Below, one piece after another: positions 1 through 64,000 of a stretch of DNA of 64,000 nt. Below the pieces are notes generated by a model. That model saw only the letters and a program-made list of their open reading frames with translations, was not told the origin of the DNA and searched no databases. The translations under genes were made by a program, and so were the position numbers. Origin of the DNA: Scenedesmus sp. ARA3 (Eukaryota > Chlorophyta > Chlorophyceae > Sphaeropleales > Scenedesmaceae); NCBI GenBank assembly GCA_004335835.1, contig RWJK01001566.1:1-64000 (forward strand), in the 5' to 3' direction. Within the stretch, counting starts at the first letter, position 1. Every line of letters begins with the position of its first letter.

Positions 1-448
1 TGTGTCATTTTGTTGCTAGGGCGAAAGGGCTTTGCGCCTACGCTACATACGTTAGGGCAGTATCAAACATTAGGCAGGTTGTTGCTGGAAGGCTTTAATA
101 GCAAGGTAGCAACTGTGGTGGCAGAAAGACACATTGGTTCAACCAATTTGGTTGTCTGTGTTTGGATGACTTGCAAGGCTGCGAGCACGCGACCATCAAG
201 CTATTTTGTGGTTTTGCCAGACATTTTTACATTTGATTGCAATGGCTGCATCCCAGCGGTCGATCGCAGCACGCAGCACGTGTCACTGCAAGCTTGCGGG
301 TTCTACCATGATCCCATGATCCGCACTCTATTAGATATGCGCACATGTATCTGGTTGTCACCTCAATCACAAGATCTTGATTTTGGTTACTAGGAGGTTA
401 TCTTCCGCCCTGGTATCAGCAAGCAGGCTACCGTGTCGAGCAGCAAAC
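1..448. other. Unassigned 5' flank of BTB gene
   Basis: No exon with a recognisable protein motif is visible on either strand. The open frame at 10-393 resembles no family I know and uses a non-ATG start. The stretch most likely holds the promoter and 5' UTR of the BTB gene, and perhaps the end of a gene to the left. Confidence 0.4.
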
Positions 449-1657
449 ATGGCCTTGGCTAGCACCAGCAAAGCGCAACATGTGCTGGTCCTGCCTCCCT
501 CAGGCAGCAACATGGCGCTCTTTTACGAATGCACGGACCTCAGCGACTGCGTAATCGTCACTGAGAGGGATGGCCAGGCCCGCTCATGCCACAAAGTGGT
601 GCTCAGTGCAGCAAGTGCTGTGTTCAGGGCCATGTTTGTGAGCAGCGACATGCTGGAAGCAAGCAGTGGCAGGGTAGTGATCAAGGAGGCAGAGCCTGAG
701 GTGATGCAGCTGCTGCTGCAGCACATGTACGGGCTGGAGGTGCAGGTGGCTGTGCAGCAGGTGCGCTGTGTAGACATGTGATGGGTGCGTGGGTTTAGGG
801 GTGGGCTTATATAAGCCCACCCATATATGGGTGTCGGGGTACAAAGGCAAGAGCTTCAGGACGTGCGTACATGTGTGCGTGTGGGTGCACAGTGGAGCAG
901 GTGGGCTGTGATTGCAGTGGTCACAACGAAATATGCGTGTACACAGCTTTGGGCGTGTACAGGGCGCAGGTGTCTGTAGGGGCATGGGGGTACATGCAAG
1001 GACTTTGTATGTGTGCACAGTGCCATGCCTATGTGTGGTGTACCCAGGCAATAGCACCACCTTGAGTGCAGCGACTACACGTTGCTTGCCCCTGCTGACG
1101 CTGCAGAGCATGTTCCTGCACCATTGGCCTTGCAGGTGGCAGCACTGTACCAGCTGGCAGACCAGTACCAGGTTCAGGCTCTGCTACAGCAGCTGGTGGA
1201 TGCTGTGAGCGCCACACCTTTTCAGCTGGAAACTCTGGTGCAGCTGATGCCAAAGGCAGCAGCCCTAGGCGACACTGCAACCCAGCTTAGGACTCAACTG
1301 GCTCAGCATGCAGCAAGTCACATTGCTGACTTCGTGCTGAAGCAGCCAGAGTGTGTGAAGCAGTGGGGCTTGCTGGAGGTGCAGCTGCTCATGCAGAGTC
1401 CAGCAGTATCAGCTTGCCAGGGCCTGCTGCTGGCAGCAATCTGGCTGGCAGGTGGTGCTGAGCGGCTGCAGCATTGGAGTGGGATGCAGCAGAAGGTGCA
1501 GCTGGAGCTCTTGCAATATGAGCAGCTGAGGTACTTGCAGCAGCAGCAGGATGTGTTGGAGCTGCCAGGCTTGGCAGCTGCGCTGTTCAGGGAATGCATT
1601 CGCCGCATGGACAAGGCCATCCGATACCCATATGTCAATACTTCTGTGTTCAACTAG
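449..1657 (+). CDS. BTB/POZ domain protein with BACK-like C-terminus
   Basis: Two-exon model 449-760 and 1136-1657, joined in phase 0, giving about 277 residues. The donor is CAG|GTGCGC and the acceptor is CCTTGCAG. Exon 1 carries the BTB core: DLSDCVIV, then CHKVVLSAASAVFRAMF, the conserved 'H-K-x-x-L-x-x-x-S-x-x-F' pattern. Exon 2 continues with the ALYQLADQYQV helix and a helical BACK-like region. BTB proteins commonly dimerise and act as substrate adaptors for CUL3 ubiquitin ligases; that role is inferred here, and the partner is unknown. The ATG at 449 precedes the fold by about 25 residues, and a second in-frame ATG at 512 could also serve. Donors at 739 or 745 keep the same phase but shorten the BTB alpha/beta junction, so 760 fits the family best. 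Confidence 0.75.
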
Positions 1658-2143
1658 AGGGTATCGGGGCTGGCTGCTACGTGCAGGTGTGCGTGGATGT
1701 GCGGATGTAGCGTGTTGGTGTGTTCTTGCAGCGCCATTGCGCAGACAGTGTCGTGGTTCGTAGCACTGATACTGCATATGCTGGCCACTTGTGGCCAACC
1801 AGTGATTTGCAGCCTCGACACTCTGGTGGCATGCAACATATTGATCAAGCTCAGCTGATTGCCGCAGGAAGGCTGATTGCTGGTGGGCAGTGGACTATGG
1901 CAAGTCCACTACTGCTGTGCACCGTTGGACTGTTGGCCACAATGCTTGCGAGCTCCAGGGCCTGAAAGATCGTACTACCTCAAGCTTCCTGCCAGGATGC
2001 ACGCTTCAACATTGTACTGTTGATGAGCGTTGAGGGGTACAGCACTGCCATGTCAGCAATTGAACTGAGTGGGGGAATTCCCGATTCAAAGCACATTGTA
2101 CAGCCTGTACAAGCAAGATGCGCAGCTTGACTGTGGCTTTATA

Positions 2144-2487
2144 TGTAACATGGCATTGATGGCGGCATCGCTGGACTAGCAGCGGCCTGTGCACATGCTC
2201 CTGCAGCTGCATGTAAGCTGGCCGGCATGCTCTGCAGACTCTAGAGCAGATCTGCTCAACCTGAGCCCGGGGCATCACTGGCACTGCCTTCTGAAAGAAG
2301 TACGCATGCTGCGTGCTGAGAAGACTGTTTATCAGAGTCTGATCAGCAATTGGACGTTGTTGGTTACCATTGAAAAGTGGATCGATGCAAAGATGAAACA
2401 AATCAATTATGGAGAGATTGTGGGAGGCAGCATCAGAGGCGTGCTGCTGTTGCCCATCAAGCAGCTGCTGCGCAGTAAATGTGTAAC
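2144..2487 (+). terminator. TGTAAC polyadenylation signals of BTB gene
   Basis: TGTAAC occurs at 2144-2149 and again at 2482-2487, downstream of the BTB stop in a G+T-rich 3' UTR. TGTAA is the usual polyadenylation signal in chlorophycean algae. Beyond about 2500 the top strand turns A+C-rich, which fits the tail of the convergent glucan synthase gene. Confidence 0.5.
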
Positions 2488-2519
2488 ATACATGCTATAA
2501 CACACCGCATGTCCTGTTA

Positions 2520-3905
2520 GAATCAGACGTCTCAACTGCGGCATGCATGAAATACAATACAACCTAGGATGCACCTGCAAGCTCCGATCCTGAGAGAGCA
2601 ATCATCTGTCAACGCACACACAATACACGGTGGCATAACCTGCCACAAGACAACAGCACAAGTGGAGGCACCAGCAGCTGCTGTACGGACAGCACTTTGC
2701 AACTGATGCTGCACCTGCTGCCCGTTTGCGCTGTGCTGGACAGTCATGTTGACGAGGACTGCCAAGCCAACCCAGCACTGAACAGCCTGTCCTAGTAGAG
2801 AGGGGCTGCACAGGCAACGCCATGCTCCAGGAAGACTCAGCACCTTGTGACAGGCGACAATCTCTCAACAGCTGCAACAGTGCTTCAGATAATCCACAAC
2901 ACAACAGCAGACACCACAGCTGCGCAGCTTCGCGTTGGTCTACCTCACGTGCGCCATCCCAAGTCACCACAGCAGCATTGCGGCAACAATTGTGCTGTGG
3001 CTTCCGTGTTTGCTGTCTTCACCTTTCAAGGATGAAGGAGGTCCCACATCCACCAGCTGGGCAGATGCTGCTGTCAGCTCTCTCAGGCTTAACTCCGCCA
3101 GTGCATTGACCCCCTATCAAGTACAAATGACGTGCATTAAGGTGGCAGCAGTGCCGGCCGTGTGCTACAACGGACCACATCTGTTGATCAGAAGCAGATC
3201 GCCGCCGTACAACGCAGCACACAGCATAGCGCTGCAAGTTGACAAGCAGCAACCATGAAAGGAAGCACTCCAACCTCCAAAGCGGCTACGGCAACCAACC
3301 TGCACACGACTGCTCATGGACAAGAGACGCAAGATTAGTAAACACAGTGTGTAACAGCATTGAATTCACAAGCCACCCCACACCTCGCTTGCTGAAGTCT
3401 ATCTCAAACCCACACCAAGACAAAGTGCCCTGATCTGCAACAACTTTCAGCACACGCTCAGCACAGGACAAGGCGCCTGAAGATGTGCACTGGGCGTGTG
3501 TGGCACACAGCCATTCAACACCAGCAAGTGTCGCCCACCTGCTGCCCCTGCCCCCTTCTGCCTACCTAAACACCTCAACCCCAGGTTAGTGCACATGCTG
3601 AACCCCTGCCTGCAGAGGAGCTCCTAGCTGTTAACCCCTGCAATGTGTTCATGACGCTGCTATGCCAGGAGCTGCACAGCAATCGAGGGATCTCCCAATC
3701 ACGTAAATCTATACATCCACCCCTAGCCTACACACAGCGACCAGGGAGAGCCCAGCCAACCAACTCAGAGCAGGGGATTTGCAGATGCACGCCCCAGCTG
3801 CTAAGGCCGCCGCACCGCAAGCACCTCTGCCGACTGGTCACAAAACACACATAAACTTCACAACGATAACTTCACACTGCACTGCTAGCCAAGCACGCTG
3901 CCGCC
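2520..3905 (-). other. Probable 3' UTR of glucan synthase gene
   Basis: There is no coding exon. The bottom strand is G+T-rich here, like other 3' UTRs in this window, so the stretch is read as the trailer of the gene ending at 3906. I found no TGTAA signal on the bottom strand, so the end point is unknown. Confidence 0.35.
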
Positions 3906-6900
3906 TCACAGCGCGCACAGGTTCTCCTTGGGGTGCTTCCTGAACAGGCCAATGCTGCACAGCAGCCGAGCACCCTCAATGAAACCAAGCGTCAGCAGCA
4001 GCGGCGTCACCAGCTGCGCAGCCGCCAGCTTCAGCGTGCCAGCCACCAGGATGGTAATCAGCAGCGCGCCGTTGCAAAGGATTACGCCCGCCAGCTGCCA
4101 CAGCGCAACCGCCTCCCTGCTAGGCAGTGTCATCATCGCGAGTAGGCCATTCAATGGCCCGCGAGCACCCATCACCACCTGCACTGCGGCCACCACCAGC
4201 AGCAGCTGCCACTGCGGCGCCAGCTGCCATGCAGCCAGTCCCTTGAACAGCGCGGCGCCTGGCAGCGCTGCCAGCAGCAGCGTTGCGTTCTGCAGGTGCA
4301 GCTGCATGCTGCGGCTCTGCAGCAGGTTCACGGCGATGAACATACCCAGGATGCTGGCTGAGAATGCGGCTCCATTGACCGCAATCATGCCAGCAGTGCC
4401 GCGCAGAGCCACCAGCAGGTAACCGAGCACCGCTAGGCCTGCCATATCCAGCACAGATGCCAGCAGTGACAGGTGAGGCGACTTGGGCCCTGAGAACATC
4501 ACCACGCGCTGCTCACGCCACTTCATGTTGAGCTTCAGGTGGGTGTAACCGGGAGCCAGGCTGTTCGGCAGGCACATCCAGGTGCCCATGGCAGTGAGGG
4601 TGACTGCGACGGCTGCTGTGGTGGCCAGGAAGGGCATGTGGCTGATGGAGAAGATGGTGAGCGCTGCGCAGCTGGCAAGCAGCAGGGACTTGAAGGCGTC
4701 ACTGACCATCATCAGGTGGAAGCCCACCTACAGGGGAACAGAAACGTACAGGCACAGACACATGGGATCATCAAAACCTTGCTATGCATAGGAGCTTGTC
4801 TGTGCGTGCAGGCACAGACATTGGTGAAGGAGTGGTGACAGCAGGGATCATTTAAAGCTTGCCATGCATATGAGTTTGTCTGTGCACTTCCATATGTCCG
4901 ACACCTGACCCATGCAGCAAGCAGTCACAGCAGGTTGACGAAAGGCATGCAGCCAGACCCAGCAGTGATCCAGCTGCCGGATTACTCCCGCGTCACCCAC
5001 CTCGCTGAGCTCCTGGTTACAGCCCATGAAGCCGAGTGACACCAGAGGGGCGCCAGCCAGCGCAAAGGGTGACACCAGCAGCAGCGCAGTGTTGGCGGCC
5101 TGCTGCCAGATGAAGGATAGCAGCACCACCAGGCTGCACGCGAGCGTGGAAAAGCACACCAGCAGCACGTAGCTCCTGCAAGGCGGCACATCAGCAGCAG
5201 CACAGTCAGCACAGTCTATCGAGCTGTCGCCGTTCTGCTGCATAGGCTCAGCCACTGCGTTGGCTGGCCAGTCCCTGCAGCTGCAAAGGAGTATGGCAAG
5301 CAGTGTCCAGCTGCTGAGGCTGGTGCCATACCCCGCAGCAGTGCCAGACCACACCAGCATGGCAAGCTGCTTCCAGACTGATGGCTGCAACCCCGCAGCA
5401 AGGCCAATTGAGCAAGCAAAGCACGCAAGCAAGCAAGAAGGCAAGCAAGCCCGCCCGCCAGCCAGCAAGCTGTTGCTTGCACACTCACTTGGGTGTTTTC
5501 TTGAAGGCCAGGCAGGTCCAGATGGGTGCAGCGGCAGTGCTCAGGATCAGCTGCCACAGCACACGCATGCCCAGGCCATTCAGGATCGGCAGCCACTCAT
5601 TGTCGTGCGGGCGCAGCGGGCACGTGCTCCACGTCTGCCTGCTGATCTGCTGCAGCACCATGTACGCCAGCAGCAGCAGCGACGGCAGCATGCTCATGCT
5701 CTGCAGCAGCATGATCAGGTAGTTGCTGAACACGTGGCGCGGCGTGACCTCCTCGTCCTGCTGCGCCTTCTTCTTCTGCGGATGCTCCTTCTTATGGTAC
5801 AGGAAGCTGCTGCTCAGCGTGCCCAGCAGCCCGCCGCTGCTGCTCTTGCTGCTGCCGCTCTCGCTGATCTTTGTGACCATCACGTTGCACGTGCCAGCCG
5901 CCGGCGGCGCCGCCGCCACAAGTGCGGCCTGCAGGTTGAGGTTGCGGCGCTGCCAGGACTGCGCAAAGTAGGTGTCAGTTTCGTTGGAGCCAGCAACTGC
6001 GCGGCCCTGCTGCTTGCTGCCGCTGACCGCAGCGCTGGCCGCATCAATCTTGCGCCACATGGCCTGATATGCCTTCATCTGGTCCTCCACCACGAAGCGG
6101 CAAGCGAGTGCGTCTGCAATGAGCTTGCGGCGCTTGTCTGCTGGCGTGCTGAGCGCTGCGTTGAAGGCAGATGCCAGCTTGGCAGCCAGGTGAGGCACGG
6201 TGGCGGCGGCTGCAGGAACACAAGCAAACAGGCAGTGCAGCAGCAGCGAAAGCGCAGCAGCAGTCAAAGTGAGGCCGGCAGCTCACAGATTTGATTCAAA
6301 TGCACACTAAAGCAGTTGATGAAAAGCAACTGCACATCCAGGCAAGGTGTCATCTAGCACCAACTCCGTTGTAGAAGCAGTTGCTGACTCAAAAGCATGT
6401 GCACGCTGTTGGTTCAGGGGCAATCTGCTGGATGCTGTGCGCTGCGCTAACCTGCTTGGAAGGTATGCACCTAGAACACAAATGCACACCTAGAACACAA
6501 ATGCACCCCACTGACATGGCCTCTGCTACACATGTTGTGCCCTTGTGGTTTTGTAACTCAAGGTGCCAGCGCTGCTCTCACCTGCTTGGAAGTAGAAGCC
6601 AGGCATCTTGCCCAGGCCGCCTGTCTCATTGCCGATGATGAGGCCTCCATACCAGCCAAACTCAATGTCAACCAGGCCACACGGCTCATACCTGCAGCAG
6701 CAGCAGCAGCAGCAACGGACACCATAAAGTAAGCTCAGGTCTGTCCTGCAAGCGAGCGATACTAGGCTGCTGTACAGCTGCTGCCTGCTGTTTAGGGTGC
6801 GTATGCAGCAGCTCATGGCAAGCATGCTGTCGGGTGTTTGCAGTACGCCAACACAGCCATATAATGTGCAGCTGGCCTCCACGTCTGACATATCCAGGCA

Positions 6901-9900
6901 GTACAACAAAGCTGGCTCCATCCAGCTGTGGGCCACGCAGTACATGTCATCTACTCTCTCCCCACCTGGATGGGCACAGGCAGAAGTCAGCAGCAGCCAG
7001 CACTAGCTCCTTCTCATCTCCAGACACGTAGTGGTTGGCAGGTGCCACCAGCCTGCCCGGGTAATCCAGCGCAAGCATACCCAGGCTCTCCTGCGCCTCA
7101 GCACCTGCCACGTCACCCAGAGGCCCCAGCACCAGCAGCTGCAGCTTCAGGTGGCGAGCCAGCACCTGCGGAGCTGCCTGCGCGATGATATCCACGCCCT
7201 TTTGGTGGGTGAGTCGGCCGAGGAAGATCGCGAGCTCGTACTGCTCGCCGACGGCGAGGCCCATGCGCTGCTGGATCGCGAGCTTGGCCTCGGTTTTGCG
7301 GCGGATGGCTTCGTCGGCGGAGAGGCCTGCGCCTGCCCAGGTGCCGGCAGGGTCCATTGCGTTGAGGATTCCCACCACCTCGTCTGCAGGGCGGGTAAAC
7401 GAGCAAACAGAAGTGCAGCGGCAGGCCAGGCAGCAGCAATGTCAGGGCGGAGGCTGGGACAGGTTGTGTAGCTGCTGGGCAACTGGCATGCATAAGTCAA
7501 GCAGTACAACAGAAAGAGCAGCACCTACCGCACCTATCCAGCCACCTGTCTCACCCTGCGGCATCTGCCAGAAGGGGCTCAAGCAAGCACAGATCAAGCA
7601 ACACAACAGCAAGATGTCCCAACTGCTGCACCTCCCCTGCTATGCGGTGCCTGCCACTCACCCTGCGGTATCTGCCAGAAGGGGCTCAGCCGTGTTCGGA
7701 TCTCTGAGGCGTACTTGGGCGACACAGCAGCACAGCCCACACCCTTCTGCGCCTCCACCATGTGGCTCAGCAGGCTGTGCAGCGTGTCAAATGCACTCTT
7801 GTGCTCCGTGTACTTGCCCACAGCCGCAGGGTTCAGGTTGAACATGCTGTACAGGTACGCGCGGCGCTGCTTTGTCGGCAGCGCAAAGACGCCGTTGTAA
7901 TGCGCGTTGTGGGCGATGTACAGCACCTCGGGGCGCAGGTGCTTTGGCAGGTACTGCAGGGACAGCGCGCCGTGGTAGTCGTGCAGCTGCAGCCGCCGCA
8001 CGCCCCAGTTCATGATGACTGTGGCCACTGCCTGGTTGACCACGGACAGCCACGTGATCATGTCGTGCTCGCTGGCAAAGGAGTAGATGTCGGAGCGGCT
8101 GCGGTGGCGGAAGACGTTGGCCTGCAGCAGCAGGTACCTGCAGGGCGGTGGGTGCGGCAGTGAGCAGGTGTGTGGAAAGCAGGACAGCAGATGAGAGTGT
8201 GCGAGATTGTGCAAGCAGGTAAGCAGGGTGAGATGGTGTGATTGTGTGGGGTTGTGTGTGTGCAGCACAGCAGCAGGTGAGGTTGTGAGCACAGTGGTGG
8301 AGCTGCCGCTTGGTCATTGATAGAGATCGGGTGCCAGGGGCAGGTAACATGAAGCTGCTGACACCAGCCGCAGCCGACTGATGTGTTGCCAGGATGCTCT
8401 GCCACCTACGGCTACATCCATGACCAGTCGCGGCTGCGCTCTCACCTGCGGGCCTTGCCGGGTGCTGCATCCGCAATGCACAGCTCAAAGACCTCGATCT
8501 GGTGCGCCTGGTGCCCCACTTGCACATCAAAGCGCAGCACAGGCGGCCCGTGCACAAACTTGGGCGCTGTTGCTGCAGGATCAGAGTACGCCGCGGCATA
8601 CAGCGGCGCACACAGCACCATGTCGCCTGGCCAGTCCCTGGCAAAGGTATCCACGACCTTTCCGAGCCCGCCAAAAACGAAGCCGTCCAAGCCGAGCTCT
8701 GGAATGGTATATTCCATTGCCACGTGCATGATGCTGTTCTCGGTGAGGGGTGTTACGGAGTGCGCGGATGCCGAGCTGCACGTGTCGGTGCGGCGGTGGT
8801 GCGGGGGCGACGTGATCTTGGTCTCCCGCACTGCTGCGATGAACTCGGTGCTGTCGTCCTCGCTGTCCAGCTCCTGCAGGTGAGCAAAAGCAAGCAACGG
8901 CACATATATCATTGAACGAATGTTACAAGCAATGTTATAGCTTAGAGGAAAAGGCTGTTCGTGCACGTGCCCTGGCAGCTTGGCATGCTGTGCAGCATCT
9001 GCTTGCTAAGAAACACTGGACAAGGCCTGCAGCTGGTTTGAACCACAGCAATTGCAGCAATCATGGCTCTCCTACACGCGCTGCATGCTTTGCTCCTCCC
9101 ATGAACAGTGTGCCCCACCAGGTAGTTTATTTTACTGGATAACCAAGTGACCCCAGCAACAGCCGCACTCACCGCCATGCAGCGCAGCGACGTGTTATGT
9201 AGGTCTGCTGCACTGTCCACTTTGCTGGGTGAGCCGGGCCTCTTTGTTGGGCTGCTGGGCTGCTTTGCCAGCTTATCCTCAATGCTGGGCAGCTCTGCTG
9301 CTGCTGCTGCACTGTTGTTTGCAACCTTTGCATCTGCATCAGGCTGGTCCTTGCTGCGGCTGGGGGTGAGGCAGCTGGCGATGCGGCTGCAGGCATTGAG
9401 CACGATTGCGGGCGGGCGCATGACGCCCCACCACACTGACAGGCACACAATGGCCATCGCCAGCAGAGTGACCAGCAGCACCAGCTCGTCCACAGGCAGC
9501 TGCAGGGAACAGCCGAAGGAACACATCGCCAGTCAGCACAGCAGCAAGACAGCACTCAGACAAGAAAGCAAGCACAGGCTGCCAAAACGCGAGATGCAGC
9601 AAATTAATGACTCAAGTCGACAACCGTCTACCACAAGTCCTTCCTCTGCCCAGTGCTCAGTTGCTGCAGAGTGAGTGTGCAGTCTTCTGCTTCATCAACT
9701 GCTGTCTGTATGATTTGTCTCTCATGCCGCGCACCAGCAGCTTGCGTGGCGCCGCCGGCAGGAAGAAGGAGGCTGGCTTGGCATCTGCCACAAACACCAG
9801 TGGGGCAATGTCAACCAGCTTCAGGTCAGCAGAGCCGTCTGCATTGACTGTCAGCGTCACCTGCAGCAGCAACACAACCACAGCACAAAATGATACGGGT

Positions 9901-12900
9901 AAGCACAAGAATCACCAATATAGGGCTGGCTTATAGGACTGCTGTGGCTGCCTCACTGTGCTACGAGTGGACAAATCAGCTGCTGCTACACATATAAACT
10001 CAATGAGCTATTGCGCAGCGCTGGACCATACATCGGCACTGCAAGCACTCACATTGGGGTTGAAGATGTTGCGCAGCGTCTGCCCGCGCATGCCGCGAGG
10101 CAGGTTAGTCAGCGCCACAATGCGCGGCAGCTCCTCGGGGTGTGCCTTTGCCAGCTGGCCGCTGAGCACCACCAGTGCTGCGCTGCCGCGCGTGAAGGCC
10201 ATGACAAAGCCATCCACGTAGACTGTCTCGTAGTCTTGCTCCCAGAGCTTCAAGTTGGTGCGGTACCTGCAAAGGTAGCAATGCAGCAGCAGCAGCAGCA
10301 GCAGCAGAGGTGGGATTTTTTCGTACTGCACAACCAGTTGCAACAGTTGACATGTGGATTGCACAACCGGTTGCAACAACCCTGCTGCTGCTGCCTGCCC
10401 AGATACAGCTGATTACCTATGGTCATGCATCCTCAGCACCTGCAGCCTGGCAGCACATCCTCAGCAGCAGTGTCGCTGTGTGTGCAGGCTCACCAGTTGA
10501 GCATCTTGAGGTTGATGTAGAAGGGGGCTGAGCTGTTGTAGTCCCACTTCTCCCACAGTGGCTCGCGCTGCACATCCTTCAGCGCCTCAGTGCCATAGTA
10601 CACGATGGGTATGCCGGGCACAAAGAAGGTGAAGGCGAGGGAGTTGCTGCGGGCAGGATCAGGGCAGAAAACAGCAGGCAAGAGAGGCAGGGAGAGAGGG
10701 AGTAGGGTCAGCGCTATCAAGGGCAACAGATACCAGACAGTTGAGTAGCATTCGATAAGAGGACAGAGCAGCAGCGACCGCACATGGCGTGCTGCTGCTG
10801 TTCAGCTGCTGCAATCTCATTGCTGTAAGAGAAGCTGTACCAAAACGTGGCAAGGCTGGCTTGTGATGCAGCAGGAAACAAAGCAACCACTCACAGGATG
10901 ATGTCCTCGTTGACAGTTGAGTAGGAGGCCATGCGGGGCATGTCGTGGTTGTCCATGAAGTTGCCCAGGATGTTCACTTGGTGCGGCATGGTCTGGAACA
11001 CCAGGTCAACCGCTTTCTGGACAGGCGGCATCATGGCAAGCAGCAGCAAGCAGGGTAGGCAGCAAAGCATCTGTGAGTAGGATGATGATGATGATGCACA
11101 GCGTTGGTATGCTCTGAAACACCAGGTCAACCGCTTTCTGCAGTTAGCAACATCACAGCAGGCAGCGAAATAAGCAAGCAAGGCAAGCAAACAAAATGAG
11201 CGCGAGGGGTTGCCGGCCTCCAATTGCTGGTCAAACTATGATCTCAGTCAACAGGGTGCCACCGGAAGGCAGCAATCTGCTGCAGCCAAGCAGAGTCACG
11301 TGCAGCAAAGCACAACAGCAGCCCAAAGCTGACCTGCAACAGAGCTGTGACATGATGATGCACACTGCCGCCGCACTCACCGCTAGCACGGTGGTGTTCA
11401 GTGTCTCGTGTGTGTGCGTGCCGTCGGGACCCAGGAACACCCGCGCTGACGCGCCGTACAGTGCATACTGCAGCTGCGAGTGCAGCATGTTGTTGTTGAC
11501 CATGGCTGCGAGGCGGCGCGTGCCGTTCTCCCAATCCATGTCCAGCACCTCTCCGATCGTGAGGATGCGTGCACGCCGCTTCATCTCTTGCATGAATTTC
11601 TGCAGGGGAAACAGGCAGTATGCAGTTAGGACACAAGCGACAACTCCCGCAGAGGGGTGTTTTGATTGGCACACATCATAACACAGCAGCAGTGCACCCC
11701 GTGCTCATGCATAGCGGAGCAGAATGCCAGCCGCCAGAACACATCATACCACACAGCCTGCAGATGCTACATCCAAGACATCACGCCTCAATCTCAATCT
11801 CACCATGGGCATATGCTTTGCCGCGTCCACGCGGAATCCATCGATGTGGTACTCATCCCTGACCCATTCAATCCACTTGTGCAGCGTCTCAGCCACATGC
11901 GGCACAGTCTGATTCAGATCTGGGAGGCCCTGCACGCGGCAGTTCTCCACGCCCCATTGATCGTTGTCGTTGGGGATGTTGCAGGTCTCTGGCTCGCATC
12001 CTGCAGGCGAGTAACAAACGTGCAGCAGCAGCAGCAGCAGCAGCAGGAAGGTCATGCTTCAGATGCCCAGCAGGAGCAAACAGCTCAGTGCGTTGCCGCC
12101 AGACGTGTACTCCTGTTTGCATTGGCTCCCCAAACAGGGCCAGCCGGCTGCTGACAGGCAGGCACTGAGACGGTGAGCTGCAACTCGTCTGTACAACGAA
12201 GATGGCATGACAACCACATGTTTACAAGCAGAACATAGGTACTGTATTGAAGCTATTAGACAGACTGTTGGTGAGCAGGCACTCACGGTCGCAGGAGTGG
12301 TAGTACTCTGGCTTTGTAAAGGTCATCTCATGGATGTTTTCTGGTGCAAAGTACCCAGCGTGGTTGGGCACAATATCCAGCATAACCCACATGCCTGCAA
12401 GCATATATAACAGGGCACAAGGCATGTAATATGCACGCATGGCATTCAGCAATGAGGCGTGTGCTTGCATGGTGATTGTGACTTGCGTTTCTAGTGACCC
12501 GCTTGCCAGCAATGTACCTTGCCACCCAGCTGCTGTGCAGTGCTGACAACTGCTGCTGCAGCTTCCAAGGCACTGCTGTTGGTAAGGCGCTGCTGCTACT
12601 GTCGAGGCTTTTAGGTCGCTGCTGCTGATCGTTTGCTGCTGCTGCGCACCTCTGTCATGCAGTGCCTTGGTCAAGTCAGCAAAGTCCTGAGGGGTGCCAA
12701 GCATGGAGTTGAGGTCCCAGAGGTTCTGCAGACACACAAACCAAATAAGCTCGGTTAGACTGGCGCCAGCTGAAGCATTTGTACGCTTTTTCTGGCTGTG
12801 CTGCTGCATGGACCAGTGGCAGCCCAGTGTTTTTGCTGTTCCCAATGCATCAGCTGGTTCAGGGTTCCTCTGTGTGCACCGCATTCTGCACCAGCAAGCA

Positions 12901-13589
12901 CTGGGTGCTGAACTTGTGCTGCACAGATTGGTTGTTCTCACCTTGGGCCAGTACCCTGCAGCGACAAAGCAGCAGCAGCAGCAACAGCAGACGGAGTCGA
13001 CAGCAGCAATGACAGCATCATATGACAGCAATGCACTGCTGGCCAGGAGGATGCTGTAGAAGTTCATCAAGGACCGAATGTACCTGTGCTTTGCATATAG
13101 TCTGCAATGGCTGTTTGTGGGCTCTTGCATTTCTGGCAACTGCCGGAGTCAAAGTAACTTGCGGAATCCTCTCACCGTGCCAGCCATCCTGCAGCTCGCG
13201 CACTGGGCCACCAGTCTGTGACGTTACTGGACTAATCCAAACGGCATCGAAGCCCATTCCCTGCGGACAAGGTGTCGGGTGAGTGGCCAAGACCTTCGAG
13301 CCACGCAGCAACAGACCAGACGATCCGACGACGGGGATAGGTGTACCTGGATGTAGTCAAGCCTCTGCCGCAGGCCCACATGTGTGCCTCCGCATGCATT
13401 GTCGAGATCCTTGCAGGGCCGAGGTGTGCTTGGGCAGTCGGGCAGAGCAAACCTGTCCGTCAAGATGTGCAGCACGCTCTTGCTGGCCCACTGTTCGGCT
13501 GCTGGACCGTATGATGCGGCAGTAAAAGCAAAAGATACAAACACGAGGCAGCTACAGAGGAACAACGAGCCCCGGCTGGGCCCCCACAT
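3906..13589 (-). CDS. Fungal-type alpha-1,3-glucan synthase-like protein (GH13-TM-GT5-polytopic)
   Basis: Nineteen exons: 13589-13347, 13260-13176, 12955-12942, 12725-12650, 12394-12287, 12000-11804, 11599-11381, 11016-10895, 10646-10494, 10266-10053, 9860-9735, 9499-9173, 8873-8446, 8137-7662, 7383-6966, 6691-6582, 6209-5489, 5175-5001, 4727-3906. They sum to 5034 nt with all phases matching (1677 aa). Signal peptide is about 1-25. GH13 domain is about 30-519, with LDIVPNH, nucleophile D234 in GFRVD, acid/base E258 in TIGEV, and D339 in DNHD. A TM helix lies near 524-545. GT5 domain is about 675-1220 with FGGLGKV, GRLTHQKG, EPCGL and ETGGL. Exons 17-19 encode many TM helices. This is the order of fungal Ags1/Mok1, where the amylase domain is extracellular and GT5 cytosolic. 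It is shorter than the fungal proteins (about 2400 aa). V694 replaces the KxGGL lysine. Making alpha-glucan is inferred. Confidence 0.88.
7551..7582. repeat. Echo of exon 14 donor edge (glucan synthase)
   Basis: About 30 bp match the 3' edge of the exon at 7662-8137 (parent 7660-7691) with one or two changes, including the bottom-strand GT donor. The copy lies in the following intron, about 110 bp from its parent. Confidence 0.75.
11113..11140. repeat. Echo of exon 8 acceptor edge (glucan synthase)
   Basis: Near copy of 10992-11019, the first codons of the exon ending at 11016 plus its acceptor. It lies about 120 bp further up the preceding intron. The echo has a CTGCAG acceptor stronger than the CTCCAG-like parent, but it runs out of frame after about eight codons. 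Confidence 0.7.
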
Positions 13590-14270
13590 CCTGAACTAAT
13601 CTCTGCTCTGTGATCGAACGGTTCACTGTCTCGGTGGATACATGTTTGAGTCGCTTATCAACCAAGAACGCTCAAGTCAGCGAAAAATGCTGGGTATATG
13701 CACTACACCCGGCGAACACCAGTCAATGCAACAAGTTACAAAAAACGGAAGTGGTTCGTTGGCCCGTCTTTGACTTTTTAGCGTCCACAATAGTCAATAT
13801 CAAGGGATCAGGTCTATGTATAGCACGTCTGGTAATCTTTGCGGTGTTTTTGGCGGCCGTGATCTGCGGGCAGTACATGTCACTGCCGTAGTGCTGCCGA
13901 ACATGGAAGGTCCTCCCGTACAGGGTGGCCACACACGAGTGACCTGCTGCTCTTCGAACACGCCCATACGACACATACATCTTGCATTGTACCAACCGAC
14001 GCAAATTGCATGGGTTTAGCCACGCTGCTGCAGCAGGAAGAGAAGCACAAGGGCCTGTCATGCTGTGCCCCTTCAAGGGGCAGCAAGGCTTGCTGCAGGT
14101 GACTTGGCAAGCAGTGCATGATAAAATTGGTACAACGTGCAAGCAGGTCAATCATTTCAAGTAGATGCAGCATAATGAGTACTCACATGGCTGGAAGTGG
14201 TCCCCCAAAAGGCCACCATGGCTGCTGAACCTCAGATTGCAGTGCATGTGCATGGCTTTTCGCTCTTGCC
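13590..14270 (-). promoter_or_regulatory. Glucan synthase upstream region
   Basis: About 680 bp between the glucan synthase ATG and the polyadenylation signal of the upstream REXO4 gene. It is less CAG-rich than its surroundings and has no coding exon. I cannot name a specific element. Confidence 0.35.
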
Positions 14271-14276
14271 GTTACA
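14271..14276 (-). terminator. TGTAAC polyadenylation signal of REXO4-like gene
   Basis: GTTACA on the top strand, which is TGTAAC on the coding strand, about 265 nt past the REXO4 stop codon. Confidence 0.5.
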
Positions 14277-14539
14277 AACTTCAACCTACTCAGGCAGCAC
14301 CGCCTTCGGAAGGTGCTGCTGCTGAGCCATTGCATCAGGTCAGGCAAGCTGCTACAGATGCACCTGCCAGCTGGCCGCAGACATGCTGCCTGCAGCCTTA
14401 TGCACACCACCTCCACGGTGCAGTGACTGCAGCCGATTCAAACAGCCCCGCCAGGCCACTGCACCTCCAATGTCCCATACAAGGTCTGATGCAGCAAAAC
14501 CAGAAGCTGTACTACAGCTGACATGTCACACATTAAAGC

Positions 14540-15961
14540 TCACAGGTCAGCCATTGGGTCGTCCTGCACGTCCCGCAGCCTGTAGCTTTCCACGCGCTTC
14601 TTCTTGGCTGCTGGCCTGTTGGCAGTGGGCAGCTGCTTCAGGCCGGAGGGAGTCTTCAGCGCACGCTCCCAGGCAGACGCATGCTTCTGGTACAGGTACA
14701 GCGCTGCAGGCGGCAAGCATAGTGCACACAGCAGCAGTGTGAGCACACGTCTGCAGCAGCACGCGGAGATGCGGAGATGCGGACACGTAGCTGACCTGCA
14801 CACTCGTCCTGTGAGCTGCAGATGGTGCAGCCACTTGAGCAATGCCCCACACAGCACATGATTTTAAGTTCCACACTCATCCACACGCATTCCTACAAAA
14901 AGTAAAACAAGCAGCCGTTAGGCAGTGAACTTCATGTAACTTCATGTAACTTAGGCGGTGAACTTCACACTACACACTGCATCATCATCATCATGTTACC
15001 CATCAAGCCATAGCACACACTGCATCATGTTGACGCCAGCTGAGGTCCTCTGCTTACATGTACGATGCAAACCTATGTCAACTCTATCAAGTATGTCCAC
15101 ACTCTGCGCACCTGCGCGCGCGTCGTCCACGGAGCTGTGCTCGCCCTCCTGGATGACCAGGCCCAGCTCCTGCAGCGCCAGGTGGCGCAGCGCACGCGGC
15201 CGCCGCTTGCCGCCCTTGCTGAACATGAACGGCGGGAACCTGCGGTCAGGAGTCGCATGGTGCAATGGAAGACACATAGTTCGCACGTAAGACTTTGGCC
15301 AATGCACAGCAAGACCTGGTCATCTGGCTCATGAAATGCATGAAAGTGATGAGCGGCGTGCTTAGTGGAGGCGAGATTGCGCAGCGGTCGCTGCCCTTGC
15401 TGAACATGAAGGGAGGGAATCGGCGGTTGTTGAACAGCCGCGATTTGTATGGGTTGTGTCTGTCACAATACGAAGTTGAGTTGTTTCCGAGTGGACGAAC
15501 CTCACAGGGCGCAGGACACAGGACTAGACACACACATGCACGCAGATGCAGCGCATGGCAGGCCAGACACATCTGCATGCACACTCGCACTCACTTTGCT
15601 GTGTCGCGGATGGCCTTGCGTGGGTGGCTGAGCATCAGCACTCGCAGATCCTTGCTCACGCCATGCCCCACTAGCGTGCGGCCCTGCAGCAGCTCCGCTG
15701 CAGCCTTCTGGACCTCTGCCAGCTCAGGCGCCCCCTGCACCTCCTTGGCTGTGATGCCGCTGACCCATGTCCTGCAAGCAAACACCACGATTGGCGACAG
15801 AAAGCCGTGCACAGCAGCACCACGGCAGCAGCAGCAGCAAGCCCAGGGTTGGTGCGGAGTCTCCTGACCCATCTTACAGGGTATTGATCGCGTGCTAGCG
15901 GTGCGCGGCCTTGAACATGGCACGCTGCAACAGCTGCAGGCGCCCCATCACCACGCACACA

Positions 15962-16008
<47 letters not shown>

Positions 16009-17275
16009 ATGCCGGTGCACACGACCATTTCCTGTAAGGAGTACCACTTGAACATGTTGAAAAACCCGTTGTCAATTACCGCTACCATGTAAGCATGCTG
16101 CCAAATTCAATCTTTCCGTCATCATGACTTGTCCTAGCCGCCACACCTGTAGTCAGTGACTGGCTCCTTCTGAGCCACAAAGGAATCCAGCAGTACGTTG
16201 CCCGCAGCATTCACCTGCACAGGGTAAAGAGTTGGCAAAGTGAGCAGGCAAGACAGCAACGCAGCAGTCAAGAGAAGTGCAGGTCAGATGCGTGCTCAGT
16301 TGCAGAGCCGCCAGCAGCCAAGGGTGTGGCCAGGTGCAAGCGCGCACACATGCACAGAGGCAGCTAATAAGACGTGGAGGAACCACAAAGCACTAACTCG
16401 GGTTCCATGGTTCAACCACGTTATGTGGTTGTGCGCAGCACGCCACTCACGATGCTGACGCGTGCCAGGGAGTCCCTCTCTCCGCCAGGCCCCACCCCCA
16501 CCATCTCACAATCCATCGCCACTATGGGCGTGGCCTCCTTGTTGTGCCCTATGCTGCCTATCTGCTTCTTGGCTGCGCTGCTGCTGCTGCCTGCTGCTCC
16601 TGGCGCCTGCCCAGCGCCCTTGCGGGGCCGCTTGGGCTTTGCAGCTTGCTCTGCCACCAGCTGCTGCTTCAGTGCCTGCCAGTTGCTGCCAATCGCTGCG
16701 GGCTGCTTCGGCTGCCACGACTTTGCTGCTGCTGCTGCTGCTGCTGTAGCTGGGACTGCTGCACCGTCTGCACCTGGTGTATCGGTGGCGGCAGCGCTGA
16801 CGTGGTTAGCTGCAGCTGCAGCACCAGCACCAGCAGCAGCTGACTCGCTGCCTGGCTTGTGCTTTGGTTTGTTGCTGCGCTTTTTGAAGTACTGCTGCTG
16901 CTGCTGCTGCTGCTGCTGAGGCGCCTGCTGTGCTGTGTTGCCACGCTGCACTGCCTGCTGCTGGTGCTGCTGGTGGCTTGCTGCCCCATCCTGCTGAGCT
17001 TGCTGCTGCTTGTGTTGCTTCCCAGCTGGCTGCTGCTGTGTGCCCTCAGGCTGCTTGCGCTTGCCGAGCCCAGCTGGCTTACCTTGCTGCTGCTGCTGCT
17101 GCTGCTGCTTCTGATGTGGCTTCTGCTGAGCAGCGCCTGCATGCTTCTGCTTGGCAGGGTGGCTTGCTCCCTTGCCCCCAGCTGGCATTGCAGTGCCTGG
17201 CTTGACAGGCGCAGCTGCCTTATGCACCGGCACTATGGGCCGAGCAAGGCCCTTCTTTTTGTGCTTCTGCTGCAT
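14540..17275 (-). CDS. REXO4: REXO4-like DEDDh RNA 3'-5' exonuclease
   Basis: Six exons: 17275-16451, 16214-16147, 15771-15595, 15459-15316, 15239-15112, 14703-14540; total 1506 nt, 501 aa. The first 250 residues are basic and Gln/Ala-rich, followed by GSNWQALKQQL, which resembles the segment ahead of the nuclease fold in REXO4. The nuclease core follows: MDCEMVG (D255, E257), VGHGVSKDLR (D339), then EHSSVDDARA with the catalytic His and Asp. Family members are nucleolar and take part in rRNA processing; that role is inherited from the family. Exon 4 is odd: it reads through a second copy of RFPPFMFSKG. The alternative is an exon 4 ending at 15421 in the same phase, but that needs a non-GT donor. 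The ATG at 17275 is chosen because the frame opens only after the upstream ORF ends. There are no TGTAA signals between the two ORFs. Confidence 0.85.
15390..15427. repeat. Echo of REXO4 exon 5 acceptor edge
   Basis: Copy of 15205-15239 encoding RFPPFMFSKG. Unlike most echoes it is fused directly to the end of exon 4 with no GT between them, so it changes the predicted protein. Confidence 0.75.
15964..16005. repeat. (CAG)n microsatellite in REXO4 intron
   Basis: An uninterrupted run of about 14 CAG units in the intron between exons 2 and 3 of the REXO4-like gene. Confidence 0.9.
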
Positions 17276-17370
17276 TGTTTTTGCGTCCCTGCTGCACTGC
17301 CAGCGGTGCTTAGCGCGTGTTGTGCGGGTTGCTGTTTGCGCTGCTGTTGTTGGTGTGCGTGTTCTGCAAC

Positions 17371-18040
17371 TCACTGCTGCTGCTGCTGCTTGCTCCCCTC
17401 GTGCTTGGCTAAGCTATCTGCATACAGCAGCAGCAGAAGCAGAAGCTACTGATCAACACGGTCGTCAGATAACCTGTTGGCAAAATGTTGAGGACGGCAT
17501 GTGATCAGCATGCACAGCTCAGTGACAATATTGTCTCAGCATCCATGCCCTTGCACGGGTTCCCGCAGATCTGCTGCAGCATCACACCACGCCTGCTGCT
17601 ATGCGCACTCACCAGCTATGTGTTTCACTGCTGCGGGCTTGCTGCTGCTGAAGAAAAGGTTACCCTTTTTGACATAGACGGCCTGCAGGGAGTGCAGCAG
17701 CAGCCACTGGCCTCAGTGCAGCAAGACAGGCTGCAATGTTGCGACGCAGCACAATACGCATCATGTAAATATGCAGACAACAGAAACACAACCACACTTG
17801 GACTTAGGTTGTTGCCATGACAGCTGGCCATCTGCTGCTCACCCTGCCGTCCTTCAGGCTGGCTAGCTCCACCTGTGCAACTCTTAGTGTCTGTTCCTGC
17901 AGTCAGGCAGGATAGCTGTGACTCACACGAACAGCGCATGTAAATTAACATTTTCAGCTGGCTTGACTAAGTACCTGCAGCTGCTTCGGCTTGTTCAGAC
18001 TGCTGCTGCTGTTGCTGCTGCTGCTGCGGCCAGAGTCCAT
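17371..18040 (-). CDS. ASDURF/prefoldin-like small protein, upstream ORF of REXO4 locus
   Basis: Four exons: 18040-17975, 17872-17843, 17682-17613, 17417-17371; 213 nt, 70 aa, all phases match. After a Ser-rich start come VELASLKDGR, AVYVKKGNLFF and KPAAVKHIADSLAKHEG, then a Gln tail. This follows the pattern of the ASNSD1-upstream-ORF protein (ASDURF), a prefoldin-like subunit of the human PAQosome: xELxxLKxxRxVYxxxxxNxFF followed by a short helix. It is shorter than human ASDURF (about 96 aa), mainly at the N-terminus. The start has a good context (GCCATGG). The stop lies 95 nt before the REXO4 ATG on the same strand, with no ATG and no TGTAA in between. The spliced ORF has only one other ATG. 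This is too short for certain homology. Confidence 0.6.
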
Positions 18041-18374
18041 GGCAATCAGCGTTGCATCATCGCAGCTGTGGCGGAAGATATATAACAGCACGCATCACAA
18101 GTTTTTGTGATTTTGACGAGACAGAAGGCGTTCAAGTCGTATGGCACAACCCTGTCAGAAAGTTCGTCACTTTGAACTGGTTGTGCAGGTGCACTCTGAC
18201 ACGTGCTGTCGTTACTGGCGTTTCGAAATCTGGTCGTTTTGCATCATTGTCTCCGCTTTTATACGTCACGAGGTGCAGAACATTGTCACCATTGCCTCAG
18301 GCTGCAACCCATCGCCTGCCACGGGTGCACAATCGCCACCGTTTCGACGGTGCACACAACGCACTTCAACAACA
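18041..18374. promoter_or_regulatory. Divergent promoter, ASDURF-REXO4 / LZTFL1
   Basis: 334 bp between two start codons facing away from each other. An A+T-rich GATATATAAC motif lies at about 18075-18090. No splice-supported exon is present. Confidence 0.5.
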
Positions 18375-20851
18375 ATGGCTAATGATCTCACAGACTTGCA
18401 CGAGCTGCAGCTGCAAGCCTTCCTGCGGTTCAGCGTGCTGAAAAGGAAGCAGCATGTCAGGGAGGTGCTGCAGTGTGTCGATGAGTGCCAAGAATCTAGC
18501 ATCAGCTCAGGGGTAAGTAGTGCTGTAAGCCATTAATGCTGATCACGTTGCACATCTGGGGCTTTTAGGGCCGCAGCACTCCTGTGCCGTGTGCAGTAGC
18601 AGCGGGAGCCTGCGCACACTGTGGTTGTCATCCTTTGACCAAGTTTTGACCACCGGCTGCTGTCCCCTGATGGCCTCACTGTGCTGTGGCAACTGCGCAG
18701 GAGATGTACAGCAGCAGAGAAGTTTCCTCTATCTTGGATGGGCTGCGTGAGGAGCTGGGTAAATACATCAAGAAGGCACGCACTGTTGTGCTTGACCCTG
18801 CTTGAATCAGCGTGTTGTCAGGCGCTGCGGCACAGCTGCCCCACTGCGATCTTCTGTGCAGCCACATTCTGAAGTATGATAGCATATCAGGTACCTCCTT
18901 GACCCTAGCAGCAACACACATGACCTGCAGCAATGGCTGATGCCAACAGAGGTTGGCACTTCAATGCACGGGTGCTGCCAGCAACTGCTCATTCTGACCC
19001 CAGTGCCGCATGCTTGCAGGAAGTGGAAAACGCCTACCACTCCTGCGCACTTCTTGTCAAGCTGCAGCTGGTAGAGGCACAGAGAGCTGGCGCAAGCATC
19101 ACCATTGACACCAACCAACTTGAGAACGAGGCATTGCTGCAGCAGATCAGGGCACGCGAGCAGGCAGCATTATTGCGGCCAGCAGCAGACTTTGCAGCAA
19201 AGCGGGCAGGTGTGCTTCAGTAGCAGCAGGAGTTGAGTGGCACAGCAATACACTGCTGAGCTACAGAGTAATGCACTGTGGAGCATATGTTCTGTAGCGC
19301 AGCCTTTGCACCCGAAGCAACTAACAGACCACGCTCAGCACTGCTGTTACTGCAGCGTGCAGGACATAGCAGCTAGTAACTTCACACTGGGTGAAGCACT
19401 TGTTTGACATGCAACAGGTGCAGCCGGATCTGTTGTGCATGTGCTCCCCTTGTTGTCATGCCCGAGTGCATATATGCAAGACAACATCATGGTGCTCTTC
19501 ACATTTGCTTTCCAACTGCTTTTGCTGCTTTGTGCGGCTGTGCAGGCGTTCTAGGTGGGCTGGGCAGTGCTGGCGTCAAGACAGTGGCAGACCCTGCAGG
19601 TGAGCACAACAGGCGTGGTGCAGCACTGCTGTTGCGGTGCTTGTGGGTTGTGTTTGCGTCACCTCTTTGCAGCATTGTGCTGTTGCTGTGCACTGCGCCA
19701 ACGATTGGGGTTGCTGCATCATACATTGCCACCAAGTAGTAGGTTGGATTCCCACAAGTGTAAACACCTTGTCCCAAAGCTACAGCAGCAGCACCAGTTT
19801 TTCACAGCATAGAACGCTTCATGCCACGGATGTGCTTTTCTGCACATGTTTCTGCAGCAAGTGTTGCAGCGGCTGCATGGCTCTGGACTTCTGTATGCGT
19901 TGTCTCCTGCAAACTGCTGTAGTGCTGCAGCAGCGGGATCGCCTCAGGACGGAAGTGGAGGCGCTGCAGTCGCGCCTACACTCCCTGCAGGCAGCTGCCA
20001 ACACTACCATGGGGGCAAAGACAGACCTGCAGGGGCAGCTATCAGATGCACAAGCAGCACTCGCAGTCAAAGAGGCAGAGCTGGTGCAGGCCAGAAGCGC
20101 TTTGCAGGCATACAAGGCGGCAGCTGACGCAGGCAATGCTGCTGGGGCAGAAGCAGCAGCAGTGCAGCAGGCGGCAGCACTGCAGCAAGCCCAGGCAGCA
20201 GCACGTGCAGCGCAGCAGCAGATGCAGGCGGCTCAGCAGCAACTGAAAGAGAGGGAGGCAAAGGTGGGTCGCGACTGCAAACCGATGCCTGCCCTCTGGG
20301 GTGTGAGCACGGCTCGCTCAGACTGAGTGTCCCCAAGTACATATTGGCCGGGCATGCCGCTAGCACAAACTCAGCATAGCATGCAGCAAACATATGGTCC
20401 TGCAAACATATGCATGCACGCACAGGACAGCGACACTGCTTCCAGTACGCAGCTGCAGAAGTTCTTCTGCTTGTTGCTGCTGTGGTTGTTGATGGCTCAT
20501 GCAACCTGAAGCATGCAAGCCAAGCACAACCTTGCTGCTCCTACTAGGAGCCTAGCAGGCCACTCAGCTAGCGTTGCAGCATCAGCGTGATCACAAGGCA
20601 GGTCGTACTCACTGTGTGTGCATGGGCGTACTGCTGTCTTGCAGGCCAAGGCAGCAGAGCAGGCGCTGACCGGCAAGCTGCAGCACACGCCGCAGTGGCA
20701 GCAGATGCGGCAGCTGCTGCAGGAGAAGAGCCAGGAGGTGATGCAGCTGCGGCAGCAGCTGGCCAAGTACCAGCCGCAGGATGTGCCCAACGCAGATGCT
20801 GTGCAGAGTGGTGCGCAACCTGCACGTGCTGCGGCAGTGCACCAGTTCTGA
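18375..20851 (+). CDS. LZTFL1: LZTFL1 (BBS17)-like BBSome regulator
   Basis: Six exons: 18375-18512, 18701-18758, 19024-19209, 19546-19599, 19923-20263, 20645-20851; 984 nt, 327 aa (human about 299). The order of segments follows LZTFL1: an N-terminal helix (FLRFSVLKRKQHVREV), REVSSILDGLREELVENAYHS, ITIDTNQLENEALL, a long coiled coil from VLQQRDRLRTEVEALQ, and the conserved tail MRQLLQEKSQEVMQLRQQLAKY. LZTFL1 binds the BBSome and controls its movement in cilia, so the organism probably makes, or has recently made, flagella. The exon 3 acceptor at ...GAAG|TG was chosen by phase and by fit to the family (ELVENAY). The stronger TTGCAG site four bases earlier would break the frame. TGTAAC at 21062-21067 is the likely polyadenylation signal. 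Confidence 0.85.
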
Positions 20852-21061
20852 CAGCAGGAACTGAAGGCATGTGTCCCGTGATGTCAGCAATGATGTTGGG
20901 CTGCAGTCGTCAGCTGCAGGTGTTTGTCATTGCAGTGGTGTGTCTATAAGAACAATTTTAATGCAGTGGTGTGTGTGCTGTCACAGGTGCCTTGGGTGGT
21001 GAACAACAAATGCCTTAAGCTTCTGACAGCAGAACTTCTGCTGAGCTCAAGGTTCCACAAA

Positions 21062-21067
21062 TGTAAC
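21062..21067 (+). terminator. TGTAAC polyadenylation signal of LZTFL1
   Basis: It lies 211 nt past the LZTFL1 stop codon, at the end of a G+T-rich trailer. Confidence 0.5.
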
Positions 21068-21249
21068 AGCATACATGCTACCGGACAGATGGCAGCCCAC
21101 TAGAGAGTACTCAGAGCATCACGGGAGCGTGCCCCAGCGGGCGCCGCCCAGCGACACCCGGCGGGTGTCATCAGCGGGGCTCTCCTGGTCCAGCGTTGCT
21201 TGAAGGTGGTTCTGTGCAGTCTAGGAGCAGCATCTTATCGTCAATTCAC

Positions 21250-21532
21250 AAGTTCTTTTAGCCTTTAATTCAAGGCCTGCTAGCTTGAGGCGCACCGCCG
21301 GGCGGTGCTGCTAGCTTGCTTGTACGTATGTATACTTCAAGCCTGAAGCCTTCCAAATGGTAGGAGGCGTGGAGGCGCCTGAGGTACCCTCATCGCCACA
21401 CACGTCCCCTTCCTTAACTTACGCGGGTGTTAAGTGTGAACACACCACGCGTAGCTCATTCATTCATTCAGCCTGAAGCTTAAAGCAGGAACCTCAAGCT
21501 AGCAGGCCTTGAATTGAAGGCTAAAAGAACTT
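21250..21532. repeat. Foldback (inverted repeat) element
   Basis: Arms 21250-21290 and 21492-21532 are about 41 bp and almost perfect reverse complements (one mismatch), separated by about 200 bp. Transcribed, they would form a long hairpin. The loop holds the dispersed repeat at 21357-21471. Confidence 0.85.
21357..21471 (+). repeat. Dispersed repeat, copy 1
   Basis: About 115 bp from GGTAGGAGGCGTGG to the ATTCATTCATTCA run. The reverse complement occurs at 47052-47170 with roughly 85-90% identity by eye. This copy is inside the foldback loop. No ORF or tRNA-like box is evident. Confidence 0.8.
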
Positions 21533-21839
21533 GTGCACCGGCGGTGCACGGTGCAAGGCTTGCTTCAATGGTATCACCAGCTGCAGCTGGTAGCTACCCC
21601 TTTAGGGGGTTGTCGCGACATCGCAGTGACGTGAGTCTCGGCTGATAAACCTCTTCCCCGATGTAAGCACGCCGAATCAAGCCGAGGAACTTGTCACAAG
21701 TTATGTTGAACACTGTGGCACTGCACTGCAGCCTTGATGGCTTGCTCCAAGGACAACCCACTCGAAGCATCAGGGGAACGTGGTGTCGGGGCTCTCCTGG
21801 TCCAGCTATGCATTTCTTTGGTTCTTTGCAGTCTAGTTC

Positions 21840-22748
21840 AGCGTAATATTGTCACATTACAGTTCTGTCACAGAACAGTGTGCAAATAGGGTTTTGACTG
21901 CTTCTGCAGTTCACTGCAGCTGCTGGCTCGCTGCTTGCCCAAGACCAGGTCTTGCGTACACAAGTTTGTGAGCTTAGTGGTTTCGTTTATGGTAAACAAC
22001 TGCAATATGCAGCGACTGGTGGCTGACACTGTAAGTGCTTGGACGGATATGGGTCCTCGTGATGAATGCCGAAGTCATGCCGAATGCCGAAGTCATGACA
22101 GGAGTAGCGGTTGTGGTTGGCGTTGGATGTGGATCAAGGTGTGAACATGTTGCATGCTCGAGCTCGATGTGGTCGCTCCATCCTGGGCGGGTGTCATATT
22201 TCCACTGAGTGGTAGGTCGCCGGGATGCAGAAGATGACGATCGATGCCTTGCAGCAGCACGACGTCTTTTGAACCTGTGTACCTTTCTTGATAATCTTTT
22301 TCTTTGGACTTATTCAAATAGTCGCAGCTGCTGACAAAGCGGCACGCTGACGCCTGGCCCCTCGCCATCACTGAGCCCCTGAGCCCCTGAGACACCGTTC
22401 CATGCTCTTCCCCGCGCGCCGGTCCTTATACATATGCTGACAAGCTAGCGCACGGCTCACCGGCCAGTGATTGCTCATCACTGAGCATTGCTAGTTCCAG
22501 TGGAGCTGCTGCGCAGGTGTGAAGAGCAGGCCAAGCTGTCCACTTCCTGCATTTACTCCCGCAGCCTAGCGCCCATATGCCCCACAGCCTTAGCCAGTCC
22601 CATCAGCCATGCAGCCACCCACCACACACATGCGCGCGCGTTGCTGCTGCTGCTGCTGCTGCTGTTGCTGCTGCGTAGCATTGTGTGGCACGAGGCTCTC
22701 ATGCTCACACGTGCTACTGCCGCCTGCACAAATCTGCAAACTCTGCAG
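21840..22748. other. No gene recognised before KH gene
   Basis: Contains short open frames only. Upstream exons of the KH-like gene may be here: a candidate ends at the GCGCAG|GTGTGA site near 22515. I could not join it in phase with a convincing start. Confidence 0.3.
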
Positions 22749-24758
22749 TCAAGGGCACTGCGCTGTCCAAGGACTCTGCGGCTGCAGCAGACCAGGAGCC
22801 TGCCTGCACGCCCCTGGGGGGCAGCGACACAAGTGACACCTCGCCAACCCGGAATGCTGCCGTACCGGAAGGCAGCGGCCGCAACAAGGCACCCACCAAA
22901 GGCAGCAGCCAGCCAGGCGCTTCCAGCCACGAGCTGCTCAATGCATCTCTAAAGGTAGGCCTGTCAGCCTCAAACAGAGGTACCAGCACCAGCATACCTG
23001 TTGGTGACATGTAACTGGTACAGCGCTGCCAATTGCTGCTGCTGTGGGGACGTCGCCATAGCTTGTAGCGCAGCTGAACAGCAACATGTTGCTGTGTGCT
23101 GGCGCTGACAGGCAACTGCCCCTGCTGTCCTGCTGCGCTGACATGTGCAGATGCTGAGCATGTCTCTTCCTCCCACAATCACAGCTGCTGGCTCCTCCTC
23201 TGCCAGCAGCAGCAGCAGCAGCAGCAGCGGTGCTCCAAGTCAGCTGTACGCCCTGCAGCAGCAGCAGCAGAAGCGCTACTCTTGGTCGGGCATACTACCC
23301 GCTCCTTTACCAGCAGGTTGTGCAGCTTCCCCACCCCAGGACGCTGCGTGGTCACTCCTGGGCAGCACACACCAGGCGCCCTGGCAGCACACACCAGGCG
23401 CCCTGGCAGCACACACCAGGCGCCCTGGCAGCACACACCAGGCGCCCTGGCAGCACACACCAGGCGCCCTGGCAGCACACACCAGGCGCCCTGGCAGCAC
23501 ACACCAGGCGCCCTGGCAGCACACACCAGGCGCCCTGGCAGCACACACCAGGCGCCCTGGCAGCACACACCAGGCGCCCTGGCAGCACACACCAGGCGCC
23601 CTGGCAGCACACACCAGGCGCCCTGGCAGCACACACCAGGCGCCCTGGCAGCAGCAGGCCACGCAGAGCCAGCAGCAGCGCATGCAACAGCGTGCAATGT
23701 GCTACGGCGCACAGCAGTCTGGCTTTCCAGCCAGCCAGCGCAGCAGCAGCTGCCCAAATGGTGCAGGATGGACCATGGCTGGTGCTGCCTTGCCAACCGC
23801 AACAGCAGCAGCAGCAGCAGCAGCCAGGGTGGGGCCCCTGCCATCGACACCGCCGGTCTGGTGTGCCAGCGCTGCTTTGGTGGGGAACTCTGGTCCTCTG
23901 CAGAGCGGCAGCAGCAGCAGCATTTACGCCAACCTCAAGGCAGCTGACCAGCTGCTGCGCCTGCAGCAGCAGGTGTCAAACATGCCAGCTGTGCAGGCAT
24001 CACGAGCGTACTGCAGCCTTGGCAGCGCACCCAGCTCGCAGCTGCAGCAAGACCGCCAGCTGTCTGCCCTGTGCTTGGCTGTGCAGAGCATGAGCCATCA
24101 GCAGATCAACGGCTTAGCAGCAGCTGCAGCGGACTCTGCGGCAGCAACAGCGTTGGGGGCTGGCTATGCACCAGCCAACCTTATGACGGGCTGTTCAGGC
24201 TTACCTCCTCCTGCGCTGAGCAGCAGCTTCGGTGGTTGGGGGCCAATGACCCAGGACCCCTGGCAGCAGCTGCAGCTGCAGCAGAATGAGGCCCAGGCCG
24301 ATGCAGCAGCAGCAGCTGCTGCTGCCGCACACTCAGAGCAGGCAATGCTCACAGCCTCCAGCAGGGCAATGGCTGCCAACAGCTTGGCAGCTCCAGACCA
24401 GCTGCTCTCACAGCTGCGGGGGGCGTCACCTGATGAAGGCTTTGCGGGGCCTGTTCTGGCAGCAGGATCGTCACTTGCAGGGGACACCTCCCCTGTATTC
24501 ATGCACAACATGCAGCAGCAGCAGCAGCTCCAGCTTGAGTTGGAGCCTGCAGCCTGGTCGATCATTGCAGAGGACAGTGGCTGGCAGAGCGTCGGGCGTG
24601 TGACGGGTGCACAGATCCACGTGCAGGTGCAAGCCTGCAGCCCGCTGCTGTGCCTCACGGTGTCAGGCACAGCCAGCCAGGTGAGCATGGTCAGTGAGCT
24701 GATCCGGCTGCTGCTGCAGCGGCCAGCTGGGCAGGCGCAGCTAGGAGGGCTTGCCTGA
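22749..24758 (+). CDS. Low-complexity protein with degenerate KH domain, 5' end unresolved
   Basis: Two exons are clear, 22749-22954 (AAAG|GTAGGC) and 23151-24758 (GTGCAG|ATG), joined in phase 0. The first begins mid-codon, so at least one earlier exon is missing. The large exon is Ser/Gln/Ala-rich, is interrupted by the 22-residue THQAPWQHTPGALAAHTRRPG-type repeat, and ends with a KH-like segment: WSIIAEDSGWQSVGRV, TGAQIHV, LTVSGTASQVSMVSELIRLLL. That is the normal KH alpha-beta-beta-alpha end, but the GxxG loop that grips nucleic acid is replaced by AEDSG. RNA binding is therefore doubtful, and a scaffold role is possible. The stop is TGA at 24756. I do not recognise an orthologue. Confidence 0.6.
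23361..23646 (+). repeat. 22-bp coding minisatellite, 13 identical copies
   Basis: Thirteen perfect head-to-tail copies of a 22-bp unit beginning GGCAGCACACACCAGG. Because 22 is not a multiple of three, successive copies are read in the three frames in turn, giving a 22-residue super-repeat every three copies. None of the six frames contains a stop. Perfect identity suggests very recent expansion or continuing homogenisation. Confidence 0.95.
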
Positions 24759-24815
24759 AGCCCCTCTGGAGGGAGGGCGGCCTGCGGCTGCAGGATGCAC
24801 TCAAGCTGCCGCTGC

Positions 24816-24899
24816 TGCATGTTGTGGCGGCTCAGGATGCGGCTGCATGTTGTGGCGGCTCAGGATGCGGCTGCATGTTGTGGCGGCTCAGGATGCGGC
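24816..24899 (+). repeat. 28-bp tandem repeat, three copies
   Basis: Three near-perfect 28-bp units starting TGCATGTTGTGGCGG just after the KH gene stop. A further partial copy is near 24929. Flanking sequence around 24791-24812 and 24900-24930 is also duplicated. Confidence 0.85.
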
Positions 24900-26261
24900 T
24901 GCAGGATGCACTCAAGCTACAGCTGCTGCATGTTGTGGCGGCGCGTGGGAGGAGGCAGGCCTGCAGCTGGCTGCGGCTTCATTAGGATGGGACAAGAAAC
25001 CTGGCACAGCACAGCAGAAAGGTGTTGAGAAGTGTGGTGAAGCACCAGCAGCCTTGGCAGCGCAATGATGCAAGTTGCAGCAGACACCTGCATATCGCCG
25101 CAGCATCAGCGTTGCCACGTATGCCGCTACCCGTGTTGTTTCAAGGGTGCCTGCCGCAGCTTGATGTGTGTGCTGTGGCAGACCTGCTGGTGATGATGTT
25201 TTAGGGCAGGGGCTGCATTTTAACAGCCAGGGGTATTGCCGATTACCTTGTACTACCATCAGGGTTCCTGGAGCAGGGACGACGCTGCTGCAGCACTAAA
25301 AGAACCTTTAGTAAGGCTCAGCGCGTTTCTCTTTTTGTGCGGGTCAAGCGTGTAGCACAAGGGTGCCTTGTTGCTGCGGCCGATAACCATTGAAGTTCAC
25401 GTAACGGGTGGCGGGGTCTTTGTGGGTTTGATGCGTTGACTTTGCACGGCAGTTTTGTATGAGCATGCGGGCCGGCAGTTGGCTGACTTTGCGGCTGCTG
25501 CGTATTATGATGTGTGTTGTGTGGGCTTATCCATTGCGAGGTGTACGGGGGCCAGGTCAGGCCATTACTAACCAATCTGAGCATGCCTCATCATAACGTT
25601 TATGGTCAAAAGGCGCCACTCATGTCTTGGCCCCAGCATTCTGTTAAATGGATGCATATGTATGTAGCAGCATGCGGTGATGGTTTGGATGCATGTCAGA
25701 AAGCAGACAGACCGTGCCGGTTTCACCATACTAAAGGACATGGATATGATCATATCCATGTTCATGAACAGGGCAGACATGGGCTGCATGGCGATTCCGG
25801 CCTCAACAACACTGGCTGTTCCTATGATACAGGAGGGCTGCACAAACCAGTCCCTGAAACAACAGGTCATGTGTGAAGGTTCCTAGACCATGATGCTGAT
25901 CAGCGCGAGCAGCTGTGAAACGGCAGCAGATCTGTGAGTTGTTGTTGCCGCCCCAATGTTGTGTTGCCTCACTGCTGCCTGCACCACCTCTGTTGATTGG
26001 CGTCCAACATATATTAACGCGCGATTGGATCAATGCTCCCAGGTGTGTTTGTTTGCTTGTTTCGTGGACGAATGTGTGGATGTGTCAAAGTGATTATTGG
26101 CAAAAGATCTGAAAGTGACACAGCAGTAATTGTTGTGAGTATGTTGGAACAGCACAGAGGTGCTTGTGCTGTGTGCAGTACGCATGGCTGTACAAGGGGC
26201 ATAAAACAGGTGTACTTGCTGCTGCTTGAAACTCACCTGCCGATCAACTGTTGTGCAACTA

Positions 26262-26300
26262 TGAGTGTGTGTGTGTGTGTGTTTGTGTGTGCGTGTGTGG
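26262..26300 (+). repeat. (GT)n-rich microsatellite
   Basis: An alternating GT run of about 20 bases followed by an imperfect continuation, inside the G+T-skewed stretch. Confidence 0.85.
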
Positions 26301-29300
26301 CTTTGTGGGTGTGTTGATGAGCTGTGGTGACAACACCTGTCTGCTGGATGTCTTGCGGATTGGGTGATGCTGCTCGTTGCTGCTCAAGCGTGCTGGGAGC
26401 AGGCGCCTGCGCTGCGTTGGCAGCAGTATCTGGGGACCTTTGCCATGTGTATTGCAGGGCACATGTGGGGTGGTGGAAGCAGGGCAGTCCTGAGATACCA
26501 AGCTCAGGGTAAGAAGGGCAGCAGCTTGCTGGCCTTGTCAGCAGCTGTGCAGTTGTGGCCTGATTCCATCAAAAGGTTTGATAGTATGTTGGGTTGACGT
26601 GGGCGTGTCGAGTTCTGGTTTTGAAAGGTTTGAAAGAGGGTCGTTGCGCACTGCACATGGGTCGCTTCTGTATGCTGTGGTGCTGTGTAGCGGCATTGGT
26701 TGCCCTTCACTACTTGTGCCCAGGCGCAACGCTTTGTTGTGCGGGACATGCGGTAGCTCAGAAGTCTGCCTGCTGTCGAGCTTGACAAGCCAGCTGGTGG
26801 TTGCACGCTGCGTGCTTCTGTGCAGCTGAATTAAAAAGGCAGAGTGTTCTGCGACTGGCTGAAGCTACAGACGTATAGTTCAAATAGCTCTCTTGTTGAT
26901 TGGGTCTGAAAAGTTAACTCAGCTTCTGTGCAGCTGGCAGCCTGTTACACAGACGACTGGAGCGGCAGCAGCAGCGGCAGCAGGGCTGTCAGGGCTGCCA
27001 GGGCAAGGGCAGGGCTGTGTTATAGTGGCCACGGCAGCTGTTTTGTGGGGACAAAAGTGAGGATGAGTAGGTACCGCAGGGCGCAACGGGTGTACTGCCG
27101 GGCAGGGCTTTGTGAGGCAGGTGCACTTTTCTGGGCGCGTCTGCCTGCCCTACTTCCTTGCTTGCACTATTACGGTCGGTTTCGGGTGGATTCAAGCGCG
27201 GGGGCAGCAATGCCCAGCCACTGTGCCGCAAGCACCTAACGTTGTGTGGATGCACTGGTGCACTTCCTGGCAGTTGGCAAGAGTGCTGCTGTTCAAGGTA
27301 CTGCAAAAACTGACGCACGCGTGGTGCTGTGTGTGCCTTCACTGGCAGCCACCGCACTCCTGGAGCTGAACACTGCTGAGAACAGCTGTTGAGCAGCAGC
27401 TTGTGTTGACGCGCGCACACTGCACAGCACAACTGCTTACTCATGCTATGTACCAGGCCGGGACGCATGCACAGGGGTGCGGTGAAGCAGTTCGATGCGC
27501 TGTCATGTTCGTGTCATGTGTCGTCAGTAGGCATGCTTGCACTGTTAGGGACTGGAAGGCAAGAAACATGACTGCTTTCAGGGCGCCTGGGGTCTTTAGA
27601 GGTGGCCATAGTGTGTTGCCACAACAGTACAGCCGCCGGCGGAGGTGCAGCAGCAGCTAACCAGTGTGGCGATACAGCCAGTGCTGGTGGCTGCTGCCAT
27701 ATATGGAGGGTGTCGATGGTTATGCTTTCAGGGCCCTTGTGGCAGAGGCTGCCCAGCATGGCCCTCGTGCTAGCTGGTAGCTTCAGCAGAGTATCGTTGG
27801 TAACACGGGCGATTAATAGACTGTGGCCTCTGCTGACATGTCAAGGGGAGCGCATCAGGGTGGCAGTTGCCACTGGTCGCTCCTGGGTACATGTCAGGTG
27901 GCAATGGTTACTCCTCTTTGGGGTGTTGTTGTGGTGGTGGGTGGATGTTGTTGTGGTGGTGGCTACCTGGCACTTGCATCTTGCTGGCAGCTTCTGTAGT
28001 CCAGCAAGAACAGCACTGGTTGCTTTGTGTGGGAGCGGTTGCTTGTGTGTGCTGCTGTGGCTGTGCCTTCGCAGGGGCCCTCATCGGGTGCTTGTTAGGC
28101 CAGCCGTGTTGTGACGTTACAGTGCCAGGTCAAACTCAAAATGTGTACATCTGCATCTCGTGGCATTGTTAAAACCGGTGGAGCAACTTCATTCTAACCC
28201 CTGCCTTGAAATATGCTAACGCAACTGCACCCGCCGCAGCCGCTGCATGGTGCCTGGACAGCCAGCTTAACAGGGCACTTGACATGGCATGGTCGCAGTA
28301 TCAATGCGGCTTGCTTCGATGGAAGAGCGGCGGGTTGTTAGACACCAGGAGGACTATCGTGCATGCTTTGCTGAGACCAGCATTGCCAGTTGCTGTGATC
28401 CGTTGGATGCTGTGATCCGTTGGATGAAGGAAAGCACACTGCATGCATTGTGTATGCATCTGCGTGGTCTTGTGCAGCTTGGCGTATGCTCCAAGCTAGT
28501 GCAATGTTGCTGGGGTGCAGTATTACGTCGCTGTGGTGAGTTGCACCCCAGCCTCATCCGTCAACTGCATGCATAGCTGAGCTCAGGGGACACAGGGGTG
28601 AGAGCAAAAGGTTGGCGACAGGATGCTGTGCTATGGACGCTTGTTGGCTGTACCGACAGGCTGGCTACAGCTGCGCAGCCACTGCAATCTGTGGCCAATA
28701 TGTGGCACAGCAGATGTACAGAGGCTGCGCAGCCAGGCTTTTGTTGCAAGTAAGCCCTCTGCTGTCAGCTAGGGGTAGGGTTGTCAGTGTGGAGTTTTCT
28801 CAGGGCGTCCCGTTGTTAGTGTATTTGCACTGTTGGTGGTCATTAGGGCTGAGTTGGGGGTCAGGCAACGACCCTAGGGTGGCACACATACTGCGGGCAA
28901 GGGCATGAAGTGCTATGTCTGAAAACGGCAGCAGCAGGGTGCTGATTATACTGTGGGGGAATGGCAGGCGTTGGTTGCTGTGTTGTATGCGGCAGCTGTA
29001 GGACGCTGCGCATACTGTTGTGTAAGGCGCGCGCGTTGCTGTGTCTCAGACGGCAGGGTAGCATGCTGAACACACTGTGCGGCGACTGGCGTTTCTTATT
29101 AGATGGCAGCAACTTGGAGCTATGTATACTAGGGGTGGAGGGCGTCAGTTGCTGTGTACCACTGAATGCGGTTAGCGACAGTGCTCCTGCGGGCGGGGTT
29201 CACTCATGCACCAGCGTGGTTGTTCCAGCAAAGCATGCCGATGCGACATGCCTTGTCTGTGCCTTGTTTGGTGCTTCAGTGGTGCTGCTGTTCCCTGCCA

Positions 29301-30580
29301 CCCACCTGTCACAAGTTTGTTGTGGCAGCTGGATGTTGTGTGTGGAGGTAGAGCATTCGCACTATCAGCAGTTGGCCTGGGTGGGTGGGGATGTGCATGT
29401 GGCTGGGCGGGGATGTTATGCTCCTGATCTGCTATGCAGCAACAGGGGCAGCCAACCATAGCCAGAGTCATGCGCAATCAAGCAGATGATTTACAGCACA
29501 GCAGGCCATCGTGTGACATATATGATACGATGCTGTGCGATGCCTGTGTGTGCGGCAGGCACCCCTCATGTGTGAGTGTGCGTGCGTGCGTGCCCGCGTG
29601 TGTGTGCGTGCGTGGATGTGGGTGGGTGCGCAGGCCATGGGTGTGCCAGGCAAGTCGAAAGCTGCTCTGCAGCACCTGCGCATGCGTGCGTGATGTAAGC
29701 ATAGGAGCAACATCTGAGGCTGAACATAAGGGCAAAGTGATTTGACTACTCGGGTATGGGTGGGGGCCATGCTCTGTTTGCATACACGTCAGACATGGGT
29801 TGAAGGGCAACACATATGTGAGCGTGTTTGATGCAGCCTTGTGCTGTTTGTTATGGTTGCTATGGCCATGGGGTAATATTGTGTGGCTGGCTGCGTGATG
29901 GCATTTGTAGGCTGCTTCCTTTGTTATCAGTCAGGACCCAGCATACGTACCCTGCTTTGGGTTTGATGAGCTTTCTGTGGTTTGCTGCCACAGCTGATGA
30001 CAATGACAGGCATGCTTGATGAGCAGAGGGAAGGCATACAGGCAGAATGCTGTTATGCCTGTTCACTCATCATATATGCTTGTGGACAGGGCACAAAAGC
30101 AGCTCTGTCACCCTTGCATGGTTTGCGCCTGTCGTCATACGCGAGTGCGGCGGGTAACAGCATAACGCACGTGCTTGTGCCTAATTACGTGGCGGAAAAC
30201 AACGCACATGCTGTCATCGGCACCTGCAGTCAACGCCTGTGCTCGATCGCTGGTGTGTTGGCATTTGGCGGTGATTGGGTTGCGCATGTTGCTTTGCTAG
30301 CAATCTCCCCTGGCGAGCTGCACCTATCGCTGCGCTCCCAACACAATCCAACAACTCATGATAGTGTTGGCACCATCCGCGCTCTGTAGCACTACCCCGA
30401 TTTGCAGGGTGAGAGAGCAGCTCAGGCTACCATGAAAGAGCAAAGTGTGGTGTGCGGTTGAGCTTTGGGTTTGATGGAGTGGTTTTGTGGCGGGGTGCAG
30501 CAGGTGCCAGGCTGATGTGGGTTGTTTCTGGTCTTCCTCCTGTTGCTAGGGTGTGTAGCCAGGGGCGTGTGCATGCGCCT

Positions 30581-30745
30581 GCTTGCAGGAAACAGCTCCT
30601 GTGAAGGACTGCGGCTGCTTGCAGGAAGCAGTTCCTGCAAAGGACCGCGCCCGCTTGCAGGAAACAGTCCGTGCCAAGGTCTGCGCCCGCTTGCAGGAAA
30701 CAGATGAGGCAGAGGACTGTGTCTGCTTGCAGGAACAGGGCCCTG
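30581..30745 (+). repeat. 36-bp tandem repeat, about 4.5 copies
   Basis: GCTTGCAGGA recurs at 30581, 30617, 30653, 30689 and 30725, exactly 36 bp apart, with diverged spacers. One frame reads as a 12-residue repeat (LQETAPVKDCGC, LQEAVPAKDRAR and so on) without stops, but no gene around it is recognisable. Confidence 0.85.
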
Positions 30746-32805
30746 GCAGGGGCCTGTGCCTACAGCTATGTGCAGGCTCGGTTTTGAATCGCTGCACGCG
30801 CATCAGCCATAAGCCGGGTGTGCTGATCAAGGGCTGTGTTTGCCTGTGAGGTGTGCTGTCGTGAAGCAGACAGCAGTGTGTGCTCACCTGGTGCCGCTGT
30901 TTGGGCAGGCTTCCAGGCTTCCACATGTGCATGCTGAACGACGCCGGTGCAAGCATATGCTGTTGGTCAGCGGCTCTAAGGGCTGCACGGCCTGCACCCA
31001 GGATGGAGTCGAGTATGATGGGTATGAATATGTTTGTGTGTGCCTGTGGTTTGGATATGCTTATGTTTGTGTGTGCCTGTGATACGAGCAGCAGGCCACT
31101 CCTTGATGAACAGGCAGAACTTCTGGGGTTGGAACCTAAGGCGGGACAGTGTGCCAGGGCTCAGTTATGCGGGGCGGATGGCGCAGATGCTGTGGCTTGT
31201 CCTTTTCCCGAGTAGAGGGAGGGGCAGGTAGCACCATATGAATACCGCCAGGGGCCTCGGGCGCGCTGCGCTCCGGCCATGGCGCCGTCTGTGAAATGTA
31301 CGGGAGGATTAGATGTTGATGTTGATGATGTGAGTGAATGGCTACCCAGGCTGCTCTGCAGCTTCTGGGTACGTCAAGGCCAGAGAGGGTGTGCGTGGCC
31401 AGGGGCGACACCCCAGGGCTCCATACCCCCTACCTGCCCGCTTGCACCCTGGGGTACAAACGCGGCGGTTGATGATGATGATGAGGAAGATGATGGGATG
31501 ATGATGGTGACTCATCATGATGAGGAGGAGGAGGAGGAGGAGGAGGAGGGTCCACCATGGTTGTCTGAAGGGCGGCTGTTGCAGCTGCTGCCACAGCCAA
31601 GCATGTGGCCTAGGTGATACCGGATAGCTACAGCTGAATGGTGTACCTACCTTCCCCTCAACAACGCTCAGCACAGATGGGCTGGCCAAGCAGTGCTAGT
31701 AGTTATGCATTGCGGGCGTGAGAGCTTTGGAAGAATTAGCAGCAGGCAGCGGCGCATCTGCAGACCACGTGCCTCAGCTGGGCGGTGCTGCTATGCACCG
31801 CAGCTGCGCAGCTTGGTGTCGCCTGGTGTCACTGGAGAGCTCTCCACAGTTGTCATTCAGCTGTTGCACCTGTTGCGAATACATAACCAGAGCTGTTGTG
31901 GGACTCCAGCAGTCGGTGTTTTCTTGGGATGAATCTCGGTCAAGAGCTTGGGCAGCATGGCTGTTGCAAGTGGCCCAAAAAGGACATCTTATTATCTATC
32001 TCGGCAAAGAACTTGTTGCATGATCAAGGAAGCACATACATGAGCAGCAAAGGGGGCAGCTTGCGCCTGTGCAGCATCCCATGCTGAGCATCGCTGTTGC
32101 GCGTGGCCAACAGCTGGCGGTGCCTTATTCACAACCTGCAGGCAGTTGCTGTCATGCTTGCTGGTGCCAGCACTTTGCAGGCGTGACGTGGCTGCACCAC
32201 AGCACATTCGAGTGGCGTGGCCCTTTGAGAATCAATGAGTCATCACGGGCGCCGATGCCATGCGTCATTGCTGCGGCTGAGCTGGTAACAAGGTGATGCT
32301 GATTCTCCGCTGCTTAACACAGCCTGAGCATGTCTCCACTCTGCTTTGTACCAGCGTGGTGCCGCACCATTGCCAATGCAATTCCTTCTTCTCACACTTT
32401 CACGACGCAACATTCCTTGACGCTGCACATGTACACACAGGCGTTGTGTGTAACCGATCTACGTTGTTATGCAGATGTGTGTATGACTCTAAAGTGCACG
32501 GGGACGCTGTTTGCTAGCTCGGCCCTTCAAACAACGGCACCAAGCACAAGCTACCAGCACACCTCAAACCCAATACAGAACCAGGGCGACACTCCCATAG
32601 TAAGCATGTATGCTCCAAGTGGGCTACCATGCAGCCTCTGCACAGTGTGCCACAATGACAGTTTGTAACACGTGGATTGTGGCAAGTGAAGTCAAAGCCG
32701 CACACATTCACGCCACTGCTGGCCCAGGAAGCATCAGTTAGGTGCACTCTTGGTTCTAGCAGCAAGCTGCTATGCTCTGTGTGACGCTGACAGCATAGTT
32801 TGTGA

Positions 32806-32811
32806 GTTACA
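32806..32811 (-). terminator. TGTAAC polyadenylation signal, first membrane protein gene
   Basis: GTTACA on the top strand, about 540 nt past the stop at 33352. It faces the TGTAAC at 32664-32669 on the other strand, which marks a convergent gene boundary. Confidence 0.5.
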
Positions 32812-33351
32812 ACCTTGCTATAATGTGCACCCTGGATGTGGCACAGTCGAAGTGACCACCACATTACAATACAACTGAGAAACATGCCAGCCGCATACAC
32901 ATGGAGAGTTACGGTGTTATGGTGCAGCTAAGCAACGTGACCAGCATGATCTGGCAGCAGCAGTGCAGCAGGTACCGCAAAGGGCCCGGTAAGCAGTGTT
33001 TCAAGGTCGACCCAGTTGGCACGACACACAAATCCTTGCAAGGGCACTGCTGGTAGAGAGATCACAACCTGAGTGGGCAAGGGTTTTGAAGAACTCCTGC
33101 ATGACGTCGCTGACAATAGCTGCACAATTTGAGGTGATCAACAACTGCTAAGTGTCCAACACATCCTTGCTGTCATTCCATTCAATGCTGCTGCAGCCGT
33201 GGCACTTGACAGGACCATTTCCGATCAAAACTCAACCCTAACATTATGAAGTTCACCCCGCCGACTCTCCTCCGATGTATTCCGTCATGCGGCTGCTTGA
33301 TAAAGCCACACCTTTCAGAGGCCGCTGCATATAGTCTGCACCTATAGGTAG

Positions 33352-35746
33352 CTACAGGCCCTTGTTTTGCTTGCTGCTGAACCGCTTTGCTGCCATTGGG
33401 GAGTTAGCTCCTGACCCCTTCCCACTCGAATTTGAGCTGCTCCTCGGCTTTGCAACCCTCCAGAAATAAGCTGCCGATGCTGCTGCTGCTGGTGAGCCAG
33501 CACCGTCATGTGACCGCTGCTGGCAGCTGGGACCGCCCACTGCTGTCGGTGATGCTGCTGCAGTTGGAGAAGCAGCAGCATACCCAGCCTCACCTGCCAG
33601 TGCTCCTCCTTCCAAGTCTACACTATACTCAGTGTAGAACTGCTGCATGTCAACAGTTGACCGAGGTGTGTCACCGTCCGCATCTTGGCTTGATCCGTGG
33701 CTGCCAGATGCAACTGACCCTTCTGTGGACTGCTTGCGTGCGCGTGAAGCCCTGATGTGGTACACGCTGCGAGCCAGGAACACTGCAAGCACAATAACAA
33801 CTGCCACACCGCCTGCCGCGATGCCAACCACAGCACCCACACCCAGCTTTGGCTGCTGCTTCTGCTGAGATACAACTGCAAGCGGCACAGATGACTTGCT
33901 GTGGTGCCGCGTGGAGATCAGGCCTGCTGCTGAGCTGTGCACCTTATCCAGATCAGTTCGTGCAGATCCAATGTTTGGGACGTATGTATCATATGCTGGA
34001 TCTGTGGGGATCAGATCTACCTCAAGCCCAGGCTGATCTGGAGCACCTGCAGCAAACTCCAGCAGTGCTGAGCTGTCATTGCCTGATCGATCCTGCGCAT
34101 TGGGCTCTGTGCTGCTGCTGCTGCTGCCGCTGCTGCTGCTGTCACTGGTGCTGGCGCCACCATTGCCTGGGGAGGGCAGGAAACCGACCGTCTCTGCAAG
34201 TACTGCAGCAGAGTTGTCTTGCTTGTGGCTGCTGGCTGCTGCTGCTGCTGGTGCTGCTGCTGGTGCTGGTGCTGGTGCTGGAGCTGGAGCTGCAGCCTTT
34301 TTGGCGGGCTGCTGCGCCTGCTGCTTGGCCTTTTCACTGGCAGATGCAGGGGTCGCTGCTGGAATGCGCTGCTGCTCAGGCACTGATCCAACATTGGACT
34401 TTGACATGCCGCTGCTGCTGCTGCTGGCTGCCTTGGCAGGTGCTGGCTTGGGCTGCTGTGCTGGTGTAGGTGTAGGTGCTGGAGCAGGCTTGCTCTTTGC
34501 CTCCTCGCGGCTGCTGTCTTTGCCACTGTTACTGCTGCTGCTGCTGCTGCTGTCACCGCCCAGCATGGCTGAGAATAGGGTGTCAAATTCCTGTGTGGTT
34601 GCTGGGTTGACTGTTGGCTGCTGCTGCATCTGCTGTGGTAGCTGCTCTTCCAGCAACAGCTGCTGCTGCTGCTGTTCAAGCTGCTGCTGCTCGACCATTT
34701 CCTGTTCCCTCTGCAGCTGCTGGTGCTCTTCAAGCTTCTGCTGGGCCAGTATCTGTTGTTCTTGCTGCTGCTGCTGCTGCTGCTGCATTTGCGGGGCATC
34801 TGTGGATGGTGCTGACTCCAAATGAACCTCTGGTGGTAAGCTGTACATGGGAGGCAGGTCATACTGCAATGGCGGCTGTACTGAGCTGCTTTGCGCATCC
34901 ACAAGCGCAGCATCCCAGCCCTGCGGCTCATCTGCCAGCTGAAGGCCATAGCTGCTGTAGTCAGGCACTGCAGCAGGGTCCGCAGCAGCAGCAGCAGCAG
35001 CAGCAGGATAGCCCATGCCTCTGTTTATGTGTGCTAGCATCTGGCTGTTTGGATCAATAATGTCCAATGTTGCAGCCGGCAGGACCTGCTGCTGCATCTG
35101 CATCGGGTAGCCGCCATTGCTGCCATCCACACTGGTCAACTCTGCCGGCTGCGTTGCAGCAGGCGCTCCTGCTGCTGGCCCTCCCTGGTTGATCATGCTG
35201 AGCAGTAGGCTGCTCATGTCATTCGTGGCCTGCTGGCGTGCTGAGTCATCAGCTGCCATGCGAAGCCGGGAGGCTGGCCCGAAAATTGCGCCCAGTGCCG
35301 GGCCCTGCTTGGACAGCCCAAGCTTTCCTGCAAGCACACAACAGCACATACAGTGTTGTGCACAGCAATCTGTAATGAGCAGCCAGGCCTCGGGTTCTGT
35401 GAACAACTTGGCGGTACTGTAGTGGGTGAGTTGTCCCTTTTGTAGTGGGCTTGCAGGAGGTAAAGCCGCCTGCCACATCAGCACTGTCCCACCACAGCTG
35501 GGCTGCTGCTGCCCTCTATTGTATGCAGATTCTGAATCTGGCGGTGTGTGCACGACATTCCGCCTGCAGGAGGGCTGCTGCAAAGATGTTCTGCACCCTG
35601 ATCTTCTGCACTTGTTTCAACGCTGAGCGTGAGCCTGTGCGTTGGTTACAACCCGGCCCACCTTGCTTGTCAAACCGCAGCTGGCCATGGGCAGCGGCTT
35701 GTAGCGCACACCAGATGCTCAGCAGCAACACCAAGCGGTGTGCCAT
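33352..35746 (-). CDS. Secreted Gln/Ser/Ala-rich single-pass membrane protein A
   Basis: Two exons, 35746-35662 and 35327-33352, joined in phase 1; 2061 nt, 686 aa. A signal peptide of about 21 residues (MAHRLVLLLSIWCALQ...) is followed by LRFDKQGKLGLSKQGPA. The extracellular part is about 480 residues of Gln-, Ser-, Pro- and Ala-rich low-complexity sequence. One TM helix (VGIAAGGVAVVIVLAVFLA, about 523-547) leads to a Ser-rich tail of about 140 residues. There is no enzymatic motif. It could be a cell-surface or wall-anchored protein. Its neighbour at 39033-41773 has the same layout on the same strand, so the two may be diverged tandem duplicates, though the sequences share little beyond composition. 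I do not recognise the family. Confidence 0.7.
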
Positions 35747-36770
35747 CTCCTATTCAACTTGCAGGTGGTGAGTATCCGTGGGATTTGATGGTGGTGTATC
35801 AGCCGGGAGGCAGTCGCTGCACCTGCTGCTACTCAAAAGTCTACTTGTTCCGACCTGCAGGCAGTGCACAAGGTGCAGCAGCAGCAAGGTGACAGAGGAT
35901 AAGCTGCTGTGCTGCACTGTTAGGAGGCATGAATTAAACGGATGAACTACCATGTTCTCTTGTATTAACCGTGGATTTCGCTAGCTGTGCGAGCGACAGC
36001 ACAGCCACCACCATCTGCGGGCCTTACCAGCTCTGCACCTCCTCGGCTGCTCTAATTGTCTTGAAGCGACTTCACACGCCTTATCAGTGCAATGATGACA
36101 TGTCAAAGTATCATTTGAATTCGCAAACAAGAACCGAGTCAAAGACTGCAGAGCGCGCCAGCGCTGATGCTGTACCGTGAGTAGTGCCGATCACCTTAGT
36201 TGCTGTAAAACGAGTGTGGCTGAGCACCTGCTGATGGCATACGTATGAGCATTGCACTCATCAAGTCCGCAAGTAAGCCTATGAGTGAGAACATGGCAAC
36301 TGCGTCGAGGCACCAGGTGTCAAATCTTCTGCGCGGGTTGATGCTCCATATACTCCTGAGTCAAACTGATGTACAAATTAAGGTATTTCGTTTGAATTTG
36401 TGGCGGCACGGGACGACCAAGTGCACATTACTCGGAAACTCGCCGCAGCTGGCAGCAGTAGCATGGTATTGAATGCCTGCACACGTGCAGACAGCACGTA
36501 AAAGCTTGGTTGTGACGTACACCCCAGTTTGCAGCGCCAGATACACTTAGATACAAGCATAGATCACATGTAGCGTGCCATCACATAAGGAAAGAGTTGG
36601 GCAGGATGCACAGCAGCTGTGTCGTGTGCAGTCGTCAAAGCAGTTTTCACTGAAAACTGCAGGACCCGGGTCCTGCAGGATCGAGTCAGAAAACGCATCT
36701 GCTGCACTCGCAAGTTACAACCATCCTGCTGCATTGCACTGGCTTGCTGAAAATTGATTACTTAATGCGT
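35747..36770. other. Intergenic: promoter of gene A and end of gene B trailer
   Basis: No coding exon. The lower part must include the promoter of membrane protein A. GTTACA at about 36711 and 36771 on the top strand are possible polyadenylation signals for gene B upstream. Confidence 0.35.
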
Positions 36771-36776
36771 GTTACA
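36771..36776 (-). terminator. Possible TGTAAC signal of membrane protein B gene
   Basis: The first bottom-strand TGTAAC I found below the stop at 39033. If used, the 3' UTR is about 2.3 kb and includes the hAT-like element. Confidence 0.3.
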
Positions 36777-36787
36777 TCAGGCAAACC

Positions 36788-37561
36788 AGGGATGATCAGT
36801 ACGTAGTACGTAGGACGTAGTACGCAGTACGTAGTACGTCCAGTACGCTGGCCCGTAGTGTAAGTACGTGCGTGTAGTACGGTGAAAGTACGTGACTGCA
36901 AAAGCACTGGGTTCCTACTGCTGTGGCTCTAATATGTTGACAAGGGAAGTGCTGCACGTGCACAACACACCAGTCAGTACGTGCTGCAGCTGCCTTGCCA
37001 GCCTTGAAGCGATTTATTTGGAACATGCTGTCACATAGATACACCACAGTGGCATGGATTTGCACCAACGGAAGGAGAGCTGCCAGCTGGCATGCCCTTG
37101 CAGGAAGAGCAGCGCCGCCAGCGCGTGCTCCCACTGCTCAGCCAAGTCCAGTAGACACACACAAAAGTTCGGCCAAAACCTTCAAAATTTGGATCATAAG
37201 CATCATCCACATTACTGTCATCACCATCAGCCTCTTCAACGTCACATCTCTGCCAGTCCATGGTTTCCCACAGCACTCACTCAGAACAGCAGCAGCGTAA
37301 AAGTGGGTGCCAGGCACAGGTCGAAAGAGGAAGTATTTCATCGTTTTGCTGCGTTGGGGTTGAAATGGATGTCAGCAGGCCAATCGGAGCTGTAGGCGCG
37401 CAGGGAAATCGGAGTCGGGGTCGGCCTCGGGGCACTCAAACGTAAGTACGTTCGTCCTCAGTGGTGACACGGCGTACTTTGGCACGTACTTCCGCGTACT
37501 ACGTACTAGGACGCGTACTAATGCTAGTACGTGGCCCAAAAACCACGTACTGATCATCCCT
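36788..37561. mobile_element. hAT-like non-autonomous DNA transposon
   Basis: Both ends begin AGGGATGATCAGTACGT in inverted orientation. Near-identical 8-bp flanks, GGCAAACC at 36780-36787 and GACAAACC at 37562-37569, look like a target-site duplication with one change. Subterminal blocks of about 100 bp on each side are packed with ACGTAC/GTAC palindromes, as expected for transposase-binding arrays. The inside (36900-37440) has no transposase. A short bottom-strand frame rich in Asp and Glu (near 37170-37260) may be a remnant. The 8-bp duplication and AGGG ends suggest the hAT superfamily. Confidence 0.75.
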
Positions 37562-37569
37562 GACAAACC

Positions 37570-39032
37570 CTGGACCACTGGCCACGACGTGCATTCAAAG
37601 TAACTGAACAGCTTAGGCACTCTGTGACAACATACGTTGTGATACTAGCCGCAATCTGGATGCACGGCGGACGCTGTCATATGAGCCCAGTAATCACTGC
37701 TACGGTACATTTGGCTGTTGTCGACAAGCACCAGCAATGGACTAGATCAATAGGCAGTTGCAACTGCCTGGCAGCAATGCAGCATGCTGTGGCACATGCT
37801 GTGCACAGGCACTAACTTCCTCGGACCTCCAGGCTGCAAATTGCTCCAGAGCACTGGATCCAGGCACGCTGCAGAGCATTTTTGGTGGCTGTAGCACAAC
37901 AGCCGCTGCCAGCTGGCTCAAATACAAGTTGAATGGCAAACAACCCAGCGACGCGCCAGAACATGCATTTGCAAATGCAGTAATACAAGAGCAGATAGAC
38001 ACATCTTTCAAGGCTGGCAAGCTATGATGAAGGAGTCAACCCAGCACTATGTGCAGTGCGTAATGCTTCTTTGACACAATATGAAAACACTGTTTGTTCA
38101 CTGCCGCACTGATTATCAGATGCCATCTGTCAGTGACAGAGTGCGGTGCACAGCCGTAAACCATCCCATCCCGCAACACAAAAGGTGCTGTCCAGCCTTG
38201 ATACAAGTCCACATGGGTGTGTGCATATCCTGTGTGCTAGCTTCCTGTATCGAACGATGCATGGAGACAGCCCATGCTGCTGTGGACTAGCCAGCTGGGC
38301 ACCATGGTAGTGTTGTTCACACGGAATGCATACACAGCGTGTACTGTTGCGCAACACTTAATGCATGTATGACATGCAGCAGCAAGTGGGTGGTTAAACC
38401 CGCCAGGCGCATGCACGGCCCTTTATAACCACGCAATGTCAATGGCACTGTTAGCAGCAGTTGTCTGATAAAGCAGGTCACACAGCAGCCGACAGTACTT
38501 GGTGCTGTGCTGTGTGCACAGGATTCAACAACCGTATGCACTCTTGCAAGTTTGTCTGCCACACACCAACATGCACAGATCTGCAAGCAGGGATAATTGA
38601 AATCCTGTGTGCAGATGTTAAGCTGTTTCGAACCCCGCTGCGTGCGCACAGACCCACAAAGGGGGTTGTAGACCAGAACAGTCTGCCCTTGTCTCACTCA
38701 AACGGCTACACATCACACACATTTTGTGCAACCACCGATTCACCACATAGCGTCTCCCCCAGTACCCATGATGCTCTGGATTAACAGATGCTGATGATAG
38801 CTCGTGATATTCACAACCCTCTCGGAACAAATCATGTGTTCGATGGAATGAGAAACAACCAAGAGCAACAACCTCCCCGCTATCTTTCACCACTTGGGCA
38901 TGCACTGAGGAGCTGCAGCAGCCGCTCTTCATCTGATGTAAAAAGATCAAACTGAATGTTGCCTCATTTATTCTCTGCTGCCTCGCAGCCATGTCATCAT
39001 ATACTTGATGACATGCAGCAACACCCTCAGTG
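37570..39032 (-). other. Probable 3' UTR of membrane protein B gene
   Basis: No exon recognised. The bottom strand is G+T-rich, matching other trailers. Confidence 0.35.
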
Positions 39033-39118
39033 TCACTCACTCGTCAGAGTGAACCTCCGGATGTCACCAGCAGCAGCAGGTGGCTTGGCGGTGGCTGCTG
39101 CTCTCACCCTTGCTCCAC

Positions 39119-39167
<49 letters not shown>

Positions 39168-40585
39168 TGCTGACATGTCATTCTTAGCTGCGGCCGAAGA
39201 CGACCTGCCAACTGCTGCTGCTCCGGCGCGCGCAGAAGCATACAGCTCCTTCAACCAGCCCGGATTGCTGCTGCTGGTGCTGCCTGTGGTTGCACACCCG
39301 GACGATTCTTCTGTAGTATCCGTGGCCCCGCTCAGCGTGAACCTCCGGTCAGGCCCACGCACCACTGCTGCTGCTGCTGCTGCGGCACCGCCTGTGCTGA
39401 CTGCTGCGCCCCCCATGCTCACTGCAGGGCTGATGCACACTGCAGGCGGCTTATGGCTCGCAAGCTCCAGATCCCCTTCACTCCGTGCTGTGGGTGTGTA
39501 GCCACTATCAACCTCTTCTTCCAGCTTCTTTGCCTGCACATACAGCAGCAATCCTGCCCCCAACAGCACAGCGCCAAATGCACCTAGGGCAATACCAGTG
39601 GCGGCTCCAGCATGCAAGCCCTTCTTGGCACCTTTGCTTGATCCTGCTGCACTCAGCCCCTCAGAGCCTGGCATCAAGTGGCTGGCCAGCCCAACAGGCA
39701 CTATCACCTCATCCCTGGCTTCAGGTGCTTGCTGCTGCTGCTGCTGCTGCTGCTGCACAGGCTGCTGCTTGCTGCGGCTGCTGTACAGCATCGGATCTGC
39801 TGCTGCCACAGCTGCCGCTTCGCCTTGGATTTGGTCAAATGTCAGCGGCGGCTCCTGCTCCAGTGCTGCCACCGTGTCTGGATCCACCTGCAAGGTATCG
39901 ACCTTGAACGGCTGCGCTGCAGCAGCTGCAGCAGATGCCGCTGCCTTGCCAGCGTCCCTGTCAATCTCGCGGGGCTCAGCCAGCTCAACGCTGTCTTTCA
40001 AAACACTGCCGTAAGCATTGCGGCCGTCCCTGCCATCCATCAACTCCTGCTGCTGCTGCTGGTCCCGCAGCGCCCCTGCTGCACTGCCCTGCCAGCTGCT
40101 GCTGCTGCTGTCAGCTGATCCTCCAGGTGCCAGTGGGGTGGCCTTCATACGTGGCACGTACTGCTTCCTCGCTGACGCCTCCGACACGCTCGCAGACCTG
40201 CCGCCAACTCTGTTCAGCAGGCTCTGGAACTGCTGCTTTGCTAGCACAGGATCCAACCCTTGCAGCTCAGCGAGCAGCTGCTCTGCTGCGGGGTCTGTGC
40301 TTCTGTACTGACCTCCCTCCATCCTGCTGCCGAAAGTCAGCACGCCAGGCTGCTGCGCCAGCTGCTGGTGGGCTGAGGCATCCAGGGATGGTGGGCCGAT
40401 TGGTGCTGACTCAAGCCTGGGGATAGATGCGTGCAGCATCTCATGGCTGATGCCGCCTTGGCTGGTGCCAAACTTGCGCCCCCTGCCAGCCAGCTTAGTG
40501 ATCAAGCTGCCGATCTGCGGCGTGTCCGCTGTCTGCTGCTGCTGCTGTGGTGGGGCATCCAGCTGTGCAGACTCCAGGTTGTACC

Positions 40586-40623
<38 letters not shown>

Positions 40624-40988
40624 GGCTCTGAGAGGCTTGGGAGGTGCAAAGGGTCTGAGTCCAGGTAGTGCCTGAACCTCTCTGGCAGCTGGTACGGCTG
40701 ATTGCTGCCTGGCGCGCCAAAGCCCCCAGCTGCTGAGTCAAATGTTTGACCAGTTTGACCAGTTTGACCAGATGCCCCTAAGCTGGAGGGCCGCCCCACT
40801 CCAAAGCCAGGGAAGCTAGGGCCTGGCAGGCCTGGGCCTTGGTAGGCAGGGTTGCCTCGTGCATTTGCCATCCGGGACAGCAGCCGCAGCAGGCCTGGCG
40901 TTGGCGGCTGCGGCAGCTGCACTGGCGGCGCCTGCGTTGTTGTCAGGGCAGAGCAGCAAGCATATTTCTCTATGCATATGGCTGTCCT

Positions 40989-41033
<45 letters not shown>

Positions 41034-41773
41034 AAGGCCTGATGTGCAGGTGCAACTGTTGGTGGGAGATTGTGCTGTCTCTGCCAGAAAAAAAACCTAC
41101 TACATCAATGCAATGCAGTACACCAGCTGGTTCAGTAACGTAACACCTGCTTGGTGCGCACAGTAAGCTCAATGTGACAGCATCAGAGCAGGACAACAGC
41201 AGCAGCAGCAGTTTGTGTTGCACCCACCTTGTCATCGAGTGTTGAATCAAACCGCAGGTCTTCCACGCTCATCCCTGCTGCTGCTGCCAGATCTGCCAGG
41301 TATGCTGACACATCCTGCTCTAGCAGGCTGTCATCAAACTGCTGCTGCTGCAGGCTGCGCACATGGCTGGCGCCTGGCAGGCGGTCTTCTGCATGTGTAT
41401 CACATGAGGAGCAAGGTGAGAGCATTAAAGTGAGAGAGAGACACAATTGATGGCGGCTGGTCTGCTGCTGATGCTACTGCTGCTGCTGCTGGTGTGTCTG
41501 CTGTTGTAGCAATGAAACATGGCATGCTCACAGCAACTAGTCACCGATGCTGTGGATCCGTCGGCAGCTGCAGCTAGCACCTGTACTTGCTGGATGATCC
41601 AGGCAGCCGACCAACTTCGTTATCTTTCAGGTTTCTATCTTACAGTTTCATACGTTAGTCCGTGTAGCTTTTGAACGGCTCCAAGGGCCCTCACCTGCTG
41701 CTTGTGCACCACCCAAAGTGGCGCAGTGCAGGACCAAGCCCAGCAGCAGCAAGGCTAGCGCTGCCCTGGCCAT
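39033..41773 (-). CDS. Secreted Gln/Ser/Ala-rich single-pass membrane protein B
   Basis: Three exons, 41773-41695, 41388-41228 and 40931-39033; 2139 nt, 712 aa. Signal peptide MARAALALLLLGLVLHCATLGG is followed by a short ordered-looking segment (FDDSLLEQDVSAYLADL, MSVEDLRFDSTLDDK). About 440 residues of Gln/Ser/Gly-rich sequence come next. One TM helix (GIALGAFGAVLLGAGLLLYV, about 518-542) precedes a cytosolic tail of about 170 residues with a long Ala tract. The tail carries RRFTLSG and, at the very C-terminus, RRFTLTSE, a repeated basic-Phe-Thr motif that could be a kinase or docking site. No enzyme signature. It has the same plan as protein A. Function unknown. Confidence 0.7.
40983..41033. 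repeat. (CTG)n microsatellite in intron
   Basis: About 16 CTG units between exons 2 and 3 of membrane protein B. Confidence 0.9.
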
Positions 41774-42830
41774 AGCTGTGGACGTCTTCCGTTGCTCGAT
41801 AGCTTTTGCTATATACCGCCAAAGTTTCCCGCTGTGCGCTAAAACATCCAGTCTGTGATGACGTGAAGAGCTGTCCACGGCGAGCCAAGTTGCAGCTGGC
41901 AAGGCGCTGCCTGAGCGCTGCTTCTCAAAACGTTTCAACTCAAGTGTCGCGACGTGATGTAGAGGTCCTCTACGTTCAATGTTCTGCCACGCTCGTTCAA
42001 GGAAGATAGGGAACAGCCGACGACCACCACTTCACGCCGTATGCTTGTACGGTTGTATCAAGTCAAAACATAAGTAGCTGCGGAAATCAATCCGAGCTGA
42101 TGATAATGAGAGGTAGCGAGCACACCCAGCGCGCTGTCCCTGGTTGGCGCCAGAATTCACCGTTCATCTGCCGACCTAGAGCCGAGACCCCTGTTCCCAC
42201 GAACACTTTCCCTTTTAAGCAGGAGTCAGTTTAATTTTGTTGAATGCAAGATCTGTTGAGCGGCGCCAAGAGTACTGCATACATGCAACCAACCTGGCAA
42301 CGATGAGCATCCTTTTCGGCCCAACCTAATGTACACGCCTTCGGTGAGACTTAGCTGCCTCGGCATACAAAATCGGCGGGTGATAGCTGATCACCAGAAA
42401 TTTTCAGTGCGGAGTACACAGAAGGCAAATCCCATTACCCCTGTACTGCAACCTGCACACGGCCCTTGTGCCACCTGTGGATCCTGTGCGTTGCAGCAAA
42501 GGCAAATCGCAACAGCCACTGCACTGCCTTGACAGCAAACCACCTGTTAAGCAACTGCTTCATCACTTCCTAACATCACAGTTCCTGGTGGCACTAAGAG
42601 CCAATGGCTGCCATGGCTTGCTGTAGCTAGCTAGTGGCCGTCCAGCAGCCAACTGTAAAGGACGAATTCCAACTGTGCACAATAACAACACACCTCATCC
42701 TGCTGCTTCACTGCCGCTGCAACATCGTAATGCCCGCATCGTAATGGTGCCAGGACCCACATGTAACTATCCGCACTCAAATTGTTGACCATGCATCCCA
42801 GCACATACCGCCACTGGCAACAACTGTAGA
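41774..42830. other. Promoter of gene B and trailer of helicase gene
   Basis: No exon supported. The part near 41774 should hold the promoter of membrane protein B and the upper part the helicase 3' UTR. No bottom-strand TGTAA found. Confidence 0.3.
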
Positions 42831-42854
42831 AACAAGCCAGCTGCAGCTGACCCT

Positions 42855-43195
42855 CCTCCTCTTGCTGCCGCCGCCACCGTCGCCGCCGCCGCTGCTGCTT
42901 GTCCAGCAGCCGGCCTGCCAGCGCTGGCCTCACAGCTGCCGCGCTTCTGCAGACCCCACTCACTCCCGCGCAATGAAGCGCCTGCGCTGCTTCTGCACGC
43001 CGCCATGCACCCCTGCAGACACTGCCACTGGCACCAGCAGCAGCTGACCCTCCTCCTGTTTCCCCTGCTGCTGCTGCTGCTGGACCAGCAGCAGCAGGCC
43101 GCCCACCGGCCTGTCAGCCCTTGTCACATGTCACACACGCTGCCGTGCACCTGTACACCTCGTTGCTCACTCCCGCTCAATGAAACACCTGCGCT
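42855..43195. repeat. Duplicated helicase 3' end
   Basis: A block of roughly 150-190 bp is present twice: 43040-43195 (with the last codons of the helicase, GVQQQRRCFIERE, and its stop) and 42855-43000 (reading GVQKQRRRFIARE then a stop in the same context). Both copies have a GAGTGAG that could be a stop or a donor, so the true C-terminus is uncertain. Confidence 0.7.
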
Positions 43196-44957
43196 GCTGC
43201 TGCACGCCTGGCAGCTGCCTTCTGCTGACAGCAGACAGCACTGGCTTCAGGAAGCGGGACACCTCCAGTGGCTCCTCCCGCCAAGCCTCCCTGCTGAAAG
43301 CTGCCCCTGGCCAGATCATCAGGCAGTGCCTGAAGCACAAGGGCGGCGCAGGGTGAGCAGCAGGGTGAGCAGCAGGGTAAGCAGCATGGTGAGCGGCAGG
43401 GTAAGCAGTAAGCAGCAGGGTAAGCAGTAAGCAGCAGGGTACGCAGCAGGGTAAGCAGCAGGGATGACAATGTCTCGAAATTGGAGGCAGTGTGAAGTCC
43501 TAGCATACGATAGCTGCTGTCAGCCAGGTTCAGGAAGCAGAGCCTGCAGTGCAAAGAAGGCAGCACGCATTGCGCATGCACGCACCATGACTTGTCACAC
43601 AGGATGATAATGCTGTCACCAGCCCCAGCTGGTCAGCTGCAGAGTCAGATCCAGCTCAGCTTGCCAAACACACCACGCCGCATTCCAATACACATTCAGC
43701 AGACCAAATGCGCTCACTCCTTGGCTCGCGTGATGGCCACATACAGCAGGTTCCTCTCCTGGTCCAGCACATCTGAGCCCGCGCCGGCGTCATCCTTGTG
43801 TATGGCTGGCATGGCGTCATCGTGCAGGCGCAGCAGCGCCACGCACGCAAACTCCTTGCCCTTGCTGGCATGCATCGTCATCAGCTGCACCTTCTGCGCG
43901 TCCCGCTCATCCTCATCATCCTCGCCTTGCAGGACACAGTAGTCGTACAGCTGCTGCAGCAGCGGCAGACCTGTAGTTGGCTGCAGCAGCGGCAAACTGC
44001 TGCTGCTGCTGCTGCTGCTGTTTGGCACGCCCGCATCACTCTCGCCACCATCCCCGCTCTCTAGCCCTGCTGCATTTGCTGCTGGCTCGGCTGCATCCAA
44101 GCCCAGCACAGGACTCTCTGTGTAGGCCCGCGTGTTGCGAGCCAGTTTGAGTAGAGTATCCAAGTTGCCTTTGCGCTTGCGCAGCTTCTTCAGGTCCTCG
44201 CTGCCCTTGCTGCTGAGCCGCTGCTTGGCTGCCTTTGCCTGCAGCGCTTCAAGTGCCGCCTGCAGCTCGGGGCGCACCCCAGAGGCCCCCAGCAGCAGCT
44301 GCAGCCCCCAGCAGCAGCAGTAGCAGTGGCAGGGCGCAAGGCAGTGCAGTGTGGTATGAGGCTGCTGATGCCTGGGGCTGCCGGCAGGCGCAGCAATAGC
44401 GCAAAGGGAAATTCAAATTTCATCAAATGCAGCAAACCTTGACATAGCGTCATCAGGCTCACCTCGAGCACCTCCTCAGGCCGCGACACAGCAGCAGCAG
44501 CCCTGCCCAGCAGCAATAGAGATCCATATCCATCCACATGCAGCACAGCCAGCGCCATCAGGCTCACCTCCAGCACCTCTTCAGCCCGCGACACAGCAGC
44601 CGCACAAGCTGAAGCAGCACAGGCGGCATCACCCAGTGACGCCGCCACAAGAAAGCATAGCCATTCAGTCACAGGCAGCAAACAAGAGTTGGGCTCACCT
44701 CTAGCACCTCCTCAGGCCTTGAGACAGCAGCAGCAGCCCTGCCCAGCAGCACCAGGCCCCTCAGCCGGTCCACAGCCGCCGCCTGCTTCTTAGTCAGCTT
44801 CTTGGCACCAGCCGGCGGCTGCCATGCTGCAGCAAGCCCCTGCAGTGCCTCTGTTGAGTCTGCACCAGCAGCAGTAGCTGCGCTGTATTGATGTAGCGTT
44901 GCAATGGCCTGCTCTGAGGATGGCTCGAGCGGAAGGTCGCCTAGCAGGCAGCCGCCG

Positions 44958-44995
<38 letters not shown>

Positions 44996-45992
44996 TGCGG
45001 CAGCCTCAACAGCTGTGGCTAGGGCGTCAAATGAGTCGGGGCCTGCAGCGCAAAGCACAGAGTGCAGGGGATGTGGCAGTGGCAAACATATGTGCATGAG
45101 TATGATAGATGTAAGCTGTCCAAGGCAGATTGCTCATCCCTGTCACCCATGCAGTTTGAACACACGGCAGTTTGCGGCAGCGACGGCTGCAGTCGTGGCA
45201 TGCCACGCATCCACGCTTGCCTATACAATGATGCTGCACAGCTTCAGCTGGTGTGGCATCAAGCTGCTGCCAATCCCTTGCAGTGCTTGTCAGTCACCTC
45301 CCCTGCCAACAGATGTCGAGCCCAAGAGGCACTTAATCCTTGAACAGCGCGACTACGCTCACCTAGCCCCGACATGAGCGGCTGTACGGCACCTTCACCT
45401 CTCAGCAGATAATGAGCTCAAAAGACACCCGCCTGTGAAAAGTGTAACTGCGCTCACCTAGCCCCGACATGAGCGGCACCTTCACCTCTCAGCAAATAAC
45501 GAGCCAAAAATACCTTCGCCTGTGAAAAGTGTAACTGCGCTCACCTAGCCCCGACATGAGCGGCACCTTGACAGGGCTGCCCTTCTTGACCAGGCGCTTC
45601 CTGATGCTGTCGCCAGCGCGCAGCGGGTCAACCAGGCAGCGCAGCAGCGCCAGCGCCACGCTGACCTCCGGAGCCTCAAAGAACTCCTCGCGGGACCACA
45701 GGTGGCACGGCACGCCGGCTGCGATCGCCTTCTTGTACACCTCGTTAACCTAGGTGGCAGCAGCAGCAGCAGTAGGCCAGCTCAAGAGGGAGTATCAGTG
45801 CGCGCGGGACCACAGGTGGCACGGCACGCCCGCTGCGATAGCCTTCTTGTACACCTCGTTGACCTAGGTGGCAGCAGCAGCAGCAGCAGCAGCAGGCCAG
45901 CTCGTGAGGGAGTATCAGTGCGCGCGGGACCACAGGTGGCATGGCACGCGCACTGCGATTGCCTGCTTGTACACCTCGACCACCTGCAGGCC

Positions 45993-46024
<32 letters not shown>

Positions 46025-46045
46025 CGACCGACCGACCGACCGACC

Positions 46046-46077
<32 letters not shown>

Positions 46078-46116
46078 GGCAGGCAGGCAGGCAGGCAGGC
46101 AGACAGACAGGCAGGC

Positions 46117-46147
<31 letters not shown>

Positions 46148-49100
46148 TAGACAGACAGACAGACAGACAGAAGCTCTGAGTGAGTGCACAGGCGCACGGC
46201 GCACATAGCTTGCAACAGTTGAGAAGAGCATGCGGCATCTTGCACAGATCCCAGGTGATATCTGCGCGCTGCAGGAGCTGGCACGCTGCTGTTTGTTGGG
46301 TCACCTGGCCCTGAACAGCACAGCTGTCTCGCCCCACACGCTGTGCAATTTCTGCATGAATTATGTCCCACCTGTTACTTGCATGTCCTAACATCTGCCT
46401 CTTACACTGTGCTCACCAGGCGTTTGGCCCTGAACAGCACCGCCATCTCGCCCCACACATAGCCGGCCTCATGCCACCTGCGCAGCTGCAGCACCACCTG
46501 CGAGCCCCAGCATATGAGCACGCACCAGCAAGCGACATCATGTGTCGTTTCAAACCTGCTGATAGCGGTGATGCCCATGCAGCTATGCACACGTCATGGC
46601 AAGCTCTGCAGGTAAGCTGTGTGAGAACCAGTGTGCAGCAGCATTCACTGGGGTGGGGTGGGGTGTGTAAGCTGCTCCTGAGCTGCTCCCAGTAACACGC
46701 TGCGTGCGCCAACCACCTGTCAGGTTACAGCAACTTCACACTGTACCGTGCAGTTCACCCGGTTTGCACAGCTACTTGACACCACCACGGCGGAAACTTG
46801 CAGGAACTTGCAGGAAGCCGGCAGCATCTTGCAGGAAACTTGCAGGAAAACAGCCCACCTGGTCCGCCTCGTCGTACTCATTCCTGGCCTCCATGAGCAC
46901 AACTGTGTCCAGCCTGACAACAGGCTGCCTGCTGCGGCCTGATGCAGCAATGCTGCTCGACAGCCTGCAGCCAGCAGGCACACAACATTGCGTCAACACC
47001 TGCAAATGTTGACTGCTTACAGACACGGTTGATGAGGTTTGACCTGCCCTGCTTGAATGAATGAATAAAGGAGCTACGCGTGGTGTTCACACTGAACACC
47101 CACGTAAGTTGAGGAAGGGGACGTGTGTGGCGATGACGATACCTCATGCGCCTCCACGCCTCCTACCAATTGCCCTGCTTTGTCTAGATATGATGTGTTC
47201 TGCTTATGCTGCACAACGCCACCTGCTTGCCGCGCCACTGCACCAGCTCTGCCACCTGCACGATTGACTCAACACCAATGCGGCTCTATTGCATGAGTGG
47301 AAGTTTGCAGCCCACCGTCCTATGCAGCTGCGGAGTAGCTTGTCACGCACCTGCCGTGCCGCGCAACAGCTATGCCACCTGACAATGGGGTCAACACCAA
47401 TGCGGCTCTTTCTGCATACCTTCTGTTGGGCATTGCAGCCCACAACCCATGCAGCACATGAGCAGCTTATCACGCACCTGCCGTGGCGCCGCACCAGCTC
47501 TGCCACCTGCACAACGGGCTCCCGGCTGCGGTAATTCTCTGACAGCGAGCGTGTGGCAGCAGTGGGGCCGTACAGCTGGGAGAAGCTCTGCACGCAGCAA
47601 GCAGCAAACACACAGCAGTTGTTTCCTCAACTCATCCTCATACGATCCAGCATTTACAGGCAGTGACAGCTGCGCTGACCGGCATAGCTGCAGCAGAGCC
47701 CCAGCAAAGCACTTCGCGCAGCAGGGATGTGATCTGCATGTGACAGCAGAGAGCCTGTGCTCTGTGCACAGCAAGCAAGGGCAGCACAGACAAGCACACC
47801 ATGTGCGCTGCTCTACGCATGCTGCACCCAATCCCCAAGTGCATTGCTTGCGTGATCTCGCGGCACCCGCCCAGAATTACGCGCCCCAAATTGCAAGCAA
47901 CGCTGCATACCTCCGCCAGCAGGGCAGACTTGGCCCCTCGGAAGCCGTAGATGCCCTGGGAATTTGAAAGGCGGCAGCAACAGCAGCAGTGGCAGCGCCA
48001 GCAGGAGTAGCAGCAGCGGCCGGAGCAGCAGCAGGAGCAATGAAGGTCAGCTGCAGCAAGGGCGCCAGCTTCCAGGAGCACAACGCAGGACACAGCCCAC
48101 AGCATGCGCTGTTTGATTATGGAAATGCTGAACAAGGCGGCACCAAACTCTCACTCCAGAGATCTATGCGATGCCTGCAGATGACATTGCAGCCTGCAGC
48201 ACAGGCGGTATGGTGCATCATGCCGTAACAGGTCAGGGTGCCCCGCGGCCCCCCATGAACAGGCAACATAGCAGAGCACAAGTGTTTGAGCCCCCCAGCC
48301 ATGAACAGGCAACACAGCAGGGCCCATGTGATTGGGCCCCCAGCCATGATTAGGCTGCTGCCACCTTGTGCATTGTGATTTGAAGGCAGTCAACCCCACA
48401 CCGTTGGCTACAGCACTCTAGTTTTTTGATACAATCGTCACGTAGCAGTCATGTAACAGTCATGTGACGGAGCTGGCCCCTACCTGGTCCAGGTCTCCCA
48501 CCATGAACAGGCTGCTGCTGGGGCTGGTCAGCCGCTGCACCAGCTCAAACTGGCACAGGCTTGTGCATGTAACAGCCATATGACAGTCATGTAACAGTCA
48601 TGTAAACAGTCATGTAACATGAGACTCACCTGGTCGGGGTCCCCCACCATGAACAGGCTGCTGCTGGGGCTGGTCAGCGCCTGCACCAGCTCAAACTGGC
48701 ACAGGTTGGTGTCCTGCGACTCATCCACAAGCACGTGCCGCCAGCGGCGGTGCACCGCAGCCCTGACCTGCGGCGTTTGCAGGCATCGCAGGGCTACTCT
48801 TGGGTGCAGGAAGCAGCAAAGACGCTGATACAAACAAGCGCAGTGTGCTTGCAGGGCGTTTTATTGCAGTGTTTGTTGGTGTACATTGCAAGGTGCACCT
48901 TTTTCTCCCTACGCGCCACACACATTGCAAACTTCCCATGCCTCACCTCAGTGTTGTTCAGCAGCAGCGCAAGGCAGTGGTGCAGCAGATCATCAAAGTC
49001 CAGCAGCTGCTGCTGCGCCATGCGGGCCACGTACTCGTCATACATGGCAGCGATGCGGCGTGTGATGTTGCTGTTGTCACCACCTGGCAGGCTGCGCCCC

Positions 49101-50950
49101 GCTGCAGCCATCTGTGCAATCAGCTCTGCGCCAGACCGTCTGCAGTTTGGACATCCCAGGGGCGTGTGATCACCCAATTGTATTGGTCACGAGCGCAACT
49201 TGCCGTTGCTATGTCGACATGGTATGTGTGTACGGAGGCGGGTCAAACCACGGGAAATTCAAACCAAGGGGATGCTGCAGCACAGATGCCTTGGCTTGGC
49301 TGCGGCTATCCTTTGTCTTGATTATTTGATGCAGCGCATTGGTTAGCAGCATTGCGCTTCATTCTGAGGCTCTTCTGCAGGCACACAATTCAACATCTTG
49401 CCCTTCATTGTTGCATGATCAGTGTATGTCAGTCACTAGTCAATAACACGCAGGCTCACCGCTCAATGTTCACACAGAAGTTCTTGATGTTGCTGATGTG
49501 CTTGCGGTAGTACGTCACCTCGTCCTTGCCCTTCCGGTCCTGCTGCTCGCCGGCAAAGTAGCCCAGCTCCTTTCTGAACTCTGCGTTCTCAAGGATGGAC
49601 TTGACCATGGCTGCCGCATCTTCTTCGCTCGCCACTTGGAAGTTTGGCAGGTGCGTGTGCTGCCTGTAGTGCCTGCAGGGACGCCACAGCAGCAGCGCGG
49701 AGAGGTGTGATGGCACGTGCGGAAGTTCACAGTGCACCGCGCCGCTGTTTCAACAGCCCGTTGCTCTGCCGCATACAAGCACACGTCTGCATGCCGACTT
49801 TCTCATGTTCCTGCATGAGGCAGGAGATCTTACCCCCCTCCCCCTCCCCCCAACCCACCTCAGCAGGTTGGTGCACAGCGAGTGGAAGGTGCTGGGCCGC
49901 AGCTGGGCAGTTTCTGCCTCACCCAGCAGCTCCTGTAGCCACTAGTGCTCCCTACCCCTCGCACTCCTGCGAGCCGTTCCAAACCTGCGAGCCGCTCCAA
50001 ACCTGCGAGCCGTTCTAAACCTGCGAGCCGTTCTAAACCTGAGGTGACATGCCTTCAATCCTGCCATCTCCCACCCCACACATGTTTACTGGTTCCATTG
50101 CTTGCTGCAGCAGGAGCTGCCCCGCTGTCACTGGTTGCTCCTTACTCCCCCCTCACCTCAGGAGGTTGGTGCACAGCGAGTGGAAGGTGCTGGGCCGCAG
50201 CCGTGCTGTTACTGCCTCACCCTGCAGCTCCTGTAGCCACTAGTGTTTAGTACCACTGTACTCATGCAGGCTGTGGTGACAGGCCTTACAAACCCACCAT
50301 CTACCCACCCGGCACACACCACCTCGTTCCCCCCTTTGCTTCTGCAGCAAGGAGGCAGCCGTCCCCCTGTAAATGTGCATCACGCCTGCCACTCTCCTCA
50401 CCACAGCAGGTTGGCGCACAGCAGGTGGGAGGTGCTGGGCCGCAGCTGGGCAGTTACTGCCTCACCCAGCAGCGCCTGCAGCCACTAGTGCTCCTTTTTA
50501 GTTTTGAGGATTTGACCGACTGGCTATCCACTGCTCGCAACACAGTTCAGATCACTTGCTTGCGTTGAAAGCAGCTTTACACATTACCTGTACCCCTCGC
50601 ACTCCTGCGAGCCGTTCCAAACCTGTGGTGGCATGCCTTCAATCCCGCCACCTCCCACCCCACACATGTTTACTGGTTTCATTGCTTGCTGCAGCAGGAG
50701 CTGTCCCCCTGTCACTGGCTGCTCCTTACTCCACCCTCACCTCAGCAGGTTGGTGCACAGCGAGTGGAAGGTGCTGGGCCGCAGCCGCGCTGTTATTGCT
50801 TCGCCCAGCAGCTCCTGCAGCCTCTGCAGCAGCTCGCCTGCTGCCTTGCGAGTGAAGGTGATGACCAGCAGCGACTCAGGCGCGTGGCCGGAGGCGATGA
50901 GGTGCGCCACTCGGGCTGCAACCACGCGCGTCTTGCCGCTGCCAGGGCCT

Positions 50951-50992
<42 letters not shown>

Positions 50993-51224
50993 AAAAGTTG
51001 GGTTGGTTTGGCTCTTCAGACAGAGGCGGGCAGCAGCGGAGGGCACAGCAGATGGAAGAGGTGGACCGGAGCTTCAGCATGTGTGTTGGGTGGAAATGAC
51101 CACCAGCAGCGACTCGGGCGCGTGGTCGGATGCAATGAGGTGCGCCACGCGCGCTGCAACCACGCGCGTCTTGCCGCTGCCAGGGCCTGCAGCAGGAGCA
51201 GCAGCAGCAGGAGCAGCAGCAGCA

Positions 51225-51259
<35 letters not shown>

Positions 51260-51983
51260 NNNNNNNNNNNNNNNNNNNNNNNNNNNNNNNNNNNNNNNNN
51301 NNNNNNNNNAGCAGCAGCAGCAGCAGCAGCAGCGGCAGCGGCAGCAGCAGCAGCAGCAGCGGCAGCGGCAGCAGCATTCTGCCTGAGGTGTGCCACTTGG
51401 GCTGCAACCGCGCGTCTTGCCGCTGCCAGGGCCTGAAGAAGATGACAAAACACAACGAGTTTGGGGCATTGCTATCTGATGCCAGATCACGACATGTGGC
51501 AGCAGCGCCTGCAGTAGCCAGAGGGGTGCTGCAGCGCATGCGCTGCATTGTTCTTTTTACGCCTGCCTGGGTGAAGCAGAGGCCTGTCGTTGTTTGAACC
51601 GGCAACATTGCACACTGACATCCTCGCATAGCAGTCGACAACGTTCAAGCAACCATGCGCATGCAGTGCTGCCGTCGCCACCATCGCCAGCTGCTGCCGC
51701 AGGCAAGCTACTGCAGCACTAATAGAACGCACCTGCAATGACTGTCAGACCCAACAGACATGTAACACACAGCACAAAGACAGCGGATAACCTATGACAG
51801 CCCACCTGCAATGACTTTTACGTGCTGCTCTGGGCTGAAAGCAGCCAGCTGCTGCTCGCCATTCAGCTGCGCCAGGTATGCTTGCACCGCTGCACGGTGC
51901 TGCTGGTCCAGCGCTGAGGACTGCAGCTGCACGGGGCTACTGCTGCTGCTGCTGGTGGTGCTGGGCTGGTGTTCTACAGGCAG

Positions 51984-52017
<34 letters not shown>

Positions 52018-52529
52018 TCTGCTGGTGCTTTTCTAGTGGTTCTGCTGCTGGTGCGGCGGCTAGGGTTGGGTTGCACAGGCTGCACTGCTGATGCCCCTGA
52101 GCTGCTGCTGGTGCTGCTGCTGCTGCTAGGGCTGCTGGTACCCCTGCTGCTGCGCACCAGACGTTGCGTTATGTCTGGCCGCTGTGTTGCTGCTGCTACG
52201 GTGCCCCTGCGCAACATGGTGCTGCAACTGCTGCTGCTGCTGCCGAAGCCCAGTGCAGGAGCAGAGTACTGCTGCTGCATGCTGTGGTGTAGCAGGCCTT
52301 GGGTCTGGCTGGCACTGCCCAACGTATGGCTGCTGGAGCGTAGCAGCCTGCTGCTGCTGCTGCTGCTGCTTGCAGCAGCACTGTATGCGCTGCTGGCTGC
52401 TGCTGCTGCTGCCACCGACTGTCTGGCATTGCTCAACCTGACAGCAGCTGCACGCAGGGACTGCAGGACCCTGCTGGTGCCACGCCTATGCATGCCCTGT
52501 GTGCTGCTGCTGTCCACTTGCAGTTGCAT
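43167..52529 (-). CDS. UvrD/PcrA/Srs2-like superfamily 1 DNA helicase
   Basis: Thirteen exons: 52529-51806, 50948-50741, 49672-49460, 49139-48947, 48767-48630, 47955-47911, 47587-47478, 46964-46859, 46497-46417, 45749-45545, 45042-44699, 44298-43718, 43329-43167; 3111 nt, 1036 aa, all phases match. Residues 1-205 are Ser/Ala-rich and variable. Helicase motifs follow in order: Walker A AGPGSGKT (K247), Ia ITFTRKAA, II LVDESQDT (D461/E462), III VGDPDQGIYGFRGA, IV SENYRS, V MTMHASKGKEF, VI YVAITRAKE. These 3'-5' helicases unwind DNA in repair and remove recombinase filaments. The 2B region carries Ser/Ala-rich insertions. Nearly every intron holds echoes of neighbouring exon edges. The C-terminus lies in a duplicated block, so the last residues could differ. 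Confidence 0.85.
44457..44605. repeat. Two echoes of helicase exon 11 donor edge
   Basis: Copies at about 44457-44510 and 44568-44605 match 44695-44755 (VSRPEEVLE plus donor). Both keep a bottom-strand GTGAG donor. Confidence 0.75.
45355..45482. repeat. Two echoes of helicase exon 10 donor edge
   Basis: Copies at about 45355-45395 and 45450-45482 match 45539-45570 (VPLMSGLG plus GTGAGC donor). The sequence between copies is also repeated. Confidence 0.8.
45798..45986. repeat. Two echoes of helicase exon 10 acceptor edge
   Basis: Copies at about 45798-45875 and 45920-45986 match 45690-45765 (EVYKKAIAAGVPCHLWSR) in tandem. The first keeps the CACCTAG acceptor and would encode nearly the same residues. 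The intervening CAG runs are copied too. Confidence 0.85.
45990..46171. repeat. Compound tetranucleotide microsatellite (CAGA/CCGA/CAGG)n
   Basis: About 180 bp of 4-bp units switching between CAGA, CCGA and CAGG blocks inside the helicase intron between exons 9 and 10. Confidence 0.95.
46300..46345. repeat. Echo of helicase exon 9 donor edge
   Basis: Resembles 46413-46460 (GEMAVLFRAKRL plus donor), with a small deletion at the former splice site. Confidence 0.6.
47052..47170 (-). repeat. Dispersed repeat, copy 2
   Basis: Reverse complement of 21357-21471, lying in the helicase intron between exons 7 and 8. It lacks the inverted arms that flank copy 1. Confidence 0.8.
47216..47400. repeat. 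Two echoes of helicase exon 7 donor edge
   Basis: Copies at about 47216-47270 and 47342-47400 resemble 47470-47530 (VVQVAELVRRHG plus donor). Flanking intron sequence is duplicated as well, showing a repeat period of about 125 bp. Confidence 0.75.
48482..48560. repeat. Echo of helicase exon 5 donor edge (motif III)
   Basis: About 75 bp match 48630-48705 and would encode CQFELVQRLTSPSSSLFMVGD followed by a consensus donor. Weaker remnants are near 48245-48355. Confidence 0.8.
49857..50490. repeat. Three echoes of helicase exon 2 donor edge
   Basis: Copies at about 49857-49940, 50157-50240 and 50404-50490 match 50741-50825 (ARLRPSTFHSLCTNLLR plus GTGAGG donor). The spacing is 250-340 bp, and intron segments between them (for example the GCGAGCCGTTC runs) are repeated too. 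Confidence 0.85.
51085..51440. repeat. Two echoes of helicase exon 2 acceptor edge (Walker A)
   Basis: Copies at about 51100-51188 and 51390-51432 repeat the exon start at 50880-50948. The first preserves GPGSGKTRVVAARVAHLIAS and most of the next motif. The second is deleted and out of frame. A 50-N gap lies between them. Confidence 0.85.
51260..51309. other. Assembly gap (50 N)
   Basis: Fifty undetermined bases inside a CAG/GCA repeat, flanked by Walker A echoes. Fifty is a typical placeholder length, so the real size is unknown. Confidence 0.95.
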
Positions 52530-53061
52530 GTTGCCTCAACAGCTCCAGTGTCGCTGAATGAGCTGCTGCGGCTACAGGTGTCAGCAGTAGCTGCTGCTGC
52601 AGTTCATGTCAACAGCCACCAGGACCGTCACATGGTCTCTTGTGTGGCTCGGTGTAGAGCGATACCAGCTTTATATCCAAAGTACTATGATTGGTTCTCT
52701 TTTCAGCGATGTGCAGGCAGAGACCGTGCACCCCAGAACAAATGCAGACACAGGGGCAAGCAACTTCACTCAAGCTTGGCACAGCAGGGGCGTTCCTTGC
52801 ATTTCACACTTGCTTTTAAGTGTACAAGCAACGCTCTTTACGGCAAATGCATGATCTTGACTTCGGCAGTTTGCAAATCTGGCCAGGCTGTCATTTCACG
52901 TTGGACTTCCGCTTCAGTGTGCCTGAACTTTTTCCGAGCTCTGCCCCTGCTAGATCCAAACGCTTTCATTATTCAAAACGTTTTGGTGTTCGCTTGCAGC
53001 TCAAACCTATCAAGTATCGCTTTGGTGACCTGTCAATCAGTTGCCCAATACACCCCTCACG
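52530..53061. promoter_or_regulatory. Divergent promoter, helicase / LFO1-like
   Basis: 532 bp between the helicase start (bottom strand) and the LFO1-like start (top strand). No exon. A TTTATATCC stretch near 52671 is the only TATA-like candidate seen. Confidence 0.4.
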
Positions 53062-54715
53062 ATGCTGTCCTCGAGCCTGAGCACGCGGGTCGCAGCAGCG
53101 CCACGCAATCGTGGCAGCAGATATGCCTTCAGGGCTTCAGCAGCAGTGAGTTCATGCGTGCAGCTACAGTCCGTGGTGCTGCTGCAACCCTCAGGGTCTG
53201 CTGCTGCAGCAGAGTGATCCACGTGCTGGTATGTTTGCAGGAAGCCCCAGCAGCCCAAAAGACATGCTTCATTGCAATGAACGTGTTCAAGGTGGGAGGT
53301 TGCGAGAGTATGTCTTGCCTTCTGTATGAGATGCAGTACAGCAGCAGCTGCAACTGCGTGACGCAGCCAAGCAATTGCAGCACTGGCAGCATCAGCATCT
53401 GCTGATTGCACACATGCAGCCGCTCTGTAGATGCTAATACAGTCTGCAGCATGTGGTGGGCACCTTGCAACCAGCGGCTGCATGGGCTGCCAGCTGCACT
53501 GCATTTTGAAAGGTGTGCAGCAAACACTTCCGCAAGCTCTGCCAGCAGCCTCTCATTCCAGCTAGCCATGCAGATCATACTGCACTCACTACTTGCATTC
53601 AACAGTCTCCTGCAACCATTGATTTGCTGCAATCGACTGGCCTCCTGCAGGTGAAGCCGGAGTGTGCAGAGGACTTTGAAAATGTGTGGAAGAACCGCGA
53701 GTCGCACCTGAAGGAGATGCCTGGCTTTGTGCGCTTTGCGCTGCTCAAATGTGAGTGCCACAGCAGTATGCTGTAGTCTTCCCACAGCAGCTGGCATCAA
53801 TCCAACCTGCATGTGTCAGCACGCAGCTGCTGCACCTGCTGGCTGCAGTTCGGGTTGCTGTAAGCACCTGCAGGAGATGCCTGGCTTTGTGCGCTTTGCA
53901 CTGCTCAAATGTGAGTGCCCACAGCAGTCGGCGCAGTCTTCCCACAGCAGCTGGCATCAAGCTAGCTTCCATGTGTCAGCATGCAGTTGCTGCACCTGCT
54001 GGCAGCAGTTCGGGTTGCTGTGTCAGCCACAGATGCTGGTGGGCGCATTATGCCACGCCAGCAGTGCATTTGCCGCAGCAGCAATGCCCCAAGGTCACTT
54101 GCAGCGTGGTGCTGGGGCTGTAGCAGCAGTCAAGGGTGCTCATGTGCCCTGCGGCCGCCGCTGCTGCTGCCATAGGCTCCGGCTTCCCTAACTAAGTGCA
54201 TCTCGCAGTCCACCTGGGAGAGCGGACTTGCAGCAGTTCCGTGGAATTAGGCAGATTCAAGGGATCCTTGTCACGGTGCTGCTGCTTCTGCTGCCGCCTC
54301 AGACTCTCACGTGCCCAACAAGTGTATCTTGCAGTCCCAATCCATTTGGTACACCAGACGCATTCAGAAACGATAATCTCGTATCTGTATTGCCGCTGCC
54401 GCTGCTGCAGGCTCCAACGTTCCCAACAAGTACATCTCTCAGTCCACCTGGGAGAGCGAGACGTTGACAAACCAATGACCTCAGGTGTGTAGTGCCGCCG
54501 CTGCTGCAGGCTCCAACGTGCCCAACAAGTACATCTCCCAGTCCACCTGGGAGAGCGAGGAGGCCTTCCGCGGCTGGACGCAGAGCCAGCAGTTCAGCAA
54601 AGCACACGGTGAGGCAGATAAGGACAAGGGCGGCAGCAAGCGGCCCAATGTGGGGGCCATGCTTGAGGGGCCGCCTGCACCCGAGTTCTTCAGCAGCGTG
54701 ACCATGACAGAGTAG
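53062..54715 (+). CDS. LFO1: LFO1-like IsdG-family heme oxygenase (ABM domain)
   Basis: Four exons, 53062-53145, 53241-53291, 53651-53750, 54510-54715; 441 nt, 146 aa. The first 28 residues (MLSSSLSTRVAAAPRNRGSR...) are Ser/Ala/Arg-rich without acids, like an algal organelle transit peptide. The rest is an ABM fold: CFIAMNVFKV, FENVWKNRESHLKEMPGF, KYISQSTWESEEAFRGW, SQQFSKAH. The Asn-Trp-His triad of IsdG-type heme oxygenases is present as N42, W101 and H111, with the usual 10-residue W-H spacing. Chlamydomonas LFO1 is a characterised IsdG-family heme oxygenase linked to iron nutrition; the same reaction is inferred here. The introns before and after exon 3 hold repeated copies of exon edges. 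TGTAAC at 55585-55590 is a likely polyadenylation signal. Confidence 0.82.
53868..53925. repeat. Echo of LFO1 exon 3 donor edge
   Basis: About 55 bp match 53713-53765 (EMPGFVRFALLK plus GTGAGTGCC). About 90 bp of following intron are duplicated as well, so this is a tandem copy of roughly 160 bp. Confidence 0.85.
54165..54460. repeat. Three echoes of LFO1 exon 4 acceptor edge
   Basis: Copies at about 54165-54235, 54290-54345 and 54395-54460 resemble 54497-54560 (CTGCAG then SNVPNKYISQSTWESE). The one nearest the true exon is the most similar and keeps the acceptor; the others carry stops or indels. Confidence 0.85.
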
Positions 54716-54806
54716 TCAGAGGCCAGGACATCTGGCCAGTATGACAGAGTCACTCTGTCTGACTACGGTAGTCAGAGGCCAGGACATCTGGCCAGTATGA
54801 CAGAGT
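54713..54806 (+). repeat. Tandem repeat across LFO1 stop codon
   Basis: A 38-bp sequence beginning with the TAG stop (54713-54750) recurs exactly at 54769-54806, a 56-bp period. Confidence 0.85.
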
Positions 54807-55064
54807 AGTTGACATAGTCAGAGGGCAGGACACTGTCCAGTCCAGGCTGGCCAGTTTTGGAAGCCGATGATGGGCTCATGGGGCAGAGGGAGCAGCCACA
54901 AGTCAGGATCGAATGACAGCAGTGTTGGATGCTCTCATCGTGTCATGACAGAGGAGCGGTGGTTGTCAACCAGTGGCTTGGCAGCAGCCGCAGGATGCGC
55001 CACACCGACTGCTGCAGTTTGCTTCGGGTGCCATCCTGGAGGCGCCAGCGGCCCCAGACTTTGG

Positions 55065-55110
55065 GGAACTCGGAGTTCTTCAGCAATGTGTCGATGACAG
55101 AGTAGGGGAT
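55065..55110 (+). repeat. Echo of LFO1 terminal codons in 3' UTR
   Basis: Resembles 54675-54715 and would encode EFFSNVSMTE then a stop. It lies about 390 bp downstream in the trailer. Confidence 0.7.
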
Positions 55111-55584
55111 GCAGATGTCTTCACAGTTTGCGTATTGGAGAGGCAGTGACAGGCTCATAGGGTACAGAGAGCATCCCAGAGCAGAATGTACTATCAGCAG
55201 TGATGGATGACAGAGCAGAGGTGTACATGTAGGTGTACCATGGTAGGGTGGGGTAGGGTGGTAGGGTGCCGACAAGTCGGCGTGGCAGTTGGACGAGGGA
55301 AGCGGCACACTGGCAGCTACAGAGGGCAGTGGCTTCAAGCCGCATGCAGCGAGCAGCAGGAGAGAGCCCATGCCTGATGCAGCAGCCGAGCATGTGCTGT
55401 GCAAAGCACGCCAAGCAGAGCATCATGTTGTTGTCCTGTATGCCAGGAGTCGGAGTGTAAACCAGGGGCCACTGGTTGTGTGGCTGGATGCTGTGCTTGT
55501 GCCATGCACGCTGCTGCGGTAGCTGCGATTGCAATTGTCTGTACATTATCATTGTTGCGCAGGCACGTATCGTCCATCATGATG

Positions 55585-55590
55585 TGTAAC
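55585..55590 (+). terminator. TGTAAC polyadenylation signal, LFO1-like gene
   Basis: First TGTAAC downstream of the stop, about 870 nt away. TGTAAA at about 55456 is an alternative. Confidence 0.4.
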
Positions 55591-55599
55591 AAGCAGCAG

Positions 55600-57380
55600 C
55601 AGCAGCAGCAGCAGAACGGACTTTGGCTGGGGCTGCTAACATGCTGTGCGGGTGCAGCAGCTCGAGCCAGATGAGCATGCTGCACCTGCTGCGGTGCACA
55701 TTGAAGCTGTGCTGCTGTCACCAGCCCAACTGCAGCTGCCACATGTTTTCCTACAGCAGCCACAGCGCAGCCTGATCAGTACATGCTGCCGCTGCTGTGC
55801 TCCCAAGGTTGCCTTGGGCAGCTGCGCTGCTAGGTGTAGTGCCGCTGCTTTGGCTGCTCGCCGCCAGCTGCAGTTATCCTGCTGTGGCTGTGTTGGCTGT
55901 ACCAGGTACCCCTGTCACCTGCAGTCAACATCACGCAACAGCAGACAGTGCTCAGAATCCGGTCTTGCCAGATCTGCAGCTATAAGCCGCTGCAACGCAT
56001 GCATACTTCTGCCCGGATGCGCAGTAGGTGCAGGTGTGCAGCAGTGCAGATGTCGGCATGCAGTTCAAGGCATGCAGCACTGAACGAGCTGCAGGCCAAA
56101 ACCCAAGCGTGCCGGGTACTGTTGCTCCAATCGGAAGCCGAGGGGCCCACTGCAGAGAGCCAATCAGCCCTAGTTGGAGCACACTGCTGAGCAGTATCTA
56201 CTGCTGCTGATGCTGTTCTGCGCCGGACCAGCTGATCTGCGGCAGCACGCAGCCGAGAAGTTTCTCACCATTATGAGTTGCCAAATGATAGCGGTGACGC
56301 TGAAGCAGCGCCGAAGACGCCGATGAACAGAGGCCGAGGCGGCTGCAGGTGCAGCTGCAGGCGCCCTGAGCGATGATTCTGGTAATGACGCGTTCAGTAT
56401 CGTTCAGCATTTTCCTGCTTCGCAATGCCACGCTTTCAAATGCAACGTGACGTCTGCAACGAATGCCCTAAGACCTGCACCCTTTCTAACATTCCAGGTG
56501 TCACCTCGTCAGCGCACTGCAAGCAGCTTTTACCTGGCTCAACAGCCGGCAACACGTGTGTATGCCTCTCACCGACGACGCCTGGTGCCACACATGGTGA
56601 ACACACAACAGCACAACACAACCACTGTCTGTCAGCAAGCACTGCACAACTGTCTCAACCAAGCCTTGTCAACGGCAATTTGGCTGCACTGTCGTCGAGA
56701 TGCACCACACGTATCTTGCAAATGCATGTGCCGATGTGACGCGTGCATGTGATTGAAATGATACTACGCATAAACACCATGGAGGGACACACATGCTGGA
56801 AATTTAGACAAGTCAGCGTGGAGGTCCCAAAATGCTGCTTCAGATTTGCAGCTGGCGTACAAAGCACACACGGGACATGCAGCAACTTTCAACTCAGACA
56901 AGTATCAATTAACTTCCGTACTGCGCTGCGATGCATCCGCAACATCAATTGCATGTCTGCAGGTAGGGGTGGCACACAGAGGGCCGCCAAGTCCCCAGTC
57001 AGACCTGCAGCCCCCAACATACAAACAATGCTGCTCTGCACATGCTCATGCAACCAATCTGCACAAGCAATAGGGCATTGCGCCAGCACAAGTGGCGCAA
57101 TTGCCTGCTACGGTTTGTTGCTGGATTGACCCTGCTTTGCTGCAAGCAACACACCCTGCTCTGCTGCAAGCATGCAACTCACCACAACCTAGGTCTCAAG
57201 TAACAGAAAAATTGAACCTCCGCCCTATTGAACCTCTGCCCTGCAGCCTGCTGGTTGTATCACCAGCAACTACAGTCACAGCACAAACAGCTCTGCCGTG
57301 CACCAACAGACATAGGTGGGCATCTGATGCTGGCAACATCTCAAACCAACAACGCCAAACCTTGTTGCGTTGACATGCCA
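55600..57380. other. Intergenic, no gene recognised
   Basis: Short open frames only. From about 56400 the top strand is A+C-rich, suggesting overlap with the HPPD trailer on the bottom strand. Confidence 0.35.
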
Positions 57381-57381
57381 G

Positions 57382-57387
57382 CTTACA
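57382..57387 (-). terminator. TGTAAG polyadenylation signal, HPPD
   Basis: CTTACA on the top strand about 260 nt past the HPPD stop. The stop codon itself also sits in a TGTAAC (57648-57653). Confidence 0.4.
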
Positions 57388-57648
57388 GCCAGCACAAGCC
57401 ACAGGCTGGCGTTGTCCCTAACAGCTGTGTGCATTGCAGCACGTACATCAGATGATGCTACAGGTACCAGAAGCCATAAGCACTGCAGCAGGTGACGGAC
57501 CATCACCATCTGCGCACCGCTCAGGCTGCCCTGCAACATACCATGCCGCTGTACCAGACCTCTCTGCCCTGGCTGCAGGCGTCGCACTGCATCTCTTGAC
57601 AGCAATTGCACCTGCAGAGAGCGCTGTCTGCATCAACTGCTGCGGCCG

Positions 57649-58010
57649 TTACACCTGCAGCGTGCGCTCGTACTCCTCTATGCTCTTGAACAGCTCGCTG
57701 AAGTTGCCTGCAGCAAATAGCAGCAGCAGCAGCAGCAGCAGCAGCACATCAGTAATCCATGCTGCACGGAATGACCACCATGTCCCCGCACCTTATTTGC
57801 TGCCGATCCTTGTGCCTCACAACACTTATGTTACCGGTGTACAATACCTTGGTTCAAACCGCACACGCGCTATGATAAGGCTGCTGCCACAGCAGCATGG
57901 CACAGAAGCTAAACATTGCAGCAGTGCTGCTTGCTGCCAGCCGCCCTCACCTTTGCCGAAGCCTCCACACCCAGCAGCTTGCTCCACAACCACGCCATCC
58001 TCACGCACCT

Positions 58011-58042
<32 letters not shown>

Positions 58043-61000
58043 TGGTAAGACAGACAACAACCGACCCATGCGCACACACGCATACCACAATGCAATATCC
58101 AGCGGCCACATACTGCATATGCAAACATCTGCTGAATGTCGCTGACGCTCAGCCCAACTGCCAGGTACCAGCCAGCATAGGACGTTTTCCACCTGATGCT
58201 GCATGGAATGCTACACAGCTAAAACTCTCTCATCAACAAGCTATGTGCTCAATTGCTTGCTTGCATGCTGCTGTTGCCGATAACACGTAATCTCTCTCTA
58301 CGCCCACCTGCACAATGTCCTTGAACTTGTCAGCCACTGCCGATGCTGCTCCACCTGCATCTGCATCACCGCAGGCAGCTGTTGGCTCTGCTGCTGCTGC
58401 TGCCGCGCTGCCTGCCTGCGGGGCGCTCTCCTTGAGGCAGCCGCGCCGCTCAATGATCTCAATGAAGATGGTGGGCCTGAAACACAGCAGCAGAAGACAA
58501 CCACGCACCGTCATAACTCAAATCATATGACAACCCCTAGCTCAAAAACAATTGGCTTCAGCGCAAGTCGCAGCTGGCTGCTTGCTGTGTTGTACATGCA
58601 GAAGTTGCACGCAGAAGGACCTGAAAATTGCTCAATGCATGCACCATCCGCAGCCGCATGCACAAACATGGAGCCGCGTACACCCTATGCAGGCATGTAC
58701 AGCAAGCTCTTGTGTTTGTTACAATTCAACCACAGTAACAGCTAAGAAACTGCCACGTCAGCGCCCACCTGTCCCCCAGCGGCTTGGTGAAGATCTGCAG
58801 CAGCACGCCCTGGTCGTCCTGGTCAACCAGGATGCCCAGCTGCTCCACGGCAGCCCACTCCTCAGGAGACAGCACGTCGCCCTGCAGCCATGTCACATAA
58901 AACACAGAATTATGCTAGCATTCGAGTGGCCAGTGGTGCGTCACATTGCTAGGTAAACAGCAGCTCCACGGCAGACCACTCCTCGGGAGACAGCACGTCA
59001 CTGTGTGGCAGCAGGCACACACCCGCAGCATACATGGCACAGGCACGATGATGAGGGCGATTCAAGCAGCAATTGACCCACACTAATACTGTACAACAGT
59101 GCTCCACAGCAGCCCTTTTCCCAGAGGACAGCTGCAGGGCGGCGCACAACACCACAGCCATACTACATCCAGCAGCCCTCACCACTTTCTCTGCCACGCG
59201 CTTGTAGTGAATGTGCCTACCCGCAGCCTAGTGTAAGCAACCATCTGAAGTAGCACCAAAGCATGACCCGCAACTCTCCCAATGTGCCCTGCTACACCCC
59301 GCGGCAGCAATATGTACCACATGACATAATGCGCTCACCACTTTCTCTGCCACACGCTTGTAGTAGTCGTGCCCGGGTGCCGCCTAAAACTCAAAGCGGC
59401 CCACGACACCACAGCCAGCAACACCCAAACTCCCCCTATGTCCTCAGCACCACGCCACCGCCAGCAGCGTAACACACACACACACACAATAAAGTTACTG
59501 AAAAAAGCAGTCACATGTGGCCCTGGCACACTCTTAAGACGATTTGATTCAGTACCGTACGATTTTGCACGCACCACTTTTTCTGCCACACGCGTGTAGT
59601 AGTCGTGCCCGGGTGCCGCCTGGAACTCAAAGCCGCCGCAGCGCGAGCGCGCGTGCATCTCGCGCATGGTGGACAGGATGTCGTGCGTCTTCAGCGCCAG
59701 GTGCTGCAGCCCAGGGCCCTCGTTCTGCTCCAGGTACGTCTGCAGCAGCAGCAGCAGCAGCAATAGACACAGTAGAAAAGCAAACGCTTGATACTAGTGC
59801 AAACCAGACGCAGGTGTGTGCAGGCAGCAGGTGACCGCAAACTAAATACGCCATGGTGTACGAAAAGAATGGACCAACTTGCAGTAACCAGGTGCCAGGG
59901 CCTGCAGATGCAAAGCTGCATGTTCAGCAAATCACAGCCTGCCGCACACTGCATGGCTGACAGTACGGCACCTGCAGCAGCGCACCCCCTGCACCTGGAT
60001 CTGGACTTGCGCTTGGTGCCAAACATCGGCTCATTCAGAACAGCAGCACTAAAGTTCACAGCAGCACAAAAAGGTGCTTGGATGCTTTTAAGCAGTTTGA
60101 ACCTCACCTGGATCTGCGACTTGCGTTTGGTGCCAAAGGTGGGCTCGTTCATGGGCAGCAGCACCATCTCGTTGTTGCTGGCCAGCACCATGCTGTTCAG
60201 CCCGCTGTCCACAGTGCCCACATCCTCAGCCACAAACTCGGCAAACTCGTGGAAGCCTGCGCGGCAGCAGCAGTAGCAGTTTGAGTCCTGTTGGCTGTGA
60301 TGAAAGTGCATAGCCGAAACACAGAGCGCTGTCCAAAATGCCCGTGCCCACATTTGGAGCACTTGCTTGCAAGCCTGCAGATGAGTGAGCGAGACAGCAG
60401 TGCAGAGCAGAAAGGCGGTGAGCTGCAACTGCCAGCCTACACGCACCTGTGAAGCCGATGACGTGCTCCAGGTGCTCAATCAGCTTGGGCACATTGCCCA
60501 CGGCGTGGTCCAGGCGGTGCAGCCCGTAGCAGATCTGCGGCTCGTCAGGCGTGGCTGTGTAGCCCGGCAGGTAGGGGCCCTGCATGCATGCGGCACAGCA
60601 GGATGTTGGCGTTGAGAGACAGTTGTTCAGCCCAAGCAGCATTGTGTGTTTGTAGAGCATGGCGGTGCGCCAAGCAGGGTGCGCCTAAAAGGGTGCGCCT
60701 GCAGTGTGACGAGATGGCGTGCCGAAGTGACCAGTGACCAATGGCGAAGACGAATGCAGCACGGCTGCAGCCAGCTGAAGCGTCCACGTGTTCTGCTTGC
60801 AATGTCACCCCTCTTTCTCACAGCTCATTTGCACTCGCAGATCAATTTCAAGACTCTGCCAGGGCCTCTTGCGACCTGCCACTTGCCGCTGATGTAGCGC
60901 AGCACCACGTCACCGTACAGCAGCACCTCGCTGACCACAGCGCTGACAAGCACGAAAGTGACAGGTGATGCAGCTGCCTTGCCTTCATCATGTGCCGGGG

Positions 61001-62521
61001 CAGCTTCTAAGCAGCGCATACACAGCGCCAGCCGCAGCCAGCTGCACCCTTGATATTCTCCTTCCTGCAATGTTCTCTTCTTCTCAATGACTATGTGAAT
61101 GATTCACGTGACTGCACAAGGTTCTGCGCGCACCTGCCACTTGCCGCTGATGTAGCGCAGCACAACATCGCCGTACAGCAGCACCTCGCTGACCACAGCG
61201 CAGCCGCCGGCGCCATCCTCCAGCTTGGTGGGCGGCCGCACACCCTTCGCGCCGTTTGACACAGACACCTCGTACGCCTGCGCTGCATCGCCCACCTGCA
61301 GGCCTGCAGGACGTACGACAACGTTGCATGGTTAGGAGTGTTGTGTTGCTTTTCAAAAAAAATTAAAAAGGCATGCCCAAGGCAGGCAGCGCACGCACAC
61401 ATCAACCTGGCTGCTAGGTGGCTGCTGGATGGCAACGTATCAATCAGCCGGCCTGTGATGTTTGGCGCAAACTACCCGGACTTTAGGTCATGAACGAACA
61501 GCCCCTTCAAACCAATGCACCTCCCAGAGGGAACAGCAGAACAGCAGCAGCAACATCAACAATACTCATGCAGGACCAGGCCGCATCATTGCTTCCTCGC
61601 CTGGGCCTCCCCAACAGACATTGCACCCAGGCCATGGGTGCAGATGTACCCATCAAATACCACCCAGGCACGCCCCAGCGGCAAACGCAGAGGCAACCGG
61701 GCACACGTAAGATGTCCTGGCAACAAAGTACAAACCCAGATTTGCGCCGCCCCACTGCTCACCTACAGCCCTTGCAGCCAGGCCGTGGGTGCAGACGAAC
61801 TCAAAGGCCTGCTGCTGGTCATAGTCTGGCAGTGGCTCGCTGCTAGAAGGCGCTGCTGCTGCGCACTTGCGCGAGTAGGGTGCTGTGAAGGTGAACACGA
61901 GGTCGTTGCTTTGCAGGACGTAGCTGCAGTACTTGCTGTTGCCTGTGCTGTGGTCGGACTTGGCCACTAGGGTCATGCCCAGACCATGCTGGAAGCTGCA
62001 GGAATGCAGCAAAAAGACAGGGGCGAGAACAAAGGAGGGCAATACACAAAGTCAACAGGCGATGCATGGCGCCGAATATGATGCATGAAGTCCATGCAGG
62101 AGGGAAGATTGGGCGACCAGGTATGAGCAGGCGACCAGGTATGAGCAGTGGATGGCGGATGTGTGGGGAGTCCTATGTGCTGCATGCGAGTGCCTAGAGT
62201 TGCGCTGCTGCAGCACAGTGCATGTCTCCAGAGCTGAAGCCATTACAAGATGCAAGTTGGATGCACATGCGGCTGCTGCTATTGCTGCTGCTGCCACGGG
62301 GCAAAGCTGCTGCTTCTGATGTGGCCAGGCTGTACTTAGCCTGCTGCTGGCGGGTATGTGGACGTTACGCACCGCTTGAAGGTGTTGGTGGCGTCCGCGC
62401 ACCAAAACTCGATGTGGTGGAACTTGTGCACAGGAAACTTATCGCTGCGAGGGTTGTTGCGAACGAAATTGGCGTAGCCAACCAGCTCAACCTTCGGGCC
62501 CTGAGCTCCACCTGCGCCCAT
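57649..62521 (-). CDS. HPD: 4-hydroxyphenylpyruvate dioxygenase
   Basis: Ten exons: 62521-62373, 61995-61763, 61303-61134, 60579-60447, 60256-60108, 59739-59575, 58881-58769, 58476-58308, 58008-57951, 57707-57649; 1398 nt, 465 aa, all phases match. HPPD converts 4-hydroxyphenylpyruvate to homogentisate, the entry to tocopherol and plastoquinone synthesis and to tyrosine breakdown. Iron ligands are H209 (RLDHAVGNV), H291 (LQHLAL) and E377 (FIEIIER); their spacings of 82 and 86 equal those of the Arabidopsis enzyme. The C-terminal gate GCGGFGKGNFSELFKSIEEYE is present across the exon 9/10 junction. An Ala-rich insertion of about 35 residues precedes it (after RRGC). No obvious transit peptide: the protein starts MGAGGAQGPKVELVGYANF. 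Introns hold several exon-edge echoes. Confidence 0.93.
58955..59140. repeat. Two echoes of HPPD exon 7 acceptor edge
   Basis: Copies at about 58955-59000 and 59095-59140 resemble 58845-58885 (GDVLSPEEWAAVE plus acceptor). The nearer copy is closer in sequence. Confidence 0.75.
59172..59395. repeat. Two echoes of HPPD exon 6 donor edge
   Basis: Copies at about 59178-59212 and 59334-59395 match 59571-59635 (APGHDYYTRVAEKV plus donor). Both carry a GTGAG donor that is better than the GTGCGT of the true exon. Confidence 0.85.
59990..60040. repeat. Echo of HPPD exon 5 donor edge
   Basis: About 40 bp match 60104-60150 (NEPTFGTKRKSQIQ) about 115 bp further into the intron. The donor itself has changed. 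Confidence 0.75.
60880..60950. repeat. Echo of HPPD exon 3 donor edge
   Basis: About 65 bp nearly identical to 61130-61200 (VVSEVLLYGDVVLRYISGKWQ), about 250 bp downstream in the following intron. The reading frame is preserved and the donor has become GTCGCA. Confidence 0.85.
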
Positions 62522-63309
62522 GTTGTTCCTTGATGTGTATAGAAGGCGATCGAAGCAAACGTCACAGTGTACAGCTGGTGCTGCTGCTGAGTGGGATGCT
62601 GACGTAGAGCAGAGAGGGAAACGCAACAGCTACAACAAAGCAAAGACGTGCACGGGATAGCTGGCAAGATCTTAGACAATAATGGAGGTGGTGACGGAGC
62701 ACACTGCTAATCTGCTGTAGACGTGTATGACATGACACAAGCAAGTGTCGTGTCACTACATCGTAAAGCCAGCGCCATGTAAGCCCATACCGCGTTGAAT
62801 ATTGCTAAAGTGGCTTACATGTTGCTACTGAGAGTGGCATGGCGCTGCCTGCTCAACTTGGCGGCAGCTCCCGCCCAGCACTGTTCACACTGATGCTACC
62901 TGAAGGATGCAAGGAGAACTCAGCATAAAGTTGCTGCAAGAACTATGTGCGAGCAAGCACGTCATTCAAATGACAAGGTTCAAAACAAGTACGCGCCCAT
63001 GTAACATCACAGCTGCAGAAGAGTGGCTGATCCAAGGCTCTCCAACAGCTTTCAAAGGCACTGCTGCTCAAGCAGCAGGCTGGGTCTACACACTTGAAGT
63101 AACCAAAAGGGAGCATGTTTATCAGTGATATTCGCTACTCTACTCGCTGAGCCTTCGCACTTGTATGCGTGACGAGTCCATACAACTGCGGCCTACAGCT
63201 GCAGCAGGAAACGGCAACTGCTCCATGACAGCGCAAACCTGCCTGGCCTTGCACACGCTGGTAACATGGAGTTTTCAAAGCTTTTTAGCATGTGCTGTCA
63301 GTAATGCTG
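62522..63309. other. HPPD promoter and trailer of next gene
   Basis: No exon seen. CTTACA at 62814-62819 gives TGTAAG on the bottom strand, a likely polyadenylation signal for the gene ending at 63310. About 290 bp are left for the HPPD promoter. Confidence 0.4.
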
Positions 63310-64000
63310 TCAGTCTGTCTTGCCGCCTGATGTTAGCAGCTGCTTGATCAGCTTCAGGGCAGCAGGCTGCAGCTGCTGCCGCTGCCGCACTCCAAGCGCA
63401 TCAGCATCGACGTCGACAGCTGCAGCAGCAGCACCATCAGACAGCTGCTGCTGCAGTCGCCGCGCAGCCTTGGCGCCCTTGCCCTCTGCATCATCTTCAA
63501 CACCGTTACTGCTGCTGCTGCTGCTGCCGCCAGTGATGCTACCACCAAGCAACCCTGCTGTGTGGTGCCCATCTGCAGCTGCCGCTTCAACCGCAGACAC
63601 TGCTGCATCTTCGCCAGCTGTGCTGCTTGCTGTGCTAGCTGCAGTCTCTGGATGTTCTTGGGCGCCTGCTGCTGCAGCTGCTGTGCTGGCTTGCAGTGCC
63701 TTGATCCTAGCTGCCACTTGCTTGAGCGCAGCAACAACTGCAGGCCCCCACAGCTGCTGCCTGGACCCAGCCGCCTGCTGTGCATCAGACAGCAGCTGCA
63801 GCAGAGCCACCTGCCGCTGCAGGTTGCTGACATTGCTGCAGTCCAAAGCCAGCAACGCAAGCAGCTGCCCTGCACTGCCGCTACTGCTGCTGCTGCTGCT
63901 GGAAGCTGTGCTCTTCTTGCTGCTGCTGCTGTTGCTGCTGCTCTTGCTGATGACTGCCTCCCAGATGGCGCCATGCGCCTCTGCTGCGCCGCCCAGCTGG
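63310..64000 (-). CDS. C-terminal part of unidentified Ala/Ser-rich protein (truncated by window end)
   Basis: One open frame runs from the window edge to a stop at 63310, about 229 codons, with no splice site needed. It reads GAIWEAVISKS, a Ser/Lys tract, then a helical part (LQRQVALLQLLSDAQQAAGS, LWGPAVVAALKQVAARIKAL), an acidic/Ser-rich linker and a closing helix ALKLIKQLLTSGGKTD. The helical pieces could be HEAT-like and the composition suits a nuclear or nucleolar protein, but I recognise no family. The start is outside the window. Placed upstream of HPPD on the same strand. Confidence 0.6.
   Translation of the reverse strand, partial: QLGGAAEAHGAIWEAVISKSSSNSSSSKKSTASSSSSSSSGSAGQLLALLALDCSNVSNLQRQVALLQLLSDAQQAAGSRQQLWGPAVVAALKQVAARIKALQASTAAAAAGAQEHPETAASTASSTAGEDAAVSAVEAAAADGHHTAGLLGGSITGGSSSSSSNGVEDDAEGKGAKAARRLQQQLSDGAAAAAVDVDADALGVRQRQQLQPAALKLIKQLLTSGGKTD

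Follow-up and report, generated by a model that had tools for sequence, protein, structure and literature searches.

A gene of 19 exons on the minus strand (13589-3906) of the window, i.e. the whole 64,000 nucleotide stretch of Scenedesmus sp. ARA3 DNA that was analysed, encodes a predicted protein in which a GH13 domain, one transmembrane (TM) helix, a GT5 synthase domain and a polytopic C-terminal region follow each other in the order known from the fungal alpha-glucan synthase Ags1. The GT5 domain appears nearest to that of Ags1, whereas the GH13 domain is of another type. Judged from the sequence, this would probably be a single membrane protein with the mode of action of fungal Ags1 but a different ectodomain.

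Gene model and domain organization

Rebuilding of the gene from the sequence gave a reading frame of 1677 amino acids with an ATG at 13589, a TGA ending at 3906 and no in-frame stop. Exons 1 to 10 (13589-13347, 13260-13176, 12955-12942, 12725-12650, 12394-12287, 12000-11804, 11599-11381, 11016-10895, 10646-10494 and 10266-10053) and exons 11 to 19 (9860-9735, 9499-9173, 8873-8446, 8137-7662, 7383-6966, 6691-6582, 6209-5489, 5175-5001 and 4727-3906) are all located on the minus strand and are separated by 18 introns of 86 to 372 bases (median 273), each of them with GT-AG borders. Read-through met a stop in 15 of these introns; introns 1, 3 and 4 contain none, and their removal therefore rests on homology. 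The 14-base exon 3 is supported by the solved amylases, which continue across it (HGYW), and since homology spans the exon joins the 19-exon model is not a product of chance. The same exons were recovered by spliced alignment of the 1677-residue protein to the DNA, which is a check of self-consistency only.

Pfam searches identified an Alpha-amylase domain (aa 55-376, E 1.8e-43), a Glyco_transf_5 domain (aa 693-920, E 7.9e-9) and a Glycos_transf_1 domain (aa 974-1137, E 5e-11). A predicted signal peptide of about aa 1-25 (13515..13589, minus strand), placed by eye on a hydropathy peak at aa 7-25, is followed on the same strand by the GH13 ectodomain with its C-terminal region (about aa 30-519; 9735..13502; Pfam and PDB alignments), a single TM helix (aa 525-543; 9428..9484; Kyte-Doolittle 2.57), the GT5 synthase domain (about aa 676-1170; 6016..8732; Pfam, PDB alignment and motif positions) and a C-terminal polytopic region with about 12 hydrophobic segments predicted by hydropathy (aa 1270-1654; 3978..5718). 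A weaker hydropathy peak at aa 353-371 falls inside the GH13 barrel. The number of C-terminal segments depends on the threshold, since 12 non-overlapping segments were found at a Kyte-Doolittle mean of 1.05 and nine of the 12 reach 1.6. This region gave no Pfam match over the cut-off and no PDB match, and the last exon, modelled by itself with AlphaFold2, gave an unusable structure (pLDDT 46.6); the region is partly conserved in the second copy of the gene on contig C1263. The original prediction had described one gene model of 19 exons and 1677 residues, and the rebuilt gene confirms it. The order claimed for it, a putatively extracellular GH13 domain, one TM helix, a putatively intracellular GT5 domain and multiple TM segments, was also found by Pfam and hydropathy.

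Elsewhere in the window, fragments of at least one UvrD-type helicase gene (43717-44412 and 48797-49186, minus strand) and a BTB/POZ domain (335-778, plus strand) could be recognized. An open frame on the plus strand (23142-24758) carries many copies of the repeat APWQHTPGALAAHTRRPGSTHQ, and 50 N in a low-complexity stretch (51260-51309) probably mark an assembly gap.

Affinities of the GT5 domain

On TIGR02095, the curated model of ADP-glucose dependent starch/glycogen synthases of the GlgA type, the GT5 domain of the window protein scored 131.9 bits, which is below the cut-off of 328.45. Five of the nine starch synthase models of the alga were run against the same model and all five passed (487.8, 514.4, 425.6, 412.4 and 428.1 bits), while the GT5 domain of Ags1 reached 102.3 bits. 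The Ags1 sequences used here and below are provisional ones, not taken from a database, and that of the GT5 domain was validated only by its behaviour in searches. With phmmer, this provisional Ags1 domain was the best match (178.5 bits), compared to at most 69.4 bits for 47 bacterial GT5 domains and at most 60.7 bits for the starch synthases of the alga itself, seven of whose nine models were matched.

A tree of 25 rows, including 16 of the 47 bacterial sequences and six of the nine starch synthase models, placed the window GT5 domain, the C1263 copy and provisional Ags1 in one group with 100/100 support, in which the Ags1 branch has a length of 2.73 and is flagged for long-branch attraction; within this group, the window domain and the C1263 copy paired at only 86/73. 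In a tree built without provisional Ags1 and without the C1263 copy, the window domain stood apart from both supported starch synthase groups on a branch of 5.56. A single clade of the window GT5 domain with the starch synthases of the alga was rejected by the AU test (p 0.0004), a value which is inflated because these starch synthases themselves form two groups. The profile scores, the phmmer searches and the trees agree that the GT5 domain is not one of the starch synthases of this alga.

The positions R986, K991 and E1071 (from motif positions and PDB alignment) and the motifs RLTHQKG and EPCGL are kept in the window GT5 domain. The lysine of the KxGG motif, present in the starch synthase models of the alga, is replaced by V694, which may lower activity. 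A scan of prokaryote genomes yielded 49 loci at 24-36% identity, and for 47 of these an ORF matching the window GT5 domain could be recovered. The 47 ORFs were taken for GlgA-type enzymes, and none of them contains the pattern GG[LM], 0-2 residues, [KQ]MPG. Viral contigs scanned with the GT5 and GH13 domains of the window, a provisional fragment of a fungal GT5 domain and an alignment gave no relatives.

Affinities of the GH13 domain

The best matches of the GH13 domain among solved structures are TAKA-type alpha-amylases. Three of them (PDB 2guy, 3vm7 and 6sau), which are of fungal origin, align over nearly the whole barrel with 196-204 bits; amylases of this type belong to the subfamily GH13_1. 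The nearest relative found is a stand-alone amylase of the alga itself, encoded on contig C1317, with 243 bits in a comparison that gave 193-199 bits for the three solved amylases. The catalytic-type residues D234, E258 and D339 are kept at their motif positions, and the domain combines full barrel homology with the catalytic Asp/Glu/Asp of a TAKA-type secreted alpha-amylase. The match to the provisional Ags1 GH13 domain is weak with phmmer (23 bits) and BLASTP (46 bits, 25% identity over 238 residues, E 9e-9), and the provisional Ags1 domain itself leans toward neopullulanase-like enzymes in the PDB.

For 309 Ags proteins of fungi, three motifs of 50 residues have been published (PMC7389562, section 16). 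The provisional Ags1 GH13 domain matched them at 41/50, 42/50 and 42/50, by which this sequence could be checked. The window GH13 domain matched motifs i, ii and iii at 10/50, 6/50 and 14/50, and TAKA amylase at 7/50, 8/50 and 11/50. For motifs i and ii, the window scores are within the range of shuffles and lie at non-homologous places; motif iii was matched at the homologous place and above shuffles, close to TAKA amylase. The Ags motifs are thus not matched, which sets the ectodomain apart from the Ags type. Taken together, the sequence of the GH13 domain places it with the secreted alpha-amylases and not with the domains present in fungal Ags proteins. In an eight-row tree the three algal GH13 domains grouped weakly (78/85), and in a nine-row tree a branch with values of 53/84 separated the window, the C1263 copy and the provisional Ags1 domain from the other rows. 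The Ags1 branch has a length of 7.16 in the latter, and the GH13 tree therefore fits a swap of the ectodomain and a divergence of the fungal domain alike.

Relatives in the genome and host origin

The genome assembly comprises 87.3 Mb in 1567 contigs and contains 47 exon-level matches to chlorophyll-binding proteins (LHC genes). A diverged relative of the gene is located on the minus strand of C1263 (51595-62564, loci L020 and L021). Its GH13 pieces show 60% identity over 57 residues and 31-41% in the others, the second half of its GT5 domain shows 38-70%, and its C-terminal segments show 28-40%, with one weak segment at 24%. These parts follow each other on one strand in the same order as in the window gene; the second half of the GH13 domain, the TM helix and the first half of the GT5 domain are absent, and several exons are locally duplicated. 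The copy is a relative that has diverged and been rearranged and may have decayed; it supports the linkage of the parts and not the presence of a second working enzyme. The stand-alone amylase, with its TAKA-type-like GH13 domain, is located on the plus strand of C1317 (56912-60854, loci L036 and L037), and the 20 kb examined there gave no GT5 match.

Codon usage of the gene correlated with that of six of the nine starch synthase models at r 0.90-0.95 singly and 0.97 pooled, in a comparison that included no foreign gene as contrast. GTGAG donors were counted in 13 of the 18 introns of the gene and in 18 of 75 introns of the starch synthase models, and TGCAG in 14 of 18 and 30 of 75, respectively, the starch synthase models being automatic and rough at their intron ends. 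In kind the splice signals resemble each other, but the match is not close. The codon usage supports the original conclusion of a resident algal gene, while the shared splice style carries less weight than had been claimed.

Comparison with fungal alpha-glucan synthases

Ags1 is described as consisting of a signal peptide, a GH13 domain, a TM helix, a GT5 domain and a multi-TM domain (PMC5753165). The algal protein shares this order with fungal Ags1/Mok1/AgsB (S. pombe, Aspergillus), and in this respect the predicted likeness to Ags1/Mok1 agrees with the review layout. The provisional GT5 domain of Ags1 is the nearest to the algal one and both score far below the GlgA cut-off (102.3 and 131.9 bits). 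The designation as a complete fungal type goes too far. The algal GH13 domain differs, being of the alpha-amylase type and lacking the published Ags motifs, and the 1677 residues of the protein fall about 700 short of the mean length of fungal Ags proteins, 2376 +/- 166 (PMC7389562). V694 at the place of the KxGG lysine is another difference to be considered in this comparison. The algal ectodomain has the barrel and the catalytic-type residues in common with TAKA-type secreted alpha-amylases, but is fused to a TM helix, a GT5 domain and a polytopic region. Likewise, the algal GT5 domain shares the fold and the RLTxQKG and EPCGL motifs with starch synthases and bacterial GlgA, whereas the five starch synthases of the alga reach 412-514 bits on TIGR02095 against its 131.9.

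The host is also different, as a fungal review states that Ags genes occur exclusively in Dikarya (PMC7389562) and here the gene is found in a green alga. A survey of algal glycosyltransferases from 2013 describes, in its treatment of GT5, only starch synthases (PMC3797821). No report of an Ags1-like gene in an alga was found in a search of titles and abstract openings, a scope outside of which lie most subscription papers and the database annotations. Some algal proteins in public databases may carry Ags-like names. A genome search for GH71 alpha-1,3-glucanase gave no match and was uninformative, the controls being equally silent.

Alternative explanations

The model could have joined two neighbouring genes, with exons 1-11 coding for a secreted alpha-amylase and exons 12-19 for a membrane GT5 protein. 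Read-through of exon 11 leads to a stop at 9657 and exon 12 is closely preceded by an in-frame ATG, which allows for two open frames, and the amylase on C1317 is an example of the same type standing alone. However, exons 11 and 12 are only 235 bases apart, near the median intron length, and the C1263 copy keeps GH13 and GT5 parts in the same order and strand, although duplicated neighbours could give the same result. The lack of TGTAA and AATAAA between the two exons points the same way, but weakly, as neither occurs within 1.1 kb past the true stop either. On balance, we regard two joined genes as quite unlikely. Fungal or bacterial contamination of the assembly, to which the fungal-like domains might point, is hardly credible in view of the 18 introns, the pooled codon usage (r 0.97), the diverged relative on C1263 and the amylase relative on C1317.

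Another possibility is a true orthologue of Ags1, all of whose domains go back to a common origin with those of fungi, by transfer or by inheritance, and whose GH13 domain diverged in one of the two lines. This would explain the common domain order, the 178.5 bits between the GT5 domains, the nine-row GH13 tree (53/84) and the BLASTP match of the two GH13 domains. It is nevertheless unlikely in our opinion: the window GH13 domain reaches only 23 or 46 bits to provisional Ags1 compared to 193-243 bits to alpha-amylases, its matches to motifs i and ii are at shuffle level and that to motif iii (14/50) is near that of TAKA amylase (11/50), and the algal GH13 domains group, weakly, in the eight-row tree. 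Even less can be said for a remodelled starch or glycogen synthase of plastid or cytosolic storage with no role in the wall, which we consider very unlikely. The GT5 fold is common to GlgA and the alga has a large starch synthase set, but the window GT5 domain falls outside both supported starch synthase groups (with the inflated AU p-value given above), and a predicted signal peptide with many membrane segments does not suit a soluble stromal enzyme.

Proposed function and significance

The preferred reading, an Ags1-like membrane protein with another ectodomain, can be outlined with the help of the fungal enzyme. In S. pombe, the synthase domain of Ags1 is needed for the accumulation of alpha-1,4-glucan, the mutation E1526A of its predicted catalytic glutamate stops this accumulation, and intracellular synthesis, export via the multi-TM domain and transglycosylation outside the cell have been proposed (PMC5753165). 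E1071 of the algal protein is, by its motif, probably equivalent to E1526. For the algal protein we infer topology, activity, donor, linkage, export and localisation as follows. The cytosolic GT5 domain would build an alpha-glucan out of glucose supplied by a sugar nucleotide. The chain would cross the membrane by way of the polytopic C-terminal region, and on the outer (or luminal) side the GH13 domain would cut or transfer alpha-1,4-linked chains as they emerge. The amylase-type site with D234, E258 and D339 could trim or join alpha-1,4 stretches and, as a guess, would favour more alpha-1,4 linkages in the product than in fungi. The presumed product would be an alpha-glucan of the wall or matrix, synthesised at the plasma membrane as originally suggested. 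The ectodomain may have arisen by an independent fusion, or could preserve an older state, with the fungal domain as the diverged form.

More tentatively, and with slightly less than even confidence, we propose that green algae of one lineage produce an alpha-glucan (1,3-, 1,4- or mixed), extracellular or secretory, by means of an Ags1-like synthase. The catalytic and polytopic parts of this synthase would be common with fungi, and its alpha-amylase ectodomain would be independently fused or ancestral. If this is true, alpha-glucan synthases of this kind are not an invention of Dikarya, and the alga has, besides its plastid starch, another alpha-glucan system. The presence of an Ags1-like protein in a green alga would place the beginnings of the family outside the fungi and would pose the question of transfer or ancient loss. 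The different ectodomain bears on the role of the GH13 domain in Ags1, and the gene would be a candidate for the glucans in algal walls.
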